Shown here: positions 1 through 64,000 of the stretch, in pieces
How the letters are laid out: every line of letters starts with the position of its first letter
Numbering within the stretch: position 1 is the first letter of the stretch
NCBI RefSeq assembly: GCF_013166655.1
Contig: NZ_JABKCA010000013.1
Coordinates: 1 to 64,000 of the forward strand
Source of the DNA: Lentimicrobium sp. L6
GTDB lineage: Bacteria; Bacteroidota; Bacteroidia; Bacteroidales; UBA12170
DNA: 64,000 nt
Direction: 5' to 3'
Made by a program: the position numbers and the translations under genes
The notes under the pieces: model-generated
Told to the model about the DNA's origin: nothing
The model's input: the letters and a program-made list of their open reading frames with translations, nothing else
Database searches by the model: none

Positions 1-655
1 CTCTTTTTCGTTTAGAGTTACTTTTTCGAGCAACCAATAGATTTATGTTCTCTGCCTCTTTAAGCATATCTTCAATCTTATAATTGGTATATCCGGAATC
101 AGCATAAATTTTACTTCCTTCAGGTAGATAAAAAGGCATTTGTTTTAAGGCTTCTGAATCATGTTTACTCCCTGGCAGAAAGGTGTACTCAACTGGGATA
201 CCGTCAGTTGTTACCAAAACATGTACATTAAATCCATAAAAATACCTACGCATAGTTGCTTTCCTTCCCCGATAGATTTCACCTTGAATGAGTTTTGAAC
301 TGGAAATCCGCATATTATCACATGTATGGATTGGAAAACTATCAATTATGTATTCAGATGATATATTTACCTTCTTTATCATTTCAGAGAGTTGGAAAAA
401 CAAATCGACTATTAATTCTCTGATTAAATGCAATCGCCTATTAAACCGGCTTTTGGAAAGCATTTTGGGAATCAGTCCTGTAGACTTCATAAAGCAAATG
501 GCTTTTTCTTGGTTTCCTCCAAAATACAGTGCTGATATCAAGGCTGTTGTGATAATCTCAGAATCAATTACTCGCCTGTTTTTGGGTTCTTTATGCTCAA
601 TTTCTATTAGTAAATCATCAATTATTGTGTATATTGCTGTCGATTTTTTAATCAT
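1..655 (-). CDS. IS982-family transposase, cut by the window edge
   Basis: The reverse strand is open from an ATG at 655 to the left edge (218 codons, no stop seen), so the C-terminus is missing. A strong ribosome site (GGAGG) lies 3 bases before the ATG. Motifs typical of IS982 DDE transposases are visible: IIDSFPIHTC with the first catalytic Asp, the conserved FLPGSKHD stretch, and YADSGYT with the second Asp; the final Glu lies outside the window. The frame has no internal stop, so the copy may be intact. It is unrelated to its neighbour aminopeptidase. The family call is by motif recognition; the exact element is unknown. Confidence 0.85.
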   Translation of the reverse strand, partial: MIKKSTAIYTIIDDLLIEIEHKEPKNRRVIDSEIITTALISALYFGGNQEKAICFMKSTGLIPKMLSKSRFNRRLHLIRELIVDLFFQLSEMIKKVNISSEYIIDSFPIHTCDNMRISSSKLIQGEIYRGRKATMRRYFYGFNVHVLVTTDGIPVEYTFLPGSKHDSEALKQMPFYLPEGSKIYADSGYTNYKIEDMLKEAENINLLVARKSNSKRKR

Positions 656-736
656 ATCCTCCAGATTAATTTGTTTCACAGCAACAATTTGGGGGATTTT
701 TTTGTAAAAACATATACTTAACTGATTATCAGGTGT
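1..736 (-). mobile_element. Insertion sequence (IS982 type), right part only
   Basis: This is the transposase gene plus its short upstream region. The outer end is inferred, not proven: read on the minus strand, a sequence starting ACACCTGATAATCAG near 736 resembles the start of an IS982 terminal repeat, but the partner repeat and the target duplication lie outside the window. Confidence 0.5.
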
Positions 737-1069
737 GTTTTGTTAATAAATTTCTTTTTCTTGTTAACATCACAACATCTTCACAATTCCATAAACATTT
801 TAAATCAGCAAGATAAGTAGCAACTTGAGTTAATTAGGATTCAATTTGAATATAGGAGCTTTAGTTTTTTTATATTTACACAAGATTGATGGTTGCTAAC
901 CAAGAATGATTATTTGAGTCAATAATATTAAGCATAAACCATTAAAATAATGAAAGTTCATTTTTATTTGATAAATATTAGGCTTGGATAAAGACCGTTT
1001 ATATCTACTCATGGTACTTTAAAAATCGCTGTGTGAAGTTCAAAAACTGATTAGTAAAAAACATAAAAC
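737..1069. other. Intergenic region before the aminopeptidase gene
   Basis: About 330 bases of AT-rich DNA with no convincing gene or RNA. It must hold the promoter of the aminopeptidase, but no clean TAnnTTTG box was picked out. A perfect Rex-type half-site (TTGTTAA, 761-767) is present without a good second half and is probably chance. Confidence 0.4.
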
Positions 1070-2461
1070 ATGTTCAAAAAAGAAACATATATAAATCGCC
1101 GCCAGCAACTGGCAAGAGATGTAGATAAAGGCATCCTACTGTTCATTGGAAATAGCGAAAGCCCCATGAATTATCCCGACAATACCTATCGCTATCGACA
1201 AGATTCAAGTTTCAATTATTTCTTTGGCTTGATACACCCAGACTTAGCTGCCATAATCGATGTGGAATCAGGAGAAGAAGTCATTTATGGGGATGATTAT
1301 ACCATTGATCATATCGTTTGGATGGGAAATCAGCCTAGCATCAAAGAAAGAGCATCAAGCTGTGGAATAAACAAAACAGCCAACACAGCTCAATTGGTTC
1401 AAGACCTTCAAAAAGCACAAACTGCCAGAAGACCCATTCATTTCTTGCCATTATATAGAGGAGACAGTAAAATTAAGCTATTTGAGTATTTGGGCATTAA
1501 GCCTTCCGAAATACCAGAAAAGCACAGTCTCGAATTCGTAAAAGCAGTGATCAAACAAAGAAACTATAAATCAGCGGAGGAGGTCGCTGAGATAGATAAG
1601 GCCTGTGATATAACTGTGGATATGCATTTGGCCGCCATGCGCTCTACTCATCCTGGTATCTTAGAAGCACAAGTAGCAGCAGAAGTAGAAAAGATAGCTT
1701 TAGCTCATGACGGTTGTGTGAGTTTCCCTGTGATTGCCACCATCAACGGACAAACATTACACAATCACTATCATGGAAATACCATTCAAGATGGGCAGAT
1801 GTTTCTTTTAGATGCTGGTGCCGAAACAGCCTCTGGATATGCTGGAGATATGTCCAGTACTTTTCCGGTTGGGAAAACATTTACTACTCGCCAAAAAGAG
1901 ATTTACCAGGTGGCACTCAATGCTCACGAAGCCGCAATTGCCATGCTAAAACCAGGTATTCCATTTAAAGAAGTATATTACGAATCGGCCAGAGAGGTAT
2001 TAAGAGGAATGAAAGATTTGGGCTTTGTAAAAGGCGATGTTCATGAAGCCGCTGCTGCTGGTGCTCATGCCATGTTCTTTCCTTGCGGATTAGGCCATAT
2101 GATGGGAATGGATGTGCACGATATGGAAGATCTAGGCGAGCAATATGTGGGTTATGATAATGAAGAGAAAAGCACACAGTTTGGGCCTAAGTCACTTCGT
2201 TTGGGTCGTAAATTAGAACCCGGATTCGTTCTAACCATTGAGCCTGGCATCTATTTTATTCCACAACTCATCGATTTATGGAAAAAGGAAAGAAGATTCG
2301 AGGAATTCTTGAATTATGACAAAATAAACGAATATCGCGACTTTGGTGGATGTAGAAACGAAGAAGATTTCTTGATTACCGAAGATGCTTATCAGCTATT
2401 GGGAAAACCATTACCAAAGACCATTAAGGATGTAGAGAGTGAACGCTTAAAAGCTTTTTAA
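1070..2461 (+). CDS. pepP: Xaa-Pro aminopeptidase (M24B)
   Basis: This enzyme removes the N-terminal residue from peptides whose second residue is proline. Residues 1-130 form the AMP_N (creatinase-like) domain. The pita-bread catalytic domain follows with the five metal ligands visible in order: Asp in LLDAGAE, Asp in GDMSSTF, His in CGLGHMMGMDVH, Glu in TIEPGIY and Glu in RNEEDFLIT. The length (463 aa) suits the family. There is no signal peptide, so it is cytosolic. The two following genes handle (hydroxy)proline-derived compounds, which suggests the three serve imino-acid peptide use. The function is well supported; the pathway link is inference. Confidence 0.93.
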   Translation: MFKKETYINRRQQLARDVDKGILLFIGNSESPMNYPDNTYRYRQDSSFNYFFGLIHPDLAAIIDVESGEEVIYGDDYTIDHIVWMGNQPSIKERASSCGINKTANTAQLVQDLQKAQTARRPIHFLPLYRGDSKIKLFEYLGIKPSEIPEKHSLEFVKAVIKQRNYKSAEEVAEIDKACDITVDMHLAAMRSTHPGILEAQVAAEVEKIALAHDGCVSFPVIATINGQTLHNHYHGNTIQDGQMFLLDAGAETASGYAGDMSSTFPVGKTFTTRQKEIYQVALNAHEAAIAMLKPGIPFKEVYYESAREVLRGMKDLGFVKGDVHEAAAAGAHAMFFPCGLGHMMGMDVHDMEDLGEQYVGYDNEEKSTQFGPKSLRLGRKLEPGFVLTIEPGIYFIPQLIDLWKKERRFEEFLNYDKINEYRDFGGCRNEEDFLITEDAYQLLGKPLPKTIKDVESERLKAF

Positions 2462-2568
2462 TATTCAACCCAAAAGGTAACAAAGGACAACACTAGGGTA
2501 TAAAAGGATTTTACTTATTTACCTTCGTGTTGTACATTAGGTCCTTAGTGGTAAAAACAAAATAAACA

Positions 2569-3525
2569 ATGCGAATCATTTCTGCCGAAATCATCGAAAA
2601 ATCCATTCCACCTTCTCTATGGATAAACACCATGGAGGAGGCTTTATTAGCTAATGAAAAAGAAGACTATGTCACACCAAATCGTATGCATGTAATGGTT
2701 CAAGAGAATACACTTCTACTTATGCCATCTGTTGGTCCTAAAAACTATGCCACCAAATTAGTCTCAGTTTTTCCCGGAAATAAAAACCTCAAGAAAGCGT
2801 TAATACAAGGCATAGTGATTTTAAATGACGGAGAAACTGGAGAAGGTTTAGCATTATTGAATGGAAGCCAATTAACGGCCATGAGAACCTCTGCTATTGC
2901 AGCTATTGGACTTAGATATTTAAGCCCTGAAAACACCAATAGCCTAGGAATTGTCGGAGGAGGATTTCAAGGAAAACATCTAGCTTGGTTTGCTTCCGAA
3001 GAAAGACCCATTGAAAAGATTTATTTAATGGATTATTCTGAGGAGGTCATAACCGACTTTATCATTTTTATTAAAAACAAAAAGCCTGGAATAGAAGTAG
3101 TGGTTTGTAAGGATGCACAAGAATTATTAAGCAAAACGAGTTTGGTGTTCACAGCCACAAGTTCTAGTCAACCTGTTTTACCAAACCATGCAGAATTGCT
3201 TAAAAACAAATGCATAATAGGTGTGGGCTCCTATAAACCAGAGATGCGAGAATTTCCCGAGGCACTCTATCCTCTCGTCAACGAAATTTGGATTGATGCA
3301 GAACACGGTAAACAAGAAACTGGTGATTTAATATATCCACAAGAACAAGCTTTAATAGACTCCTCAAAAATCAGGACGATTAGCAAATTGATAGGAAAAT
3401 GCAAACTCACAAAAGGAACCAGAATCTACAAAACTGTAGGACTAGCTACCTTCGATCTTTTTGCTGCTCAAATGGTCTACGATTATTGTAAAAAAGAAAA
3501 TTTAGGAGTTGAAGTTGAATTATAA
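2569..3525 (+). CDS. Ornithine cyclodeaminase/mu-crystallin family protein, probable pyrroline-2-carboxylate reductase
   Basis: The family holds NAD(P)-dependent enzymes that either deaminate ornithine or reduce cyclic ketimines. Visible signatures are KLVSVFPGN, LLNGSQLTAMRTSA, and a Rossmann loop GIVGGGFQGK near residues 126-135; length 318 aa is normal. The next gene, 36 bases downstream, is a trans-3-hydroxyproline dehydratase, whose product is delta1-pyrroline-2-carboxylate. Reduction of that product to L-proline by a mu-crystallin homologue is an established pairing, so that role is more likely than ornithine cyclodeaminase. Family assignment is firm; substrate is inferred from context. 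Confidence 0.82.
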   Translation: MRIISAEIIEKSIPPSLWINTMEEALLANEKEDYVTPNRMHVMVQENTLLLMPSVGPKNYATKLVSVFPGNKNLKKALIQGIVILNDGETGEGLALLNGSQLTAMRTSAIAAIGLRYLSPENTNSLGIVGGGFQGKHLAWFASEERPIEKIYLMDYSEEVITDFIIFIKNKKPGIEVVVCKDAQELLSKTSLVFTATSSSQPVLPNHAELLKNKCIIGVGSYKPEMREFPEALYPLVNEIWIDAEHGKQETGDLIYPQEQALIDSSKIRTISKLIGKCKLTKGTRIYKTVGLATFDLFAAQMVYDYCKKENLGVEVEL

Positions 3526-3561
3526 AGCTCTTTGCGACTCTGCGCCTTTGCGTGAAAAAAA

Positions 3562-4608
3562 ATGAAAATGAAAAATCTAAAAAACTGGAAATACCAGCCA
3601 CCCAAAAACTGGCTCAACATCAAAACCATAGACCTTCACACTGGCGGAGAACCCCTGCGAGTACTCTATGATGGAATCCCAGAACTCAAAGGAAATAGCA
3701 TCCTCGAAAAAAGAAGATATTTCAAAGAAAACTGGGACCATATTCGTACAGGTACCATGTTTGAGCCTCGAGGTCATGCCGACATGTATGGTGCTTTTAT
3801 CACAGAACCCATCACTGAGCATGCCGACTTTGGAACTTTCTTCATCCATAACGAAGGTTATTCTACCATGTGTGGCCATGCTATTATAGCTCTTACCAAA
3901 CTGGTGTTCGATACCGAATTGATAGAAAAAGAAGGCAACGAACCAGAGCTTATCATCGATGCTCCTCCAGGATTAATCCGCTCCAAAGCCTTTAGAAAAA
4001 ACGGGAAAGTTGAAAAGGTTTCCTTCTTGAATGTTCCATCTTTTCTATTGCTCAGAGATAAAGAAGTTCAGGTAGAAGGTATAGGAAAAGTCAAATTCGA
4101 TGTGGCCTATGGAGGTGCTTTTTACGCCTTTGTAGATGCTGACGAATTGGGCATCGGAATGTTGGAAGAAAATTATAATCAACTCATAGATTGGGGCCGG
4201 AAAATAAAACATGCCGTCATGAAAAACTTCGACATTAAGCACCCTTTCGAGGAAGATTTGAGTTTTCTCTATGGAACTATCTTTACCGGAAAAGCTCAGA
4301 AGCCAGTTCATCACAGTAGGAATATTTGCATTTTTGCAGATGGAGAAGTCGATCGATCTTCTACAGGCTCAGGAGTAAGTGCAAGAGCAGCGCTACACCA
4401 TGCCAAAGGAGAATTAGAGGAGGGTCAAAAAATCACCATCGAGAGTATTCTAGGAACTACCATGGATGTGGAAATAAAAGAGTTAACAAGCTATGGCCCA
4501 TATAAAGCTGTGGTACCAGAAGTTAGCGGAACTGCTCATATTACAGGTCAACATGAGTTTTACTTTGACCCTGAGGATCCTTTACGCGAGGGTTTTATCT
4601 TTCGGTAG
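3562..4608 (+). CDS. trans-3-hydroxy-L-proline dehydratase (proline racemase superfamily)
   Basis: Proline racemases use two catalytic cysteines. Here the first is present (C104 in STMCGHA) but the second position is threonine (T268 in DRSSTGSG). That Cys/Thr pair is the known signature of trans-3-hydroxy-L-proline dehydratase, as in human L3HYPDH. It removes water from trans-3-hydroxyproline to give delta1-pyrroline-2-carboxylate, which the upstream mu-crystallin-type reductase can turn into proline. Length 348 aa matches the family. A second ATG two codons in (3568) is an equally possible start. Alternatives such as 4-hydroxyproline epimerase are disfavoured by the Thr. Confidence 0.85.
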   Translation: MKMKNLKNWKYQPPKNWLNIKTIDLHTGGEPLRVLYDGIPELKGNSILEKRRYFKENWDHIRTGTMFEPRGHADMYGAFITEPITEHADFGTFFIHNEGYSTMCGHAIIALTKLVFDTELIEKEGNEPELIIDAPPGLIRSKAFRKNGKVEKVSFLNVPSFLLLRDKEVQVEGIGKVKFDVAYGGAFYAFVDADELGIGMLEENYNQLIDWGRKIKHAVMKNFDIKHPFEEDLSFLYGTIFTGKAQKPVHHSRNICIFADGEVDRSSTGSGVSARAALHHAKGELEEGQKITIESILGTTMDVEIKELTSYGPYKAVVPEVSGTAHITGQHEFYFDPEDPLREGFIFR

Positions 4609-5050
4609 TTTTATATCATACCAAGCCGCTAGGACTCATAGGATTTAGAATTATTATTAGTAATTAAGCCACAATGCATTAAACATTAGCAATTTGATGA
4701 CAGAAAATGAAGTGGCAAAAATAATCGTTAATACATGTTTTCAAATCCACAAATGACCGAAATTATTCCCACAAGAAGGATATCGGATATAATGTGAAGT
4801 TGGTTTATATGGCTCCTAGGATCGTCTATAGTACCGAAAATGCTTAATAGATTCTTAGTCGTCTTCACAATTATTATTTGTATGATTATCAGTACAATAT
4901 AACATTTTTATCTGATTCGGTTAAGTTATATATTATTTATTTTTGCACATTTTTATCAAAAAAAGTGTGCGTTTGCCCTGTGGGGACCAAGCTTCTTATG
5001 TAAGGAGGATTCAAAATTCTTTTTAACTTTACAGGATAAAATCCAATATT
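4609..5050. other. Intergenic region with a gene remnant
   Basis: A 440-base stretch without an intact gene. It holds a decayed GxxExxY fragment (4697-4756 and probably some bases after it). Nothing resembling the FAD or 2Fe-2S subunit of a xanthine dehydrogenase is found here. Confidence 0.5.
4697..4756 (+). pseudogene. Remnant of a GxxExxY-type protein (N-terminus only)
   Basis: A 19-codon frame reads MTENEVAKIIVNTCFQIHK followed by a stop. This matches the usual start of GxxExxY proteins (small PD-(D/E)XK-like proteins frequent in Bacteroidota), where a longer chain would follow. Downstream bases still spell fragments such as FPQEGY in another frame, so the gene looks broken by frameshifts. 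Assignment is by resemblance only. Confidence 0.45.
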
Positions 5051-7327
5051 ATGGCGTCATCACTAGCTCATAACAGTATTTTGCATCATGTGACGGGCAA
5101 TTCTGTTTATATTAACGATATTCCACTTCCAGAAGGAAGTCTCCATGCATTTCCTTTTTATTCTAGTATTTCTCACGGTAGAATTGTGAGTATCAATTGC
5201 CATGAAGCGAGAAAGCAAAAAGGCGTGCACAGCATCATGAATTATACAGAAATCCCCGGTGTGAATCAGATGGGGCCTGTGGTTCATGATGAAGTTTGTT
5301 TGGCTGAAGATCACGTTGAATTTGTTGGACAAGTGATTGCTTTAATTGCTGCAGAAAGTCGTGAGATTGCAATAAAAGCTTCAAAGCTGATTGATATTGA
5401 ATATGAAGAATTGGGATCGGTGGTATTGGTAAAAAGAGCCATAGAAAAGGGAGTGATGCTAAAACCCGCCCGTAAAATGGAAACCGGAAACATTGAGGAG
5501 GGTTTGAAAAAATCAACAATGCAATTAGAAGGAGAGTTTTATAGTAATGGTCAGGAGCATTGGTATTTAGAAACTCAGACAGCACTTTGTATTCCACTGG
5601 AAGGCAAGGAAATGAAAGTATATGCTAGTACTCAACATCCTTCAGAAACTCAGGCTATTGTTGCGGAGGTTTTGGGTATTCCAAGGCATTTGATAGAGGT
5701 GGAAGTGAAAAGAATGGGTGGTGCTTTTGGAGGCAAAGAGACTCAAGCCAATCATATTGCGGCTTGGACAGCGCTCTTGGCTCGTAAAACGGGCAAGCCT
5801 GTAAAGATGCACCTCGATAGGGATACCGACCAGATTATTACGGGCAAGCGACATGCTTTTTATTCAGAATATAAAGTAGGTTTTGATGAGGACGGCATGC
5901 TTCACGCTTTGGATGTGAAACTGCATTCTAATGGTGGTGCTGCTTTGGATTTGAGTATGGCGATTATGGAAAGAGCTTTATTTCATATGGACAATGCTTA
6001 TTATATCCCCAACTTGAAAGTGCTTGGTCATGCTTGGAAAACCAATCAACCACCCAATACGGCTTTTAGAGGTTTTGGAGGTCCACAGTCTATTGCATTA
6101 ATAGAGAATATTATAGATAGAATAGCTAGGCAATTAAAGATAGACTCCTCCGAAATTAGAAGAAGGAATTTCTATAGTTCGGGAGAAAAGAATATTACCC
6201 ATTACGATCAGAAACTTGGAAAAAATCCTTTGGCTGCCATCTATGAGGAAATCATGGAAACTGCTGAATATGAGAAGAGAAGAGAAGATATAAATATTTT
6301 TAATAGTCAGAACAAGTGGAAAAAAAGAGGCATGAGTTTGGTTCCTGTAAAATTTGGAATTTCTTTCACTACTTCTTTCTTAAATCAGGCTGGTGCTTTG
6401 GTTCATATTTATCAGGATGGTTCGGTGATGGTGAATCATGGTGGCACAGAAATGGGACAAGGCTTACATACAAAGATGCGACGAATTGCTGCTGATACTT
6501 TTGGGATTTCTACTGAAAAGGTACTCATAAGTGCCACCAACACTTCTAAGGTCCCAAATACTTCCGCTACTGCAGCTTCCTCTGGTACCGACCTCAATGG
6601 TAAGGCAGTAGAAAATGCTTGCCTTACACTAAAGAAAAGACTGGAGGATTCTTTTATGGAGAAATTTGAGCTTCATCATTCGGGTGATATTCGCTTCGAA
6701 AAAAATAATATAACGGCAGGTAGAGCTAGAATGAGTTTTGCGGAATTAGTGATGCATTCCTATCTTCAGCAGGTGAGTTTGAGTAGTACAGGTTATTATA
6801 GAACTCCAGATATTAAGTTTGATAGAGAAAAGGGAAAAGGGACTCCATTTTACTATTTTGCTTATGGCATGTCCATCTCCGAAGTGGAGTTAGATGTGTT
6901 CACTGGAAAGCATGAGTTGCTCCGTACGGATATACTTCATGATGTGGGAGAATCCATCAATCCATTAATCGACAAAGGGCAAATTGAAGGTGCCTTTGTA
7001 CAAGGTTTGGGTTGGGTGACTACTGAAGAACTACGCTATGATGAAAAAGGGCATTTGCTCACCCATTCTCCTGATACCTATAAGATTCCAACGATGGATG
7101 ATATTCCTAAGGATTTTAGAGTGGCTTTTACTAAGGATACAGCCAATCCCAATAATATTAAGAGGAGTAAGGCGGTAGGGGAGCCACCCTTTATTCATGG
7201 GCTTTCGGTTTGGTTGGCATTGAAAGATGCGATTTCAGCAGTTTATAATCACAAAAAAGAACCCCGATTAGATATTCCGGCTACTCATGAGGCTATTGTT
7301 TTATGTTTGGATGGGATGAAGAGATAG
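5051..7327 (+). CDS. Xanthine dehydrogenase-type molybdopterin-binding subunit (XdhB-like)
   Basis: A 758-aa large subunit of the xanthine oxidase family. It carries the aldehyde oxidase/xanthine dehydrogenase a/b hammerhead domain (about 10-120) and the molybdopterin domains. Conserved landmarks are MGGAFGGKET, NTAFRGFGGPQ, HGGTEMGQGLHTK, SATAASSGTDLNG and, near the C-terminus, the loop VGEPPF with the base-catalyst Glu. Such subunits normally work with a 2Fe-2S/FAD subunit encoded next door, but none is present on either side. Substrate (xanthine, hypoxanthine or another heterocycle) cannot be decided, though the overall pattern is closest to XdhB. No signal peptide; cytosolic. Confidence 0.88.
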   Translation: MASSLAHNSILHHVTGNSVYINDIPLPEGSLHAFPFYSSISHGRIVSINCHEARKQKGVHSIMNYTEIPGVNQMGPVVHDEVCLAEDHVEFVGQVIALIAAESREIAIKASKLIDIEYEELGSVVLVKRAIEKGVMLKPARKMETGNIEEGLKKSTMQLEGEFYSNGQEHWYLETQTALCIPLEGKEMKVYASTQHPSETQAIVAEVLGIPRHLIEVEVKRMGGAFGGKETQANHIAAWTALLARKTGKPVKMHLDRDTDQIITGKRHAFYSEYKVGFDEDGMLHALDVKLHSNGGAALDLSMAIMERALFHMDNAYYIPNLKVLGHAWKTNQPPNTAFRGFGGPQSIALIENIIDRIARQLKIDSSEIRRRNFYSSGEKNITHYDQKLGKNPLAAIYEEIMETAEYEKRREDINIFNSQNKWKKRGMSLVPVKFGISFTTSFLNQAGALVHIYQDGSVMVNHGGTEMGQGLHTKMRRIAADTFGISTEKVLISATNTSKVPNTSATAASSGTDLNGKAVENACLTLKKRLEDSFMEKFELHHSGDIRFEKNNITAGRARMSFAELVMHSYLQQVSLSSTGYYRTPDIKFDREKGKGTPFYYFAYGMSISEVELDVFTGKHELLRTDILHDVGESINPLIDKGQIEGAFVQGLGWVTTEELRYDEKGHLLTHSPDTYKIPTMDDIPKDFRVAFTKDTANPNNIKRSKAVGEPPFIHGLSVWLALKDAISAVYNHKKEPRLDIPATHEAIVLCLDGMKR

Positions 7328-7431
7328 AGAGATTCTAGTGTTTGTCATATCTTATTTGGATACCACAAAGCCACACCTTAAAGGTCAGAAAACACAACTA
7401 TTCTTCTTTTTAATACCTTACTAAAATTGAT

Positions 7432-7439
7432 TACTTTTG
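7432..7439 (+). promoter_or_regulatory. -7 box of the M16 peptidase gene
   Basis: TACTTTTG matches the Bacteroidota -7 consensus TAnnTTTG and ends 9 bases before the ATG at 7449. The upstream in-frame TTG at 7437 lies inside this box, so 7449 is the better start. Confidence 0.6.
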
Positions 7440-7448
7440 CCACCTTTT

Positions 7449-8678
7449 ATGGAAGAATATCAAATACATCGCTTTTCAAATGGACTAAAACTAGTTCATC
7501 AGCAGATTAGTCAAGATCAGACTGTTGCTCATTTAGGCCTCATTATAAATACAGGTTCTAGAGACGAGCTGAAAAAAGAAAATGGCTTGGCTCATTTTAT
7601 TGAGCATGTTATTTTTAAAGGCACTAAGAAACGTAAAGCCTATCATGTTCTAAGTCGTTTGGAGGATGTTGGAGCTGAGCTTACTGCCTATACCTCTAAA
7701 GAAGAGACCGTATTACAAGCCGCCTTCCTTTATCAGCATTACGAGCGTAGCTTAGAATTAATGGCAGATATCATTATCAATTCTACTTTTCCACAAAAAG
7801 AGCTTGACAAAGAGAAAGAAGTAGTGATAGATGAGATCAACTCCTATAAAGATACACCTTCAGAGCAAATATTTGATGACTTCGACTGGCTCTTATTTCC
7901 GAACCATCCTCTAGGAAATAATATTTTAGGTACTAAAGCCAAAGTCAGAAAGTATACTCAAGAAAATGTACTTCAATTTGTAAAGAAGCATTATAGAGCC
8001 AGCGATATGGTTATCTCCTCAGTAGGTAATGTTGAAATGGATAAACTCGTCAAGCTTATCGAGAAACATTTTGCAGATTTACCTAATGGAGGAAATACTA
8101 AGCATAGAAAAGCACCAGAAGCCTATGAGGCCGTTGAAATTAATAAGAAAAGAAGAGTTTATCAAGCACACTGCATGATAGGTACTCGTGCCTATTCCAT
8201 ACAGGATGAAAAAAGAATCGCCTTTAGCCTCCTCAATAATTATCTTGGCGGCCCAGGTCTCAACAGTCGTCTAAACTTAGGTATTAGAGAGAAATATGGT
8301 TTTACTTATAATTTGGAATCTAATTTCACAGCATTAACCGATACGGGGCATTTTTCCATTTACCTAGGTACTGATGAATTATATTTGGATAAAACCATAG
8401 AATTAGTGCACAAAGAATTGAGGATGCTAAGAGACACCAAACTCGGTCCACAGCAATTAAAAAAGGCGAAACAACAACTGATTGGCCAAATTGCCATTTC
8501 AGAAGAAAGCAATGCCAACAAAATGCTAGGAAACGGTAGAAGCCTTTTAAGCTTTGATAAAGTGAGTAATTTAAATGCCATCAATAAGAAAATAGACGCA
8601 CTCACTTCAGATATGATTATTGAAGTAGCCAATGAGATATTCGAACCCAAGCAATTGAGCATGTTAATATATCAATAA
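7449..8678 (+). CDS. M16 family zinc metallopeptidase (pitrilysin/processing-protease-like)
   Basis: The inverted zinc motif HxxEH is intact (H49, E52, H53 in LAHFIEH), with the third ligand Glu in KEVVIDEINSY about 75 residues later. The first half is the catalytic M16 domain and the second half the inactive M16_C domain (from about residue 170), giving 409 aa, the usual size for bacterial single-chain members. No signal peptide is visible. The start was set at the ATG at 7449 because an earlier TTG overlaps the promoter. The methyltransferase that follows starts one base after the stop, so the two are co-transcribed. The peptide substrate is unknown. Confidence 0.9.
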   Translation: MEEYQIHRFSNGLKLVHQQISQDQTVAHLGLIINTGSRDELKKENGLAHFIEHVIFKGTKKRKAYHVLSRLEDVGAELTAYTSKEETVLQAAFLYQHYERSLELMADIIINSTFPQKELDKEKEVVIDEINSYKDTPSEQIFDDFDWLLFPNHPLGNNILGTKAKVRKYTQENVLQFVKKHYRASDMVISSVGNVEMDKLVKLIEKHFADLPNGGNTKHRKAPEAYEAVEINKKRRVYQAHCMIGTRAYSIQDEKRIAFSLLNNYLGGPGLNSRLNLGIREKYGFTYNLESNFTALTDTGHFSIYLGTDELYLDKTIELVHKELRMLRDTKLGPQQLKKAKQQLIGQIAISEESNANKMLGNGRSLLSFDKVSNLNAINKKIDALTSDMIIEVANEIFEPKQLSMLIYQ

Positions 8679-8679
8679 A

Positions 8680-9321
8680 ATGAACTTATTACCGGATTCC
8701 ATAGAAAATTATATCAATGATCATTCTAGCCAAGAAGATCAATTATTATACGAATTATATAGAGAAACCAACCTGAAAACCACCCATCCTCGCATGCTAT
8801 CGGGATCGGTACAGGGACAATTTCTGCAAATGCTGGCTAATTTAATTCATGCAGAAAGTATACTCGAGATTGGTACTTTTACTGGATATTCTGCAATCTG
8901 CTTAGCTAGAGGAATGAAAGCTGAAGGTAAACTTCATACCATCGATATAAAAGAAGAGTTTTCCGACATAGCCAATAAGTATATAAAGAGAGCTGGTTTT
9001 GAAAACAAAATCACGCAACATATTGGTGATGCCCTGGATATTATCCCGCAAATTAATGAGGAATTCGACCTCATATTTATAGATGCCGATAAGTTGAATT
9101 ACCCCAAATACTTCGAATTGGTAGCTGAAAAAATGAGTACAGGAGGCCTACTAATTGTAGACAATGTATTATGGTCGGGAAAAGTGGTTAAAAAATTAAA
9201 GACTGCAGATAAAGATACTAGAGGTGTTTTAGAATTCAATAAGAAGATTCAGGAGGATGGTAGATTTGAGAATACGCTTATCCCATTGAGAGATGGACTG
9301 ATGTTGGCTCGCAAAAAATAA
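8680..9321 (+). CDS. Class I SAM-dependent O-methyltransferase
   Basis: This 213-aa protein belongs to the caffeoyl-CoA O-methyltransferase-like family (Methyltransf_3). The SAM-binding motif I is ILEIGTFTGYSA, followed by an acidic loop (TIDIKEE), DLIFIDADK with the metal-binding Asp, and LLIVDNVLW. The natural substrate is not predictable; bacterial members act on catechols or tRNA hydroxyuridine (TrmR-like). It is tightly coupled to the M16 peptidase gene (one-base gap) and is followed 55 bases later by rsmI. Confidence 0.87.
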   Translation: MNLLPDSIENYINDHSSQEDQLLYELYRETNLKTTHPRMLSGSVQGQFLQMLANLIHAESILEIGTFTGYSAICLARGMKAEGKLHTIDIKEEFSDIANKYIKRAGFENKITQHIGDALDIIPQINEEFDLIFIDADKLNYPKYFELVAEKMSTGGLLIVDNVLWSGKVVKKLKTADKDTRGVLEFNKKIQEDGRFENTLIPLRDGLMLARKK

Positions 9322-9376
9322 TCCCTAAATTTGCCAAGCAAGATTTCAGAATATTATAGCTATTAAAACCCAGAAT

Positions 9377-10051
9377 ATGTCGAAATTATATATTATACCT
9401 ACACCCATTGGAAACTTAGAAGACATGACCTTTAGGGCCATCAGAATTCTACAGGAAGTGGATTTAATTTTGGCAGAAGATACCAGAACTTCTGGCAAGC
9501 TATTGAAACATTACGACATAAAAACCCCATCACAGTCGCATCATATACATAATGAACACCGCAGTATTGAGTCTTTAGTTTCTCGTATACAAACCGGAAC
9601 CACTATGGCCTTAATTAGCGATGCTGGGACGCCCGCCATTTCTGACCCTGGATTTTTATTGGTTAGAGCTTGCGTGCAAAATAATATTGAAGTGGATTGC
9701 TTACCAGGAGCTACTGCGCTTATCCCTGCTCTCGTTAACTCAGGCCTTCCCAACGATCGCTTTCACTTCGAAGGATTTCTTCCTCACAAAAAAGGCCGAC
9801 ACACCCGATTACTATTTCTTGCCGAAATGGAAAGTACCATCATCTTATATGAATCTCCGCATCGCTTGATAAAAGCTCTCAAGCAATTTGTTGAATATTT
9901 TGGGGAGGATAGACAAATTAGCGTGTCTAGAGAAATCAGCAAACTTCACGAAGAAACAGTAAGAGGAAGTGTAAAAGAAGTAATAGAGGTTTACGAGTCG
10001 AGACCTAGTGTGAAGGGTGAGATTGTTATTGTAATTGGAGGAAAAAATTAG
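9377..10051 (+). CDS. rsmI: 16S rRNA (cytidine-1402 2'-O)-methyltransferase
   Basis: RsmI methylates the ribose of C1402 in the decoding centre of 16S rRNA. The tetrapyrrole-methylase-like fold shows its standard motifs: YIIPTPIGNLEDMTFRA at the N-terminus, ILAEDTRTSGKLL, LISDAGTPAISDPG and YESPHRL. Length 224 aa corresponds to the catalytic core without the C-terminal extension of the E. coli enzyme, common in Bacteroidota. It is on the same strand as the upstream methyltransferase, possibly the same operon. Confidence 0.95.
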   Translation: MSKLYIIPTPIGNLEDMTFRAIRILQEVDLILAEDTRTSGKLLKHYDIKTPSQSHHIHNEHRSIESLVSRIQTGTTMALISDAGTPAISDPGFLLVRACVQNNIEVDCLPGATALIPALVNSGLPNDRFHFEGFLPHKKGRHTRLLFLAEMESTIILYESPHRLIKALKQFVEYFGEDRQISVSREISKLHEETVRGSVKEVIEVYESRPSVKGEIVIVIGGKN

Positions 10052-10354
10052 GTCTAGCCTTTATTTTTAAAAGAAAAACATCCGCGAATTACCACTGATT
10101 AACTTTGTGTTTTTATTTATCAATTTGTTTGCTTCGAAGTATAATGCCATGATTGCTAGTCAGTGATATCTCTATGCCTATAGCATGTAAGAATCCTCAA
10201 TTACGCCTTTTAATTAGTTACATTCCTACGACAGCCTTGCCAAGTAGACAGAAAGCTTATCGGCCATCCCTTTAAATTCGAGGAATTCGCATTCGGGGTT
10301 TCTATCGTTTTAGTAATAAATATTTTCTTTACCTTTGGGTTAAATTTTTCACTT
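10052..10354. other. Intergenic region ending in a Bacteroidota promoter
   Basis: About 300 bases with no gene. Near its right end the sequence TACCTTTG gives a -7 box shortly before the ATG at 10355. Nothing else recognised. Confidence 0.45.
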
Positions 10355-11086
10355 ATGTTAAACCATCTATCAGACTATCAGCTCCTCTATTTGGATATAG
10401 AGACAGTAAGTGCCTATCCCAGCTATTTTGATATGCCAGAACGCATCAGGCTATTATGGGATAAAAAAGCCAAAACCTTAAATTATAAAGGCGACCAAAA
10501 ACCCATGGATTTATTCAATCGTTCGGGCATTTATGCCGAATTTGGAAAAATCGTTTGCATTTCGGTGGGCTATGTGGTTAAAAGCAGCCATAGGCTCAGA
10601 ATTAAAAGTTATTATAGCGATGACGAGTCCAAATTACTGTATGAATTTGGGGAATTACTGAATCAGCATTTCAATTCGCCCAAACATCTTATGGTGGCTC
10701 ATAATGGCAAAGAATTTGATTTTCCTTATATCGCTAGACGAATGCTCGTCAACGGATTGGAACTCCCCTCACTATTAGACATCGCAGGTAAAAAGCCTTG
10801 GGAAATCAGGCATATCGATACCCTTGAACTTTGGAAGTTTGGCGATTATAAGCATTTCACTTCTTTAGATTTATTGACTGCTATTTTCGACATACCCTCC
10901 CCTAAAGCCGATATTAATGGCAGCCAAGTGAATGAGGTTTACTGGAAAGAAAATGATTTAAAGCGCATTGCAGAATATTGCCAAAATGATGTTCTTGCTA
11001 TCGTTCAGTTACTCAACCGATATCGAGGGCAGAATTTGTTTTTAGAGGAGAATATTGAGTTTGTAGCTTTGGAGGAGATAGAATAA
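10355..11086 (+). CDS. 3'-5' exonuclease related to the PolB proofreading domain
   Basis: A stand-alone DEDD exonuclease of the DNA_pol_B_exo2 type, 243 aa. The three Exo motifs are visible: LDIET (ExoI) near residue 12, HNGKEFDFPYIARRM (ExoII) near 120, and YCQNDVLAIVQL (ExoIII) near 210. The chain ends soon after, with no polymerase domain. These proteins are common single-domain nucleases in Bacteroidota and Proteobacteria; the biological role is not defined. It stands alone between two intergenic regions of about 300 bases and has its own promoter. Confidence 0.88.
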   Translation: MLNHLSDYQLLYLDIETVSAYPSYFDMPERIRLLWDKKAKTLNYKGDQKPMDLFNRSGIYAEFGKIVCISVGYVVKSSHRLRIKSYYSDDESKLLYEFGELLNQHFNSPKHLMVAHNGKEFDFPYIARRMLVNGLELPSLLDIAGKKPWEIRHIDTLELWKFGDYKHFTSLDLLTAIFDIPSPKADINGSQVNEVYWKENDLKRIAEYCQNDVLAIVQLLNRYRGQNLFLEENIEFVALEEIE

Positions 11087-11405
11087 CTTGTTTTATTTGA
11101 GTATGCTAAGATTGAAAATATTACCTTAATGAATAACAAACTTCATCAGATGATAATTCTATGTAAAACCTATGATTTATGATAAATATTAATAGTTTTT
11201 TAGGGGCTGTTTATTATTTTAAGATATCGAATGATTAGTATTTCATGCTAAATTAATTAAGCAATACTGAAAACCTCATGGTATACAATGAGGCCTTAGC
11301 TAGGTGATTTTAGTAAAGATAAAACACACAAGGCTTAGCAGTGAAAAAACGATATTTTTGTGCTACAGATGAATAAATCATCTGCTGTTAAAAACACAAT
11401 ATATC
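11087..11405. other. Intergenic region upstream of the T9SS protein
   Basis: No gene seen. It holds the promoter of the following gene: -7 box TATTTTTG at 11353-11360, then a short untranslated leader with a perfect hairpin (separate entry). Confidence 0.5.
11353..11384 (+). promoter_or_regulatory. -7 box and 5' leader hairpin of the secreted T9SS protein gene
   Basis: TATTTTTG (11353-11360) is the -7 box. The early leader contains CAGATGA, a 5-base loop ATAAA and TCATCTG (11366-11384), a perfect 7-bp hairpin at the very 5' end of the expected mRNA. Such a hairpin could protect the 5' end; that role is inference. Confidence 0.5.
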
Positions 11406-12257
11406 ATGAAAAACAACTTAGCAATTCTACTACTGATGTTAGCACAACTAACATTTGCTCAAGATATCACGACCTTCCCCTATACCACTTCATTCGAAGA
11501 AATAGAGCAGGGTGGAGTGGAAGAATATCCTGAAGGATGGACTTCAGAAGATTTAAACATAAATCCATTTACCAATCAGGCTTGGCGCAGCATAAAAAAT
11601 TCAAGTACTAGCGAAAATGCACATACTGGCGAAACTGCAATTCATATGTTGAGCCATTTTTCGGAAACCAATAACGATTGGCTTTATACGCCAAGTATAG
11701 AAATGGAAGCAGGCGAAGTTTATACCCTTAAGTTCTGGTATACCGCAAAAATACTTCAAGGTTCTATAGAAAAAATAAAAGTACATATAGCTGGAGAAAA
11801 CAATGCGCTAGCCATGTTAGAAAATACAGAGCTTTGGATTGATGATAACGTAGATGAGGATTTATGGAAACAGGCAGAAATCAATTATATAGCAGCAGAA
11901 ACAGGAATGTTTTATTTTGGCTTTCATTATTTTAGCGATGAATTGAGTTTTGTATTTATTATTGATGATGTTGAAATTGATGGACCTACTATTTCTGGCA
12001 TCCAAACTCAAGAAGAGCTCAAGTTCCAAGTTTTAGGGAATCCTGCTCAGTCTGAAATTAAAATAGCGGTACAAGCAAAGCAAAACATTGTTGCCCATTT
12101 ATATAGCATAGATGGGAGCTTGATAAGAACTCAAAAGATAGCCAAAGGAAGCACAGAACTTCATATGAATATTTCTGATATCCCACAAGGGACTTATTTT
12201 TTGAATATACTAGGCAATAAGCGTTCAAAAGTGGAAAAAATAATAATTTCAAGATAA
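11406..12257 (+). CDS. Secreted choice-of-anchor-J-like protein with T9SS sorting domain
   Basis: The 283-aa chain opens with a Sec signal peptide (MKNNLAILLLMLAQLTFAQ). A beta-rich domain follows (about 22-200) with the features of choice-of-anchor J/MAM-like modules: FPYTTSFEE at its start, an early Trp-rich part and DDVEI at its end. The last 75 residues form a type A T9SS C-terminal domain, with SIDGSLIRTQ and the ending GTYFLNILGNKRSKVEKIII. It should be exported across the outer membrane and anchored or released. No enzymatic motif is present; adhesion or glycan binding is only a guess. Confidence 0.8.
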   Translation: MKNNLAILLLMLAQLTFAQDITTFPYTTSFEEIEQGGVEEYPEGWTSEDLNINPFTNQAWRSIKNSSTSENAHTGETAIHMLSHFSETNNDWLYTPSIEMEAGEVYTLKFWYTAKILQGSIEKIKVHIAGENNALAMLENTELWIDDNVDEDLWKQAEINYIAAETGMFYFGFHYFSDELSFVFIIDDVEIDGPTISGIQTQEELKFQVLGNPAQSEIKIAVQAKQNIVAHLYSIDGSLIRTQKIAKGSTELHMNISDIPQGTYFLNILGNKRSKVEKIIISR

Positions 12258-12279
12258 TACGGTTACCTAATTAAATAGG

Positions 12280-12318
12280 GACTCTTAGTAATCAATAGGT
12301 ATTACCAAGGGTCTTTTT
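12280..12318 (+). terminator. Rho-independent terminator of the T9SS protein gene
   Basis: A 13-bp stem (GACTCTTAGTAAT paired with ATTACCAAGGGTC; one G-U pair and one mismatch) with an 8-base loop is followed by TTTTT, 23 bases after the stop codon. Confidence 0.75.
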
Positions 12319-12425
12319 ATAGGTATTAATGCTATAAGGTTGATCAAATTAAGACCCTTGCATATCTTAATATGTTATTACATGCAATATTTCACCAAGA
12401 TTCTTGTTAGTTATGGGAAGCTTAA

Positions 12426-12433
12426 TATCTTTG
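12426..12433 (+). promoter_or_regulatory. -7 box of the small lipoprotein/SprT operon
   Basis: TATCTTTG fits TAnnTTTG and lies 20 bases before the ATG at 12454. It supports that a real small gene starts there. Confidence 0.55.
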
Positions 12434-12453
12434 CCTCTAATTGAAAAACCTAA

Positions 12454-12624
12454 ATGATCAGAATTCGAAATATTATCATTATCATAGTCATTCTTATGTT
12501 TTTAGGAGCTTGTGCCTCTAGTCCTAAGGGAATGCGAAAAAAAAGAAAGAAAAAGAATTGCGATTGCCCTTCCTTTGGACATTTGAGTTTTCCTGCTCAA
12601 CAAACGTATTATTTGCAAGCCTAA
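12454..12624 (+). CDS. Small lipoprotein, Lys/Arg-rich with a CDCP motif
   Basis: A 56-aa protein. The first 19 residues are a hydrophobic signal peptide ending in the lipobox FLGAC, so Cys20 should be lipidated. The mature part begins ASSPKG, then has a cluster of nine basic residues, then NCDCPSFG and a short tail. I recall similar tiny lipoproteins with a basic run and CDCP in other Bacteroidota, but no function is known. It has its own promoter and ends 7 bases before the SprT gene, so they share a transcript. Confidence 0.7.
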   Translation: MIRIRNIIIIIVILMFLGACASSPKGMRKKRKKKNCDCPSFGHLSFPAQQTYYLQA

Positions 12625-12631
12625 GTATTCT

Positions 12632-13246
12632 ATGTTAGCGCAGAAACATCGAGAAATATTGGCCAAACACTTGCCAGAAAATGCTTTGGGATTATTTATG
12701 AATTATATCAATGAACATCCCATTAATCTAAAAATTACCAATGCTCGATCTACCAAACTGGGAGACTTCAAAGCTCCATTTCATGGTCATCCAGCTAGAA
12801 TTTCTGTTAATGGTGATTTAAACCCCTATTCTTTTTTAATCACCTTAATTCATGAGTTAGCGCATTGGGTGATCTGGGAAAAACATAAAAACTTCCGAAT
12901 TATTAAACCACATGGAAACGAATGGAAAACAGAATATAAAGCTTTGATGGAGCCTTATCTAACTAATTATATTTTTCCTGAACCTTTATTTTCCGTTTAT
13001 AGAAAACATATGCTCAACCCCAAAGCTAGTTCTAGTTCCGATATTCATTTAATGAAAGAGCTGAAAAAACTAGATCTCAGAGCAAGCCAACCCATTTTAG
13101 CTGACCTAAATCTAGGTGATGACTTTCAGTTTAGAGGAGCTCATTTTCAAATTTTGAAGAAAAACAGAACCCGATTTCTTTGCCAGGAAAAGAGAAGCAA
13201 AAGAAACTTCCTCATTCATGCCATGGCAGAGGTTGTTCCCCAATAA
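12632..13246 (+). CDS. SprT-like zinc metallopeptidase
   Basis: The 204-aa protein carries the SprT-like motif ITLIHELAHWVIW with zinc ligands H74 and H78 and catalytic E75; the third ligand is probably the His in PHGNEWK about 18 residues on. SprT/Spartan-like domains act in the cytosol; the eukaryotic relatives degrade DNA-protein crosslinks, while bacterial members are uncharacterised. The C-terminal part (130-204) resembles the zinc-ribbon region of SprT but lacks a CxxC pair. It follows a tiny lipoprotein gene at 7 bases. Confidence 0.85.
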   Translation: MLAQKHREILAKHLPENALGLFMNYINEHPINLKITNARSTKLGDFKAPFHGHPARISVNGDLNPYSFLITLIHELAHWVIWEKHKNFRIIKPHGNEWKTEYKALMEPYLTNYIFPEPLFSVYRKHMLNPKASSSSDIHLMKELKKLDLRASQPILADLNLGDDFQFRGAHFQILKKNRTRFLCQEKRSKRNFLIHAMAEVVPQ

Positions 13247-13321
13247 GTCTACATTTGTGTAATCAATTACAAGAAGCTATATTTGCCAAATCAAATTTAT
13301 TATTTTTTTAAAGGATAAAAG

Positions 13322-14287
13322 ATGAGTACCCCCTATAATTTCGCACTAATTGGAGCTGCTGGCTATATTGCTCCACGACATCTAAAAGCCATCAAAGAAA
13401 CCAATAACAACTTGGTTGCTGCACTTGATAAATTCGACAGTGTGGGAGTCATGGATAGTTATTTTCCTAATTCCGATTTTTTTACTGAGCCAGAGCGTTT
13501 CGACCGTCACCTGGATAAATTGCGACGAATGGACAAAGGAAGAGAAGTGAATTATGTAAGCATCTGTTCTCCTAACTATTTACACGATTCTCATATTCGT
13601 TTGGCTTTACGAAATGATGCACATGCCATTTGTGAAAAACCTATAGTTCTGAATCCGTGGAATGTGGACGCCTTGCAAACATTAGAAAATGAAACAGGGA
13701 AAAATATTTATACCATCCTCCAATTACGTCTTCATCCGTCAATTATAGCCTTGAAGAAACAAGTTGAAGAGGGGCCAAAAGACAAAATCTATGATATAGA
13801 TCTCAGTTATATCACATCTCGTGGTCGCTGGTATCATATCAGTTGGAAAGGAGATATTGAAAAGTCAGGAGGAGTAGCTACCAATATTGGTGTCCATTTC
13901 TTCGATATGCTGAGTTGGGTTTTTGGTGATGTGAAAGAAAATATGGTTCACTGCCTTGAAACGGACAAAGCTTCTGGATATCTAGAGTATGAAAAAGCCC
14001 GAGTAAGATGGTTTCTAAGTATTGATGAAGCTGATATTCCTGCCGATGTAAGAGCTTCTGGTCAAAGAACATTCAGATCAATCACTATTGAAGGAAAAGA
14101 AATAGAATTCAGTGGTGGCTTTACCGATCTCCACACCCTGAGTTATCAGGATATTTTAAATGGTGGAGGTTTCAGACTAGAAGAAGCTAGAAACAGCATC
14201 AATACAGTCTTTCATATTAGAAACAGTAAGCCAATGGGTAAACGAGGTGATTATCACCCTTTCCTCAGAGATGCTGGTTGTAAATAA
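13322..14287 (+). CDS. Gfo/Idh/MocA family oxidoreductase, WlbA/WbpB-like
   Basis: This NAD-dependent sugar dehydrogenase has its Rossmann motif at the N-terminus (ALIGAAGYIAPRHL), the family signature CEKPIVLNPW near residue 108, and the catalytic-region sequence GGVATNIGVHFFDMLSWVFG. The overall pattern, including the ending GGFRLEEARNSINTVFHIR, matches WlbA/WbpB, which oxidise UDP-GlcNAc(3NAc)A derivatives at C3 during surface-polysaccharide synthesis. The partner transaminase and acetyltransferase genes are not in the neighbourhood. The next gene, 9 bases on, is a UpxY-type antiterminator usually found at the head of capsule loci. Confidence 0.85.
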   Translation: MSTPYNFALIGAAGYIAPRHLKAIKETNNNLVAALDKFDSVGVMDSYFPNSDFFTEPERFDRHLDKLRRMDKGREVNYVSICSPNYLHDSHIRLALRNDAHAICEKPIVLNPWNVDALQTLENETGKNIYTILQLRLHPSIIALKKQVEEGPKDKIYDIDLSYITSRGRWYHISWKGDIEKSGGVATNIGVHFFDMLSWVFGDVKENMVHCLETDKASGYLEYEKARVRWFLSIDEADIPADVRASGQRTFRSITIEGKEIEFSGGFTDLHTLSYQDILNGGGFRLEEARNSINTVFHIRNSKPMGKRGDYHPFLRDAGCK

Positions 14288-14296
14288 ACTTCTATC

Positions 14297-14803
14297 ATGA
14301 TATCCTATCAATGGTATGCCATTTATACCCGTTCGCGCGGTGAAAAAGTAACCGCAAAGTTATTGAGCGACCAAGGTATTGAAGTATATCTTCCCTTGCA
14401 AAGAAAATTACGTCAATGGAGCGATAGAAAAAAGTGGGTAGAAGTTCCTTATATCAATTCCTACGTTTTTGTAAAAGCTAGTGAAAAAGAGTATTATGAT
14501 ATTTTAAATACTCAAGGAGTTGTCCGCTATGTTACCTTTAATGGTAAAGCAGCCTCTATCCCCGATGTGCAAATTGAGGCCATGAAAAGGGTACTGTCTT
14601 CTGATACACATGTTACTTTTAGTGGTCATATATTTAGAAAAGGCGAAATGGTTCTTATTGAAAAAGGAGCTTTAATGGGGTACCAAGGCGAAGTCGTTTT
14701 GGATAGCGACGGTAAGAAAAAGGTGATGATTAGAATTGGAGAAATTGGTATTTCAATGATGGTACAATTGGAATTAAATGACTTAAAAAAAATAGATTCC
14801 TAA
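14297..14803 (+). CDS. UpxY/NusG-like transcription antiterminator
   Basis: A 168-aa NusG paralogue. The NGN domain is clear (WYAIYTRSRGEKVTAKLL at the start, VPYINSYVFVK in the middle) and a KOW-like segment follows (KGALMGYQGEVV near 123-134). UpxY proteins in Bacteroidetes ride with RNA polymerase and prevent premature termination of long polysaccharide operons. Here no glycosyltransferase cluster follows; the next genes are a START-like protein and a DUF1801 protein. It may act on a distant locus or be a relic of a moved capsule cluster. Confidence 0.88.
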   Translation: MISYQWYAIYTRSRGEKVTAKLLSDQGIEVYLPLQRKLRQWSDRKKWVEVPYINSYVFVKASEKEYYDILNTQGVVRYVTFNGKAASIPDVQIEAMKRVLSSDTHVTFSGHIFRKGEMVLIEKGALMGYQGEVVLDSDGKKKVMIRIGEIGISMMVQLELNDLKKIDS

Positions 14804-15044
14804 ATCTATATTCATCTTCAGCTCGCTGGGAATACTATAGAAAAAATAGTTCCCTCTCTCTGCTCGATATCTTTTTCCTGAATTATGAACTTCATAAAAG
14901 CATAGCAACTAAATCAGCCGAAATATGACTATTCTTTTAAAAAATGATAAAACTTATTACCGTTATCAGTTAGTTTAACTCCTAATTAACACACCCACCT
15001 TTCGTTTTTCATTACATTAGCTTTCTAAATCTAAATGAGTCATT

Positions 15045-15572
15045 ATGAAAAAGTTATTGTATATTGTTCTAGGGATTATTGCCCTGTTTTTTGTTATAGC
15101 AGCTTTTGCACCTAAGGAGTATTCGGTGGTAAGATCTGTTGAAGTTAACCAATCTCTTCCTGTTACCTTCGACTATGTAAAGCATCTTAAAAACCAAGAT
15201 GAATATAGTAAATGGGCTATGGTAGATCCGAATATGAAGAAATCTTTCAGAGGTACTGATGGAACTGTTGGCTTTGTTTCTCGTTGGGAAAGCGAAGATG
15301 AAAATGTAGGTATTGGAGAACAAGAAATTATAAAAATTGAGGAGGGTAAACGAGTAGATTTCGAGTTAAGATTTGAATCTCCATGGGAATCAGTTTCTCC
15401 TGCATATATGTCAACCGAAAGCATAAATGCAAATACAACCAAAGTAGTTTGGGGATTTGAAGGTCATATGGATTACCCATCTAATATCATGCTTTTATTT
15501 ATGGATATGGAAGAAATGCTAGGTGGTGATTTACAAACAGGTTTAGATAACCTTAAGAAAAACTTGGAATAA
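15045..15572 (+). CDS. SRPBCC (START-like) family protein with N-terminal membrane anchor
   Basis: The first 22 residues (LLYIVLGIIALFFVIAAFA) form one hydrophobic segment, either an uncleaved anchor or a signal. The rest (about 30-175) has the pattern of polyketide cyclase/AHSA1-type SRPBCC domains: VRSVEVNQSLPVTFDYV at the start and a long C-terminal helix. Such domains hold hydrophobic ligands. The function is unknown. The downstream DUF1801 gene starts 2 bases after its stop, so the two are translated together. Confidence 0.75.
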   Translation: MKKLLYIVLGIIALFFVIAAFAPKEYSVVRSVEVNQSLPVTFDYVKHLKNQDEYSKWAMVDPNMKKSFRGTDGTVGFVSRWESEDENVGIGEQEIIKIEEGKRVDFELRFESPWESVSPAYMSTESINANTTKVVWGFEGHMDYPSNIMLLFMDMEEMLGGDLQTGLDNLKKNLE

Positions 15573-15574
15573 GG

Positions 15575-15994
15575 ATGGCTAAATACGAGCTTAAAACTAA
15601 GCTGAATGATAAGGACGTGATTGCATTTTTAGAGAAAATAGAAGATGAAAAAAAAAGATCTGATAGCTTTGAGCTTTTGGATCTTTTTACAAAAATCACA
15701 ATGGCTGAGCCTAAAATGTGGGGAGAGAATATCATTGGGTTTGGTAGCTATCATTATAAATACGAATCGGGGCAAGAAGGGCAATGGTTTAAAATTGGAT
15801 TTTCACCAAGAAAAGCAAAGTTTAGTCTTTATGTGATGAGTGGCTTTGATTATCTAAAACCTTATCTTGACCAATTAGGAAAACACAAAATTGGAAAATC
15901 TTGCCTTTATGTAAATAAGCTTGCAGACATTGATAAAAATATCCTTGAAAACCTAGTGCTCGAATCTTTTAATCATTTAATATCAGAGGTTTAA
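15575..15994 (+). CDS. DUF1801 (YdhG-like) domain protein
   Basis: A 139-aa cytosolic protein with the DUF1801 pattern: repeated lysine and aromatic patches, the segment MWGENIIGFGSYHYKY, the strand KFSLYVMSG and a C-terminal helix after KHKIGKSCLYVNKL. DUF1801 proteins share the YdhG/frataxin-like fold and are often found next to SRPBCC proteins, as here. No activity is established. Confidence 0.82.
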   Translation: MAKYELKTKLNDKDVIAFLEKIEDEKKRSDSFELLDLFTKITMAEPKMWGENIIGFGSYHYKYESGQEGQWFKIGFSPRKAKFSLYVMSGFDYLKPYLDQLGKHKIGKSCLYVNKLADIDKNILENLVLESFNHLISEV

Positions 15995-16214
15995 TTCCAA
16001 ATAGAGTTTCGGATGATTTGAGTTTGTTCAGATTGCACAGTTGTTTTTCTTTAAGATTATGTAAATTCATACCAGGATTATCATTCTTTTTGGTCATTAG
16101 TATTTAAGTTATTTGTAAATCGTCGCATCTATAGAATCCTGAAACTTTGATTTTTAAAAAAGTTGTTGCTGTAACCAAAATGCCAGGTTAACATCTAATA
16201 ATAAAAATACGATT

Positions 16215-16409
16215 ATGAGTACTGGAAAAAGATTATTTAGGAACCCACAAGGAAAAGTGGTAGGAGGAGTTTGTACGGGATTAGGTGATTATTTTAACCT
16301 GGATTATACCATCATCAGAATTATTTGGTTATTGATGGTTCTGTTTGGAGGTTTTGGAGTGTTACTTTATCTTATTTGTTGGATAATTATTCCGGAAAAG
16401 GTGTTTTAA
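16215..16409 (+). CDS. PspC domain protein, small
   Basis: The 64-aa protein is a single PspC domain: an N-terminal basic part (GKRLFRNPQGKVVGGVCTGLGDYF) and one long membrane segment (IIWLLMVLFGGFGVLLYLICWIIIP). PspC proteins sense or respond to inner membrane stress. No phage-shock genes are nearby. A second, shorter PspC gene lies at 28.5 kb. A strong terminator follows. Confidence 0.88.
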   Translation: MSTGKRLFRNPQGKVVGGVCTGLGDYFNLDYTIIRIIWLLMVLFGGFGVLLYLICWIIIPEKVF

Positions 16410-16447
16410 TCTTCACAGTATTTATCAGAAGTATATTTACAGAATTG

Positions 16448-16486
16448 ATAACAGTTTCTTTACCATAAGAAACTGTTATTTTTTTT
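16448..16486 (+). terminator. Rho-independent terminator of the pspC-like gene
   Basis: A perfect 13-bp stem (ATAACAGTTTCTT / AAGAAACTGTTAT) with a 6-base loop TACCAT runs into eight T residues, 39 bases after the stop codon. Confidence 0.9.
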
Positions 16487-16705
16487 GTTTAAAGATTTGT
16501 TATTGACTTTTAGTCATGTGTATAAATATATGTTATAGTATTCAGCAAAACGATTATAAAAGGATAAAATATGGCGTAAAATCAGTAAAACACCTATTAA
16601 ATTACGATAAACTGCTATTTCGTATTAAATAAATAAAACCGGTATCTTTCTAAATATGAAACGTGCTATATTTTTATGTATCTGATACACAATATTATAT
16701 AAAAC

Positions 16706-16726
16706 ATACTTATTTAGAATAAGTAT
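16706..16726. promoter_or_regulatory. 21-bp palindrome upstream of the hydrogenase promoter
   Basis: ATACTTATT, spacer TAG, AATAAGTAT form a perfect 9-bp dyad. It lies just upstream of the two Rex-type operators and has no T tract, so it looks like a protein-binding site rather than a terminator. The regulator is unknown. Confidence 0.45.
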
Positions 16727-16748
16727 AAATATTGAAGATTGTTTTTGA

Positions 16749-16766
16749 TTGTTATTCAAATAACAA
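16749..16766. promoter_or_regulatory. Rex-type operator 1 of the hydrogenase operon
   Basis: TTGTTATTCAAATAACAA is an 18-bp palindrome with the Rex layout (7-bp half-sites around 4 bases; known consensus about TTGTTAA-N4-TTAACAA). An identical copy lies 32 bp downstream (16781). Binding by Rex is inference; a rex gene is present at 41.8 kb. Confidence 0.7.
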
Positions 16767-16775
16767 TTGAAAATT

Positions 16776-16783
16776 TATATTTG
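16776..16783 (+). promoter_or_regulatory. -7 box of the hydrogenase operon
   Basis: TATATTTG, overlapping the first three bases of the second Rex-type operator. Repressor bound at either operator would cover the -33/-7 region. Confidence 0.6.
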
Positions 16784-16798
16784 TTATTCAAATAACAA
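16781..16798. promoter_or_regulatory. Rex-type operator 2 of the hydrogenase operon
   Basis: An exact repeat of the 18-bp palindrome at 16749-16766, offset by 32 bp (about three helical turns), so two dimers would sit on the same face of the DNA. It starts inside the -7 box and ends 19 bases before the ATG of the first hydrogenase gene. Confidence 0.7.
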
Positions 16799-16817
16799 TA
16801 CTCTTAATCAATTCAAT

Positions 16818-17276
16818 ATGGCAGATACAGAAAAATTAGTTGAACAGTTGGTTTCAAAACATGGTAAGACTCGAAATAGTCTTTTACCCGTTTTGCAAGG
16901 CGTTGTTCAAGAAGAACATTTCCTATCGGACACTGCAATGATCGCAATTGCTAAGGCGTTAAATTTATCGTCGGCCGATGTTTACGGAACCGCTTCGTTT
17001 TATACATTCTTAGAAACGGAACCCCGTGGTGAAAATATCATCAGAGTGTGTAAAACCATTACTTGCAAAATGAAGGGCAAACAGCGAGTAATTGAGGCTA
17101 TTGAGAACCATTTAAAAATTAAGGAAGGTGAAACTAGTAGGAACAAGAAGTTTACACTCCTAGCCGCCAACTGTTTGGGTTGGTGCCACAAGGGTCCAGT
17201 GATGCTCGTCAATGACGATGTTTACCCTCACGTAGACCCAGATCAAATAGTTAATATTTTAGATAAATATTGCTAG
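16818..17276 (+). CDS. hydC: NADH-dependent [FeFe] hydrogenase, NuoE-like [2Fe-2S] subunit
   Basis: The 152-aa thioredoxin-like ferredoxin resembles NuoE and the small subunit of HydABC/Hnd hydrogenases. The four cluster cysteines are in RVCKTITC and ANCLGWC. The N-terminal helical part includes DVYGTASFYTFL, typical of the family. It passes electrons between the flavin subunit and the rest of the complex. I start it at the ATG at 16818; an upstream in-frame ATG (16767) would place the start inside the promoter and operators. It is the first gene of a three-gene operon. Confidence 0.88.
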   Translation: MADTEKLVEQLVSKHGKTRNSLLPVLQGVVQEEHFLSDTAMIAIAKALNLSSADVYGTASFYTFLETEPRGENIIRVCKTITCKMKGKQRVIEAIENHLKIKEGETSRNKKFTLLAANCLGWCHKGPVMLVNDDVYPHVDPDQIVNILDKYC

Positions 17277-17300
17277 TCATTAACCCCAAAAAAAATAAAA

Positions 17301-18467
17301 ATGGTATCAAAAAAATTACAAAGAGTCGATTTTATTTTTGATTGCGCGGGTTGTGAGCCCATTGAAGTGGTCAAAAAGGCATTGAAGATGACACGAGAAG
17401 AAGTGGTGTCTTCGATCATTGAGAGCGGATTGAAAGGTAGAGGAGGCGCAGGTTTCCCTACTGGTATGAAGTGGAAATTTGCAAAAGATGAGGTGGCAGA
17501 CACCAAGTATGTCATTTGTAATGCAGATGAAGGAGAACCAGGAACATTTAAGGATAGAGAAATCCTAGATGTGGTTCCTAATAAAGTATTATCAGGTATG
17601 GCCATTTGTGCTTATGCCATTGGTTCTAAAGAAGGAATCATCTACTTAAGAGGAGAATATAATTTCTTATTGAAAAAGCTTAATGCTCAAATAGATGAAT
17701 TTAACAATAGCTTGAGCAAAATAGGTTTAGATTTTGCAGTTAGTATTCGCTCTGGTAGCGGAGCTTATATCTGTGGTGAAGAAACCGCTCTTTTCGAATC
17801 TATGGAAGGAAGAAGAGGAGAGCCACGTAACAAGCCCCCATTTCCAACCAAATCTGGTTATAATGGAAAGCCTACCGTGATTAACAATGTTGAAACCTTA
17901 GTCTATACAGCCATGATTATAAATATGGGTGTGGATGAGTTTAAGGCAGTTGGAACAATGGATTCTAGAGGTAGTAAAGTATTCTCCGTATCTGGTGATA
18001 CACCCAAAGCTGGAATTCATGAACTAGAACTGGGATTAAATGTGGCCGATTTTGTAGAGGAATTCGGCGATGGAGACACTAAGGCTGTTCAAGTTGGAGG
18101 AGCCTCAGGTCATTGTGTCCCCCGTAAACTCTTCAAAGAAACCATTATTGGATTCGAAGGAATTCCAACAGGTGGATCTATGATGATTTTCAATTCAACC
18201 CGATCCATGTTTAATGTACTAAATGATTATCTAGAATTCTTTGCTGAAGAATCTTGTGGTCAGTGTACGCCATGCAGAATTGGAACCCAACAGTTGATCA
18301 AAGGAATTGAGCATGTGAAAAAAGGACAAATGCCATCAGAATACCTAGATCAACTTATCAAACTCACCGAAACCATGAAGATAGCTTCAAAATGTGGTTT
18401 GGGTCAGTCTGTGGCTAATTCGTTCTCATCAATAGTAACCAACTTCCGCGAGGAAATGATTTATTAA
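17301..18467 (+). CDS. hydB: NADH-dependent [FeFe] hydrogenase, compact NuoF-like flavin subunit
   Basis: This 388-aa subunit holds the NAD(H)- and FMN-binding core: GRGGAGFPTG (47-56), CNADEGEPGTFKDR (73-86) and the [4Fe-4S] ligands C319, C322, C325 and C365. Canonical HydB/HndC proteins of electron-bifurcating enzymes are about 600 aa, with an N-terminal [2Fe-2S] domain and a C-terminal 2x[4Fe-4S] domain; both are absent here. As I recall, lack of these extra clusters marks the non-bifurcating, NADH-dependent type. So simple NADH-linked H2 production or uptake is the better guess. It follows the NuoE-like gene by 24 bases. Confidence 0.88.
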   Translation: MVSKKLQRVDFIFDCAGCEPIEVVKKALKMTREEVVSSIIESGLKGRGGAGFPTGMKWKFAKDEVADTKYVICNADEGEPGTFKDREILDVVPNKVLSGMAICAYAIGSKEGIIYLRGEYNFLLKKLNAQIDEFNNSLSKIGLDFAVSIRSGSGAYICGEETALFESMEGRRGEPRNKPPFPTKSGYNGKPTVINNVETLVYTAMIINMGVDEFKAVGTMDSRGSKVFSVSGDTPKAGIHELELGLNVADFVEEFGDGDTKAVQVGGASGHCVPRKLFKETIIGFEGIPTGGSMMIFNSTRSMFNVLNDYLEFFAEESCGQCTPCRIGTQQLIKGIEHVKKGQMPSEYLDQLIKLTETMKIASKCGLGQSVANSFSSIVTNFREEMIY

Positions 18468-18488
18468 TCGCAAAACGAAAGGAAAATC

Positions 18489-20273
18489 ATGTCAAAAATT
18501 AAATTAACTATAGACGGCAAGAAGGTTCAAATAGAACAGGGTAAAACCATACTCGATGCTGCCAAAAAGATAAATGTAAAAATTCCAACCCTTTGCTATC
18601 ACGAAGATTTATGCGTGGCAGGTAACTGTCGTGTATGTGTGGTTGAAGTAGCTGGATCTAGAGCCCTTCAGGCTTCTTGTGCTATTCCAGCTCAAGATGG
18701 AATGGAGGTAAGGACAAATACCCCTAAGGTAAGAAACGCCCGTAAAGATATCATCGCTATGTTGGTATCGGAGCATAATACACAATGCACCACTTGTTAT
18801 AGAAGTACCAATTGTGAACTTCAAACCCTTTCGGCAGAATTTAATATTGATAATAATAGGTATCTAAGTATATTAAAGCCTAATATTGAAGTGGATAGGT
18901 CATCTTGGTCTATCGAGAAAGATGACAGTAAATGTGTACGTTGTCAACGTTGTGTAAGAACTTGTTCTGAATTACAACATGTGAATGCTCTAACGGTCAG
19001 CCATAAGGGAAAGGATATGAAAATTAGTACTTTCCACGATCTGCCATTAAAAGATGTGGTCTGTACCAACTGTGGGCAGTGTGTAAACCGCTGTCCCACT
19101 GGAGCACTCACCGAAAGACGTTATTTCGATGAAGTATGGGAGGCTATCGGAGATCCTACCAAACACGTAGTGATGAATACAGCACCTTCTGTGCGTGTAG
19201 CCCTTGGCGAAATGTTGGGTTACCCTGTTGGTACTCGTGTAACAGGTAAAATGGTTACTGCCATGCGTCGTTTGGGAGTAGATTCCGTTTTGGATACTGA
19301 TTTCTCTGCGGATTTAACGATTATTGAGGAGGGCACCGAATTATTAGTCCGCCTGAAGAAAGCTTTGGTAGACAAAGATGATACCATTAAACTTCCTTTA
19401 TTAACATCTTGTAGTCCTGGTTGGGTGAAGTTCTGTGAACATTTATATCCAGAACATTTAGGCCATCTTTCTACTTGCAAGTCACCTCAACAGATGTTCG
19501 GAGCCTTAACAAAGACATATTACGCCGATAAAAAAGGTATTGATCCTAAAGACATCGTAAGTGTTGCTATTATGCCTTGTGCTGCTAAGAAATTCGAAGC
19601 CAATCGAGGTGAAATGAAAGACAGTGGATTCCAAGACATTGATGCAGGTTTAACAACCCGTGAACTAGGCCATATGATCAAGCAAACAGGCTTAAACTTC
19701 CTTGAATTAGAAGAGTCTTCCTATGACAGTATCATGGGAGAGTCTACTGGTGCAGGAGTCATCTTTGGAGCCACAGGAGGAGTGATGGAAGCTGCTTTAC
19801 GAACAGCATACGAGATAGTAACAGGCAAAGAAGTACCTTTCGAAAATTTGAATATCATACCGGTCAGAGGTATGGAAGGCATTAAAGAAGCAGCTATAAA
19901 AATTGAAGGAGCGCTTCCCGAATGGTCATTCCTTGAAGGAGTAGAAATGAAAGTTGCTGTAGCCCATGGCTTAATTAATGCAAGAATCATTATGGATCAA
20001 ATTGCAGCTGGTGAATCGCCATATCACTTTATCGAGGTGATGGCATGCCCTGGTGGATGTATTGGAGGAGGAGGGCAGCCTATTCCTACCAATGAGGCTA
20101 TTAGAAAAGCAAGAGTAGCTGCCATTTATGAAGAGGATATGAATATGAACCTTAGAAAGTCGCACGATAATCCCGCCATAAAAACCATATATAAGGACTT
20201 CTTGAAAGAGCCACTGAGTCATGTATCACACAATCTCTTACATACCACTTATAGAAAGCGCCAACATTATTAG
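18489..20273 (+). CDS. hydA: [FeFe] hydrogenase catalytic subunit
   Basis: A 594-aa M3-type catalytic subunit. In order: plant-type [2Fe-2S] domain (C36, C47, C50, C64), His-Cys3 [4Fe-4S] site (H96, C100, C103, C109), two [4Fe-4S] clusters (C149-C159 and C192-C202), then the H-cluster domain with L1 TSCSPGW (306-312), L2 MPCAAKKFE (362-370) and L3 MACPGGCIGGGGQP (518-531), and the small-subunit-like tail. L1 reads Cys-Ser rather than the textbook Cys-Cys. It lies 21 bases after the flavin subunit gene and should combine protons with electrons from NADH, cytosolically. The maturases HydEFG are not in this window. Confidence 0.95.
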   Translation: MSKIKLTIDGKKVQIEQGKTILDAAKKINVKIPTLCYHEDLCVAGNCRVCVVEVAGSRALQASCAIPAQDGMEVRTNTPKVRNARKDIIAMLVSEHNTQCTTCYRSTNCELQTLSAEFNIDNNRYLSILKPNIEVDRSSWSIEKDDSKCVRCQRCVRTCSELQHVNALTVSHKGKDMKISTFHDLPLKDVVCTNCGQCVNRCPTGALTERRYFDEVWEAIGDPTKHVVMNTAPSVRVALGEMLGYPVGTRVTGKMVTAMRRLGVDSVLDTDFSADLTIIEEGTELLVRLKKALVDKDDTIKLPLLTSCSPGWVKFCEHLYPEHLGHLSTCKSPQQMFGALTKTYYADKKGIDPKDIVSVAIMPCAAKKFEANRGEMKDSGFQDIDAGLTTRELGHMIKQTGLNFLELEESSYDSIMGESTGAGVIFGATGGVMEAALRTAYEIVTGKEVPFENLNIIPVRGMEGIKEAAIKIEGALPEWSFLEGVEMKVAVAHGLINARIIMDQIAAGESPYHFIEVMACPGGCIGGGGQPIPTNEAIRKARVAAIYEEDMNMNLRKSHDNPAIKTIYKDFLKEPLSHVSHNLLHTTYRKRQHY

Positions 20274-20335
20274 ACTAAAATTGCCATGTGCCAAATTAAT
20301 GTTGTTTGGTATAATTTATACGTTTTAATGAGTTT

Positions 20336-20361
20336 GAGGCCTCCATTTGGAGGCCTTTTTA
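20336..20361 (+). terminator. Rho-independent terminator of the hydrogenase operon
   Basis: A perfect 8-bp GC-rich stem (AGGCCTCC / GGAGGCCT) with an ATTT loop is followed by TTTTT, 60 bases after the hydA stop. Confidence 0.93.
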
Positions 20362-20606
20362 TATATGTTTAAAACCTTCTATTTACTTTCTTTAAGGGTA
20401 ATACTTTTGCCATAATCATAGAAGATCATTATATTTATCAATTACAGAATATTTTGGACTTTAATTTTCTTTTTTTATAAACTTATTATTGTTCTCAAGA
20501 GTTTAGACCATTTCTATTTTTACAAATTTGGTTGTATATCAAATCTAACTGTATAATATATATTTCTATATTAGCCTGTTTTAATGTACAAGCAATATCA
20601 AAATCT
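20362..20606. other. Intergenic region after the hydrogenase operon
   Basis: No gene or RNA recognised. It carries the promoter for the following DUF3857 gene; a fragment TACTTTTGCC (about 20402) is a possible -7 box but lies some 200 bases before the start. Confidence 0.35.
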
Positions 20607-22520
20607 ATGAAAAAGACATTTATACTACTCATTTCACTCGTTTTTACTTTTTTAAATACCTTTCCTCAAAGTCCTGAAGAATTAGAAATAGTATTTCCGG
20701 AAGAAGATGCAGTAAATATTTTAAGAAGCGATCTAATTACCATTCGCGATTATTCTACTTCGCTAAAAATCACTAAACATGTTTATTCCAAGAAAATGAT
20801 TATTAATAATGATAATCCAAATGATTATTGGCTGGATAATATATTTTATAGTTCATTAAGCCCGGCAGTAAATATTAAGGGATCTACTCTAAATTCTAAA
20901 ATGGGTAGTGATAATAAGATGGCCTATATACCAGAAGTCGAAAGCTTGATGGAAAGCACCGATTTATACGCTGATATGTCAAATCAAGAGGTTTATTTTT
21001 TGGATGCAAAAAGAGGGTCAAATTTAGTTTTAGATTATGATAGAAATATTAATGGCCCACTTTATTTTACCCCGTATTTATTTGTTAAAGAGCATTCATG
21101 TTTAAAATCACGATTGATTATCAGATGTGAACCCAATATTATATTGGGATGGAATTATCATGGTCCCGATTCCTATTCATTTGAATTCACCAAAAAAGAA
21201 GTGGGTGGATTGGTAGAGTATAAATGGGAAATGGACACTGTTGCTAGTTTCGATTTAGAAGACAATGGTCCTGGATTCCAGGAGTTAAGTCCAAAAATCA
21301 TCTTTTATGTAAAAACTATTATTAGAGAAGATGTTCCATTTCCTTTCCTCGATAGCGTTGCTTCATTACATAAATGGTATAGGACCTTAGTAAAACAAAC
21401 TAATTATAAGTCCAAACAAAGCATTAATGCAATAGCTCATGAAATCACAGATACCTGTCATAATGAGGATGAGAAAATTAGAGCCGTTTTTCAATGGGTG
21501 CAGAGAAATATAAAATATATTAATACATCTATTGGCTTGGGTGGTTTTATCCCTGATGACTGCGTAGATGTGTTGAGAAATAGGTATGGTGATTGTAAGG
21601 CCATGACCAACCTCACAAAAGAGATATTAAAAGCATCTGGAGTGGAAAGTTATTACTGCTGGGTTGGAACCAAGGACTTGCCTTATACCTATGCGGAAAA
21701 CTTCACTACATCAACAGATAATCATATGATTTTAGCAGTGGGCTCAAAGGATAAATATAAGTTGCTAGATGCCACCAATAGCTTTGGAGAGTTATATAAG
21801 GCACCCTACTATATTCAAGGAAAAGAAGTATTAATTTCATTAGGACCAAAAGATTTTATTATACACAAAGTACCAGTAGATTCTGCATCAGCAAATATCT
21901 TATTGGATAAAACCTATTTGTTTGAAGAGGATGGTGTTTTAAAAGGCCATGCAGATATTGAATTAACTGGAAGCATTAAACATACCATAGAAATGGCTTT
22001 TCCATTAAAGAAGGACGAAGTAGTCGATTTTATTGCTGAAAATTTGAAAAAGGCTACAAACAAAGCTCTTTTGGAGAATATAGAATATTCTGGAATAAAA
22101 GATAGAACAGATTCCATGAAGGTATCCTACGACTTTAGCTTGAGCAAATATGGACAAAGTGTTGGAGATAAGAAATATTTAAACCTGCATTTTACCCTTC
22201 CTTTTGATGATGATGAAATAGACATAGCGCAGCGTAAATTCGATTATCTATTCGATATTCCATTTACAGATGATTATTATATGGTTTACGAAATACCTGA
22301 GGATTATGGCATAAGTTATTTACCACCAAATAGGCAAATCAATTTTGACGATTATCAGTTTAATCTTGAATATGAATTGGTAGATAATAAGTTGATGATG
22401 AATAGGAAGATTATCTTAAAAAGTAGAAGGATTAAGAAAAACGATTTCAATAACTGGAATCAATTCGTAAGTGAACTCAAGAAAGCTTATAGAGAAGTAA
22501 TAGTCCTTCAACGCCATTAA
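20607..22520 (+). CDS. Secreted DUF3857/transglutaminase-like protein, catalytic residues present
   Basis: A 637-aa exported protein. I start it at the ATG that opens the signal peptide (MKKTFILLISLVFTFL); an earlier in-frame ATG at 20532 would add an unlikely 25-residue lead. Residues up to about 240 match DUF3857, and a transglutaminase-like domain follows with the Cys-His-Asp triad visible: Cys in YGDCKAMT, His in TDNHMILA and Asp in LLDATNSF. A beta-rich C-terminal part ends the chain. Such periplasmic proteins are widespread in Bacteroidota with unknown substrates. The next gene is a degenerate paralogue. Confidence 0.83.
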   Translation: MKKTFILLISLVFTFLNTFPQSPEELEIVFPEEDAVNILRSDLITIRDYSTSLKITKHVYSKKMIINNDNPNDYWLDNIFYSSLSPAVNIKGSTLNSKMGSDNKMAYIPEVESLMESTDLYADMSNQEVYFLDAKRGSNLVLDYDRNINGPLYFTPYLFVKEHSCLKSRLIIRCEPNIILGWNYHGPDSYSFEFTKKEVGGLVEYKWEMDTVASFDLEDNGPGFQELSPKIIFYVKTIIREDVPFPFLDSVASLHKWYRTLVKQTNYKSKQSINAIAHEITDTCHNEDEKIRAVFQWVQRNIKYINTSIGLGGFIPDDCVDVLRNRYGDCKAMTNLTKEILKASGVESYYCWVGTKDLPYTYAENFTTSTDNHMILAVGSKDKYKLLDATNSFGELYKAPYYIQGKEVLISLGPKDFIIHKVPVDSASANILLDKTYLFEEDGVLKGHADIELTGSIKHTIEMAFPLKKDEVVDFIAENLKKATNKALLENIEYSGIKDRTDSMKVSYDFSLSKYGQSVGDKKYLNLHFTLPFDDDEIDIAQRKFDYLFDIPFTDDYYMVYEIPEDYGISYLPPNRQINFDDYQFNLEYELVDNKLMMNRKIILKSRRIKKNDFNNWNQFVSELKKAYREVIVLQRH

Positions 22521-22555
22521 TCAAAATCTAATCTCCAATCAAAACAACATTAAAA

Positions 22556-24517
22556 ATGAAGAATATTCTTAAATATATATTCCTTTTTCTAGTTTTTATA
22601 ATGGTTTCTCAAAGTGTATTTGCTCAAAGAAACAGATGGAAGCAGTATAATTTCAAAGATAGCACTGCTTTGAGTCCTGTAGATTCTCGCTATGCCGATG
22701 AGGATGCTGTAGAACTAAAAAGCATTAAAATATTTGAGTATAAAGGTTTGGGGCCCTCCACTTTGCAAAAAACAGTTTATAAGTTGATTAGAATTAATAC
22801 GGATATCGGACTCGAAGATTATAACAAAGTAGCTATTCCCATGTATGGTGTCAGGAAAATAGTTGATTTTAAAGTACGATTTATTTCACCAAATGGAAAA
22901 GTAACTGTAATGAATCAAAATGATTTGTATGAGATTGACAATTTAGAGGGATATGGCGATTTTAAGGTCTTTGCTATTAAAGGAGCCGAAATTGGAGGGG
23001 AGATAGAATATAAATATACGCTCAATTTATATCCTAGCAAGTCTCATATAGAAATATATTATAATGATTATCCCATTCAGGAAGGACGATTTGAATTGGT
23101 TGCACATGGTGCTTTATCAGTTTTTATAAAATCGTATAATGGTTTCCCTGAATTAGAAGTAGATTCAGATGGTAGACAGGCATGGTATGCCGATTTAAAA
23201 AACGTGGAACCCATAAAACGAGAAAAGTACACCAATAATACTCCCCATAGAATGAAAATATCCTATGCAATTATGGGTGGAAGTGATGCTACTCCATTTA
23301 CCCAATGGAGGAAAAAGTATAATAGTGTTTTTGATTATTGTATGCAGTTTTCAAAGTCAGAAAAGAAGAAGGCGCTCAAGCTATATCAGACCTTTCCTTT
23401 GTCCGATACTTCCGATGAACAAAAAATAAACTATATCAAGAAATACTGTAACGATAGTATAAACATAACTTATGCATATACTTATGCTGAATATAATTTA
23501 CATAATATTATTAGATATAAAACTGTCCCTACTACTTTTGGAATGTTGATTTTACAATCAGCATTATACGAAGCAGCAGGTATTGAGTATGAAATATTGC
23601 TTACTGGTGATAAAACTTTCACGGAATTTTCTTCAGATTATCCTTTTTCTTATATGGTAGATAAAACATTGTTTTATTTTCCTAATTCGGGCCAATACTT
23701 AGAACCCTATTCGGAGTTTTACCCCTTAGGCATAGTGAAAACAAATTATATTTCCCAAGAAGCCTATTTTATCAAAAAAAGCTCTGGTTCCTATTATCAA
23801 AGTATAATACCAGTAGACACTTCTAGGTCTAATGCTAAATATCATATACACTTAAGATTGGTTGATGACCATATTGTCGAAATAAATTGGCAAACGCATT
23901 ATAAGGGATATTGGGCCGCGCAATATCGAAGGCTGCTTTCTTATCTGGATAAGAAGGAAAGAAAAGAATTTTTAAAGGAAAAAGGCAAACGGAGTTCTGT
24001 AAATGTTACCGTTCATGATAGTGAAATCATTAATGATACCCTGAGCTGGAAGGATACCATTGTGAAGCCATTAATATTTACATACCAATTATCTAGCGAT
24101 ATGTTGATTGAAAAAGGGGCTGACGACTTGATTTTTAATCTTGGATATTTGTTCCAAACACGAAGTGATTTGTACAAAGAAGAAGAAGAGCGAAGTCAAG
24201 ATATTGACATGGGTAATCCCATTAAAAAATCATATATTATCAAGGTTGAAATCCCTGAGAACTATCAAATTGCTAATCTAGAAGATTTAATAGAGGATGT
24301 TAAATACACCAATGAGGAAGGTGAAGTACAAGCAGGGTTAGCGTCGAATTATGAGTTAAACGAGAAGCTGTTAGTTTATAAGGTAACTGAGTATTTTACT
24401 AAGTCATCTTATCCTGCCGCAGATTATGAAAAGATAAGAACAGTCATCAATCAAATGGCCGATTTAAAATATAAAAGCTTAGTTCTTCAGCCCACAGAAA
24501 GTAGTTCTACCGAATAA
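22556..24517 (+). CDS. Secreted DUF3857/transglutaminase-like paralogue, catalytic Cys lost
   Basis: This 653-aa protein has a signal peptide (LKYIFLFLVFIMVSQSVFAQ) and the same overall layout as its upstream neighbour: DUF3857 to about residue 240, then a transglutaminase-like fold and a beta-rich end. In the place of the catalytic GDC motif it reads VPTTFGML, and no clear His or Asp partner is seen, so it is probably not an enzyme. It is 35 bases downstream of the active-looking paralogue and likely co-expressed. A partner or binding role is a guess. Confidence 0.75.
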   Translation: MKNILKYIFLFLVFIMVSQSVFAQRNRWKQYNFKDSTALSPVDSRYADEDAVELKSIKIFEYKGLGPSTLQKTVYKLIRINTDIGLEDYNKVAIPMYGVRKIVDFKVRFISPNGKVTVMNQNDLYEIDNLEGYGDFKVFAIKGAEIGGEIEYKYTLNLYPSKSHIEIYYNDYPIQEGRFELVAHGALSVFIKSYNGFPELEVDSDGRQAWYADLKNVEPIKREKYTNNTPHRMKISYAIMGGSDATPFTQWRKKYNSVFDYCMQFSKSEKKKALKLYQTFPLSDTSDEQKINYIKKYCNDSINITYAYTYAEYNLHNIIRYKTVPTTFGMLILQSALYEAAGIEYEILLTGDKTFTEFSSDYPFSYMVDKTLFYFPNSGQYLEPYSEFYPLGIVKTNYISQEAYFIKKSSGSYYQSIIPVDTSRSNAKYHIHLRLVDDHIVEINWQTHYKGYWAAQYRRLLSYLDKKERKEFLKEKGKRSSVNVTVHDSEIINDTLSWKDTIVKPLIFTYQLSSDMLIEKGADDLIFNLGYLFQTRSDLYKEEEERSQDIDMGNPIKKSYIIKVEIPENYQIANLEDLIEDVKYTNEEGEVQAGLASNYELNEKLLVYKVTEYFTKSSYPAADYEKIRTVINQMADLKYKSLVLQPTESSSTE

Positions 24518-24578
24518 TTCAATTGCAGTAAAATAGAATAATAAAGAGTATGCTATTATTCTCGCCATTTGATATTAT

Positions 24579-24953
24579 TTAATGATTACAAACATGACCT
24601 TCGCCTTGTGCTTCATGCTGTTGGCAACTGATTCCTGAGTCACCAATGTTTCCGTCCAAATAAGCTTGAGCTACTAATAGAATATCTCCTTGGCAACCTC
24701 GAACAACTTCAATACCTTGTTGGTGAAGTACGTTTAATGCCCCATTTCCCATATTTCCAGCAAGCATTACGGTAACGCCCAAATCTTTCAATACACTTGC
24801 GATATTACTTTTACATCCGCATCCTTGTGGGGAAGGTAAAATCTCGGTCTTTTCAATTTTTTTGTTATTATCAACGGTGATAATAGTATAGGCTTCGCAA
24901 TGGCCAAAATGTCCATCCACTATGTTTCCTCTTGTAGGTATTGCGATCTTCAT
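24579..24953 (-). CDS. NifX/dinitrogenase iron-molybdenum cofactor domain protein
   Basis: A 124-aa single-domain protein of the Nitro_FeMo-Co family (NifX/NafY, MTH1175 type). It starts MKIAIPTRGNIVDGHFGHC and contains the characteristic GCGCKSN and AGNMGNGALNVL stretches; the tail is rich in Cys and His (CQQHEAQGEGHVCNH). Members bind Fe-S or FeMo-cofactor-like clusters. No nitrogenase genes are nearby, and free-standing versions are common in anaerobes, so a nitrogen-fixation role should not be assumed. Confidence 0.85.
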   Translation of the reverse strand: MKIAIPTRGNIVDGHFGHCEAYTIITVDNNKKIEKTEILPSPQGCGCKSNIASVLKDLGVTVMLAGNMGNGALNVLHQQGIEVVRGCQGDILLVAQAYLDGNIGDSGISCQQHEAQGEGHVCNH

Positions 24954-25090
24954 GTTTATCTTTCGTTATGGTGATGATTATAATTTGTCTTCATTCAAGA
25001 TTAGGAATAAAGGATTGCAAAAATATAAATTATAATGAACATATGTTTATTATAATTATATATTTTTTTGAAATTGACAAATCAGATGGC

Positions 25091-26035
25091 TTAGCTTTTC
25101 CACTCTACCAAACTACCTCTTTCTTTTTTTATAAGCGGCTTGGGAATACAAACTTGGATCTCTTTACTGAGCTCTTCAATAATCCTCGACTTTTGATATT
25201 TACGAGTATATACTAAACTTACTTCTCTAAGTGGAACCATATCTTCAAAATGCCTCACCTGATTCTTTCTTTGGGCATCTAAATCGTACCAAGCCAGTTC
25301 TGGGATTAGGGTATAGCCGCCTTCTATGTCTATAATTTTAATGAGGGTATCTAGGTTTCCTCCTTCAAATTCAAAGGGTAAATCGCTGCTTTCGAAATGG
25401 TGAATATCGCAGAGGTTGACTACTTGATGGCGAAAACAATGACCATCGTTGAGGAGCCAAATATCATTGGTATGCATGGCCGAAACATTAATCACAGGTT
25501 GCTGCATATATTCATGGTTTTTATTGGAATAGATGAGCATTTCCTCATAGTATAAAGGCTTTTCAAATATACCCGTTTCATGCAGGGGAGTGACTAAAAT
25601 TCCCACATCAATGATTCCCTTTTTTAAATATTCAGAAATTCTCTCGGTGACCATTTCAGTAACTTTTAGCTCCACTTTAGGGAATTTTCTTCGGAATGCA
25701 CCAGAAAACCGTGGCAGCAAGTAGGGTGAGATGGTAGGAATAACTCCAATTTTTAATGCTCCGCTAACATCCTTTCTGCTTTCTCGAGCTATCAAATCTA
25801 ATTTTTGAGCTTCTGCTAAAACTTCTCGTGCTTGCGCAATTAACTTTTCTCCTGCCAAGGTAGGAACCACCGGTTGTTTACTTCTGTCGAAAATGATAAC
25901 CTCTAGATCCTCCTCTAGTTTTTTGATTTGCATACTCAAGGTGGGTTGTGTGACAAAACTCTTTTCGGCGGCAGTGGCAAAGTGGCGATAGGTATCTACC
26001 GCTGCTATATATTCTAATTGTATTAAACTAATCAT
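25091..26035 (-). CDS. oxyR: Hydrogen-peroxide-sensing LysR regulator OxyR
   Basis: The 314-aa LysR-type regulator has an N-terminal winged helix (MISLIQLEYIAAVDTYRHF, TQPTLSMQIKKLE) and a substrate-like domain that carries the two redox cysteines of OxyR, C200 and C209, in NDGHCFRHQVVNLC. Peroxide joins them as a disulfide and switches on defence genes. It is divergent from dps and a peroxiredoxin, which are classical OxyR targets. A -7 box TATATTTG lies only 5 bases from its ATG (26040-26047), so its mRNA is nearly leaderless. Confidence 0.93.
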   Translation of the reverse strand: MISLIQLEYIAAVDTYRHFATAAEKSFVTQPTLSMQIKKLEEDLEVIIFDRSKQPVVPTLAGEKLIAQAREVLAEAQKLDLIARESRKDVSGALKIGVIPTISPYLLPRFSGAFRRKFPKVELKVTEMVTERISEYLKKGIIDVGILVTPLHETGIFEKPLYYEEMLIYSNKNHEYMQQPVINVSAMHTNDIWLLNDGHCFRHQVVNLCDIHHFESSDLPFEFEGGNLDTLIKIIDIEGGYTLIPELAWYDLDAQRKNQVRHFEDMVPLREVSLVYTRKYQKSRIIEELSKEIQVCIPKPLIKKERGSLVEWKS

Positions 26036-26039
26036 GCAG

Positions 26040-26111
26040 CAAATATAGACAAAATCTATTAGGTATTAAATATTATCGATTTGACAAATGTGCTTTCAGG
26101 CTGTATCTTTG
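26040..26111. promoter_or_regulatory. Divergent oxyR / dps promoter region
   Basis: Minus strand: TATATTTG (-7 for oxyR, 26040-26047). Plus strand: TTGACA (26081-26086), 20 bases after its TTG, then TATCTTTG (26104-26111), a full Bacteroidota promoter for dps. The AT-rich 30 bases between are the natural place for OxyR to bind; no exact site is claimed. Confidence 0.65.
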
Positions 26112-26205
26112 CCTTAAATAAGTCACAAATAAGTGTGATATAATTATCAGATTAACAAGTAGTAAAGAATATATAATCCGTATTTTTAAAAAGAAAGGAA
26201 TAAAG

Positions 26206-26673
26206 ATGAATAGAATAGGAATTAAAAAACATAAAGCCCAGGAATTAAGTTCAATGCTAAATGATTTATTAGCCAATTATCAAGTTTTTTATACCAATGT
26301 GAGAGGATTTCATTGGAATATAAAAGGTGAAAAATTCTTTGAATTGCATGTGAAGTTTGAAGAGTTGTATAATGACTTGAATTTGAAGATTGATGAAATA
26401 GCAGAACGTATTTTAACCTTAGGTTTTGAGCCAGAATATAGATTTTCAAAATATCTTCAGGTATCACAAATAGAGGAGGCCATTCAAACCAATGACGGGC
26501 TAAAAAATGTGGAAAGCATTCTAGATGGATTGACTTTGTTTATTAGTAAGCAAAGAGCGATTTTAGAAAAAAGTGGCGATGCCAATGATGAAGGTACTAA
26601 TGGTTTAATGAGCGATTATATCAGAGAACAAGAGAAAGCAATATGGATGTATTCAGCATTCTTAAATAAATAA
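26206..26673 (+). CDS. dps: Dps family ferritin-like DNA-protection protein
   Basis: The 155-aa four-helix protein has the Dps ferroxidase signature: VRGFHWNIKGEKFFELHVKFEEL with the His, Asp/Glu ligands, then the LKIDEIAERI helix. Dps dodecamers oxidise iron with peroxide and protect DNA. It is preceded by a full -33/-7 promoter about 95 bases upstream and lies opposite oxyR; the peroxiredoxin gene follows 21 bases later, so this is a peroxide-induced operon by context. Confidence 0.93.
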   Translation: MNRIGIKKHKAQELSSMLNDLLANYQVFYTNVRGFHWNIKGEKFFELHVKFEELYNDLNLKIDEIAERILTLGFEPEYRFSKYLQVSQIEEAIQTNDGLKNVESILDGLTLFISKQRAILEKSGDANDEGTNGLMSDYIREQEKAIWMYSAFLNK

Positions 26674-26694
26674 ACCCAAATAAAACAAATAATC

Positions 26695-27363
26695 ATGGAA
26701 GAAAAAGTAAGAAAAGGAATGCCTTTATTAGGTGACATGTTCCCAAATATGACCGTACAAACTACTCACGGAATTAAGAATTTACCAGAAGACTACAAAG
26801 GACAATGGTTCGTATTATTTAGTCATCCTGCAGATTTTACTCCTGTATGTACTACTGAATTTGTGGCTTTTCAAGAGCGTTACGATAAATTCAGAGCTTT
26901 AAACACCGAGTTGATAGGATTGAGCGTTGACCAAGTTTTCTCTCACATTAAATGGGAAGAGTGGATTAAGGACAATATGAATGTACAAATCGAGTTCCCT
27001 ATTATTGCCGATACTGGTAAAGTAGCTGAAGATTTAGGAATCATTCATCCTGGTAAAGGAAGCAATACGGTAAGAGCGGTATTTATTGTTGACCCAAAAG
27101 GTAAATTCAGAATCATTTTTTATTATCCACAGGAATTGGGAAGAAATATGGATGAGATTTTAAGAGCTTTAGAAGGTATGCAAGTATCAGATGCCAATAA
27201 AGTAGCTATGCCAGCCCAGTGGCCAAATAACGAGCATTTTGGAGCTAGAGTAATTGTTCCACCAGCAACTAATGTTACTGATGCAAAAGATCGCATTGAA
27301 AAAGCCAAAGCTGGTGAGCATGAATGTTTAGATTGGTGGTTATGTCATAAAGAATTGAAGTAA
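26695..27363 (+). CDS. Peroxiredoxin, Prx6/AhpC-like
   Basis: A 222-aa peroxiredoxin with the peroxidatic Cys C52 in [13 protein letters not shown] and the conserved Arg in [10 protein letters not shown]. The long C-terminal extension carries two more cysteines, C211 and C217 in [13 protein letters not shown], matching the archaeal-type Prx6 group in which they serve as resolving residues. It reduces H2O2 and alkyl hydroperoxides. It is co-directional with dps and closed by a terminator. Confidence 0.93.
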
Positions 27364-27396
27364 TATTAAAACATACTACCCAAATGAATTATTTAG

Positions 27397-27425
27397 GAGC
27401 CGAGATTGTATTTCGGCTCTTTTTT
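27397..27425 (+). terminator. Rho-independent terminator of dps-peroxiredoxin
   Basis: A 7-bp stem (GAGCCGA / TCGGCTC) is followed by a run of T, about 35 bases after the stop codon. Confidence 0.85.
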
Positions 27426-27924
27426 AATTGGCAGTATTTTTTATTTCAGCACCTTGTTAAATTTATTCTTTTACAATTAACCAATTAGAAGGTAATAATG
27501 CCTTTTTATTGACTTTAAAGCTAAGGTAATAGATCATCGTTATATAACTAAGTGTAGTTTAAAATGCGCCTTAAACAATACTGATTAGTCATCGGTATAA
27601 AAATACTTCTTTAGACTAGGCTTCTTACTATATATTTATGGGAGAGGTGTTTCAATAATTAGATTTTAGAGTATGTAAGCTAGACATGTGAACCTCTTTT
27701 AAACCAATAAGGGAGTATATTATTTGGATAATTGGTAAGATGCCCATTATTATTTAGATATGGGGAATAATAATGATGGAAATTACATCTACCAAAAGTA
27801 CAAGACAGATTGGTTTTTGGAATCATTATTTAATTTTTTAGCAAACAAAACCTGGTAGACTCAAAAGGGTACTCAGATTACATAGGTGCTAAATTATAGA
27901 AATAATTCTTTTCTTATCTAGACC
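27426..27924. other. Intergenic decayed DNA
   Basis: About 500 bases without a gene. It contains a 10-bp inverted repeat (CATTATTATT at 27745 and AATAATAATG at 27766) around an 11-base loop with no T tract. Probably eroded coding DNA continuous with the pseudogene that follows. Confidence 0.35.
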
Positions 27925-28541
27925 AAGGAATTTCAAATTTTAGTCGATACAGGAAAGGTTTCTGCTGATGATGAACTCATTAGGGGTTTGGAAATCTTAA
28001 GTAATTCAAAACATCCTTTAAAATATCTATTTCTTACCCATAGTCACTGCGATCATTATTTGAATGCTGCTAAGCTGAAGGATAAATTCCAGTGCAAAAT
28101 ATGACTAAGTGAAGAGGAAAGAAATTATACGAAAGATGGGTTTACCCCACTTCCCTTAGGGACTTCTTTACTCACCAATTGGATTTCCCTTTTGCCAGAA
28201 ATTACCAAAAAAGAGCTTCAGTTATTTAGTATTATCTCTCGATATTTTAATAAAGGAGGCTGGTATTCTTGAAAGTGAAGAAAAAATGATAATTTAAGTC
28301 CAGGTCGCACAGATAGTTCTATCAGCTTAATAGTTGACGAGGAGATAACTATAGTAAAGATACTTTTTTTGACATCTTCCTAAACTCAGGTAAACCTCCA
28401 TTTGCCAATAATCAGAAAGATATGGTGCAGTCTTAGGAAAAACTCCTAAGTACAAGAGTTCAACTATTCCTGCCTAATCATTGAAAAGAAATTAGAAGAA
28501 AACTCTTGCAAAAAGAACTTGCAAAGTATCAGAAAAAATAA
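27925..28541 (+). pseudogene. Metallo-beta-lactamase-fold hydrolase, degraded
   Basis: Three frames together spell an MBL-fold hydrolase. EFQILVDTGK is followed by YLFLTHSHCDHYLNAAKL, which holds the zinc motif HxHxDH. After an in-frame stop, further segments include LSEEERNYTKDGFTPLPLG and SPGRTDSSISLIV (the HTPGHTDGS-like strand), and the remnant ends KELAKYQKK with a stop at 28539. Several stops and frameshifts make function impossible. The family is clear, the original substrate is not. Confidence 0.8.
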
Positions 28542-28545
28542 AAGG

Positions 28546-28695
28546 CTATTTAGTTAAAACCTTAACAACCCAAAGAATAAGATAAAGCCCGACTCCAACC
28601 CCAAAGCATAATGCACCTACTACAAATGCTATTCTTATTATTTTCTCACTGATCCCCAACTTATTCCCTAACCAACCTGAAACTCCTAATATCAT
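28546..28695 (-). CDS. PspC domain protein, minimal
   Basis: A 49-aa protein: a short amphipathic start (MILGVSGWLGNKLGISEKII), then one membrane segment (IAFVVGALCFGVGVGLYLILWVV), which is the core of a PspC domain. The frame is open further upstream (to 28782), but a -7 box TATATTTG lies just before this ATG inside that extension, so the short form is preferred. It stands next to decayed genes but looks intact. Membrane-stress function is by family only. Confidence 0.65.
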   Translation of the reverse strand: MILGVSGWLGNKLGISEKIIRIAFVVGALCFGVGVGLYLILWVVKVLTK

Positions 28696-28885
28696 AATTT
28701 TTGTTTTGGCAAATATAATAGACTTTTTCAGTTTTACACATTTGCAGAAAATTATAGTTTTAGGGTCTAAATTTGTAGGCATATCTAATCATGATTAATA
28801 TGTGATTTTAACACTAATAATCGCGCCCAAAATCTGTAAACATTGTAGATTTGATGGCTGAAAAAAAGCCAAAACACTTCTTTAA

Positions 28886-29464
28886 ATGAAAAACTTTATT
28901 CTCTTTTTTAGTTTGTTGTTAATCTTCATCTCTTGCGATAGCAGTAATCTGGTTATTGAGCAAAAATTAGAAATTCGTCTTCTCCCCCAACTCAAAGAAC
29001 TCATTGCTTCTACTCAAACTTTAATTTTAACAGCAGAGAGCAAATCTTTTAGTCCAAATGAAGAAATCGGAGGCCTCCTCCAATTATTCTCTGAGAAGCT
29101 GGAATTGATCACAGGCTTAAAACTAGAGCAAGAAGAAGAAATGAGCCCTAATAGTGATGTGATTTTTGAATTAGATAATTCCCTTGAAAAAGAAGAATAT
29201 CAAATTAGTATCAGCAATAAAATTGAAATGAGAGGAGTAATTTATCAAACTTTAGCTATGGCTAAAAATAGTTTGCTTCACTTGGTGATAAAGCAAGATG
29301 CTTTTTTGACTTTTCCAGTTTTACAAATTATAGACAGTCCTGATGCCAATTATAGAGGCTTTATGCTAGATTTAGCCCGACAATGGCATGAAATGGTGTA
29401 CCTTTGTGATTCGGTTAAGTGTGCCATACAACTTCTTTTTTCGCGATTGGAAGCGGTAAGGTAA
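28886..29464 (+). pseudogene. Truncated GH20 beta-hexosaminidase lipoprotein
   Basis: The 192-aa product starts with a lipoprotein signal (LLLIFISCDSS). It then has a GH20b-like N-terminal domain, including the typical IEMRGVIYQTLAMAKN, and reaches the first strand of the GH20 barrel, SPDANYRGFMLDLARQWHEM. Intact enzymes continue for 300 or more residues with an Asp-Glu catalytic pair. Here the frame runs into unrelated residues and stops. The catalytic domain is missing, so this is a broken gene, probably by deletion. Confidence 0.78.
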
Positions 29465-29582
29465 GCAAACCACCAAAACATGAAGGAGAGTTCTTCTCTC
29501 TTTCTGTTTTGAAAAATTAATAATTTCGCCTCTAAATCGAAAAGTTGCATTTACTACTTGAATTTAAGAATCAATAAAAGAT

Positions 29583-29728
29583 GAGCGCAATTACAGCAAA
29601 TCCCCTACAGGGAATTGGAAATTTTAGCAAATACTTTATACATGAGCTGAACCACTACGCGGTAGTTTTTTCCTCTCAACTTACTATTTATAGAAAAGCA
29701 TTGCCCATAGGGCATCAGCTATTGTATA
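29583..29728. repeat. Hairpin repeat, unit 1
   Basis: A 146-bp unit that recurs 62 bases later (29791-29937). It holds an imperfect hairpin at 29601-29613, then ACTAC-GCG-GTAGT (29654-29666) and TGCCC-ATA-GGGCA (29702-29714), each 5-bp stem with a 3-base loop. No coding potential. REP-like element by form; family unknown. Confidence 0.75.
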
Positions 29729-29749
29729 TGTAGAAAAGAAATATTTTAT

Positions 29750-29762
29750 TGCTCGTAGAGCA
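29750..29762. repeat. Hairpin between the two repeat units
   Basis: TGCTC-GTA-GAGCA, again a 5-3-5 hairpin like those inside the flanking repeat units. Confidence 0.55.
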
Positions 29763-29790
29763 TATGTTCTATAAACTTCAATAAAAGTTA

Positions 29791-29937
29791 GAGCGCAATT
29801 AAAGCAAATCCCCTATGGGGAATAGGAAAACTTTAGCAAGTACTTTATACATGAGCTGAACCGCTACGCGGTAGCTTTTTCCTCTTAGTTTACTATTTAT
29901 TAAATAGCATTGCCCATAGGGCATCGGCTATTGTATA
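29791..29937. repeat. Hairpin repeat, unit 2
   Basis: Second copy of the 146-bp unit, in the same orientation. Hairpins are TCCCC-TAT-GGGGA (29809-29821), GCTAC-GCG-GTAGC (29863-29875) and TGCCC-ATA-GGGCA (29911-29923). The second hairpin differs from unit 1 by A-to-G and T-to-C on opposite arms, so the pairing is kept. Confidence 0.75.
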
Positions 29938-30019
29938 AGGAGAAACCAAAGTGAAAAGCACAGCAAAAAAGCCATTACAAATGCAATGGCTTCTCTATAA
30001 ATCTCGAATAAAAAAACCG

Positions 30020-30622
30020 CTATTCGTCTTTCTTAAAAAAGCTCTTCTGAAATAACAATATCAAAGCTACACCAATAGTGATAGAAGCGTCCGCTACATT
30101 AAATACAGGCTGAAAGAAGGTAAACATCTGCCCACCTAACCATGGCATCCATTCGGGCCAAGTAAAGCTAAATAAAGGAAAATAGAACATATCTACTACT
30201 TTACCATGTAAAAAGCTGGCATAGCCACCTCCTTCGGGGAAAGCCGTTGCAACCTCATGAAACATACTGTCGCTAAAAATCATTCCATAAAAGGCACTAT
30301 CTATCATATTTCCTAAAGCTCCAGCCATAATTAAAGAAATACTTAGAACAAAGCTTGCAGGAGATTTTCGCTTCACAATATGAGCGATATAAAAGCCCAA
30401 AGCAATGATGGCTCCAATTCTAAAAAGGCTCAAAGCTAATTTCCCCCAAGAGAAACCCAACTCATAGCCAAAAGCCATTCCGGGATTCTCAGTAAAGTGA
30501 ATAATGAACCAATCTCCCATCACATGAATTTCCTCACCTAAATGGAAATGGGTTTTGATATAAATCTTTAAAATCTGATCTACTAAAAGTACCAGAAATA
30601 CAATTATTGCTGCTTTTTTCAA
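30020..30622 (-). CDS. lspA: Lipoprotein signal peptidase II
   Basis: LspA cleaves lipoprotein signal peptides in the inner membrane. The 200-aa chain has four hydrophobic segments, the conserved NPGMAFG loop, and the two catalytic aspartates in GALGNMIDSAFYG and FNVADASIT. A loop of about 45 residues between the third and fourth segments is long, as usual in Bacteroidota. It lies downstream of dksA-like and ileS genes on the same strand, the arrangement common in this phylum. Confidence 0.95.
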   Translation of the reverse strand: MKKAAIIVFLVLLVDQILKIYIKTHFHLGEEIHVMGDWFIIHFTENPGMAFGYELGFSWGKLALSLFRIGAIIALGFYIAHIVKRKSPASFVLSISLIMAGALGNMIDSAFYGMIFSDSMFHEVATAFPEGGGYASFLHGKVVDMFYFPLFSFTWPEWMPWLGGQMFTFFQPVFNVADASITIGVALILLFQKSFFKKDE

Positions 30623-30638
30623 TTTATTGTCTTTTAAT

Positions 30639-30677
30639 AAAAAAGAAGCATTTTGAGATTTTCAATCAAAATGCTTC
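30639..30677 (-). terminator. Rho-independent terminator between the DksA-like gene and lspA
   Basis: Read on the minus strand, a perfect 12-bp stem (GAAGCATTTTGA / TCAAAATGCTTC, 9-base loop) is followed by TTTTTT. It should end the DksA-like transcript before lspA, at least in part. Confidence 0.85.
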
Positions 30678-30702
30678 CATATAATATTTTAATCGTATCA
30701 GT

Positions 30703-31095
30703 TTAGATACGAGGTCTATTCAATTTTGCATCAATACTTAAAGTAGCATGAGGAACACTTCTCAAACGTTCTTTAGGAATTAATTTTCCAGTCTCACGGC
30801 AAATACCATAAGTCTTATTCTCAATACGAATCAAGGCCATCTCTAAACTCTGAATGAATTTTTCTTGACGAGATGCTAATTTACTGTTTTCTTCTTTTGT
30901 TAAAACAGCATTGCCCTCCTCTAATACTTTAAAAGTAGGAGAAGTATCGTTAGTGCCATTGTCGTTATTGTTGATATATGCTTCGGTAAGCATTTTTAAA
31001 TCAGCTTTTGCCTTGGCAACTTTACCTTGAATAATTTCTTTAAACTCTTGTAATTCACTATCCGAATAACGGCTCTTTTTTGTTTCAGTATCCAT
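30703..31095 (-). CDS. TraR/DksA family protein without a complete zinc finger
   Basis: The 130-aa protein has an N-terminal coiled coil with two long helices (about 8-95, broken by an Asn/Asp-rich turn) and a C-terminal DksA-like tail, YGICRETGKLIPKERLRSVPHATLS. The usual four-Cys zinc site is reduced to one Cys, as is common in Bacteroidetes members. DksA-type proteins insert into the RNA polymerase secondary channel. It lies 25 bases downstream of ileS and ends with a terminator. Confidence 0.85.
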   Translation of the reverse strand: MDTETKKSRYSDSELQEFKEIIQGKVAKAKADLKMLTEAYINNNDNGTNDTSPTFKVLEEGNAVLTKEENSKLASRQEKFIQSLEMALIRIENKTYGICRETGKLIPKERLRSVPHATLSIDAKLNRPRI

Positions 31096-31120
31096 AATGC
31101 AATATTTAAATGATTTGTAA

Positions 31121-34100
31121 CTAGCTGATTTTCTCTACTTTTACTATCACTTTAATAGAATCTGACAATTCTACTTCCTCACCACCTATCAATTCTGTGT
31201 CAACCAGCTTTAGCTCTGATGCGAGTGTTTCTGAGCAAATATACAAATTATTATTATTGATAGCATTATCAGTTTCTACCTGTTTCTGAATTGTTATATG
31301 AATCTGATCTGTCACCTCAAAGCCTTTATCCTTCCTCAAACCCTGAACTTTATTCACGATATCTCTAGCAATACCTTCCTCTCTCAACTCTTCAGTAAGT
31401 GTAATATCTAGTGCAATAGTTAAGGCTCCTTGTGTGGCAATTAACCAACCCGGAATATCATCGGTAGTGATTTCCACATCGCTGACTTCAATCGCTACAT
31501 CTACACCATTGATATCAATATGATAAACACCTTCGTTTTCTAATTGCTTAATATCATCGTGGCTAAAATGAGAAATAGCAGCAGCTATTTGCTTCATCAT
31601 CTTACCATATTTAGGACCTAAGGCTTTAAAGTTGGCTTTGATTTTCTTTACCAACATACCGCTGTCTTCTGTCATAAACTCTAATGTTTTCACATTAACC
31701 TCAGAAAGAATCAAATCGGTAATTTTCTCTACCTGATCTTTGAAGCGCTCATCCAAAATAGGAATCATTACTTTATTTAATGGCTGACGAACTCTAATTT
31801 TATTTTTCTTTCTCATGGAAAGAACCATACTAGAATAGGTCTGTGCCATTTGCATACGCTCCTCTAGGTCTTTATCTATTTTAGATTCGTCGGCCACAGG
31901 CATCATGCAAAGGTGAATACTTTCCTCGCTACGTTTTCCAGAAACCGCATTTAAATCGCGGAACAAGTTATCTGTGAAGAATGGTGCAATTGGAGAGCTA
32001 ATGATAGCAATAGTCTCTAAGCAAGTATAAAGGGTTTGATAAGCAGAAATCTTATCTTCTGAATATTCACCTTTCCAGAATCTTCTTCTACTCAATCTAA
32101 CAAACCAGTTACTTAAGTGCTCGTCAACAAAACGTGCTATGGCTCTTCCAGCTCTTGTGGGCTCGAATACTCCAAATGCCTCATCAACCTCTTTTACTAA
32201 AGAGTTTAATTCAGAAAGCACCCATCTGTCAATTTCTGGTCGTTGGCTAAATTCGATATCATCCTCCGCATAGGTAAAACCATCAATATTGGCATATAAT
32301 GAGAAGAAAGCATAGGTATTATGCAATGTTCCGAAGAATTTTCTTCTCACCTCATCAATACCAGCCACATCAAATTTCAAATTATCCCAAGGTTGAGAAT
32401 TGGTGATCATATACCAACGTGTGGCATCTGGCCCATATTTTCCTAATGTCTCGAAAGGATCAACACCATTGCCCAATCGTTTCGACATTTTATTTCCATT
32501 TTTATCCAATACCAAACCATTGGAAACCACATTTTTAAAGGCTACACCATCAAATAACATGGATGCAATCGCATGTAAGGTAAAGAACCATCCACGAGTT
32601 TGATCCACACCCTCGGCAATAAAGTCAGCAGGGAAGTTTTGCTCAAATAATTCTTTGTTTTCAAACGGATAATGCAATTGCGCATATGGCATAGCTCCAG
32701 AATCGAACCAAACATCAATCAAGTCTGGCTCACGGAACATCTTCTGACCAGTTTCTGATACCAATACTATCTTATCTACATAGGGACGGTGGAAATCGAA
32801 AGTCTCATAGTTTTCTTTGCTCATGTTTCCAGGAACAAAGTTTTCCATTGGATTCTCAGTCATTACACCAGCAGCATAAGCTTTATCTACTTCTATTTTC
32901 AACTCTTCAGCAGAACCCAAAACAATTTGCTCTGTGCGATCTTCACTGGTCCAAATTGGAAGAGGAATACCCCAGAAGCGAGAACGAGAAAGGTTCCAGT
33001 CTACTAGATTTTCGAGCCAATTACCAAAACGACCTTCACCAGTAGCTTTTGGCTTCCAGTTGATGGTTTTGTTTAGGTCTATCATTTTATCCTTCACCTC
33101 TGTGGTTTTAATAAACCAAGAATCTAGAGGATAGTACAAAATAGGCTTATCGGTTCTCCAACAATGAGGATAAGAGTGGGTATATTTTTCAGATTTAAAA
33201 GCTCTGTTTTCTTTCTTTAGCTTGATTACAATTTCAACATCCACCGATTCTTTGCGCAATGGATCTTCATCAGCATAATATTCGCTTTTCACAAAACGCC
33301 CAGCAAACTCACCCATTTCCTCGTTGAAACGACCGGTTTTTTCAACCATAGTCAAAGCACCAATTCCGTTTTGTTGAGCCACTTTAAAATCATCCGCACC
33401 AAAGCTAGGCGCAATATGAACAATACCAGTACCATCTTCAGTAGTTACAAAATCGCCAATAATGACTTTAAAAGCATCCCCGTCTTCAGGTTGTGCATAA
33501 GGCAATAATTGCTCGTAACGAATACCCGCCAAATCTGTTCCCACACATTCTCCTATCACTTGGAAAGGAATGGCTTTTTGTCCGGTTTCGTATTCTTCTA
33601 GTTTAAGCTCGGCATTCTTTTCTGGGAAGTATTTCCCCATTAAAGGCTTAGCAATAATTGCAGTAATTGGTAGATGAGTATATGGATTGAAGGTTTTAAT
33701 CTTCACATATTCGATTTTCTTACCCACGGCCAAAGCAGTATTTGATGGAAGAGTCCAAGGAGTAGTTGTCCAAGCTAAGAAGAACAATTCATCTTCCACA
33801 TCGGCAAAAAGCCTTTCAGAATCTTCGTTTCTCACTACTTTAAACTGAGCTGTAAGGGTAGTGTCTTTTACATCCTTATAACAACCGGGTTGATTGAGTT
33901 CGTGAGTACTTAAACCAGTTCCAGCAGCAGGCGAAAATGGCTGAATAGTATATCCCTTATAGAGGAGGCCTTTCTTGTTAATCTTAGATAAAAGATTCCA
34001 AACCGACTCTATATATTTATTATCGAAAGTAATATATGGATCATCGAGGTCAACCCAATATCCCATTTTTACGGTTAAATCGTCCCAAAGGTCTTTATAC

Positions 34101-34480
34101 TTCATCACCTCAGTACGACAAGCTTGATTGTATTCTTCAACGGTAATTTTCTTACCAATATCCTCTTTAGTGATTCCAAGACTTCTTTCTACTCCAATTT
34201 CCACTGGCAAACCATGGGTATCCCAACCCGCTTTACGAGAAACATATTTTCCTTTTAAAGTTTGGTAACGACAAACGATATCTTTAATGGCACGACCCAT
34301 AACATGATGAATTCCAGGTACTCCATTCGCTGATGGAGGTCCTTCATAAAACACGAAATGCTCGCCTTCTTTACGGGTTTCTAAACTCTTTTCGAAAATA
34401 TTTTGTTCTTTCCAAAATTTGAGCGTTTCCTCAGCAATATTGGTGAGGTTTAAATTTTTGTAATCTTTATATTTTGCCAT
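31121..34480 (-). CDS. ileS: Isoleucyl-tRNA synthetase
   Basis: A full-length 1119-aa class I synthetase. The HIGH-like motif is GIHHVMGRA in GPPSANGVPGIHH, and the KMSKS loop is NKMSKRLG. The editing domain (about 190-400, GTGIVHIAPSFGADD) and the anticodon-binding C-terminus are present, and the family signature WDTHGLPVE is intact. It loads isoleucine on tRNA-Ile and edits valine. Its own -7 box TATTTTTG lies on the minus strand at 34541-34548. Confidence 0.97.
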   Translation of the reverse strand: MAKYKDYKNLNLTNIAEETLKFWKEQNIFEKSLETRKEGEHFVFYEGPPSANGVPGIHHVMGRAIKDIVCRYQTLKGKYVSRKAGWDTHGLPVEIGVERSLGITKEDIGKKITVEEYNQACRTEVMKYKDLWDDLTVKMGYWVDLDDPYITFDNKYIESVWNLLSKINKKGLLYKGYTIQPFSPAAGTGLSTHELNQPGCYKDVKDTTLTAQFKVVRNEDSERLFADVEDELFFLAWTTTPWTLPSNTALAVGKKIEYVKIKTFNPYTHLPITAIIAKPLMGKYFPEKNAELKLEEYETGQKAIPFQVIGECVGTDLAGIRYEQLLPYAQPEDGDAFKVIIGDFVTTEDGTGIVHIAPSFGADDFKVAQQNGIGALTMVEKTGRFNEEMGEFAGRFVKSEYYADEDPLRKESVDVEIVIKLKKENRAFKSEKYTHSYPHCWRTDKPILYYPLDSWFIKTTEVKDKMIDLNKTINWKPKATGEGRFGNWLENLVDWNLSRSRFWGIPLPIWTSEDRTEQIVLGSAEELKIEVDKAYAAGVMTENPMENFVPGNMSKENYETFDFHRPYVDKIVLVSETGQKMFREPDLIDVWFDSGAMPYAQLHYPFENKELFEQNFPADFIAEGVDQTRGWFFTLHAIASMLFDGVAFKNVVSNGLVLDKNGNKMSKRLGNGVDPFETLGKYGPDATRWYMITNSQPWDNLKFDVAGIDEVRRKFFGTLHNTYAFFSLYANIDGFTYAEDDIEFSQRPEIDRWVLSELNSLVKEVDEAFGVFEPTRAGRAIARFVDEHLSNWFVRLSRRRFWKGEYSEDKISAYQTLYTCLETIAIISSPIAPFFTDNLFRDLNAVSGKRSEESIHLCMMPVADESKIDKDLEERMQMAQTYSSMVLSMRKKNKIRVRQPLNKVMIPILDERFKDQVEKITDLILSEVNVKTLEFMTEDSGMLVKKIKANFKALGPKYGKMMKQIAAAISHFSHDDIKQLENEGVYHIDINGVDVAIEVSDVEITTDDIPGWLIATQGALTIALDITLTEELREEGIARDIVNKVQGLRKDKGFEVTDQIHITIQKQVETDNAINNNNLYICSETLASELKLVDTELIGGEEVELSDSIKVIVKVEKIS

Positions 34481-34615
34481 CCTGTATTCTCTTTATAAAT
34501 GATTGGACTGGTTGTATTTACATCTTATAATAAAAGTTTGCAAAAATATGAAAAATTTGCTTTGGTTGGGTGGGTTTTTGTGTGGGGTCTTTAAAGTGTA
34601 GATATACTATGATTT

Positions 34616-34679
34616 TATCGTAGGTCATATCTATCGTACGTGAAATTTATCATAGGTGAAATTTATCGTGCATAAAAAT
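34616..34679. repeat. Four tandem 16-bp repeats upstream of ileS
   Basis: Four adjacent 16-bp units (34616, 34632, 34648, 34664) share TATCrTAsGTGAAATT with drift in the first and last. They lie about 70-130 bases upstream of the ileS -7 box. Function unknown; an activator array or a simple tandem duplication are both possible. Confidence 0.7.
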
Positions 34680-34744
34680 ATAATAGTAAATTAGGACTAG
34701 AAAAAAAGTGGAAATTGATCAGAAATCTAAAAACAAAACCTCAT

Positions 34745-34860
34745 AAAAAAAGTAAAGTCGCCAGTAGGGCTACTGACGACTTCTCGCATATAAACACATT
34801 TAACCAAATAAAAAAATATGAAAAAAACTACAACTTAAACAAGTTGCTTTCCTTAATTTA
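34745..34860 (-). ncRNA. Candidate small RNA upstream of ileS
   Basis: A strong promoter at 34867-34897 points into a region with no gene, which ends in an intrinsic terminator: AAGTCG-C-CAGTAG, loop, CTACTG-A-CGACTT (34755-34782) followed on the minus strand by T7. The RNA would be about 115 nt. It also contains an internal 6-bp hairpin (34831-34846) with its own T7 run. It matches no family I can name. Alternatives are an attenuated leader or the tail of the VOC gene transcript. Confidence 0.5.
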
Positions 34861-34866
34861 GTTGTA

Positions 34867-34897
34867 CAAAAGTAGGCCTAAAAAGCCACCGTGTCAA
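34867..34897 (-). promoter_or_regulatory. Strong Bacteroidota promoter reading away from the VOC gene
   Basis: On the minus strand TTGACA (34897-34892) is followed, 20 bases after its TTG, by TACTTTTG (34874-34867). Both boxes are perfect matches, better than at most genes in this window, yet no coding gene begins within 350 bases. Confidence 0.7.
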
Positions 34898-34980
34898 GTT
34901 TTTAACAATAAATTAAACATTCTGGTATTCGTTTGCCTATTTATACAAAAAGGATTGAATTTCATTCTTATCCTTAACTA

Positions 34981-35361
34981 CTATGGATACTCAGAAAACT
35001 CCATTAATTCGATGGGAGCACCATCATGTTCTACCATAGCTACCCTTAATCCTTCCATGGGTAGATTAGGTGGATTGAGCAAATTTAGCTCTGGACGAAG
35101 CAATTCTTTATCGAGATTATCTACCACAAATGCCAAATGAGGAATGGTTTGAATTAAAGGGTGCATTTCACAATCTTCATCAAAACGCATCCACTCCACA
35201 CCAAAAGGACTAGTGGAAAAACCAGAAACATAAAACTTAAACTGTGGTAAGTAATGCTCGTTTGGCTTTTTCTCTTTAGTTGGAACTCCCAAATGATGGT
35301 ATTTCCATCCCCATTCTTCTACTGCCATTGGCATTTCAGTTTCGTGTCTATTATTTTCCAT
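34981..35361 (-). CDS. VOC (glyoxalase/bleomycin-resistance-like) family protein
   Basis: A 126-aa single-domain protein with the look of the vicinal oxygen chelate superfamily: KYHHLGVPTKE at the start, IPHLAFVVDNLDKEL in the middle and DGAPIELMEF at the end, each carrying a potential metal ligand (His, His, Glu). The substrate is unknown; related hypothetical proteins are common in Bacteroidota. It has no close operon partner. Confidence 0.72.
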   Translation of the reverse strand: MENNRHETEMPMAVEEWGWKYHHLGVPTKEKKPNEHYLPQFKFYVSGFSTSPFGVEWMRFDEDCEMHPLIQTIPHLAFVVDNLDKELLRPELNLLNPPNLPMEGLRVAMVEHDGAPIELMEFSEYP

Positions 35362-35653
35362 ATTCTATTTTATTGAGTCAAATATAATTAATTAGTTTTT
35401 GTAAGAAAACTGAATATTACTTTTTGTGTCTGATAGGAAAGCTTCGAGAACAAGGCTACGATTTCTGCAAATAAAGGAGTTTACCTTTGTAAATGGCTGT
35501 TTTCAAAAATTGTATAACGCAGTTATCGGAATTTTCTTGATGACAATAATTCACATATTCCTATTATCACAAAACAACTGTTGAAAAAGAATAGGGTCTT
35601 TTATAGAAATGAAGAAAATAATCCTTTAAGTTTATGCTTTAAAATTTGATACT
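35362..35653. other. Intergenic region upstream of the FadL-type gene
   Basis: About 290 bases with copy 1 of the 27-bp direct repeat. The box TACCTTTG inside the repeat (35482-35489) could serve as a promoter, but it lies about 165 bases before the FadL start. Confidence 0.35.
35479..35505 (+). repeat. 27-bp direct repeat, copy 1 (upstream of the FadL-type gene)
   Basis: GTTTACCTTTGTAAATG plus ten further bases recurs at 38137-38163 with two differences. It contains a -7-like box and an ATG followed in both copies by a short frame (MAVFKN..., MSVFRT...). They look like two decayed copies of one gene start. Confidence 0.55.
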
Positions 35654-36976
35654 ATGACGACAAAAAATCTATCTAAATTTTCCATTCCTTTTTTCCTTGT
35701 GGCTTTGCTCTTATTCGTAAGTCAGATACAAGCTCAATCTAATTTGGCTTATGGCCCTAGAGCTAAATCAATGGCAGGAGCTGGAACTGCTATTGTAGAG
35801 AATTCCATATGGGGAAATTCCAATCCTGGCGGGCAAGTATTCCTAGGGCAAAAATTAGGAATTGGTATCGAGATTGCCATGCCTAAAGCTTCCTATTTTG
35901 TAGCTGGGGAACCAACAGAATTTGAACAAACTCAATCTAGTATATGGCCTTTAGGAATCAAAACAGGAGGAGTAGATTCCGAAAATAAAGTCTTGGTGAT
36001 TCCTCAAATTGGATTTAATATGAGTCTTGATGACAATAATAGCATAGGAATCAGCATCTATGGAAATGGAAATAAAGGCAAGGAATATGCTGCAAAAACA
36101 TATTATAGTCCTGTGATAGCAGATTTTGGTAGTAGCGAAGGATTTATCAATCCTATGGGAACAGTAAGCTATCCTACTTTTATGAAACTCAACCAATACT
36201 TTGCTGCCCTCTCTTACTCTAGAAAATTTGGAGACAAACTAGGAATTGGTATCAGCCTAGTTGGAGCTTGGCAATCGTTTAGCGCTGGAGGTCTAGAAGC
36301 CTTTGGAAGTTTACACTATTCAGAATTCCCAAATGAGCTTACCAATAACGAAACAGCCAACTCATTTGGTGTTGGCGGGAAATTAGGTGTACAATGGAAT
36401 GTTTCTAAAAAATTTCAAGCTGGTGTAGCCTTTAGAACCAAGCTATATATGACGACCATGGACGAGTATAAAGGGTTAATTAGTGAATCTGGAAAACTAG
36501 ATATCCCATCTGAGTGGAGTATCGGATTAGTTTACCATCCCTTTGATCGTTTTTTAATGGCTTTAGACATGAATAGAATATGTCATAGTGGTGTTCCAGC
36601 ATGGGGATTGGCCATGAAACAGAAAGGTGCTGTTTCTCTTGGTGGCGAAAATGGAGGAGGCTTCGGAAGAACAGATCAGATGACTTATAAATTCGGTATA
36701 CAATATAGCATCCCAAAATGGCAATTTAGAGTTGGTTACCAATATAGCGACTTAACTCTTATAGCATCAGAATTCCTTTTAAATATGATGATGCCTGATG
36801 TAATTACCGACCATGTGAGCTTTGGATTTTCAAGAGATATTGGTGAGCAAAACATAAGCTTTGCGATAGTGAAAGGTTTCAAAAAAACAGCCACTGGCTT
36901 TAATGTGATGGACAATGCTCAATTTATGGATTTAACAGCCCAGAACCTATTGTTTGAAGTCGCTGTAGAATTCTAA
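35654..36976 (+). CDS. OmpP1/FadL/TodX family outer-membrane protein
   Basis: A 440-aa beta-barrel with a signal peptide (FSIPFFLVALLLFVSQIQAQ). The mature N-terminus, AYGPRAKSMAGAGTAI followed by NSNPGG, is the FadL-type hatch motif. Repeating amphipathic strands fill the chain, with Phe at the C-terminus as expected for outer membrane assembly. Family members import hydrophobic compounds such as fatty acids or aromatic hydrocarbons. The next gene, three bases on, encodes an EEP-fold protein and is probably co-translated. Confidence 0.85.
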   Translation: MTTKNLSKFSIPFFLVALLLFVSQIQAQSNLAYGPRAKSMAGAGTAIVENSIWGNSNPGGQVFLGQKLGIGIEIAMPKASYFVAGEPTEFEQTQSSIWPLGIKTGGVDSENKVLVIPQIGFNMSLDDNNSIGISIYGNGNKGKEYAAKTYYSPVIADFGSSEGFINPMGTVSYPTFMKLNQYFAALSYSRKFGDKLGIGISLVGAWQSFSAGGLEAFGSLHYSEFPNELTNNETANSFGVGGKLGVQWNVSKKFQAGVAFRTKLYMTTMDEYKGLISESGKLDIPSEWSIGLVYHPFDRFLMALDMNRICHSGVPAWGLAMKQKGAVSLGGENGGGFGRTDQMTYKFGIQYSIPKWQFRVGYQYSDLTLIASEFLLNMMMPDVITDHVSFGFSRDIGEQNISFAIVKGFKKTATGFNVMDNAQFMDLTAQNLLFEVAVEF

Positions 36977-36979
36977 ACC

Positions 36980-38026
36980 TTGAAACTCAAACCTCTCATT
37001 ATCGCCATAGCAGCTATTGGCTTTACAGCTGTCATCTCCTTCCTTTCTTGGATACAGTATCATGAATACCATCCTCAAGAAAAACTTAGGGTCGTCGACC
37101 CTGTCTCAAGCAAAATCGGCGACTCCTTGGGAGTATTGCTTTGGAATATCAGTTATGGAGGTATGCCAGCCGAAATGGATTTCTTCTATTCTGGTGGTAT
37201 AAGGATTCAATTGGAGGAAGATAAGAGTAAATCCAATTTTCATCAGATTTTAAATGCCATCGAATCTTATAAAGACAGTACTGATGTCTTTCTTTTTCAC
37301 AAGGTAGATAGCGCATCGAAAAGAGCATATGGCATAAATCAGGTGGAAGAAATTCGGAGGAGGCTAAGAGGATATGAATCAGTTTATTGTCCTAATTTTG
37401 CGGTTCCATATATTCCTGTTCCTCTCAATCAACCCTTGGGCAAAGTTTATTCTGGTATGGTGAGCATGAGTAGTAAAGGAGCAGGGTCACACGAGCGAAT
37501 GGCACTCAGCGATAAGGATTTCTATTGGCCAAAAAAATTATTCACGGCAAAGAAATGCATGGATGTGGCTAAGTACCCTTTAGATGATGGTTTCCTCTAT
37601 ATTATTAATGTGCATTTAAATAGCTACGATTATATGGGAGAAATTCGCTTGGCTCAGCTAAGGGAAGTAGAAAATTTAGCTCAAAAACTATATCTAAAAG
37701 GGAATTATGTGATCATTGGTGGAGGTTGGAATATGAACCCTCCTCATTTTAAGCAATACAAAATAAGCTACGATTATAAAGGCAAGGTTGCTTATCCAGA
37801 ACTTGATTCCGAAAAATATTTTAATGGCTGGAAGTTTGAGTATCAAAACAGCATTCCTACTTCAAGGGTTTTACACGAAGCTTATAGGCATTCCGCATTA
37901 AATACCACCATTAAAGACTTCTTCATTTGCAGCCCCAATGTTACGGTTTTGCGTGCCAATACGGTGAGTCAGAAATTTAAGTTTTCCGATCACCATCCTA
38001 TTTATTTGCGGGTGTTCCTAAAATAA
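36980..38026 (+). CDS. Membrane-anchored EEP-fold protein with altered catalytic residues
   Basis: The 348-aa product starts at a TTG three bases after the FadL-type gene; no ATG lies before the membrane anchor (LIIAIAAIGFTAVISFLSW), so TTG is needed. The body matches endonuclease/exonuclease/phosphatase proteins: LLWNISYGG, NVHLNSYD and FSDHHPIYLR are normal. But the catalytic Glu motif (usually QEVD) reads FHKVD, and GGDWN reads GGGWN, so both acidic metal or catalytic residues are lost. The frame is intact over its full length. It is either a pseudoenzyme or a recent loss. Confidence 0.78.
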   Translation: MKLKPLIIAIAAIGFTAVISFLSWIQYHEYHPQEKLRVVDPVSSKIGDSLGVLLWNISYGGMPAEMDFFYSGGIRIQLEEDKSKSNFHQILNAIESYKDSTDVFLFHKVDSASKRAYGINQVEEIRRRLRGYESVYCPNFAVPYIPVPLNQPLGKVYSGMVSMSSKGAGSHERMALSDKDFYWPKKLFTAKKCMDVAKYPLDDGFLYIINVHLNSYDYMGEIRLAQLREVENLAQKLYLKGNYVIIGGGWNMNPPHFKQYKISYDYKGKVAYPELDSEKYFNGWKFEYQNSIPTSRVLHEAYRHSALNTTIKDFFICSPNVTVLRANTVSQKFKFSDHHPIYLRVFLK

Positions 38027-38136
38027 TATACTAAAAGTTTTCATTAATAATGAGAGGTTTTCTAGTTTAAGCAAAATGTGTGTTCTTGCTCAGAAGACGT
38101 CAAACTTAAGACTTGCGAATCCCTGAATAACAGTAA

Positions 38137-38163
38137 GTTTACTTTTGTAAATGTCTGTTTTCA
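38137..38163 (+). repeat. 27-bp direct repeat, copy 2 (downstream of the EEP gene)
   Basis: Second copy of the repeat at 35479-35505, same orientation, about 2.66 kb away. Together the copies bracket the FadL-EEP pair. Confidence 0.55.
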
Positions 38164-38203
38164 GAACAAGCGTAACGAAAAAATTGGCATATTATGACAA
38201 GAA

Positions 38204-39394
38204 CTAGATAAACTTCACACTCCCACCCTTTAAAAACTTCTGATCAAGAAGACGAGCTATCCTTTTGGCCACGGTTCTTCTAATTTCTAATTCAACTGGC
38301 AGTGTTGGATCCTGGTGAGCGATATTAATCTTCGTACCAACGAGAATATGTATTTCATCACTACGGATAAACATCTTCACCATTTTGTCAGCTGGGCCAT
38401 CACCCAAATCCTGATCACTGGTATAGTTTTTAAGGATGTTGGCCACTTTGCTCAGAGTTAAAATTCCTTCTGTAACTAAATCGATTCCATCCATGTGTGA
38501 TTCTGGCGGTAAATCGGGGTCGTCAAAATCTAGACTATCCACTATCTTCACACCGAATTCCCTAGCAATAATATCAGCGGTGGTTCCACCTGCAACAACC
38601 TTTCTTCCTGGAAAACTCCTCACTATTTCTGCTAATTCCTTGTCCGATGATTTCCTAATGGGAGGTCCAGTACTGAGTAGTAGTTTTCTGGGTTCTCTAA
38701 AATAAATACAGGCCGTACTGGTATCATCTTTGGAATGATAGAGATCGTTCTGAAAAGCTTTGTTAACAGTAAGTACTGACAGCTTACGAGCCGAAATAAT
38801 TGGATTCTTTGCTATTTTATCACGAACAAATTTCACCGCATCACTTACTCCCCATCCAAAAGGATACCTTTCGCTACCTAAACCTGACTGAGCAATTCCA
38901 TCTGACCAAAACAATATTCTGTCTTCTTTTTGAGGTTCAAATGATGTATAGAGTAATTCTTTCTTGTTCTTCCCCTCCTCTAGAAGAAGACATTGCCACC
39001 CTGGATCAAATATTTCACTTCCTCTAAAGATGGTGCATTGTGGATTATCATATTCTAAAATAGAAACCCGCCCACCTATTTCAATATCGATAATAGTAAA
39101 GGTGGAATAACTAATTTGTCGAACACTACAAACAGGAAGTGTCTTCATAATAATTTCGGCAATCTTGGTTGGTTCTTTATGCTCTTTGGCAAAATTAACC
39201 GCCATAGTAGCCGTAAGAGTAGCCAGCATATTTGCTTTGACTCCATGCCCCATTCCATCAGATAATACGCAGATGATTCTATTCTCTTGTTCTATTTTTT
39301 TACTCACAAAAACATCTCCACAAATACGCTCACCTTCGTGATTGATTTGCTGGCAATTGACATCAATATGAATACTATTTTCCAGATTATTCAT
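38204..39394 (-). CDS. SpoIIE-type PP2C serine phosphatase of the hydrogen-sensing module
   Basis: A 396-aa protein whose first 230 residues form a SpoIIE/PPM phosphatase domain. The metal-binding aspartates are visible in ICGDVF, VLSDGMGHG, LFWSDGI and SKDDTST. The remaining 160 residues form a separate domain starting LLLSTGPPIRKSSD, with a glycine-rich VAGGTTADIIA; I have no assignment for it. The gene overlaps the end of the sensory hydrogenase gene by 8 bases, so the two are translationally coupled. It most likely dephosphorylates an unidentified partner in response to the hydrogenase domain. Confidence 0.85.
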   Translation of the reverse strand: MNNLENSIHIDVNCQQINHEGERICGDVFVSKKIEQENRIICVLSDGMGHGVKANMLATLTATMAVNFAKEHKEPTKIAEIIMKTLPVCSVRQISYSTFTIIDIEIGGRVSILEYDNPQCTIFRGSEIFDPGWQCLLLEEGKNKKELLYTSFEPQKEDRILFWSDGIAQSGLGSERYPFGWGVSDAVKFVRDKIAKNPIISARKLSVLTVNKAFQNDLYHSKDDTSTACIYFREPRKLLLSTGPPIRKSSDKELAEIVRSFPGRKVVAGGTTADIIAREFGVKIVDSLDFDDPDLPPESHMDGIDLVTEGILTLSKVANILKNYTSDQDLGDGPADKMVKMFIRSDEIHILVGTKINIAHQDPTLPVELEIRRTVAKRIARLLDQKFLKGGSVKFI

Positions 39395-41285
39395 TTAGTT
39401 TACTGATGTTAAATTGTGTTTCTTGACTTGGGGCTTGCTTATAGGTTTGCAAAATTGAGTTGAGCATCTGTTCGGTTTCTGCAGCACCCTCTCCCAATAA
39501 GAATCCTATTTTTTGTACCATTTCCAGATTTTTATCAATGACTTCAGTAACACGCTCCATAACTTGTTCTTTCTGAATTTCAGGCTGTTGCATATTCCTT
39601 AATACCGCTCCAACTATTTCTTTTTCCTTAATAGAGAAGAAAGAAGCAGTATAAATTTCATCATTCAAATGAATATCTCTATTGATAATATTATCACTAG
39701 AGTTCAACACAAAATTGAAAAGCTTTTGAACATTGAATGGAATAAAGCTCTTAAGATCGGCACCCACCAAACCTGGTATTACTTCTGCTATGTCTTTAGC
39801 ATCAGTTCCCAACAAATCGATTAGGCCTTTATTGGCCTGAATAATTTTTAACTTTTTATCAACAATAACTATGGCTGATGGCAATTCCTGAAGCATAGAG
39901 TGCGTAATTTGATGAGCTTCTTCCATGGCTAGTTTATCAGCATGAGCTTCTCTTTTACTGGTTTCTAATTGGGCTTTGGTTTCTTCCATTTTTTGATTGG
40001 CTTTACTCAATTCCATTATGGTTTGCTTATTCTTACGGAAAGTATAGGTAAAACACATGTCTGGTTCAGCCAAACCTTTACTAATAGCAATTGAAAATTC
40101 AGTGCAATTTTTATATCCACAAGCGCCACAACCATTTTCACTATGGTCGTTATTTTTACCGATAGTCCCTAATATATTATCAACCTCCTCGCTTGAAGGT
40201 GTGGCTATCCTTTGATCGTTAAGCTCAAAACTGGCAGAAAAATCTATTTTTCCATAAGACTGCATTGCTTTTTCCCAACTCTTTTGATCAAAGTCTTTTC
40301 TGCGTTTTTTGGCAAACTCTACTATTTTATTTTGCTTCACAAACTTACTTGTAGTTTTCTTGATTCCAGGACCAGAAATACAACCGTTGCAATAAAAGAT
40401 ATTTAAATGCTTTTTGATTTCAGTGACATCGTTATTAAAGTTTGAAAGTGAATTTACAAAATCCACATGACCTTCACAGGTAATGACTTTGGAATCCATT
40501 AAGTCTTCCGATTTCTCCATAATCTGGAGCAACCCATTACTTATAGGATACAAGTATCCTTTGTTGGCAATAGGTCCATCAAACTCAGCATAACTCAAAT
40601 TCTTCTCCACTAAACCTGACTCGTCGATCATTTTACGCAATTCCTCAAAAGTTAGAACAGCATCAATTTTTACTTGGTCGGCATATCTCTTGGCCTCCTC
40701 TTTAGCAGCTATACATGGACCTACGTATATAATTCTACAAGCATCACCATATTCTTTTTTTAACACCTTCGCCATGGCTACCCATGGCGAAACTATTGGA
40801 GCAAGGTTGTTAATTAATTCGGGCTGAAATTTCTCCACATTGGACACTACCACTGGACAATTGCTAGTCAAGTAATATTTCCCACGTGATTTTTTAAATA
40901 GTTCGTTATATTCTTTAGCAATTAGATCAGCTCCAAGTGCTACCTCATATACTTTGTTAAAACCAAGTTGATGAAGCATTTGAGCAAACTTCCTATAGTC
41001 AGTGATATCAGGGAATTCAGCTGCTACACTAGGCGCCAAAAGAGCGATAACGGCTTCTTTGCTTTTTAAGGATTCCTTGGTTTCTTTTTCACTACTTTTA
41101 TATTCAACAGCATCATAAGGACAAACCTCATAACAAGCCCCACAACCTACACATCTATCATTAATAATTTGAATAGGGGGATCTTCTTGGGAGGATACTG
41201 CAATAGCTTTTACTGGACAATTTCTTACGCATGCATAGCATAAAACACATTTTTCAATGTTGATTTTCATCAAATAGTCATCCAT
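39387..41285 (-). CDS. Putative sensory [FeFe] hydrogenase with PAS domain (HydS/HsfB type)
   Basis: 632 aa. In order: 2x[4Fe-4S] ferredoxin (C13-C23, C45-C55); an [FeFe] hydrogenase-like domain with L1 TSNCP (140-144), L2 VGPC (C191) and L3 YCNGCISGPG (C299, C302); a four-Cys [4Fe-4S] domain (C386, C389, C394, C411); a coiled coil (415-460); a PAS domain (465-565). All four H-cluster cysteine ligands are kept, but the proton-relay Cys next to C143 is Asn142, as expected for sensors rather than catalysts. With the coupled phosphatase it fits the phosphatase-linked sensory hydrogenases (HydDB group C). Sensing H2 is inference. Confidence 0.88.
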   Translation of the reverse strand: MDDYLMKINIEKCVLCYACVRNCPVKAIAVSSQEDPPIQIINDRCVGCGACYEVCPYDAVEYKSSEKETKESLKSKEAVIALLAPSVAAEFPDITDYRKFAQMLHQLGFNKVYEVALGADLIAKEYNELFKKSRGKYYLTSNCPVVVSNVEKFQPELINNLAPIVSPWVAMAKVLKKEYGDACRIIYVGPCIAAKEEAKRYADQVKIDAVLTFEELRKMIDESGLVEKNLSYAEFDGPIANKGYLYPISNGLLQIMEKSEDLMDSKVITCEGHVDFVNSLSNFNNDVTEIKKHLNIFYCNGCISGPGIKKTTSKFVKQNKIVEFAKKRRKDFDQKSWEKAMQSYGKIDFSASFELNDQRIATPSSEEVDNILGTIGKNNDHSENGCGACGYKNCTEFSIAISKGLAEPDMCFTYTFRKNKQTIMELSKANQKMEETKAQLETSKREAHADKLAMEEAHQITHSMLQELPSAIVIVDKKLKIIQANKGLIDLLGTDAKDIAEVIPGLVGADLKSFIPFNVQKLFNFVLNSSDNIINRDIHLNDEIYTASFFSIKEKEIVGAVLRNMQQPEIQKEQVMERVTEVIDKNLEMVQKIGFLLGEGAAETEQMLNSILQTYKQAPSQETQFNISKLNE

Positions 41286-41298
41286 AGTTTATGAGTTT

Positions 41299-41556
41299 TT
41301 AATAGATTCGAAATATGCTAAAAAATTGATCTAGATAAGTTTCCACATTATCAGCATTTACCTGATGAAACATCTTATCATCTATCATGAGATTGGGGCC
41401 TTTGCCGCATTTGTCGAAGCAGCGGTTGCCTCGAAATAATACCTTGTCTTCAATATCATTCTTAACCAAATACTCTTTTATCTTTTGCAAGGTGGCTTTG
41501 TTGCCTCTGGCAAAACACGAACTTCCCATGCAAATACTAATCTCATGTTTTTTCAT
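41299..41556 (-). CDS. Thioredoxin-like [2Fe-2S] ferredoxin of the sensory operon
   Basis: An 85-aa stand-alone NuoE-type ferredoxin domain. Four cysteines in ICMGSSCFARG and NRCFDKCGKGP are the expected cluster ligands. It begins a three-gene operon, with the sensory hydrogenase gene 13 bases downstream, and is the likely electron partner of that protein. A -7 box TATTTTTG (41653-41646, minus strand) joined to a Rex-type half-site lies about 90 bases upstream. Confidence 0.88.
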   Translation of the reverse strand: MKKHEISICMGSSCFARGNKATLQKIKEYLVKNDIEDKVLFRGNRCFDKCGKGPNLMIDDKMFHQVNADNVETYLDQFFSIFRIY

Positions 41557-41630
41557 CGTTCCGATTTAGATTATTATTAATATAGCTCAATTACAAGGAT
41601 ATCCATTCAATTAAATGAGTACCGAAAAGC

Positions 41631-41653
41631 TATTACACATGTTAACAAAAATA
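41631..41653 (-). promoter_or_regulatory. Promoter of the sensory operon with a Rex-type half-site
   Basis: On the minus strand TATTTTTG (41653-41646) runs straight into TTGTTAACATGTG. The left half TTGTTAA is a perfect Rex half-site; the right half (TGTAATA) is poor. The overlap of TTTG with TTGTTA copies the layout of the second operator of the hydrogenase operon. Confidence 0.5.
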
Positions 41654-41757
41654 AACTATTTTTAATCATCTTACCCAAGCCAATGCAGTACTTAGCTTAT
41701 ATACTATTAAATTAGAAATGTTCTTGATAAAGAGTCTAAAATGAAAAATTATGAATA

Positions 41758-41775
41758 GTGTTCAATAAATAACAA
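41758..41775. promoter_or_regulatory. Rex-type operator upstream of rex
   Basis: GTGTTCAATAAATAACAA: the right half ATAACAA is identical to that of the hydrogenase operators and the left half GTGTTCA keeps the core TGTT. It covers the -33 region of the rex promoter, whose -7 box TAACTTTG is at 41783-41790. This suggests self-control of rex. Confidence 0.5.
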
Positions 41776-41848
41776 AATTGATTAACTTTGTTTGCGAAAT
41801 AACAGGCTTTGCGAAAGAACATCAACTCCATAGCCAACTTGAAACTAC

Positions 41849-42484
41849 ATGAATATGAACACATTGCCAGATAAGACAGTAGAGAGATTAAGTCAATACC
41901 GTAGAAACTTATTGATTTGTAAGGGAAAAGGAAAGACTCATATTTTTTCTCATGAAATAGCTAATATTCACCATATTACTCCAGTACAAGTTCGTCGTGA
42001 TATTATGTTAATTGGATATACAGGTACTTTGAGAAAGGGATATAATGTTGAAGAGTTGGTGACTTTAATAGGAGAAATTCTTGACAAACAAGAAGGACAG
42101 AATGTTGCCATTATTGGTGCGGGAAATCTAGGTCGTGCTATAATGAAATATTTTCACGATAGAAGAGACAAGTTAAGCATAGCTGCTGCTTTCGATACCA
42201 ATAAAGATAAAGTAGGAACAGAATTTGACGGTATCCCTATTTATCATATCGATGAAATGAATCGTGTGATTAAAGAAAAGAATATCTCCATTGGAATTGT
42301 GTCAGTCCCACTTGAAGTAGCTGAAGAAACCTCTAAAGCTCTAGTAGAATCAGGAGTCCAAGGAATTTTGAATTATACGCCTCGCCCTATGAATGTTCCA
42401 GCTCACGTATACTTGGAGGAATATGATATGATTACTTCTCTTGAGAAAGTAGCATATTTTGCCAAAATGAAGAATAAAAAGTAG
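41849..42484 (+). CDS. rex: Redox-sensing transcriptional repressor Rex
   Basis: A 211-aa Rex protein: winged-helix DNA-binding domain (residues 1-80; TVERLSQYRRNLL, ITPVQVRRDIMLIGYTGTLRKGYNV) and a Rossmann NADH-binding domain (NVAIIGAGNLGRAI near 90-103, then AAFDTNKDKVG). Rex is released from DNA when NADH rises relative to NAD+, and it controls fermentation and hydrogenase genes in many anaerobes. It is divergent from the sensory hydrogenase operon, and matching operators lie before the catalytic hydrogenase operon in this window. Confidence 0.95.
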   Translation: MNMNTLPDKTVERLSQYRRNLLICKGKGKTHIFSHEIANIHHITPVQVRRDIMLIGYTGTLRKGYNVEELVTLIGEILDKQEGQNVAIIGAGNLGRAIMKYFHDRRDKLSIAAAFDTNKDKVGTEFDGIPIYHIDEMNRVIKEKNISIGIVSVPLEVAEETSKALVESGVQGILNYTPRPMNVPAHVYLEEYDMITSLEKVAYFAKMKNKK

Positions 42485-42485
42485 A

Positions 42486-43055
42486 TTATTTAGCTGATAG
42501 TAAGATAACGGCAGGCATAATTTGTTCTAAATAATTCATCTCCCGAATCATTGATTTTATTGAAATAGTTGCTCCCGATATTCCATCGATATTTTTACCG
42601 TACCTATAGGTTTCTTTCTGGTGTTTTACGAATTGCTTTAACCACCATTTACTCGTTATCTCATAACCATGCTCAGATTGATAATCTAGAATTTTCAAGT
42701 CCAATAACTCAGCTTCAGAACTATAAAAGCTATAGACCCAAAATTGCTCAAACTCCTCGTCCACTTCATGCTCCACATCGCAACCTCCAACTTTACAACC
42801 ATTGGCAATAGTAATCACCATATAACCTCCTCTAGTTTTTAAAGTATTTTCTACCTGATAGAAGTAGCTATTGGTTTTAGTCAAAATACTATCGTGAACA
42901 GCGATTGTTTTCTTATTGAAACTTTCCTTTTCAAAATATTTAACGAGGTTTCTGTTGATTCTTTTTTCTATTCCATGATTAAAACCCACTCCCGACCGAA
43001 ATATTTCGGTGATGGGAGTGAGCATTATAATGAATATGAAAATCTTATATATCAT
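42486..43055 (-). CDS. Exported FMN-binding domain protein
   Basis: A 189-aa protein with an N-terminal hydrophobic segment (IYKIFIFIIMLTPITEIF) and a C-terminal FMN_bind domain (RnfG/NqrC type). The covalent flavin attachment motif is DGISGATISIKS, where the second Ser or Thr of the SGAT-type sequence would carry FMN added by ApbE. The segment VGGCDVEH before it has a Cys pair motif CKVGGC. Located outside the inner membrane, it may pass electrons. Its upstream partner gene is a porin, 44 bases before it on the same strand. Confidence 0.78.
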   Translation of the reverse strand: MIYKIFIFIIMLTPITEIFRSGVGFNHGIEKRINRNLVKYFEKESFNKKTIAVHDSILTKTNSYFYQVENTLKTRGGYMVITIANGCKVGGCDVEHEVDEEFEQFWVYSFYSSEAELLDLKILDYQSEHGYEITSKWWLKQFVKHQKETYRYGKNIDGISGATISIKSMIREMNYLEQIMPAVILLSAK

Positions 43056-43099
43056 TCTTTTGTGTTATTATTCTCAATATATATTTGTTTCAATGGCCT

Positions 43100-44272
43100 T
43101 TAAAATACGAAACCAAGACCGGCATTGAATGCGTGGTCATACTTTGATTGTGCAGCTGTTTTAATCCATTGATAATCTATTTTTAAAACAACACCAGAGT
43201 TGATTTTCCAATTGAGACCACTGGTAATCAATTGAGTTTCGAAACTCTTATTAGGTTCAAATCCAACAGTCTCGTGGTGTGTATTGATAAACTCGTATCT
43301 TACAAATGGGATAAGTTCTGATTTAAACTTTGTAGTTTTGAAAACATTATATCCAGCTTCAGCATAATATCCAAACATTTGTTGTCCTAAATCAGAACCA
43401 CCAAAGTCATTATATTGATCTACATTTCCATTATTTACGAAAACCAATTGTCCGCGTAATTGTATTCCTTCAATTCTATAGGTAGCATCTACTCCAAACA
43501 TAGCTATATCAACAATTGAACTGTCAGCTTGCTGTTGTAATTGAGGATCGTTATCCGGTAAACCATCAAATAGATTAGATTGTGATTTCCCAAGATAAGT
43601 AGCCAAACCAAGTTTCAAACGAGGAATTCCGTAATAATCGATTTTAGCAGAAAGATTTGGACTGCTAGCTATTGATTCTGCACCTTTCTGACGTCCTTTT
43701 CTAAATCCATCAGAACCTCTAAATTTTGCCTGATCGTCATAACCCAAGAACCCATTCACCATGTATAATTGGTATTTTAAGGAGATTTCCTGAATATTAC
43801 CATGAATTCCTAAACCAATTTCTCTCCAAGTAGTAGGAACTATTTTTTTATCTAATAAAGGACGTTCTACTCCAAAATATACTGTAGGTTCATGAAGTTC
43901 ATTTATAATTCCCATTGGAATGAGCATCAATCCTCCTTTAACTTGAAAATAGTTGTTGAATTTATAATTTAAAAAAGCTTGTTCCACATATACCTCTTTC
44001 ACATGTTCTAATTCAATTTCGGTAAACAACTGTAATTTTTCAGTGAAATTATAACCAAATAATAATACCAAACGATGAACATCCAATGTTCCATTATTGC
44101 TTTGGTCTTTTATTAAAGGTTGATTATAATCTATCTGTCCGTAACCCCCAATTATTAATTTTTGGTCTCTTATATCCATGAGCCTATCAGCAGAATTCAT
44201 CTCTAGCTGACTTTCTTGCGCCCATAATCCTAAGCTCCCCAATAATAGAATAACAGTAATTAATTTTCTCAT
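43100..44272 (-). CDS. Outer-membrane porin (OprO/OprP-like)
   Basis: The 390-aa product has a signal peptide (MRKLITVILLLGSLGLWAQ) and beta-barrel strands to the end, closing with GLGFVF (terminal Phe). The segments GGYGQIDYNQP, FTEIELEHVKEVYVEQAFLNYKF and the glycine- and aromatic-rich turns resemble phosphate-selective porins O/P. Solute specificity cannot be told. It is followed by an FMN-binding protein gene, which suggests a joint role at the cell surface or in anion or electron acceptor uptake. Confidence 0.78.
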   Translation of the reverse strand: MRKLITVILLLGSLGLWAQESQLEMNSADRLMDIRDQKLIIGGYGQIDYNQPLIKDQSNNGTLDVHRLVLLFGYNFTEKLQLFTEIELEHVKEVYVEQAFLNYKFNNYFQVKGGLMLIPMGIINELHEPTVYFGVERPLLDKKIVPTTWREIGLGIHGNIQEISLKYQLYMVNGFLGYDDQAKFRGSDGFRKGRQKGAESIASSPNLSAKIDYYGIPRLKLGLATYLGKSQSNLFDGLPDNDPQLQQQADSSIVDIAMFGVDATYRIEGIQLRGQLVFVNNGNVDQYNDFGGSDLGQQMFGYYAEAGYNVFKTTKFKSELIPFVRYEFINTHHETVGFEPNKSFETQLITSGLNWKINSGVVLKIDYQWIKTAAQSKYDHAFNAGLGFVF

Positions 44273-44433
44273 TTCTATGGTTTTTTTGATTTGTAATATT
44301 TCTGCTGCAAATATGCATACAGAAGCAGGAGATTGGCAATACCTATATTTAGGTATTCTGGTTCCGGCTTGTATTCTTTCAATATTTTAAGCTGTATATG
44401 TATGTCTTAAAGAGGTTTTTTCTCAAATATGTT

Positions 44434-44441
44434 TACTTTTG
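44434..44441 (+). promoter_or_regulatory. -7 box of trpS
   Basis: TACTTTTG, 23 bases before the ATG at 44465; fits TAnnTTTG. Confidence 0.55.
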
Positions 44442-44464
44442 CGTGAAATTATAGATAATACAAT

Positions 44465-45436
44465 ATGGCAAGAATACTAACAGGAGTTCAGAGCACTGGA
44501 GTCCCTCACCTTGGAAATTTACTAGGAGCCATTGAGCCCGCAATAGCTATGGCCAATGATGGCAATAACGAATCGTTTTTGTTTATCGCTGATATGCACT
44601 CTTTAACGCAGATAAAAGACAGTGAAGTTTTAAAACAAAACACTAATGGAGTAGCTGCAGCTTGGCTAGCTATGGGATTAGATACCAAAAAAACGGTTTT
44701 CTACCGCCAGAGTGACGTTCCTGAAACCACTGAATTATCATGGTATTTAAGCTGTTATTTTCCATATCAAAGATTAACATTAGCCCATTCATTTAAAGAC
44801 AAAGCCGATAGATTATCGGATGTCAATGCTGGACTGTTCTCTTATCCAATGCTTATGGCGGCCGATATTTTACTTTATGATGCCAATTATGTTCCAGTTG
44901 GGAAAGATCAATTGCAACATTTAGAAATGACCCGCGATGTTGCTTCTCGTTTTAATAATCAAATGGGAGATACATTTATCATTCCTGATTCAAAAACCAA
45001 TGAGGAAACTAAATATGTTCCAGGTGTTGATGGAAACAAGATGAGTAAATCTAGAGACAATTTGGTGAATATCTTCTTGCCTAAAAAGCAGTTGAAGAAA
45101 CAAATTATGGGAATAAAAACCGATAGCACGCCTTTGGAGGAGCCTAAAGATCCAGATACTTGTCATGTATTTGCATTATATACACTTATTGGAACTGAAG
45201 AGCAAACTGCCGCATTAAAAGAGAAATACTTAGCAGGTAATTTTGGTTATGGTCATGCCAAAACTGAGCTTTTAAATTTAGTCTTAGAGAAGTATGCCGA
45301 GCCACGTGAGAAGTTTGAGTACTATATGAGTCATCTTGAAGAATTAGATGCTATTCTTATGGAAGGTGCTGCTAAAGCTAGGGTGGTGAGTTCAGCGGTA
45401 ATGGCAAGAGTTAGAGCAAAACTGGGTTTTAAATAA
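44465..45436 (+). CDS. trpS: Tryptophanyl-tRNA synthetase
   Basis: A 323-aa class I synthetase. The HIGH-like sequence is GVPHLGNLLGAI at the N-terminus (HLGN), and the KMSKS loop is GNKMSKSRDN near residue 197. PVGKDQLQHLEMTRDVA, the conserved tRNA/adenylate region, is intact. It charges tRNA-Trp. It is a single-gene unit with its own promoter and terminator. Confidence 0.97.
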   Translation: MARILTGVQSTGVPHLGNLLGAIEPAIAMANDGNNESFLFIADMHSLTQIKDSEVLKQNTNGVAAAWLAMGLDTKKTVFYRQSDVPETTELSWYLSCYFPYQRLTLAHSFKDKADRLSDVNAGLFSYPMLMAADILLYDANYVPVGKDQLQHLEMTRDVASRFNNQMGDTFIIPDSKTNEETKYVPGVDGNKMSKSRDNLVNIFLPKKQLKKQIMGIKTDSTPLEEPKDPDTCHVFALYTLIGTEEQTAALKEKYLAGNFGYGHAKTELLNLVLEKYAEPREKFEYYMSHLEELDAILMEGAAKARVVSSAVMARVRAKLGFK

Positions 45437-45462
45437 AATCCAGAATATAAAATATGATAAAG

Positions 45463-45492
45463 CAGGTTGGGGTTTTCCTTACCTGTTTTTTT
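45463..45492 (+). terminator. Rho-independent terminator of trpS
   Basis: CAGGT pairs with ACCTG around a 13-base loop that can form inner G-C pairs; seven T residues follow. Confidence 0.7.
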
Positions 45493-45543
45493 ATAGAATT
45501 CTATACTACTGCCATTTTATTAAAACCCAAGATGGAGAATACT

Positions 45544-47622
45544 TCAATTTTGTAAAATAACAATAACTTCCGTCCCCTCTCCTTCTTTACTTTCCACTTC
45601 TATCCTACCACCATGCTGATGGGCAAACTCATAGCATAATACCAAACCTAATCCCGTTCCCTTCTCTCCGGAGGTTCCTCGTGTAACTGTTTTCTTGTTC
45701 AACTCAAAAAGATGCTCCACCTGTTCTTGTCTCATCCCTATGCCATTATCTGTTACATGAAGCTTTGTATAAGCCTCCTCTACTTTCACTGAGATTTTTA
45801 TTTCTCCGCCCTCTTGGGTGAATTTTATGGCATTCGATATCAAGTTTCTAATGATGGTTCTTAGCATTTCCTCATCTGCATAAACTTTTGATTCTGGAGG
45901 GACTTCACAAATGAGCGTAATGAGTTTACTATTGGCTCCACTATCATATAATCTACAAACCCTATTCACCAGTGGCTCAAGTTCTAAAGATTTGGGAGAA
46001 AATTTAATACCTCCAGCATTGGAGTGGGCCCAGCTGAAAAGATTCTCTAATAAGATTAATGCAGTCTCCGAACCCTTTTTAATTTTACCGAGGAAGGTTT
46101 CAAGCGATTCTTTGTCAAACTCCTCATGACTTTCGAGTAGAATATTAGAAAAGCCTAGTATAGTAGTAAAAGGAGAACGTAAATCGTGAGCGATGATGGA
46201 GAAAAACTTGTCTTTCGTCTCATTGGCTTTTTCGAGCTCCTTAGCCACAGCCTCAATCTCCATTTTTTGCTTGACGAGTAATTGATTAACCTCCTCTAAT
46301 TCTTTCTTTTGCTCTCGAAGCAGCTGATTTGCAGTCCTTCTTTGTCTTAAACTATATAAAATAAATATAGAAATAAGGGCTAGCAATAAAGATATAATAA
46401 TTAAAAAATATAGAGCTGCTCTTTGTCGGTTTTGTTCAACTTGATTTATGGCATCCTTTTTCTCTTGTTCTAGCACTAAAGCCTGTTTCTCATTCTCATA
46501 TTTATAGCGATATTCCAAGTTAACGGTTTCCTGAATATTCTTCTCATTAAACAAATCATCTTGAAGGCTTTTAAAAATCACATGATACTTATAGGCTTTA
46601 TCAAAGTCTTTAGCTGCAGCATAAATACTCGATAGCAATTCGCTAGCATTCATTCTTAAGTTTTTATCACTATCCTCATCTTCAACATAGGATAACTTCA
46701 CTAGCTTAAGCGCTTCTTTATATTTTCCTTGATTGAAGTTTACGTCGGCCAAATGAAAATAACAATATCGCTCCTGAGAAATGGATCCCAGTTTGATACT
46801 GATTTCCAAAGCCCTATTCAGATTGGTTTTAGCAGTACTGTGCTTTCCTTCCTCTTTATCAAGAATACCCATCATCATACAAGCCAATAAAACACCTTCT
46901 TGCTGATCATTATCTTCAGAAATCTTTATAGATCTCTTATAATACTGTCTTGCTTTCTCATTCTCTTGGGAACTATTATATAAATAGCCAATATTTAAAA
47001 GGCTATAAGCCATCAACTTCTTAAAACCAACGGAATCAGATAAAACCAAGCATTTCTGATAATAGGCCATGGCTTTCTCATTATCGTGGAGATTCTCATA
47101 TAAATTCCCAATATTCAAATAAGAATTGGCTACACCCTTTAAATCCTCTCGTTCAAAATCTATATCTAAGGACCTTTGATAATAATTTAAGGCTTGAGGG
47201 TACTGTCCTAAAATCTCATAGATGGTTCCCAGATTATTAAGCCCTGCAGAAACACCACTCATGGAATGGATTTGCTCCGCCTTTCGCAAGGACATACCAT
47301 ATTGCTCCAAGGCTTCATTATAATCTCCTGTATAGTCATAATAAATCCCCAGTAAATTATACCCATTCACTATTCCTACCTCATAGTTAATTTCTTTGGA
47401 AAGCTCAAGAAGCTCAACTGCATATTTTTTAGTTAACTCTAAATCGGTGGTATAGGTTTCAAAACCAATGTCATTGAGTAATTCAGCACGAATGGTATCC
47501 TTAGTGCTTCTGCTCTCCAAAACCTCTATCAAACTATCTGCATGCTGAGGAGGCATTGAATCTTTACTATAAGCATAAGAGAAAAGAAAGATAACGGATA
47601 TGAAGCTTAAATATTTTTTCAT
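45544..47622 (-). CDS. TPR-containing membrane histidine kinase
   Basis: 692 aa. After a signal peptide, residues about 40-340 are tandem tetratricopeptide repeats (e.g. ALEQYGMSLRKAEQI, ALNYYQRSLDI) in the periplasm, ending in a helix and one membrane segment (YFLIIISLLLALISIFILY). A coiled coil leads to HisKA (FFSIIAHDLRSPFTTILGFSN, phospho-His) and HATPase_c with N box LISNAIKFTQEGG, DNGIGM and GTGLGLVLC. It is a complete sensor kinase, but no response regulator gene is next to it. The signal is unknown. Confidence 0.92.
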   Translation of the reverse strand: MKKYLSFISVIFLFSYAYSKDSMPPQHADSLIEVLESRSTKDTIRAELLNDIGFETYTTDLELTKKYAVELLELSKEINYEVGIVNGYNLLGIYYDYTGDYNEALEQYGMSLRKAEQIHSMSGVSAGLNNLGTIYEILGQYPQALNYYQRSLDIDFEREDLKGVANSYLNIGNLYENLHDNEKAMAYYQKCLVLSDSVGFKKLMAYSLLNIGYLYNSSQENEKARQYYKRSIKISEDNDQQEGVLLACMMMGILDKEEGKHSTAKTNLNRALEISIKLGSISQERYCYFHLADVNFNQGKYKEALKLVKLSYVEDEDSDKNLRMNASELLSSIYAAAKDFDKAYKYHVIFKSLQDDLFNEKNIQETVNLEYRYKYENEKQALVLEQEKKDAINQVEQNRQRAALYFLIIISLLLALISIFILYSLRQRRTANQLLREQKKELEEVNQLLVKQKMEIEAVAKELEKANETKDKFFSIIAHDLRSPFTTILGFSNILLESHEEFDKESLETFLGKIKKGSETALILLENLFSWAHSNAGGIKFSPKSLELEPLVNRVCRLYDSGANSKLITLICEVPPESKVYADEEMLRTIIRNLISNAIKFTQEGGEIKISVKVEEAYTKLHVTDNGIGMRQEQVEHLFELNKKTVTRGTSGEKGTGLGLVLCYEFAHQHGGRIEVESKEGEGTEVIVILQN

Positions 47623-48026
47623 TCCTTTTGGTTTTGTGGTATGCTAAAATAGTAAAAAGGAAGAGGATTTGCAATGGCTATTCATATATAGCTATTATAT
47701 ACCAACTAGCTATAATCAGTTTTCAGTGAAAATATTGCAATTATTGTAAAAAAGCTTGTAATATACCCCTATCGGGAAAGTATTTAGATTTCTCCTCCCA
47801 CTGGTCGACGAAATGACATTGATATATAGGGGTTTAGGCAAAGGCAGCGAGGACGCATTTAATTTCCACAAGTAGTCCTCGCTGCCTTTGCTCCAGAAAA
47901 CAAGGTAATATCATTTCGACAGAAGGCTCGTAACAGAGTGAAGAGCTGTATGGAGAAATCTATTGCGATAAACAAACCTTACTATCATCCTACCGACTTT
48001 CTGCTCTAATTCTATTTAAAAAGCTT
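47623..48026. other. Intergenic region with a palindromic repeat element
   Basis: No gene. Most of it is the 176-bp nested inverted repeat at 47786-47961; the left part holds the kinase promoter. Confidence 0.5.
47786..47961. repeat. Nested inverted repeat, MITE/REP-like
   Basis: Outer ends AGATTTCTCC and GGAGAAATCT are perfect inverted repeats. Inside them CGAAATGA and TCATTTCG pair, and at the centre a 17-bp perfect arm GCAAAGGCAGCGAGGAC (47838-47854) is mirrored at 47875-47891 around a 20-base loop. There is no coding capacity. The layered palindrome and its more GC-rich core fit a small non-autonomous repeat. Confidence 0.75.
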
Positions 48027-48518
48027 CTATCGATAAAGCATTTTAATACTCATACCCTTTTGTGCTGACCAACCCTCTTGGTCGGTTAGGCTAATAAAGA
48101 AATGGTAATCGCCTTCATCGAAAGACTCACCTCCACTATTAGCAGGAATTATAATGCTTACATTGGTTTCGTATTCTGTCTGACCAGAAGGAATGCTATA
48201 ATCCTCTATAGATACAAATGGGCTTTCTGGGGTTTTGATAGGGTCTAGACTGCATTCTGAGACATCTGTAGTATGGGAATGATGATCAAAATTATTATGA
48301 ATGCTAATACTATAGGAACCCAATTCAGTATTATCTTTTAATAATACTTTCAAATCAAAAGATTCACCAAAATATAAGGTATCACAATTCATAGGAAAAG
48401 CCCCTGCAAAGCTATTGTCAATTTGAGGTTTCTCGGTATCTATGTCTTCATCCTTATTACAGGAAATACTTATAAATAAAATAAGCAATGAGTAAATGAA
48501 ATATTTAAACGTTTTCAT
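48027..48518 (-). CDS. DUF4625 lipoprotein
   Basis: The 163-aa protein has a lipoprotein signal (SLLILFISISCNKDE) and a DUF4625-like beta-sandwich domain, with KPQIDNSF near the start and DYHFFISLTDQEGW near the end. A His pair pattern (NNFDHHSHTTD) sits in the middle. It is the last gene of the Fur/TonB-receptor cluster. DUF4625 lipoproteins are often encoded with TonB receptors; a metal-binding role is suggested only by the histidines and context. Confidence 0.78.
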   Translation of the reverse strand: MKTFKYFIYSLLILFISISCNKDEDIDTEKPQIDNSFAGAFPMNCDTLYFGESFDLKVLLKDNTELGSYSISIHNNFDHHSHTTDVSECSLDPIKTPESPFVSIEDYSIPSGQTEYETNVSIIIPANSGGESFDEGDYHFFISLTDQEGWSAQKGMSIKMLYR

Positions 48519-48694
48519 GGTTAAAAGTTTTATTGAGGGTTTTATAACGAACTATATATCTAATTAATTTAGAGGATGCTTTTTTCACTCCCCTTGGGGC
48601 TGGGGCAAACGAAAAAAGATTGAACCGCATTAAATTAGGGCTTTAGGCCTCTGTCTTTGAATAAGTACTAATTTGAATACCTCAAAAGTTTTAC

Positions 48695-48748
48695 AAGAGG
48701 CTGCATGAAAAGCGAAACTAATGATTCTCAACATTCAGACAGCCTCTT
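48695..48748 (-). terminator. Long hairpin between the two DUF4625 genes
   Basis: AAGAGGCTG and CAGCCTCTT form a perfect 9-bp stem around a 36-base loop downstream of the His-rich lipoprotein gene. No strong T run follows, so it may be an RNA-stability or partial termination element. Confidence 0.45.
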
Positions 48749-48757
48749 CTATTTAAA

Positions 48758-49198
48758 TTATTCTTCAATAAGTTGTAATTCAGCTTCTGCGCTGCTTTGA
48801 TTACCTTCTAAATCAGTCACAATAAAATCGAAATGATAGTCTCCTGCTTCAGCAAGACTGTCAATTTCTAGGTGCTCATGAAAAGTAGTATTCTTAAGCC
48901 CATAGAATTTGGTATAGACTGTATCTATTTCCCATTCCTCATGTTCACCCTCTCCTTTATGTTCTCCTTCGGGGTGGATTCTTACCTGAACGGTGTTTAT
49001 CTTTCCTTCGGCAACAATATCTACATCCATATGAAGATCACCACCAATAGCAACAGCATAATCGTTACTATGGCTATCTCCATGTCCCAGTTCATGAATA
49101 GTGATGACTGGCTTTGCTATTTCATCCTCTTTTGTACAGGAGGAGAAAACAATAGCTGTTATCAATGCAATCGAAATTAATAGGATTCTTGTATTCAT
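48758..49198 (-). CDS. His-rich DUF4625 lipoprotein
   Basis: A 146-aa paralogue of the following lipoprotein. The lipobox is VFSSCTKED. The mature chain starts KPVITIHELGHGDSHSND and has a second cluster, HPEGEHKGEGEHEEWE; together with HEHLEID these give many histidines and acids, as in periplasmic or surface zinc-binding proteins. The domain ends DYHFDFIVTDLEGN like its neighbour. It lies 48 bases downstream of the TonB receptor gene. A role in catching zinc for the receptor is a reasoned guess. Confidence 0.8.
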   Translation of the reverse strand: MNTRILLISIALITAIVFSSCTKEDEIAKPVITIHELGHGDSHSNDYAVAIGGDLHMDVDIVAEGKINTVQVRIHPEGEHKGEGEHEEWEIDTVYTKFYGLKNTTFHEHLEIDSLAEAGDYHFDFIVTDLEGNQSSAEAELQLIEE

Positions 49199-49246
49199 TG
49201 TTTTTAATTTTATGGTCTGCTGATTTAGCAGACCTCGTTATACATA

Positions 49247-51664
49247 TTATTTTTCTTTTATTATTCCTGAAAAGGGAATGGAAATATTGACAATAAAATT
49301 TCTCCCCGGTTCAGGTACATTAATCATCCTGTAATAGCTGGTATGATTAAAGTACTTAGTATTCAACAGGTTTTGCACCTGCATCGAGATGTTTATTTTT
49401 TGATTTCTTAAATTGACATCTCCTCCAAAACTCAGATTAAACACCTGATATCCATCGGTTTTTTCTTCGGGAGGAACGATATTGTTTTGGGCCGCTGTCA
49501 TCCTATAATCAACCGAGAAATAGGCATTTTTAATAAAGCTTATGCTTGGCTGTTGGAATTTAACATTAAGAATTCCAGAGGGTGGTGGCGAAAAGGGTAA
49601 GGTGAAGCCCTTTTTCTCTCCCGACATTTGCTCAGAATATACATATTCACCAATAAGCCCAAGCTGTAGCCATTTATAAAGCTCAAAATGAGCGTGTAAT
49701 TCAGCACCATACCTTAATACTTCGCTTTGAGTATAATAAAATACTTGGTTGCCATTACCATAAAGTCTATCGTGTTCAGATGTTGGATTCAGATAAATAT
49801 AATTCGTGAAATAGTTAAAGAAAGGAGTGGCTCCAATAGCAAATCTTTTATTATGATATTCCAATCCCATATCTATCTGATAAGATATTTCTGGTGATAG
49901 ATTGGCATTACCCACTTCGTAGCTGAAATGATGATAATTTACTCCGTTTGCGGCCAATTCTTTAGCTATAGGCATTCGGAAGCTTTTACCAATATTGACT
50001 TTATAGGACCATTTACCAGGATTATAATTATAGCCTAGTGACCAAGTAAAGTTTGAAAAGCTTCTGTTGATGTTTTCAGCTCTCTGCAAATATTGCATAG
50101 TGGTATCCCCATTTTCAATAACTGGGGATGTAAACCAATCATAATATTCTTGGGTTTCAATATTTCCATAGTCATATCGGATTCCTGCTTGAATAATGCT
50201 TTTTTCAGAAAGAAAATACTTCCCAAATACAAAGCCGCCCATATTGAACTGCTGATATTCAGGAATGATAAACCCACGTCCATCAATTTGATTATCTTGA
50301 AACTCACTATTTAAGCCAAATTTCAGTTCCGCTTTCTCTGATAAATCATAATGAAACTTGAGATGACCAGAGTATACATTTTTCGTGAACTGTCGTTCTA
50401 GGTCTGGGTTAAAATCCATTGAATCAGGAAAAACCGCAGGCATATAGCCATGTTGTACATACGGACTCCATTCCTGTCTGAAATTTCGCTGATAGCCCAA
50501 GTCTAATTCAATTTTCAGCTTATCCCATCTATAGAAACTGCTATTGGTGGCCTTTAAATGACGACTCAATTGATAAGGATATAGAATGTCTCTATTGGAT
50601 TGATCATGCAAGTCTGTGTCTATGTTTCGAGGTTCTAAACCATGTGCATTGGCAAAAAAACCACTTTTCGAGTTCACACTGCTGATGTAAAAATGACTTT
50701 GAAATTGGTCTTTAATCATCCCAAAGGATAGGTGTAGGTTCTTTTCTTTACCAGCTGTATTACGTAAGTTATTATTGTACAAAGGAGCACGATAAGAATA
50801 AATATCAACACTATCAGTAGGGACTTTGTAATCGCCATAATCCATTATAGTGGCACGAATATCTGCAAAGAACCAGTTTTTTCTCATAAACATGGAAATG
50901 GAAGTACCCAGTAAATCATTATTAGTTTTACCTAATAAATCAACAGAACCACCAAAGGAGTTCTTAGCATGTATTTCCCTTTTTTTCATGTCGATGATTC
51001 CACCAATGGCATCTGAACCATACATTAGCGAGGCAGGACCTTTAATGACTTCAATATTATCTACAGCATATTGGTCAATTTCAAGGCCATGGTCGGTACC
51101 CCATTGCTGAGCCTCGTGCTTTATATTGTTCTCCACCACCACCACTCTATTAAACCCAAGTCCTCGAATAACAGGTTTCGACTGGCCCGAACCAATTCCA
51201 ATACTGCTTATCCCTGGTAATCGTTCTAGAGAATTCATTAAACTACCACCTAGGTTTTGTTTCAGGTACTCCTCATTTACAATTTCTACATTAAGCGATT
51301 CTTCTTTCTTTCTATTTTCTATATAATTATCATTTACCTCAATTTCTTGAAGGCTAAGTGCACTCACCTCTAATTGATAATTGATGGTTTTGTGACCATT
51401 TATAGAAATGGTATCTATCAATGATTGATAACCTATAAATGAAATTTCTATTTTATACTTACCTGCTGGTAAATGCTCCATCACAAAGTCACCATTAGCA
51501 TTGGTGATGCTGCCTTTTTTCACTGGAAAAAGAAATACGGATGCACCGGCTAAGGCTTGGTTGTTTTCATCAACAACCATACCTTTAAGCTCAAAATGCA
51601 TTTGCGCATAGGAAGCATTATAAAGAAAAGCCATGCCTATTAAAAGCATGAAAAACTTGCTCAT
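49247..51664 (-). CDS. TonB-dependent receptor, probably for zinc (ZnuD-like)
   Basis: The 805-aa receptor has a signal peptide, a carboxypeptidase-regulatory-like domain (about 24-105; GMVVDENNQALAGASVFLF), a plug domain with the box RLPGISSIG, VIRGLGFNRVVV and GPASLMYGSDAIGGII, and a beta-barrel to the end. The plug loop QQWGTDHGLEID and a lone receptor without SusD resemble metal or zinc receptors. The upstream Fur-type gene and His-rich neighbours support metal uptake; zinc rather than iron is inference. Confidence 0.85.
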   Translation of the reverse strand: MSKFFMLLIGMAFLYNASYAQMHFELKGMVVDENNQALAGASVFLFPVKKGSITNANGDFVMEHLPAGKYKIEISFIGYQSLIDTISINGHKTINYQLEVSALSLQEIEVNDNYIENRKKEESLNVEIVNEEYLKQNLGGSLMNSLERLPGISSIGIGSGQSKPVIRGLGFNRVVVVENNIKHEAQQWGTDHGLEIDQYAVDNIEVIKGPASLMYGSDAIGGIIDMKKREIHAKNSFGGSVDLLGKTNNDLLGTSISMFMRKNWFFADIRATIMDYGDYKVPTDSVDIYSYRAPLYNNNLRNTAGKEKNLHLSFGMIKDQFQSHFYISSVNSKSGFFANAHGLEPRNIDTDLHDQSNRDILYPYQLSRHLKATNSSFYRWDKLKIELDLGYQRNFRQEWSPYVQHGYMPAVFPDSMDFNPDLERQFTKNVYSGHLKFHYDLSEKAELKFGLNSEFQDNQIDGRGFIIPEYQQFNMGGFVFGKYFLSEKSIIQAGIRYDYGNIETQEYYDWFTSPVIENGDTTMQYLQRAENINRSFSNFTWSLGYNYNPGKWSYKVNIGKSFRMPIAKELAANGVNYHHFSYEVGNANLSPEISYQIDMGLEYHNKRFAIGATPFFNYFTNYIYLNPTSEHDRLYGNGNQVFYYTQSEVLRYGAELHAHFELYKWLQLGLIGEYVYSEQMSGEKKGFTLPFSPPPSGILNVKFQQPSISFIKNAYFSVDYRMTAAQNNIVPPEEKTDGYQVFNLSFGGDVNLRNQKINISMQVQNLLNTKYFNHTSYYRMINVPEPGRNFIVNISIPFSGIIKEK

Positions 51665-51713
51665 ATTAAAATAATTGAGTGAAATAAATACCTAAAAATC
51701 TGTAGAATGTCGT

Positions 51714-52067
51714 TTAAGAAAGCTGAAACGGTGGTGCTCTAGGCGATTTGTTAGAAAATCTTATTTTGAGAGGAAGCTTAGGAGCGATCTCTTTAGTTTT
51801 AAAGCTAATAGTTGGAATGAAACTAGGAAATAAAGAAGTCCTAGGTAAATCATTAATGGTTAATTGATATTCACAGATATCGCAGCTATCTTCTTTTTCA
51901 CAAAAGGCTTGATGGTTTTGATGTATTCCTTTGCCAGATATTGCAAGTTCATGCTCACAATGGTGTTCATGATCGTGATGCCAAACTATATGAATAGATT
52001 GGAATATGATTGGAAATAAAAATATCCAAAACAAAATGCTGGCAATATGTAATCTGTGTTTTGTCAA
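51714..52067 (-). CDS. Small His/Cys-rich membrane protein
   Basis: A 117-aa protein with one N-terminal hydrophobic segment (IASILFWIFLFPIIFQSIHIVW) directly followed by HHDHEHHCEHE and, further on, FCEKEDSCDICEY. The dense His and Cys suggest a metal site just outside the membrane. The C-terminal half is basic and unstructured-looking. I do not recognise a named family. It lies 5 bases after the Fur-type gene and about 50 before the TonB receptor gene, so it is part of the metal operon. Confidence 0.7.
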   Translation of the reverse strand: MTKHRLHIASILFWIFLFPIIFQSIHIVWHHDHEHHCEHELAISGKGIHQNHQAFCEKEDSCDICEYQLTINDLPRTSLFPSFIPTISFKTKEIAPKLPLKIRFSNKSPRAPPFQLS

Positions 52068-52072
52068 GTATT

Positions 52073-52477
52073 CTATTGGTTTTTACATATGGAACAAAGT
52101 CCTTTAATTAAAACCTCGGTTTCGGTATCGGAATAACCATCGGGCAACTGATATTTTTGAACCGGGATATTCTCCATACATTTAACAGTATTACATTCCT
52201 TACAATAAAAGTGTGCATGTTCCTCTTTATGCGTAACAGTATTATCCAGCGCATATTTGACCAGCTGATTATCGATAACTATTTTATGGATAATATGATG
52301 CTCTTCAAGAGTCTTAAAAGAACGGTAAAAAGTAGTTCGATTATAATTCCCTTCCAAACGTTCCCTAATCTCATTTTCAGATAGGGCTTGCTTGGCAGTC
52401 TGCACTACCTTAAGAATTCCCTCACGACAACTGGTTCGTTTGAGATGATGATTATTTAAAATATCCACTGGTTTCAT
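52073..52477 (-). CDS. Fur family metalloregulator, probably Zur
   Basis: The 134-aa regulator has the Fur winged helix (LKRTSCREGILKVV, NYNRTTFYRSFKTLEEHHII) and the dimerisation domain with a structural zinc site of four cysteines, CKEC and CSIC, plus HAHFYC. It heads an operon with a His-rich membrane protein, a TonB receptor and His-rich lipoproteins, which suggests zinc (Zur) rather than iron. A 15-bp dyad lies on its promoter and may be its own operator. Sequence alone does not separate Zur from Fur. Confidence 0.88.
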   Translation of the reverse strand: MKPVDILNNHHLKRTSCREGILKVVQTAKQALSENEIRERLEGNYNRTTFYRSFKTLEEHHIIHKIVIDNQLVKYALDNTVTHKEEHAHFYCKECNTVKCMENIPVQKYQLPDGYSDTETEVLIKGLCSICKNQ

Positions 52478-52497
52478 AAATGCAAATCTATTTCAAA

Positions 52498-52518
52498 TGC
52501 AACAATGGTGCAAAGGTA
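52498..52518 (-). promoter_or_regulatory. Promoter and putative Zur box of the metal operon
   Basis: On the minus strand TACCTTTG (52518-52511) is the -7 box. It overlaps by two bases the dyad TGCACCATTGTTGCA (52512-52498), which pairs in 6 of 7 positions around one central base. Its position over the transcription start suits repression. Confidence 0.6.
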
Positions 52519-52860
52519 TTTTGTTTTGTGATTCATAAAAGAAAATATTTGTTAAAATCTAGCTAAGCTAAATATGATGATTTCGGATAAATAAATAACC
52601 TTTTCATCTATTACCTTAATTCCGCAAGAGCATTTAAGGTATTATCTTAAAAACAATTCCTACATTTGGGCTAACATTTAATCAGACAATTAAAAATCCG
52701 TTTCTTATTTAGTTTATAGCCTTTTGATAAGTTTCTGGTGTTTTATTTTTGATAAAACATAAGTATATCCGCAATTTGAGCTAAGATATAGTTAATAAAA
52801 GTGAATATATAGGAAGTTGAAATCATTTTGAAAAACCAGATTAATGAAAAAACTAATGGG
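52519..52860. other. Intergenic region between the Fur/Zur and VanZ-like genes
   Basis: About 340 AT-rich bases. No gene, RNA or clear repeat seen. An in-frame TTG at 52828 could extend the VanZ-like gene by 11 codons. Confidence 0.35.
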
Positions 52861-53262
52861 ATGAATATACGGAAGATAAGGATTAGGCTTGTCCTCACTG
52901 GTATAGTTGTTTTAGTTCTTTTTGTAATCAATAAGGAATACTTAAGACCTGCATTCCAAAACAATGAGGTTGTTTCAATTATAGTAGGTAGTTTGCCAAA
53001 TTTCTTAGGTGCCTATTTGTTTAGTTTGCTTCCTTTTGAAAGAATAATCAAGTCAAATAACAAAAACAGAAAGGCTTATTACTACCTCTACGTGGCTATC
53101 ATTTTTATCTTTCTAATAATTGAAGAATTCTTCCCTTTTTTTACCGCCTCTAAAACATTTGATGTTTACGATATCCTTGCCAGTGGAATGGGGTGTATTC
53201 TTGCCATTTTAAGCTATGAAATTACGATAAAGAAAATGCTTATTAAAAACCAAGCATCTTAA
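52861..53262 (+). CDS. VanZ-like membrane protein
   Basis: A 133-aa protein with four hydrophobic segments (LVLTGIVVLVLFVI, SLPNFLGAYLFSLL, YYYLYVAIIFIFLII, ILASGMGCILAILSY). The pattern, with LPNFLGAY, a Glu-Glu (LIIEEFFPFF) and FDVYDILASGMG, matches VanZ-like proteins, where short acidic and Asp motifs line the membrane. Function is unknown; VanZ itself gives low-level teicoplanin resistance. I prefer the ATG at 52861 over the in-frame TTG at 52828. Confidence 0.7.
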   Translation: MNIRKIRIRLVLTGIVVLVLFVINKEYLRPAFQNNEVVSIIVGSLPNFLGAYLFSLLPFERIIKSNNKNRKAYYYLYVAIIFIFLIIEEFFPFFTASKTFDVYDILASGMGCILAILSYEITIKKMLIKNQAS

Positions 53263-53761
53263 ACAGCCTGAATTCAGCACAATAACACCTAATGAACATA
53301 AACAACCAAGTTTTTACGTTTCGATTACAACTCTGATATTCACCTTTTTTTAATTGGGTATATATTCCTTACTAAACATACACCAATCCTTTCCTACAAA
53401 CAAAAGAAAAATTTTGCTGCGGTGATTGAAGCCATTAATCTCCTTATTTTTGCGGTAAATAAAAGTATTATTCTTGTAAGCAAGAAAATGACAAAGTGTA
53501 TGTATTTATAGCGCATTAAAAGCAACAGATACTACATTAAAAAAGGTCCTTAATAAAGTTAACTTCTGGGAGATTCATAAAGGGACAGGCTTGAATAGTC
53601 GTCAGAGATTGATGCTTAATAAATAATGAGAAAGTTTTGAAGAAAAATTAAATAATTCAAAATGGGCAAATACTGCAAAAGAAGGAAGAGGCACTAATTA
53701 TGAATTAAAAGAAATACCTGAAGATAATACCTAATCGTATAACACAAAAAAAATAAACAGA
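53263..53761. other. Intergenic region with a gene remnant
   Basis: About 500 bases without an intact gene. The right half is the Fic-family remnant; the left half shows nothing recognisable. Confidence 0.45.
53513..53734 (+). pseudogene. C-terminal remnant of a Fic family protein
   Basis: The frames read LKKVLNKVNFWEIHKGTGLNSRQ then LMLNK and two stops, and later EEKLNNSKWANTAKEG and RGTNYELKEI. This is the winged-helix tail of large Fic (AMP-transferase) proteins, which typically have FWEQHKGTELNERQ, a GKLTTSKWAK segment and GRSTNYEL. The Fic core is absent and stops interrupt the rest, so it is a relic. Confidence 0.65.
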
Positions 53762-54397
53762 ATGAAAATATTAGCATTTAATGGAAGCCCTCGTAAAGCG
53801 GGGAATACATACGAAGCTTTAAAAATAGTATGTGAGCAATTAGAAGCCAAAGGCATAGAAACGGAGATGATACAAGTGGGTATTAAGAATATTAGGTCTT
53901 GTACGGCTTGTGGTATGTGTGCTAAGAATAAGAACGAAGCCTGTGTGGCGAAAACAGACCCTGTTAACGATTGGATTCAAAAAATGAAACAAGCGGATGG
54001 ATTTATTTTGGGTTCTCCGGTGCATTATGCTTCCTTGGCGGGCAATATGAAATCATTCCTTGATAGGGCATTCTATGTATCTGGTGTGAATGGAAATATG
54101 TTCCGTCATAAGGTAGGAGCTTCTGTAGTTGCGGTTCGTCGTTCAGGAGGCTTACCCACCTTCAACGAGTTAAACAATTATATGAACTATTCAGAAATGA
54201 TGTTGGCTTCTTCTAACTACTGGAATGTGATACATGGAACTATGCCTGGCGAGGTTCATCAAGATGAAGAAGGTATACAAATTATGAGAGTATTGGGCAA
54301 GAATATGGCTTATCTATTAGAGTTGAGGGAGCACGGAAAAGGTAAGGTGGAAGCACCAGAACAAGAGAAGAAAATATATACTCATTTTGTGAGGTAA
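53762..54397 (+). CDS. NAD(P)H-dependent flavodoxin-like oxidoreductase, iron-sulfur flavoprotein type
   Basis: A 211-aa flavodoxin-fold protein. The FMN phosphate loop is FNGSPRKAGNTYEA, and GSPVHYASLAGNMKSFLDR forms the second flavin-contacting loop. Between them CTACGMCAKNKNEAC gives a cysteine cluster as in iron-sulfur flavoproteins, which could bind [4Fe-4S]. It probably transfers electrons from NAD(P)H or ferredoxin to small acceptors. No operon partner is evident. Confidence 0.85.
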   Translation: MKILAFNGSPRKAGNTYEALKIVCEQLEAKGIETEMIQVGIKNIRSCTACGMCAKNKNEACVAKTDPVNDWIQKMKQADGFILGSPVHYASLAGNMKSFLDRAFYVSGVNGNMFRHKVGASVVAVRRSGGLPTFNELNNYMNYSEMMLASSNYWNVIHGTMPGEVHQDEEGIQIMRVLGKNMAYLLELREHGKGKVEAPEQEKKIYTHFVR

Positions 54398-54429
54398 ATC
54401 GTATAGAGTAAATGACTTTTACATTGATT

Positions 54430-55353
54430 CTATTTTGCACGAATATTTCGGGTGCCAATCATAATCCCAGTAACAATCAAGAATGCACTAATAAAGTGAT
54501 AAACCTGCAAGTGTTCTCCCAAAAATACCCAAGCGGCAATTCCGCTAAATAAGGGAAGCAAGAAGTAAATCATCCCAGCAGAAGGAGCGCCAATTTTTTC
54601 GATGGCCTTATTCCATGAAACAAATGATATGAGTGAAGCACAAATACCAATATAGAGGATGCTAGCAAAAATGGGCATTGTGATGATTTCGGGTTCTGTC
54701 TGCAGGCTTTTATTCACCAAATAGAAAGGCAGAAGTATGACGAGTCCAATGAGAAAGGTCATGTATTGCAAACTGATCACCGATATTGCAGCAGGTTTTC
54801 GTTTGAGCAACATGCTATGAATAGAGAACGTAAAAGCCGCCATCAACATCAATGGGTCACCCGGATGAAATGACAATTGGAGGAGTCTGGAAAGCTGCCC
54901 CTGACTGATAATACTCAATACACCTACTAATACAATCAGTATTCCTAAAGACTTCTTTAGGGTAATCTTCTCTTTAAAGAGAAGGCTGGATAAAATGAGT
55001 ATAAAAATAGGAAAAGTGAGTGCAATGAGGGAAAGGTTGATGGCTGTGGTACTGCGGCCAGCAAAGTAAATGAGCGTATTAAAAGTACTCACTCCCAACA
55101 GCGCAGTAATGGCTAAATAGGGAAGCTTTGCTCGTATGGCTTTCCAATCTCGTCTTACTGAATTCAGCGCAAAAGGAGTAAACACCAAAACTGCTACTGT
55201 CCAACGATAAAACGCCAAACTAAAGGGATGTATCTCTGCTGACCATCCTCTAGCTACCACAAAATTCCCCGACCAGAGTGCTGTGGCCAAAAGTGCAAAT
55301 GCAAATCCTATCAGCTTATTATTCGTCTGTATTTCGTTCTTTTTATCGCTCAT
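54430..55353 (-). CDS. DMT superfamily (EamA) transporter
   Basis: The 307-aa protein has ten predicted membrane segments arranged as two EamA repeats (about 12-145 and 160-300), with the signatures LLATALWSGNFVVAR and FHPGDPLMLMAAFTFSIHSMLLKR. Family members export amino acids or other metabolites; the substrate is not predictable. It is divergent from the next DMT gene, which is a different subfamily. Confidence 0.88.
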   Translation of the reverse strand: MSDKKNEIQTNNKLIGFAFALLATALWSGNFVVARGWSAEIHPFSLAFYRWTVAVLVFTPFALNSVRRDWKAIRAKLPYLAITALLGVSTFNTLIYFAGRSTTAINLSLIALTFPIFILILSSLLFKEKITLKKSLGILIVLVGVLSIISQGQLSRLLQLSFHPGDPLMLMAAFTFSIHSMLLKRKPAAISVISLQYMTFLIGLVILLPFYLVNKSLQTEPEIITMPIFASILYIGICASLISFVSWNKAIEKIGAPSAGMIYFLLPLFSGIAAWVFLGEHLQVYHFISAFLIVTGIMIGTRNIRAK

Positions 55354-55573
55354 CTATTTCAGCTGCAAATGAACGGAATTTAGTTTGGGCACGCAAAAGC
55401 TGATGATACAATCTTTATTTTGCAGATCATGCCAATTCCCAATAAGGAATAATTTCCATTTTAGTGTTTTCTAAAACCTTGGTATCCTCAAAGCAAATTA
55501 ATAATCTAGTCTATTTCAGATTAATAATAATGCATTAATTTATTTCTACATTTGTGCAAATCAAAAATAGACC

Positions 55574-56470
55574 ATGTTTCAATCACACTTTGGCGAGTTT
55601 GCAGCCTTAATGACTGCTGTTTTTTGGACCATTACGGCACTAGCTTTTGAAGGGGCCACTAAACGTGTAGGCCCTTTTGCCGTAAACCTCATTCGATTAT
55701 TATTTGCCATCGTCCTTTTAAGTATCATGTCTTATTTTAGTAGAGGGATTGCTTTTCCAGTAGATGCCACTACATATATGTGGTTTTGGCTTGGATTGTC
55801 GGGTGTAGTTGGATTTATTATCGGAGATTATTTTCTTTTTGCCTCCTATCCTCAAATTGGCTCAAGAATGGCCATGCTCATGATGACCTTGGCGCCACCC
55901 ATGGCTGCCTTTTTTGGATGGATTGCCCTTGGAGAGACCATGAATTTAAAAGGCTTAGCTGGAATGTTGTTAGTATTATCGGGAATTGGAATTGCCATTT
56001 GGAGTAAACCCAGTGGCGAAAAGAAAGCCAAATTAAAATTCCCAATTAAAGGACTGCTTTTTGCCTTTATTGGCGCACTCGGACAAGGAGGAGGAATTGT
56101 ATTAAGCAAATACGGAATGGGAGAATATAATGCTTTTGCAGCTACTCAAATTCGTGTTATTGTCGGCATTATTGGATTTGCCATCATCATCACCTTTTTA
56201 AGAAGATGGAGAAATGTAACAGCTACTTTTAAAAATAAATTGGCCTTAAGAGGTATTGTGGTAGGTTCTATATTCGGACCATTTCTTGGTGTTTCCTTTT
56301 CTCTGCTTGCCGTTCAGAATACCAATACAGGAATCGCCTCCACCATTATGGCTATTGTTCCAGTCTTAATAATTCTACCAGCTGTGGTTTTGTATAAACA
56401 GAAAGTGAGTTGGGCTGAGGTTGCTGGAGCTTTCTTGAGTGTTTTGGGTGTGGCTATGTTTTTTATATAG
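55574..56470 (+). CDS. DMT superfamily (EamA) transporter
   Basis: 298 aa with ten hydrophobic segments in two EamA halves. Residues such as FGEFAALMTAVFWTITALAFEGATKRVGPF and FAFIGALGQGGGIVLSKYGM mark the beginning of each half. It is only distantly similar to the transporter encoded on the other strand just upstream, so the pair is not a recent duplication. Substrate unknown. Confidence 0.88.
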   Translation: MFQSHFGEFAALMTAVFWTITALAFEGATKRVGPFAVNLIRLLFAIVLLSIMSYFSRGIAFPVDATTYMWFWLGLSGVVGFIIGDYFLFASYPQIGSRMAMLMMTLAPPMAAFFGWIALGETMNLKGLAGMLLVLSGIGIAIWSKPSGEKKAKLKFPIKGLLFAFIGALGQGGGIVLSKYGMGEYNAFAATQIRVIVGIIGFAIIITFLRRWRNVTATFKNKLALRGIVVGSIFGPFLGVSFSLLAVQNTNTGIASTIMAIVPVLIILPAVVLYKQKVSWAEVAGAFLSVLGVAMFFI

Positions 56471-56726
56471 GGGTACTAAACAATTAAAAGAAATTACATA
56501 ATTCGTAATTTTAACAAAAAGGAGCTATGGAGAAGATTTATTCATTGAGTTCCCCTATTTTCCGTTCTGCCAGTTCAATCAAAGAATGATTTCGAAAGCA
56601 TCTCTAGCTCATATTATAGCAGAATGATACCGATTGATGATATTATCCATACTAATTCCCTTTTATCTTTTGGCTTAATAAAAGATTATAATACTTTTGT
56701 TATTGCACTAACAAACACATTCCATC

Positions 56727-58481
56727 ATGAAAAAATTAATCCTATTTTTTTCCATACTATTATTTACCACGGTGGTATTAGCTCAACAAGTTGACAAGCA
56801 GGAAGCCATAAAGGTTGGGAAGGTATTTTTAAACAATACTAAAAGCAATATTTATAGTTTGAAGGACTATGAAACTTGTTCATATAAAGGTGGGATTCTT
56901 TACCATATCGTAAATCTTTCACCTGCTGGTTATGCCTTGGTATCCAATGATAAAGATTTTGCTCCTATACTTGCTTATTCTTTACATGGCAAATATGAAA
57001 AGAATAATAACAATCCCTTGCATCAATTAATCTGTGCTGATTTTGAAAAGAGAGCTGCTTCTGAAGGGCTTTATCTTTCGAAATATAAAGATGAAAACAA
57101 TAAAAGTTGGGCTGTATTATTGTCTGGAAAATCAAATAATAAAAGTAGTTTATCATGGCCTGAATTAGGAACTACATCCACCGAAGGTTGGGTAGAAGCA
57201 CAATGGTCGCAATCTGCACCCTATAATGCTGCATGTCCCATGGATCCAATAGACAATGCGAGAAGCATAGCAGGCTGTCCTTCCATCACCATGGCTCAGA
57301 TATTAGATTTTCATAAAACCATCAATGAAAAGATATTTTCTGATGAAGATGATTATTTTCACAATTATAGTGGAAGACAATATGATATAGATGATGATTT
57401 CGAAGAACTGGATTTCCCTTCTTTCCCCGAATTAAACACGAATTTAAATAGTCTTCAAAATAGTTATTCAGTAGGGATTAATCCTTCTAATCTTGAAATA
57501 GCAAATCTTGTATTTGCATGTGGTGTAGCTTGTACTCAGGTTTATTCTTCCTCAGCATCTGGAACTTTCGGAGTAAATCAAGCAGCAGATGCATATGGTT
57601 CTTTTAATTGTTCCAACTCCGAATTACTATATCCAAATATGGAGAATCTTTATGAGAGGATGGCATTTAATATGCGTCATGCCTTACCGATTCATCTAGC
57701 AGTGGTAAATGACGCTATGACTGTGGGACACAATGTAGTTCTTGATGGATGGAATGAGGATAATTTTTACCACGTTAATTTTGGATGGGGTGGTTCTTAC
57801 GATTCTTGGTATCATATTCCTGATGATTTACCCTATGAACTTACCGTTATTGAAGGCGTTGTTCTCGATATTTTGTTAGAGAATATGCAAAACACAGCTC
57901 CATTTTCTTCTGATATCATTATAACGTGCAATGAAAATGTTGAAATAGACATAGTGGCAGAAACATTCATAAATGCTTATTCTGATGCTGAACTCGATAC
58001 CATAATGAAGATTAAAATCACCGAACTACCTAGTTTTGGAGTGCTTGATTATAATGGTAGTCTTGTTATTATAGGGCAAGAAATTGACTTTTCCAGCTTC
58101 AGTCAAATGACATATTCCTCTAATTCAAATCCTGCTGTGGATGACCATTTTAAGTTTCAAGTATATGATGGTTTTGAGTATTCTGAAGAAGCAACATTTC
58201 AAACCCTTTTTGATATAACAGCTTTGGGAGAAGATAAAAGTAATCTTGATTTTGAATTATTTCCAATCCCTTGTAGCAATGAGCTTAGCATTAGTTTTGA
58301 AAGAAATTCTGAGCAATCTGTCATTAAAATCTATAGTATTGTTGGAGAAGAACAGTTGAGGGTTTCAACAAGGGAACAGCAGGTTATTCTACAATTAAAT
58401 GGTTTTTCAGATGGTATTTATTTTGTTGAAATTGAGCAGAATAATGAATCGCTGACAAAAAAAATAATTGTCAAAAAGTAG
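56727..58481 (+). CDS. Secreted C10 (streptopain-like) cysteine protease with T9SS sorting domain
   Basis: 584 aa. In order: signal peptide (LILFFSILLFTTVVLAQ); Spi-like inhibitory propeptide (about 21-140, SPAGYALVSNDKDFAPILAYS); C10 peptidase domain (about 150-390) with catalytic C184 in SIAGCPSITMAQIL and H335 in TVGHNVVLDGW, then the family WGG (NFGWGG); a linker; and a type A T9SS sorting domain ending DGIYFVEIEQNNESLTKKII. It is activated by removal of the propeptide and degrades proteins outside the cell. The upstream salvage of hydroxyproline and proline peptides may share this role. Confidence 0.92.
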   Translation: MKKLILFFSILLFTTVVLAQQVDKQEAIKVGKVFLNNTKSNIYSLKDYETCSYKGGILYHIVNLSPAGYALVSNDKDFAPILAYSLHGKYEKNNNNPLHQLICADFEKRAASEGLYLSKYKDENNKSWAVLLSGKSNNKSSLSWPELGTTSTEGWVEAQWSQSAPYNAACPMDPIDNARSIAGCPSITMAQILDFHKTINEKIFSDEDDYFHNYSGRQYDIDDDFEELDFPSFPELNTNLNSLQNSYSVGINPSNLEIANLVFACGVACTQVYSSSASGTFGVNQAADAYGSFNCSNSELLYPNMENLYERMAFNMRHALPIHLAVVNDAMTVGHNVVLDGWNEDNFYHVNFGWGGSYDSWYHIPDDLPYELTVIEGVVLDILLENMQNTAPFSSDIIITCNENVEIDIVAETFINAYSDAELDTIMKIKITELPSFGVLDYNGSLVIIGQEIDFSSFSQMTYSSNSNPAVDDHFKFQVYDGFEYSEEATFQTLFDITALGEDKSNLDFELFPIPCSNELSISFERNSEQSVIKIYSIVGEEQLRVSTREQQVILQLNGFSDGIYFVEIEQNNESLTKKIIVKK

Positions 58482-58496
58482 CAATGCCAATACAAT

Positions 58497-58943
58497 TTAC
58501 TCTTTTTTGCTCAACAAAGAAATCACATCCTCCAAATTCTTCTTAAGATGTATCAAATCTTTTATTTCCAAAGAACTATCAAGGAGTTTTTTAGATAAAT
58601 CTTCGGGAATAGATTTTGCTTTTTCTTGTAAATCGAAGCCCTGATTGCTAAGTTTAATGATGACTTTCCGCTCGTCTTGCTTGGAGCGCTCACGCTCCAC
58701 TAATCCTTGCTTTTCCATCCTTTTTAGCAGAGGCGTAATGGTATTGGTATTCAAAATTAATTTCTTAGCAATATCATTTACTGGCATGCCATCCTCTTCC
58801 CATAATATCATTAAAACCAAATATTGAGGATAGGTGATTTTTAGCTGATCCAAATAAGGTTGGTATTCTCTAATTATCAGTCGAGATGCTGCATATACCG
58901 GAAAGCATAACTGATTTTCTAATTTTAGTTGATTGTATTTCAT
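58497..58943 (-). CDS. MarR family regulator, OhrR-like peroxide sensor
   Basis: A 148-aa winged-helix regulator. The N-terminal LENQLCFPVYAASRLIIREY holds the reactive Cys of OhrR proteins at the equivalent place, followed by YPQYLVLMILWEEDG and the recognition helix NTNTITPLLKRMEKQGLV. OhrR is released from DNA when organic peroxides oxidise the Cys. It lies downstream of glutathione peroxidase and DoxX genes on the same strand, consistent with peroxide response. Confidence 0.88.
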   Translation of the reverse strand: MKYNQLKLENQLCFPVYAASRLIIREYQPYLDQLKITYPQYLVLMILWEEDGMPVNDIAKKLILNTNTITPLLKRMEKQGLVERERSKQDERKVIIKLSNQGFDLQEKAKSIPEDLSKKLLDSSLEIKDLIHLKKNLEDVISLLSKKE

Positions 58944-59037
58944 GGGGTTTGTTTTGTTTGATGACCGAGGTCCGATGTGGAGCCCGAACTAAAGAATTAG
59001 CTCTACATCCCACATTTGTCATCCGTCATCCCGCCTC

Positions 59038-59520
59038 TTACTTCAAATTCTTCTCCAAATACGCATCTATCTTCTCTGGCTTAGTAGTCGGTGCAAATCT
59101 CTTCACCGGATTTCCTTCTGCATCGATTAGAAACTTGGTGAAATTCCATTTGATTTTGTTGCCTAGAGTTCCTTTAAGTTCTTGCTTGAGGTATTTATAA
59201 AGTGGATGAGCATTATCTCCATTTACATCAATGATAGAAAACATGGGAAAACTAACTCCATAATTAATCACACAACCCTGTTCAATTGACTTCTCATCCC
59301 CAGGTTCTTGATTGGCAAACTGATTACTTGGGAATCCCAATATCACCAAACCTTGGTCTTTATACTTCCGGTATAGTTTTTCTAATCCTTCGTATTGAGG
59401 AGTCAATCCACATTTACTCGCGGTATTTACTATTAATACTGTTTTGCCTTTATAGGCTTCCATTTTTATATCTTTTCCCTGTAGGGATTTGGCTTCGAAA
59501 TTATAAAATGTATTATTCAT
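59038..59520 (-). CDS. Glutathione peroxidase family protein (BtuE/thioredoxin-dependent type)
   Basis: A 160-aa Cys-type peroxidase. The peroxidatic Cys is in NTASKCGLTPQY, with the Gln-Trp partners in FPSNQFANQEPG and WNFTKFLID. Such non-selenium forms in bacteria mostly use thioredoxin and detoxify lipid and organic hydroperoxides. It sits between DoxX and OhrR-like genes on the same strand. Confidence 0.93.
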   Translation of the reverse strand: MNNTFYNFEAKSLQGKDIKMEAYKGKTVLIVNTASKCGLTPQYEGLEKLYRKYKDQGLVILGFPSNQFANQEPGDEKSIEQGCVINYGVSFPMFSIIDVNGDNAHPLYKYLKQELKGTLGNKIKWNFTKFLIDAEGNPVKRFAPTTKPEKIDAYLEKNLK

Positions 59521-59713
59521 AATGTTGTTTTTCTTGTTTGATGAGTGATGACAGATGTAGGGTTCTGAATACTGGGTTTTGCTTGTAGTCCTTATTGTAA
59601 ACTTCCCTCTTTGAATCTTGAAATCAGCTTGCCCCTACCCTAAAGGGAGACTGAATTTCAAGCATACTGCTTTTGACTTGGAGCCTCGAACTTTAAACTT
59701 TAAACTTGGAACT

Positions 59714-60106
59714 TTAAACACGTTTTTTACAAGCCCCTGTTGACCAAAGGGCCCATAGCACTAATACTGGCTGAAAGAATAAGCGAATCAATCTGGCTCT
59801 ATCACTATCTAATCCAAAGGCATCTACTTCATTGATGTATTGAGAGATATTGCCTGGAAATACAGCGATAAAAAATAGAGCGGCTGTCCAGCCAACTATA
59901 TGTTTCCGTTTGTATAGAAAGATTAAACTGGCACCTAATACTATTTCTACTATTCCTGAAAGCACCACTACCAAGTCAGTTCCCAAAGGCATCCATTGAG
60001 GCACCTGTGCAGTAAATTCCTGTCTGAGCCAAGTGAGGTGGCCAATTCCAGCATATAATAATGCTGCTCCTAATAGTATTCTTAATATTGTTTTTATGTA
60101 TTTCAT
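59714..60106 (-). CDS. DoxX family membrane protein
   Basis: 130 aa, four hydrophobic segments; it begins MKYIKTILRILLGAALLYAGIGHLTWLR, typical for DoxX/DoxD-like proteins, with a conserved acidic residue in VEIVLGASL. The frame is open 24 codons further upstream, but that part has no family match, so 60106 is the chosen start. DoxX proteins are linked with thiol and oxidative stress. The three genes DoxX, peroxidase and OhrR run on one strand from a promoter with a palindromic operator. Confidence 0.78.
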   Translation of the reverse strand: MKYIKTILRILLGAALLYAGIGHLTWLRQEFTAQVPQWMPLGTDLVVVLSGIVEIVLGASLIFLYKRKHIVGWTAALFFIAVFPGNISQYINEVDAFGLDSDRARLIRLFFQPVLVLWALWSTGACKKRV

Positions 60107-60200
60107 TTTACTAGATGTTTGATGACTGATGCTGGATGTTCGAAGTAATACTTCTTGCTTCGTGCATCCTGATTCCAATTATATTATGTCGTTCGCGATG

Positions 60201-60237
60201 CAAACATACTTGATATTATTTATATCGTGCACGATAT
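60201..60237 (-). promoter_or_regulatory. Promoter and 16-bp palindromic operator of the DoxX/peroxidase/OhrR group
   Basis: Minus-strand -7 box TATGTTTG (60208-60201). Upstream, over the spacer and -33 region, ATATCGTGCACGATAT (60222-60237) is a perfect 16-bp palindrome, as expected for a MarR-type dimer. It is also about 57 bases from the DHFR-like gene on the other strand and could control both. Confidence 0.65.
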
Positions 60238-60294
60238 TTATGTTTTTAGCTTTATTTTAACAGCTCACCAATTCTAAATTCTTAATTTTACTTC

Positions 60295-60855
60295 ATGGAA
60301 AAAAGAGAAAACATCGTATTCATAGCCACCAGTATCGACGGATATATAGCTGATAAAGAAGGAGGAATCTCTTACTTAGAAATGGTTCCAAACCCAGAAC
60401 AAAATGATATGGGCTATGGAAAGCTGATGGAAAGAGTAGATGCCTTAGTGATGGGAAGAAATACCTATGAAAAGGTTTTGAGTTTCGGAATAGGATGGCC
60501 TTATACTAAGCCTGTTTATATTTTATCCAACACTTTAGAATCTGTTCCTCAGGAATTCCAATATAAAGTAGAACTGGTAAAAGGTAGTTTGGAAGAGGTT
60601 TTAGAGCAAATGCATGCAAAAGGCCATCACAAACTTTATATCGACGGAGGAAAAGTTATTCAACAATTTCTCAGCGAAGATTTAATAGACGAAATGATAC
60701 TCACCACCATCCCCATATTGCTCGGAGGAGGTGTTCCATTATTTGCTCATCTTCCAAAAGAATTGCCATTTGAGTTGAAAGAGTCGAAAGTGTTTTTGGG
60801 AGAAGTGACCCGGAGAACCTATATCAGGAAGAGGGAATTAAAAAATGATAGTTGA
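60295..60855 (+). CDS. Dihydrofolate reductase family protein (RibD C-terminal domain)
   Basis: 186 aa with the RibD_C/DHFR fold: VFIATSIDGYIADKEGG at the start, ALVMGRNTYEKVLSFG as the NADPH-contacting turn, and LYIDGGKVIQQFLSEDLIDEM later. These YyaP/YwjB-like reductases are not the essential folate enzyme; their substrates are unknown. The gene is divergent from DoxX and shares the palindrome-bearing promoter region. Confidence 0.88.
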   Translation: MEKRENIVFIATSIDGYIADKEGGISYLEMVPNPEQNDMGYGKLMERVDALVMGRNTYEKVLSFGIGWPYTKPVYILSNTLESVPQEFQYKVELVKGSLEEVLEQMHAKGHHKLYIDGGKVIQQFLSEDLIDEMILTTIPILLGGGVPLFAHLPKELPFELKESKVFLGEVTRRTYIRKRELKNDS

Positions 60856-61063
60856 TCGCTAGGGCCTCAACCCTCTTAGGCTTTGATCCTTTGTATAGGT
60901 CTAGAGGATGATAGCCCTAAAAGGGATAGCGTCCTTGGCTTTCACTATTATCATTTACAATTCAACATTCATATTTTACCTCTAAATAGCTAATACTACA
61001 ATTCATCAGATTTCTATTCTGTATTGAATGAGTTCCTTATAGTTTTGCATCAAATAATTTAAC

Positions 61064-62239
61064 ATGCGAACTATTGAATCCCTTTTAGGTCTTATAATTA
61101 CGAAGAAACAAACCTTCCTATTTATTTTGATGGCTATTTATGTTGCTAGTCATGGCCAAATAGACAGCGCCTCTATTCCTAAAAAACACCATCCATTTTT
61201 TAGCCTCAACTATCATTATGGAAAAGTGATGGGTACTACCGATTTTGTGAAAGGTGATAATATGAGTGGAAGTCCCATCGCTAATTATCAGTCCTTATCA
61301 TTCAAATTTGGTTTTCAAAACCCAGGCTATACCGACTGGCAGAAAACTTTTCGAGGACCCTATTATGGTGTTGGATTTTTTATGGGCGATTTCTTTACTG
61401 AAGAATTAGGATATCCATTGGCAGCTTATGGTTTTTATGGAGTCCCAATCAAACGATGGGAAAAACTTGAGCTGTATTCTGAGTTTCAATTTGGTCTAGC
61501 CTGGCGCTGGAACCATTACGATTCCATTCAAAACCCAAAAAACAATGCCATTGGTTCTAATATGACCGTTTATTTGGATATTGGTGTGAATGCATTTTAC
61601 CCGCTCACCAAGTATCTTGATTTAGGTTTAGGATTAAGCTTTACTCATTTTTCAAACGGGGGATTTGAACGACCCAATAGAGGATTGAATTTAATATCTC
61701 CTTCTTTTGAATTGAAATATCACATCAATAAAAGGCCAAATACAAGAAGCATAGAAAGAATGCCAAAAGTGAAGCAAAAGTCGAACGAGTTTTATATGAT
61801 GCTGGGTTATGGTGATCATCAAATTGTAGAGCACGAATACGACAGTAACTATTATGCCATAGCTGGTTTAGGTTTGTATTATTCATTTCAGCATTCCAAT
61901 GCTTTTAGGTCGGGCCCTGGAATCGATTTCAACTATATGTGGGGACTTACCGCTAAACCAGACGGAACCCCTGGCCCCAAAAGCCTTGATAATTTAACCA
62001 TCGGATTGATATATACACCAGAATTGGTGATTGATAAATTAAGGCTAACAGGTGGGATTGGAATTTATGCCAAACACCATCAATATGGAAATTTCACTCA
62101 ATTATATCAACGATTAGGAGCTAGATACTATTTCACCGACCATATTTCGCTTGGAGTAAATGTAAGAGCCATCAATTTTATGTTGGCAGAGTTTCTCGAA
62201 TTTAATTTGGGATATACCATCAATTGGAAAAAGATATAA
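61064..62239 (+). CDS. Acyloxyacyl hydrolase, lipid A deacylase (PagL-like)
   Basis: A 391-aa outer membrane protein. A membrane/signal segment (FLFILMAIYVASHG) is preceded by a 16-residue lead; an ATG inside could be the true start. The beta-barrel contains LGLGLSFTHFSNGGFERPNRG, the PagL motif with catalytic His and Ser. PagL removes the 3-O acyl chain of lipid A. At 391 aa it is longer than proteobacterial PagL (about 170 aa), as is usual for Bacteroidetes members, which add barrel strands after the PagL part. Confidence 0.82.
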   Translation: MRTIESLLGLIITKKQTFLFILMAIYVASHGQIDSASIPKKHHPFFSLNYHYGKVMGTTDFVKGDNMSGSPIANYQSLSFKFGFQNPGYTDWQKTFRGPYYGVGFFMGDFFTEELGYPLAAYGFYGVPIKRWEKLELYSEFQFGLAWRWNHYDSIQNPKNNAIGSNMTVYLDIGVNAFYPLTKYLDLGLGLSFTHFSNGGFERPNRGLNLISPSFELKYHINKRPNTRSIERMPKVKQKSNEFYMMLGYGDHQIVEHEYDSNYYAIAGLGLYYSFQHSNAFRSGPGIDFNYMWGLTAKPDGTPGPKSLDNLTIGLIYTPELVIDKLRLTGGIGIYAKHHQYGNFTQLYQRLGARYYFTDHISLGVNVRAINFMLAEFLEFNLGYTINWKKI

Positions 62240-62337
62240 TTTACGAGGGTCTCTTTGTCATTTTACTGTTGCTATATTTCAATCTTAGAAAAAGAGTATT
62301 TTTGCGGATTCTTATAAAATCCTCATTGTAAACAACC

Positions 62338-62631
62338 ATGGCTAAAATCATCAAATACAATAACAAGCTCATCAATTATCAAGAGCCCATTACCATAAAA
62401 GACAGGCTTATCATCTCATTGGAGTATTGGTGGTTAGAATTGGATGAAAACAATTCCCCAACTCGAGAATTGGGATTTAACGATGAACATCAAGTGCAAA
62501 TTGCAGCTCCAAAAGAGGAGGACTTCGGAATGTGGTGTAATCCAGAAATTCAGTTTGAGAGTACTGTAGATTTTGAAACCATCAGTATAGAGGATTTCGA
62601 AAACAAGTGGGACGAGTTTATGAAGGAGTAA
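62338..62631 (+). CDS. Hypothetical protein, acidic
   Basis: A 97-aa acidic cytosolic protein rich in Glu and Asp with a few Trp (EYWWLELDEN, GMWCNPEI). No family recognised. It has a normal start and codon use, is followed at once by an ATPase remnant and then by the DUF429 gene. An overlapping frame from 62607 runs through its last 25 bases but belongs to the remnant region. Confidence 0.55.
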   Translation: MAKIIKYNNKLINYQEPITIKDRLIISLEYWWLELDENNSPTRELGFNDEHQVQIAAPKEEDFGMWCNPEIQFESTVDFETISIEDFENKWDEFMKE

Positions 62632-62660
62632 TCATACCATTAAAAAAGCTTCGTCTTAAA

Positions 62661-62801
62661 ATGGATGAGTTCCGAAAATCAAGTAAATCAAAAAAGAGTT
62701 TCTTTTTAACTATGATTACAACATTCGGAATCCATCAAAACAAGTATAGTAATAAGATTGTTGATAAGGAATTAACCATGGATACATTATTCGTAGACTA
62801 A
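62661..62801 (+). pseudogene. C-terminal remnant of an AAA-type ATPase
   Basis: The 46-codon piece ends KSFFLTMITTFGIHQNKYSN, then ELTMDTLFVD and a stop. That is the characteristic tail of the Bacteroidota AAA ATPase/DUF234-type proteins, where an ATPase domain of about 350 residues precedes it. No Walker motifs are present, so only the last part of the gene remains. Confidence 0.65.
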
Positions 62802-62870
62802 TCTATATGTAGCCAAAGCTTCCATTTATTCACACCTTTGGCTACTTATAGAAAATGTAAAAACAAGTAA

Positions 62871-63593
62871 ATGAAATACGCCGGAATAGATTTAGCTTGG
62901 AAAGGAGAAACCAATCCATCGGCCATAGCAGTAGGAAGTTTAAAAGGCAATGAGATACTATTAGAAGATATCCATCCTCAGATTTTTGGTTTAAACCCAA
63001 TTCTTGAGTTTTTGAAAGCTCAAGAAAACCTGCAAGGAATTTCGGTAGATGCTTCGCTCAAAATCCCCAATAAAACCGGCTATCGAAAAAGCGAAACGGA
63101 TTTGAACAAAGTATACCGAAACAAATGGGCTGGCTGTTATCCCACCAATCAAAACTTATATCCCAATGCTTTTAGTGTGAGGCTATCAGAAAGATTAGAG
63201 GAGGAGGGTTTTAAATATGGAACAGAGCCTAAATGGCAAATGGAGTGCTATCCACATGCATCACTCATAGAAATTTTTGGTTTAACGAGAAGATTGGTCT
63301 ACAAGAAAGGAAAAGTTGGGGAGAAGATAGCAGGTCAAGTAAAGTTGGCTGAGTTGCTATTAAGTCTACAAGAATCACAGGTATTAAAACTCATCATACC
63401 CAATGAACTCACTCACTTTTTCGACTTCAAAGCCATCCAGCAACTAAAAGGTCAATCACTCAAATCCAACGAAGATGCATTGGATGCAGTAGTTTGTTTG
63501 TATACTGCAGCTTTGTTTGCCAATAAGCATGCTGGGAATATTTATGGTGATTTGGAGGAGGGTTTTGTTTGGGTTCCGGATAATGTTCTTTGA
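62871..63593 (+). CDS. DUF429 domain protein (RNase H-like fold)
   Basis: A 240-aa protein of the DUF429 family: MKYAGIDLAWKGETNPSA at the start holds the conserved Asp, followed by GISVDASLKIPNKTGYR and ECYPHASLIEIFG, and ends with SNEDALDAVVCLYTAALF, the second acidic pair. The family is predicted to have an RNase H-like nuclease fold; activity is unproven. Its stop codon lies inside the left arm of an inverted repeat. Confidence 0.85.
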   Translation: MKYAGIDLAWKGETNPSAIAVGSLKGNEILLEDIHPQIFGLNPILEFLKAQENLQGISVDASLKIPNKTGYRKSETDLNKVYRNKWAGCYPTNQNLYPNAFSVRLSERLEEEGFKYGTEPKWQMECYPHASLIEIFGLTRRLVYKKGKVGEKIAGQVKLAELLLSLQESQVLKLIIPNELTHFFDFKAIQQLKGQSLKSNEDALDAVVCLYTAALFANKHAGNIYGDLEEGFVWVPDNVL

Positions 63594-63667
63594 ACACTGA
63601 TAACACGGATTCAACAGACGATCACTGATCCGTGTAAATTCGTATAATCTGTGTTATCAGTGTTCAA
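63590..63667. repeat. Intergenic inverted repeat with 17-bp arms
   Basis: TTGAACACTGATAACAC (63590-63606) is mirrored exactly by GTGTTATCAGTGTTCAA (63651-63667). Inside, ACGGAT and ATCCGT pair as well. Similar intergenic palindromes (ACGGATTC... ATCCGTG) are frequent in Bacteroidota. It overlaps the last codons of the DUF429 gene and may also end its transcript. Confidence 0.75.
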
Positions 63668-63684
63668 TTATGTAACTTTGCCAA

Positions 63685-64000
63685 ATGCCCAAAATCATTT
63701 TCTTGTCCGATACCCACCTGGGTTTTGACTATCCACTCCGACCAAAAAAAGAAAAACGGAGGAGGGGGATCGATTTTTTCAACAACTTCGATAAGGCCTT
63801 GGAGTATGCACAAGAATTACAAGCCGATTTGGTGATTCATGGTGGCGATCTCTTTTTCAGAACTTTAGTTCCTCCTACCATTATTGATATGGTTTACGAG
63901 CGCATTTTCAATTTTGCTGAATCAGGTATTCCCATCGTAATCGTTCCCGGAAATCACGAAAGTTCTCGTTTACCCGTTTCCCTATTTATGCAGCATCCTC
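63685..64000 (+). CDS. Metallophosphoesterase, SbcD/Mre11-like, N-terminal part
   Basis: The frame opens at the ATG at 63685 and runs off the window (105 codons). Motifs of calcineurin-like nucleases are present: SDTHLG near the N-terminus, HGGDLFFR, and VPGNHESSR. With the SbcC partner it would be a DNA repair nuclease; the gene that follows is not visible. A -7 box TAACTTTG ends 4 bases before the ATG (63673-63680), so the mRNA is nearly leaderless. Confidence 0.85.
   Translation, partial: MPKIIFLSDTHLGFDYPLRPKKEKRRRGIDFFNNFDKALEYAQELQADLVIHGGDLFFRTLVPPTIIDMVYERIFNFAESGIPIVIVPGNHESSRLPVSLFMQHP

Follow-up and report, generated by a model that had tools for sequence, protein, structure and literature searches.

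An HfsABC-like sensor-phosphatase module of Lentimicrobium sp. L6, from a clade of hydrogenase-derived sensors with repeated loss of H-cluster ligands

What do the PAS-containing "sensory" [FeFe] hydrogenases sense? H2 has been assumed from the fold, and the question is raised by a three-gene operon in the window (i.e., the whole stretch of 64,000 nucleotides analysed here), which the original prediction had named a hydrogen-sensing module. The three genes are real and all the sequence statements made about them hold, including the gap of 13 bases between the ferredoxin and sensor genes and the overlap of 8 bases between the sensor and phosphatase genes. The module is laid out as follows:

41299..41556, minus strand: ferredoxin gene, the first of the module (85 aa, thioredoxin-like [2Fe-2S], HfsA-like; PF01257, E 3.8e-10)
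39387..41285, minus strand: sensor gene (632 aa, HydS/HfsB-like, [FeFe]-hydrogenase-derived; PF02906 at 146.7 bits, Fer4, FeS, weak PAS, and clade placement)
41121..41249, minus strand: two N-terminal [4Fe-4S] ferredoxin sites of the sensor (residues 13-55, 8 Cys)
40368..41054, minus strand: hydrogenase (H) domain (match to PF02906, Fe_hyd_lg_C)
40854..40868, minus strand: loop L1, TSNCP, residues 140-144 (Asn142 in place of the proton-relay Cys; ligand C143)
40713..40724, minus strand: loop L2, VGPC (ligand C191; Gly189 at the Met353 position)
40380..40397, minus strand: loop L3, FYCNGC (ligands C299 and C302 as CxxC, canonically CxxxC; Phe297 at the Met497 position)
40053..40130, minus strand: C-terminal [4Fe-4S] motif Cx2Cx4Cx16C, residues 386-411 (PF04060, FeS)
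39420..40052, minus strand: linker, PAS-like domain (about 458-566; PAS_8, E 6e-4) and conserved C-terminal helix (567-622)
38204..39394, minus strand: phosphatase gene (396 aa, SpoIIE/RsbU-type PP2C)
38690..39394, minus strand: SpoIIE/RsbU-type PP2C catalytic domain, residues 1-235 (PF07228)
38207..38689, minus strand: C-terminal phosphatase domain, alpha/beta and conserved (residues 236-396; pLDDT about 90; no Pfam family)

In general terms, the module is not new in kind, since it matches HfsA-HfsB-HfsC of Thermoanaerobacterium, where HfsB is a putatively sensory PAS-containing group C [FeFe] hydrogenase and HfsC a serine phosphatase (PMC5707799, PMC11837493). The small Fe-S protein, the PAS-hydrogenase and the PP2C phosphatase form one operon in the window, in the same order as in HfsABCD of T. 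saccharolyticum and T. thermosaccharolyticum (PMC5707799, PMC11837493); unlike the latter, the window operon lacks an hfsD hydrogenase and diverges from rex, and in its sensor L3 is of the CxxC type and L1 has Asn. Left out of the original prediction was a second, canonical copy of the module, which lies elsewhere in the same genome (locus L007) as a full hfsABCD-like operon; hfsD itself is missing from many canonical modules. In the cultivable relatives Marinifilum, Labilibaculum and Ancylomarina the two copies stand in tandem. When hfsA or hfsB is deleted, ethanol yield and adhE expression go up, an effect that needs hfsC and hfsD (PMC5707799); since both hfsB and hfsC have been deleted in Thermoanaerobacterium (PMC5707799, PMC11837493), the description of such systems as little studied was only partly right. 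The triad occurs at about 90 loci across one Bacteroidota order, and comparison of the window genes with the nearest relative gives a dN of 0.03-0.05, far under a saturated dS of about 1.5-1.9; the arrangement is therefore not due to chance, and the three genes are under strong purifying selection. Its adjacency to hydABC and/or rex is kept across phyla, and the ferredoxin cysteine pattern is kept in relatives, including those whose sensor is missing the H-cluster site.

As in group C (M2f)/HfsB proteins, the H domain of the sensor carries two N-terminal [4Fe-4S] ferredoxin sites and is followed by a C-terminal Cx2Cx4Cx16C cluster (C386, C389, C394 and C411) and then by a PAS domain, which is weak (20.0 bits for PAS_8, under the Pfam cut-off of 21.8), its region being 37-39% identical to that of canonical HydS. 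The proposed group C-like sensory architecture is thus supported, down to the exact C-terminal motif, and the four Cys of H-cluster type are present (C143, C191, C299 and C302). What had been overlooked is that the L3 loop is one residue short, with CxxC from C299 to C302, whereas the CxxxC spacing is found in 87/87 canonical HydS. CxxC is also found in histidine-kinase-fused sensors of the same phylum, 33 of 37 of which keep every ligand, so that the window sensor is better called a group C/HfsB variant than a typical member. TSNCP was read correctly; the loss of the proton-relay Cys, to Asn142, is real, although it is no evidence alone, because Cys stands at that position in only 17% of group C sequences in published alignments (PMC10055695) and Asn is the commonest residue in the clade (65/115). 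A chimeric origin, in which PAS and PP2C would be canonical and the H domain taken from the sensors fused to histidine kinases, is suggested by domain identities and the PP2C tree, and is not claimed, the alternative not being rejected (log-likelihood difference 19, AU p 0.10).

TmHydS of Thermotoga maritima, a putative sensory hydrogenase of group C/M2f, has by its published description the same two N-terminal [4Fe-4S] sites, H domain, C-terminal [4Fe-4S] cluster, PAS and replaced relay Cys, with Ala instead of Asn at the relay position and Ser instead of Phe at the Met497 position (PMC10055695). TamHydS, a putative sensory hydrogenase of group D, has the C-terminal Cx2Cx4Cx16C cluster in common with the window sensor (PMC8163306, PMC13104023) but lacks a PAS; a separate locus of the same genome (L008) encodes a TamHydS-like protein together with an RsbW-like kinase. 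Nar1 can be likened by description, as a [FeFe]-hydrogenase-like fold that persists without hydrogenase function, although its proposed role is in Fe-S assembly and not in signalling (PMC12621388).

At least one H-cluster ligand is missing in 34/115 clade sensors, as opposed to 0/87 canonical ones, and on a tree built without the H-cluster loops these absences correspond to at least six separate changes. Nine clade sensors have lost three or all four ligands and still have the C-terminal and N-terminal Fe-S sites, next to ferredoxins and PP2C catalytic residues that are intact. Lost H2 metabolism is ruled out as the cause, given that all nine genomes encode HydG above the cut-off and other hydrogenase-family proteins; ligand loss was not cleanly linked to the state of HydA in the neighbourhood. 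Across the 115 sequences the accessory Fe-S cysteines hardly vary: the C-terminal motif has all four Cys in 114, and the N-terminal sites vary only at C16, which is Ser in 29. This repeated loss with the module kept means that H2 sensing by an H-cluster cannot be the function of the whole clade, and the name "hydrogen-sensing module" is weakened accordingly; with the rest of the switch intact, H2 itself may not be the signal. Judged from these sequences, H2-specific chemistry appears dispensable in the Bacteroidota clade. In the window genus, by comparison, the four H-site ligands are intact in four species, up to about 31% sequence difference, which suggests that the H site is still selected there and that these proteins may be true H2 sensors; the window sensor would be an intermediate, with an altered loop at the H site and probably with a cluster still bound there.

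A divergent rex, not mentioned in the original prediction, lies upstream of the module, and further hydrogen genes are found in the window:

41849..42484, plus strand: rex, a transcriptional repressor that responds to NADH/NAD+; gene divergent from the module (199.5 bits against NCBIfam Rex, cut-off 126)
41758-41775 and 41788-41805, unstranded: two imperfect Rex-like sites between rex and the module (10/12 positions each)
16749..16798, unstranded: two perfect palindromes TTGTTATTCAAATAACAA, before hydE-hydB-hydA (hydE start 16818)
16818..20273, plus strand: hydE-hydB-hydA, an NADH-linked group A-type [FeFe] hydrogenase operon

The same divergent position of rex is found in three other members of the genus, and hydEBA, which adjoins or diverges from the module in many relatives, is likely the physiological neighbour of the sensor. 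Apart from the two palindromes before hydEBA, the genome of 5.14 Mb contains no exact match to TTGTTATTnnAATAACAA. Perfect Rex-like palindromes of the form TTGTTAnnnnnnTAACAA number 10 genome-wide, against 2 for a control pattern, with two before hydEBA, one before a second hydABC cluster and one before hydG; the enrichment is limited to this perfect form, since for the strict 18-base palindrome, with two mismatches at most, there is none genome-wide (29 vs 25). Between rex and the module the TTGTTAnnnnnnTAACAA operator is present in imperfect form only (10/12), and each site is weak alone (40 of 500 shuffles were as good), while the stretch 41758..41805 is identical in the nearest relative. 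A Rex-type site has also been predicted ahead of the Thermoanaerobacterium hfs operon (PMC5886521). Such operators would tie the hydrogenase and maturase genes to Rex control.

The presumed output side of the module is the phosphatase, whose pairing with the sensor, as originally proposed, is supported and is a known kind of bacterial redox switch. The SpoIIE domain scores 35.6 bits in Pfam (PF07228, cut-off 25), the metal-binding acidic residues D27, D46, D165, D223 and D224 are conserved, and the predicted model (pLDDT 90.6) has the PP2C fold (3pu9, Z 25.1, rmsd 2.9 over 219 residues; SpoIIE 5ucg, Z 23.1). The catalytic fold and metal-binding aspartates are those of the SpoIIE, RsbU and RsbX phosphatases (PDB 5ucg, 3ke6, 3w40), with two differences: the presumed regulator is a hydrogenase-derived protein, and the 161-residue C-terminal domain lies outside those matches. 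These 161 residues match no Pfam family, as had been noted, and the structure prediction proposed for them gives an alpha/beta domain; the latter was seen attached to this PP2C family only. Foldseek returned nothing for it at E <= 0.001, and its best VIA-align matches (Z 9.9 to 8.0) are weak and Rossmann-like, to formylmethanofuran dehydrogenase and NuoG-type proteins, so a Rossmann-like fold may be taken as a lead from the model. The PP2C with this domain was detected without the sensor in three related genomes, and in both sensor-less neighbourhoods examined (G070 and G065) a PAS-only protein precedes it, which points to PAS plus PP2C as the core unit. As for possible partners, RsbW-like kinase partners, DRTGG proteins and STAS proteins are the first candidates; four STAS matches were found elsewhere in the genome and none in the module. 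At L076, L238, L242 and L244 the phosphatase and an RsbW-like kinase are close by and in the same direction; a common operon is not claimed, other genes or about 1 kb lying between them where checked.

How might these elements work together? One proposal, which we hold to be evenly poised between right and wrong, is an HfsABC-like (HydS-SpoIIE) switch that gauges how reduced the fermenting cell is and adjusts the phosphorylation state of a partner. Where the H-cluster still works, electrons from H2 would reach the Fe-S clusters of the sensor through the hydrogenase-type site; otherwise the companion [2Fe-2S] protein or the ferredoxin pool would supply them. The signal would then pass from the C-terminal [4Fe-4S] domain through the coiled coil and the PAS to the co-encoded PP2C, which would dephosphorylate a Ser/Thr target, the expression of the surrounding hydrogen genes being under Rex (NADH/NAD+) control. 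We infer the point of electron entry, the sensor-phosphatase interaction, the target and the direction of control, and the path from ferredoxin to sensor and the contact between sensor and phosphatase are guesses from gene order. H2 does not reduce the C-terminal cluster of the group D protein TamHydS (PMC13104023), a result that speaks against signalling through the redox state of that cluster. As to the input, "H2 or redox state" was a hedge of the right width, H2 alone being weakened by the ligand losses.

The clade may, a little less probably than an even chance, have turned from sensing H2 to sensing redox state independently of H2, with the fold, accessory Fe-S clusters, PAS and phosphatase retained under selection, the H site repeatedly lost and the maturase kept, and with the window copy as an intermediate whose site is altered and possibly free of the diiron part. 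Alternatively, the window copy could be a true H2 sensor with a complete H-cluster, reporting through the PAS to the phosphatase as is assumed for canonical group C, the ligand-less relatives being secondary derivatives. We regard this as a tentative possibility, favoured by the four ligands in the window copy and in three congeners, by the ligand-keeping CxxC sensors fused to histidine kinases, by the presence of HydG in the genome and by TmHydS, which is functional with an Ala in place of the relay Cys (PMC10055695); the CxxC loop, Asn142 and Phe297 close to the active site speak against it, as do the losses in the clade, and no spectroscopy of a CxxC H-cluster was found in the literature covered.

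It is improbable that the hydrogenase domain is a mere structural scaffold or dimerisation element, with the signal bound by the PAS or sensed by the C-terminal domain of the phosphatase. Although PAS plus PP2C does occur without an adjoining hydrogenase domain, and the C-terminal domain is conserved at least as much as the catalytic one, with a conserved loop around N357-HQDP modelled at low confidence, which might suit a binding loop, loss of the accessory Fe-S cysteines is very rare, which indicates selection for a redox role of the Fe-S part. A catalytic sensor (e.g., a slow ferredoxin- or NAD-linked hydrogenase) shares its fold with the hydrogenases and would fit the nearby hydABC, and is nonetheless very improbable in view of the PAS domain, the pairing with a PP2C, the persistence of relatives without any H-cluster ligand and the regulatory look of the hfsB deletion phenotypes (PMC5707799). 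Least credible is decay of the window copy as a duplicate of the canonical one: the canonical paralogue exists and the H loops have drifted, but the frame is open, a dN of 0.05 against a dS of about 1.9 to the nearest relative already contradicts decay and rules out a pseudogene, and the separate clade is conserved across many families.

Returning to the reading as a redox switch with a dispensable H site, homology of the group C type alone is a poor ground for annotating H2 sensing, because many such proteins across a Bacteroidota order cannot build a standard H-cluster. Sensors that range from intact to lacking three or all four ligands, within the same operon and in hosts that metabolise H2, form a natural series by which it can readily be tested whether signalling needs H2 binding. 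The conserved C-terminal domain of the phosphatase, in turn, gives a further way towards finding the target of hfs, a system that affects the ethanol yield of biofuel strains.

The original prediction had read three coupled genes, with a 13-base gap between ferredoxin and sensor and an 8-base overlap between sensor and phosphatase, as a hydrogen-sensing operon; the observation is confirmed in full, while the interpretation is supported only in part. The module and its neighbours in the window are the following:

41299-41556, minus strand: thioredoxin-like [2Fe-2S] ferredoxin
39387-41285, minus strand: hydrogenase-like sensor
38204-39394, minus strand: SpoIIE-type PP2C phosphatase
41849-42484, divergent, upstream of the module: Rex repressor gene
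16818-20273, same window: hydE-hydB-hydA hydrogenase operon

Genes for an FMN-binding RnfG-like protein (42486-43055) and a porin-like protein (43100-44272), both on the minus strand, adjoin rex, as they do in the compared locus L062. The group A-type HydA of the window (18489-20273, plus strand) carries TSCSP at 19404-19418, i.e., Ser at the usual H-cluster ligand position (the second Cys of TSCCP), and SCSP is shared by HydA of L078, L213, L238, L242 and L244, as well as by one HydA from Desulfobulbus (L134).

The sensor comprises two [4Fe-4S] sites at its N-terminus, the H domain, a [4Fe-4S] motif in the C-terminal part whose Cx2Cx4Cx16C spacing is also that reported for TamHydS (PMC8163306), a linker resembling a coiled coil, and a region that matches PAS weakly. 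Its loops read TSNCP (L1), VGPC (L2) and FYCNGC (L3), so that the four H-cluster Cys and the TSNCP described earlier are indeed present, although the L3 spacing is CxxC instead of the CxxxC of canonical enzymes. Even so, the module is a variant of an already known kind. Among six PF02906 proteins in the genome, one lies in a complete hfsABCD-like operon (L007) encoding a ferredoxin, a HydS with SSCCP and CxxxC, a PP2C that shares the C-terminal domain of the window phosphatase, and a short hydrogenase. In a scan of named genomes, canonical HydS-PP2C modules appeared in Bacteroidota, Cloacimonadota, Spirochaetota, Planctomycetota, Myxococcota, Desulfobulbus, Riflebacteria and others, frequently ordered hydE-hydB-hydA-ferredoxin-HydS-PP2C; many are preceded by a rex-like gene. 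Thermoanaerobacterium strains lacking hfsA or hfsB show increased ethanol yield and adhE expression, an effect that depends on hfsC and hfsD (PMC5707799), and HfsC has been described as serine phosphatase-like (PMC11837493).

In a tree computed without the H loops, the window sensor groups with about 115 relatives from its order in a single clade (SH-aLRT 100). Most of these loci have the order ferredoxin-sensor-PP2C and either adjoin or diverge from hydEBA, a sensor fused to a histidine kinase (a second type, likewise CxxC) or rex. Marinifilum, Labilibaculum and Ancylomarina carry a canonical and a window-type sensor-PP2C pair in tandem, and in the PP2C tree the window type is nested inside the Bacteroidota canonical phosphatases, beside these Marinifilaceae partners. 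HydA-like proteins divergent from window-type modules (L071, L191, L193, L195, L197, L200, L203, L205, L210, L214, L232 and others) often have the proton-relay Cys replaced by Asp, Ser, Arg, His or Asn, with ligands kept, and in some the conserved Met or Lys is missing from L2; these proteins may be slow or repurposed hydrogenases.

The AlphaFold2 model of the phosphatase (pLDDT 90.6) has a catalytic domain resembling PP2C structures (3pu9, Z 25.1; SpoIIE 5ucg, Z 23.1), and its C-terminal 161 residues, for which structure prediction had been proposed, form a confident alpha/beta domain. Across about 190 sequences, conservation of at least 95% is reached at 34 positions of this domain, compared with 32 of the catalytic part, although the latter is larger. 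When 247 genomes from the phylum were searched, the domain turned up exclusively in open frames as long as a PP2C. In two genomes (G070, G065), the gene preceding the phosphatase encodes a 168-aa protein consisting of PAS only, and no hydrogenase gene lies close by; the core of the system is therefore PAS plus PP2C, to which the hydrogenase part contributes one input. Elsewhere in the genome, a stressosome-like row (L292, contig C16, 1699-6491; two STAS proteins, an RsbT-like kinase, a kinase-PP2C fusion and a hybrid histidine kinase) is a possible source of phosphatase targets, unlinked to the module. A second NADH-linked hydABC cluster with adjoining genes (L008, contig C5, 5753-9508 and 10675-14798) neighbours a TamHydS-like (group D) protein, an RsbW-like ATPase, two DRTGG-like proteins and a PHP protein; comparable clusters are found close to a window-type module in L076, L238, L242 and L244.

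Regarding transcription, TTGTTATTCAAATAACAA stands twice in perfect form ahead of hydE. The form TTGTTAnnnnnnTAACAA, identical to the Rex consensus applied in Thermoanaerobacterium (PMC5886521), occurs perfectly 10 times in 5.14 Mb (2 for a control pattern); these sites include the two before hydE, one before the second hydABC cluster and one before hydG. Another perfect copy, at 56697-56714, lies 12 bases ahead of a gene for a secreted cysteine-peptidase-like protein (56727-58481), which is an odd location for a Rex-type site. The rex/module intergenic region has only two imperfect Rex-like sites, identical, together with the stretch between them, in the nearest relative; divergent promoters of related loci match at least 13 of 16 positions in 44 of 67 cases (shuffled best-site mean near 10.7). 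Judging from these sequences, Rex might bind the candidate sites.

For an operon whose domains, conservation, ligand losses and retained phosphatase were established computationally, electrons would enter the sensor from H2 or ferredoxin, the PAS domain would relay the signal, and the phosphatase, under sensor-side control, would act on a Ser/Thr-phosphorylated protein. The C-terminal cluster of TamHydS gave no response to H2 (PMC13104023), which counts against a simple redox reading.

All four ligands are retained in four species of the window's genus, and therefore a cluster at the H site is probably still made there. Across the clade, one or more ligands are missing from 34 of 115 sensors (in 24 only a ligand in L3, in four the L2 ligand as well, in six all of them), which requires at least six changes on the tree; no canonical sensor has such a loss (0/87), and 33 of 37 kinase-fused sensors are intact. 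Of the 12 accessory Fe-S Cys, 11 are retained by no fewer than 114 of the 115 sensors, the exception being C16 (Ser in 29), and compared sister pairs indicate purifying selection on the sensor gene, as far as saturated dS permits. The nine genomes that have lost three or all four ligands have intact PP2C metal-site residues and ferredoxins, keep HydG above the curated cut-off, and carry further PF02906 proteins, above 310 bits in eight and, in the ninth (G646), with a best match of 228 bits at a contig edge. The main interest for specialists is that sensors of this clade have repeatedly lost their H-cluster site while the module and the H2 metabolism of the host persist.
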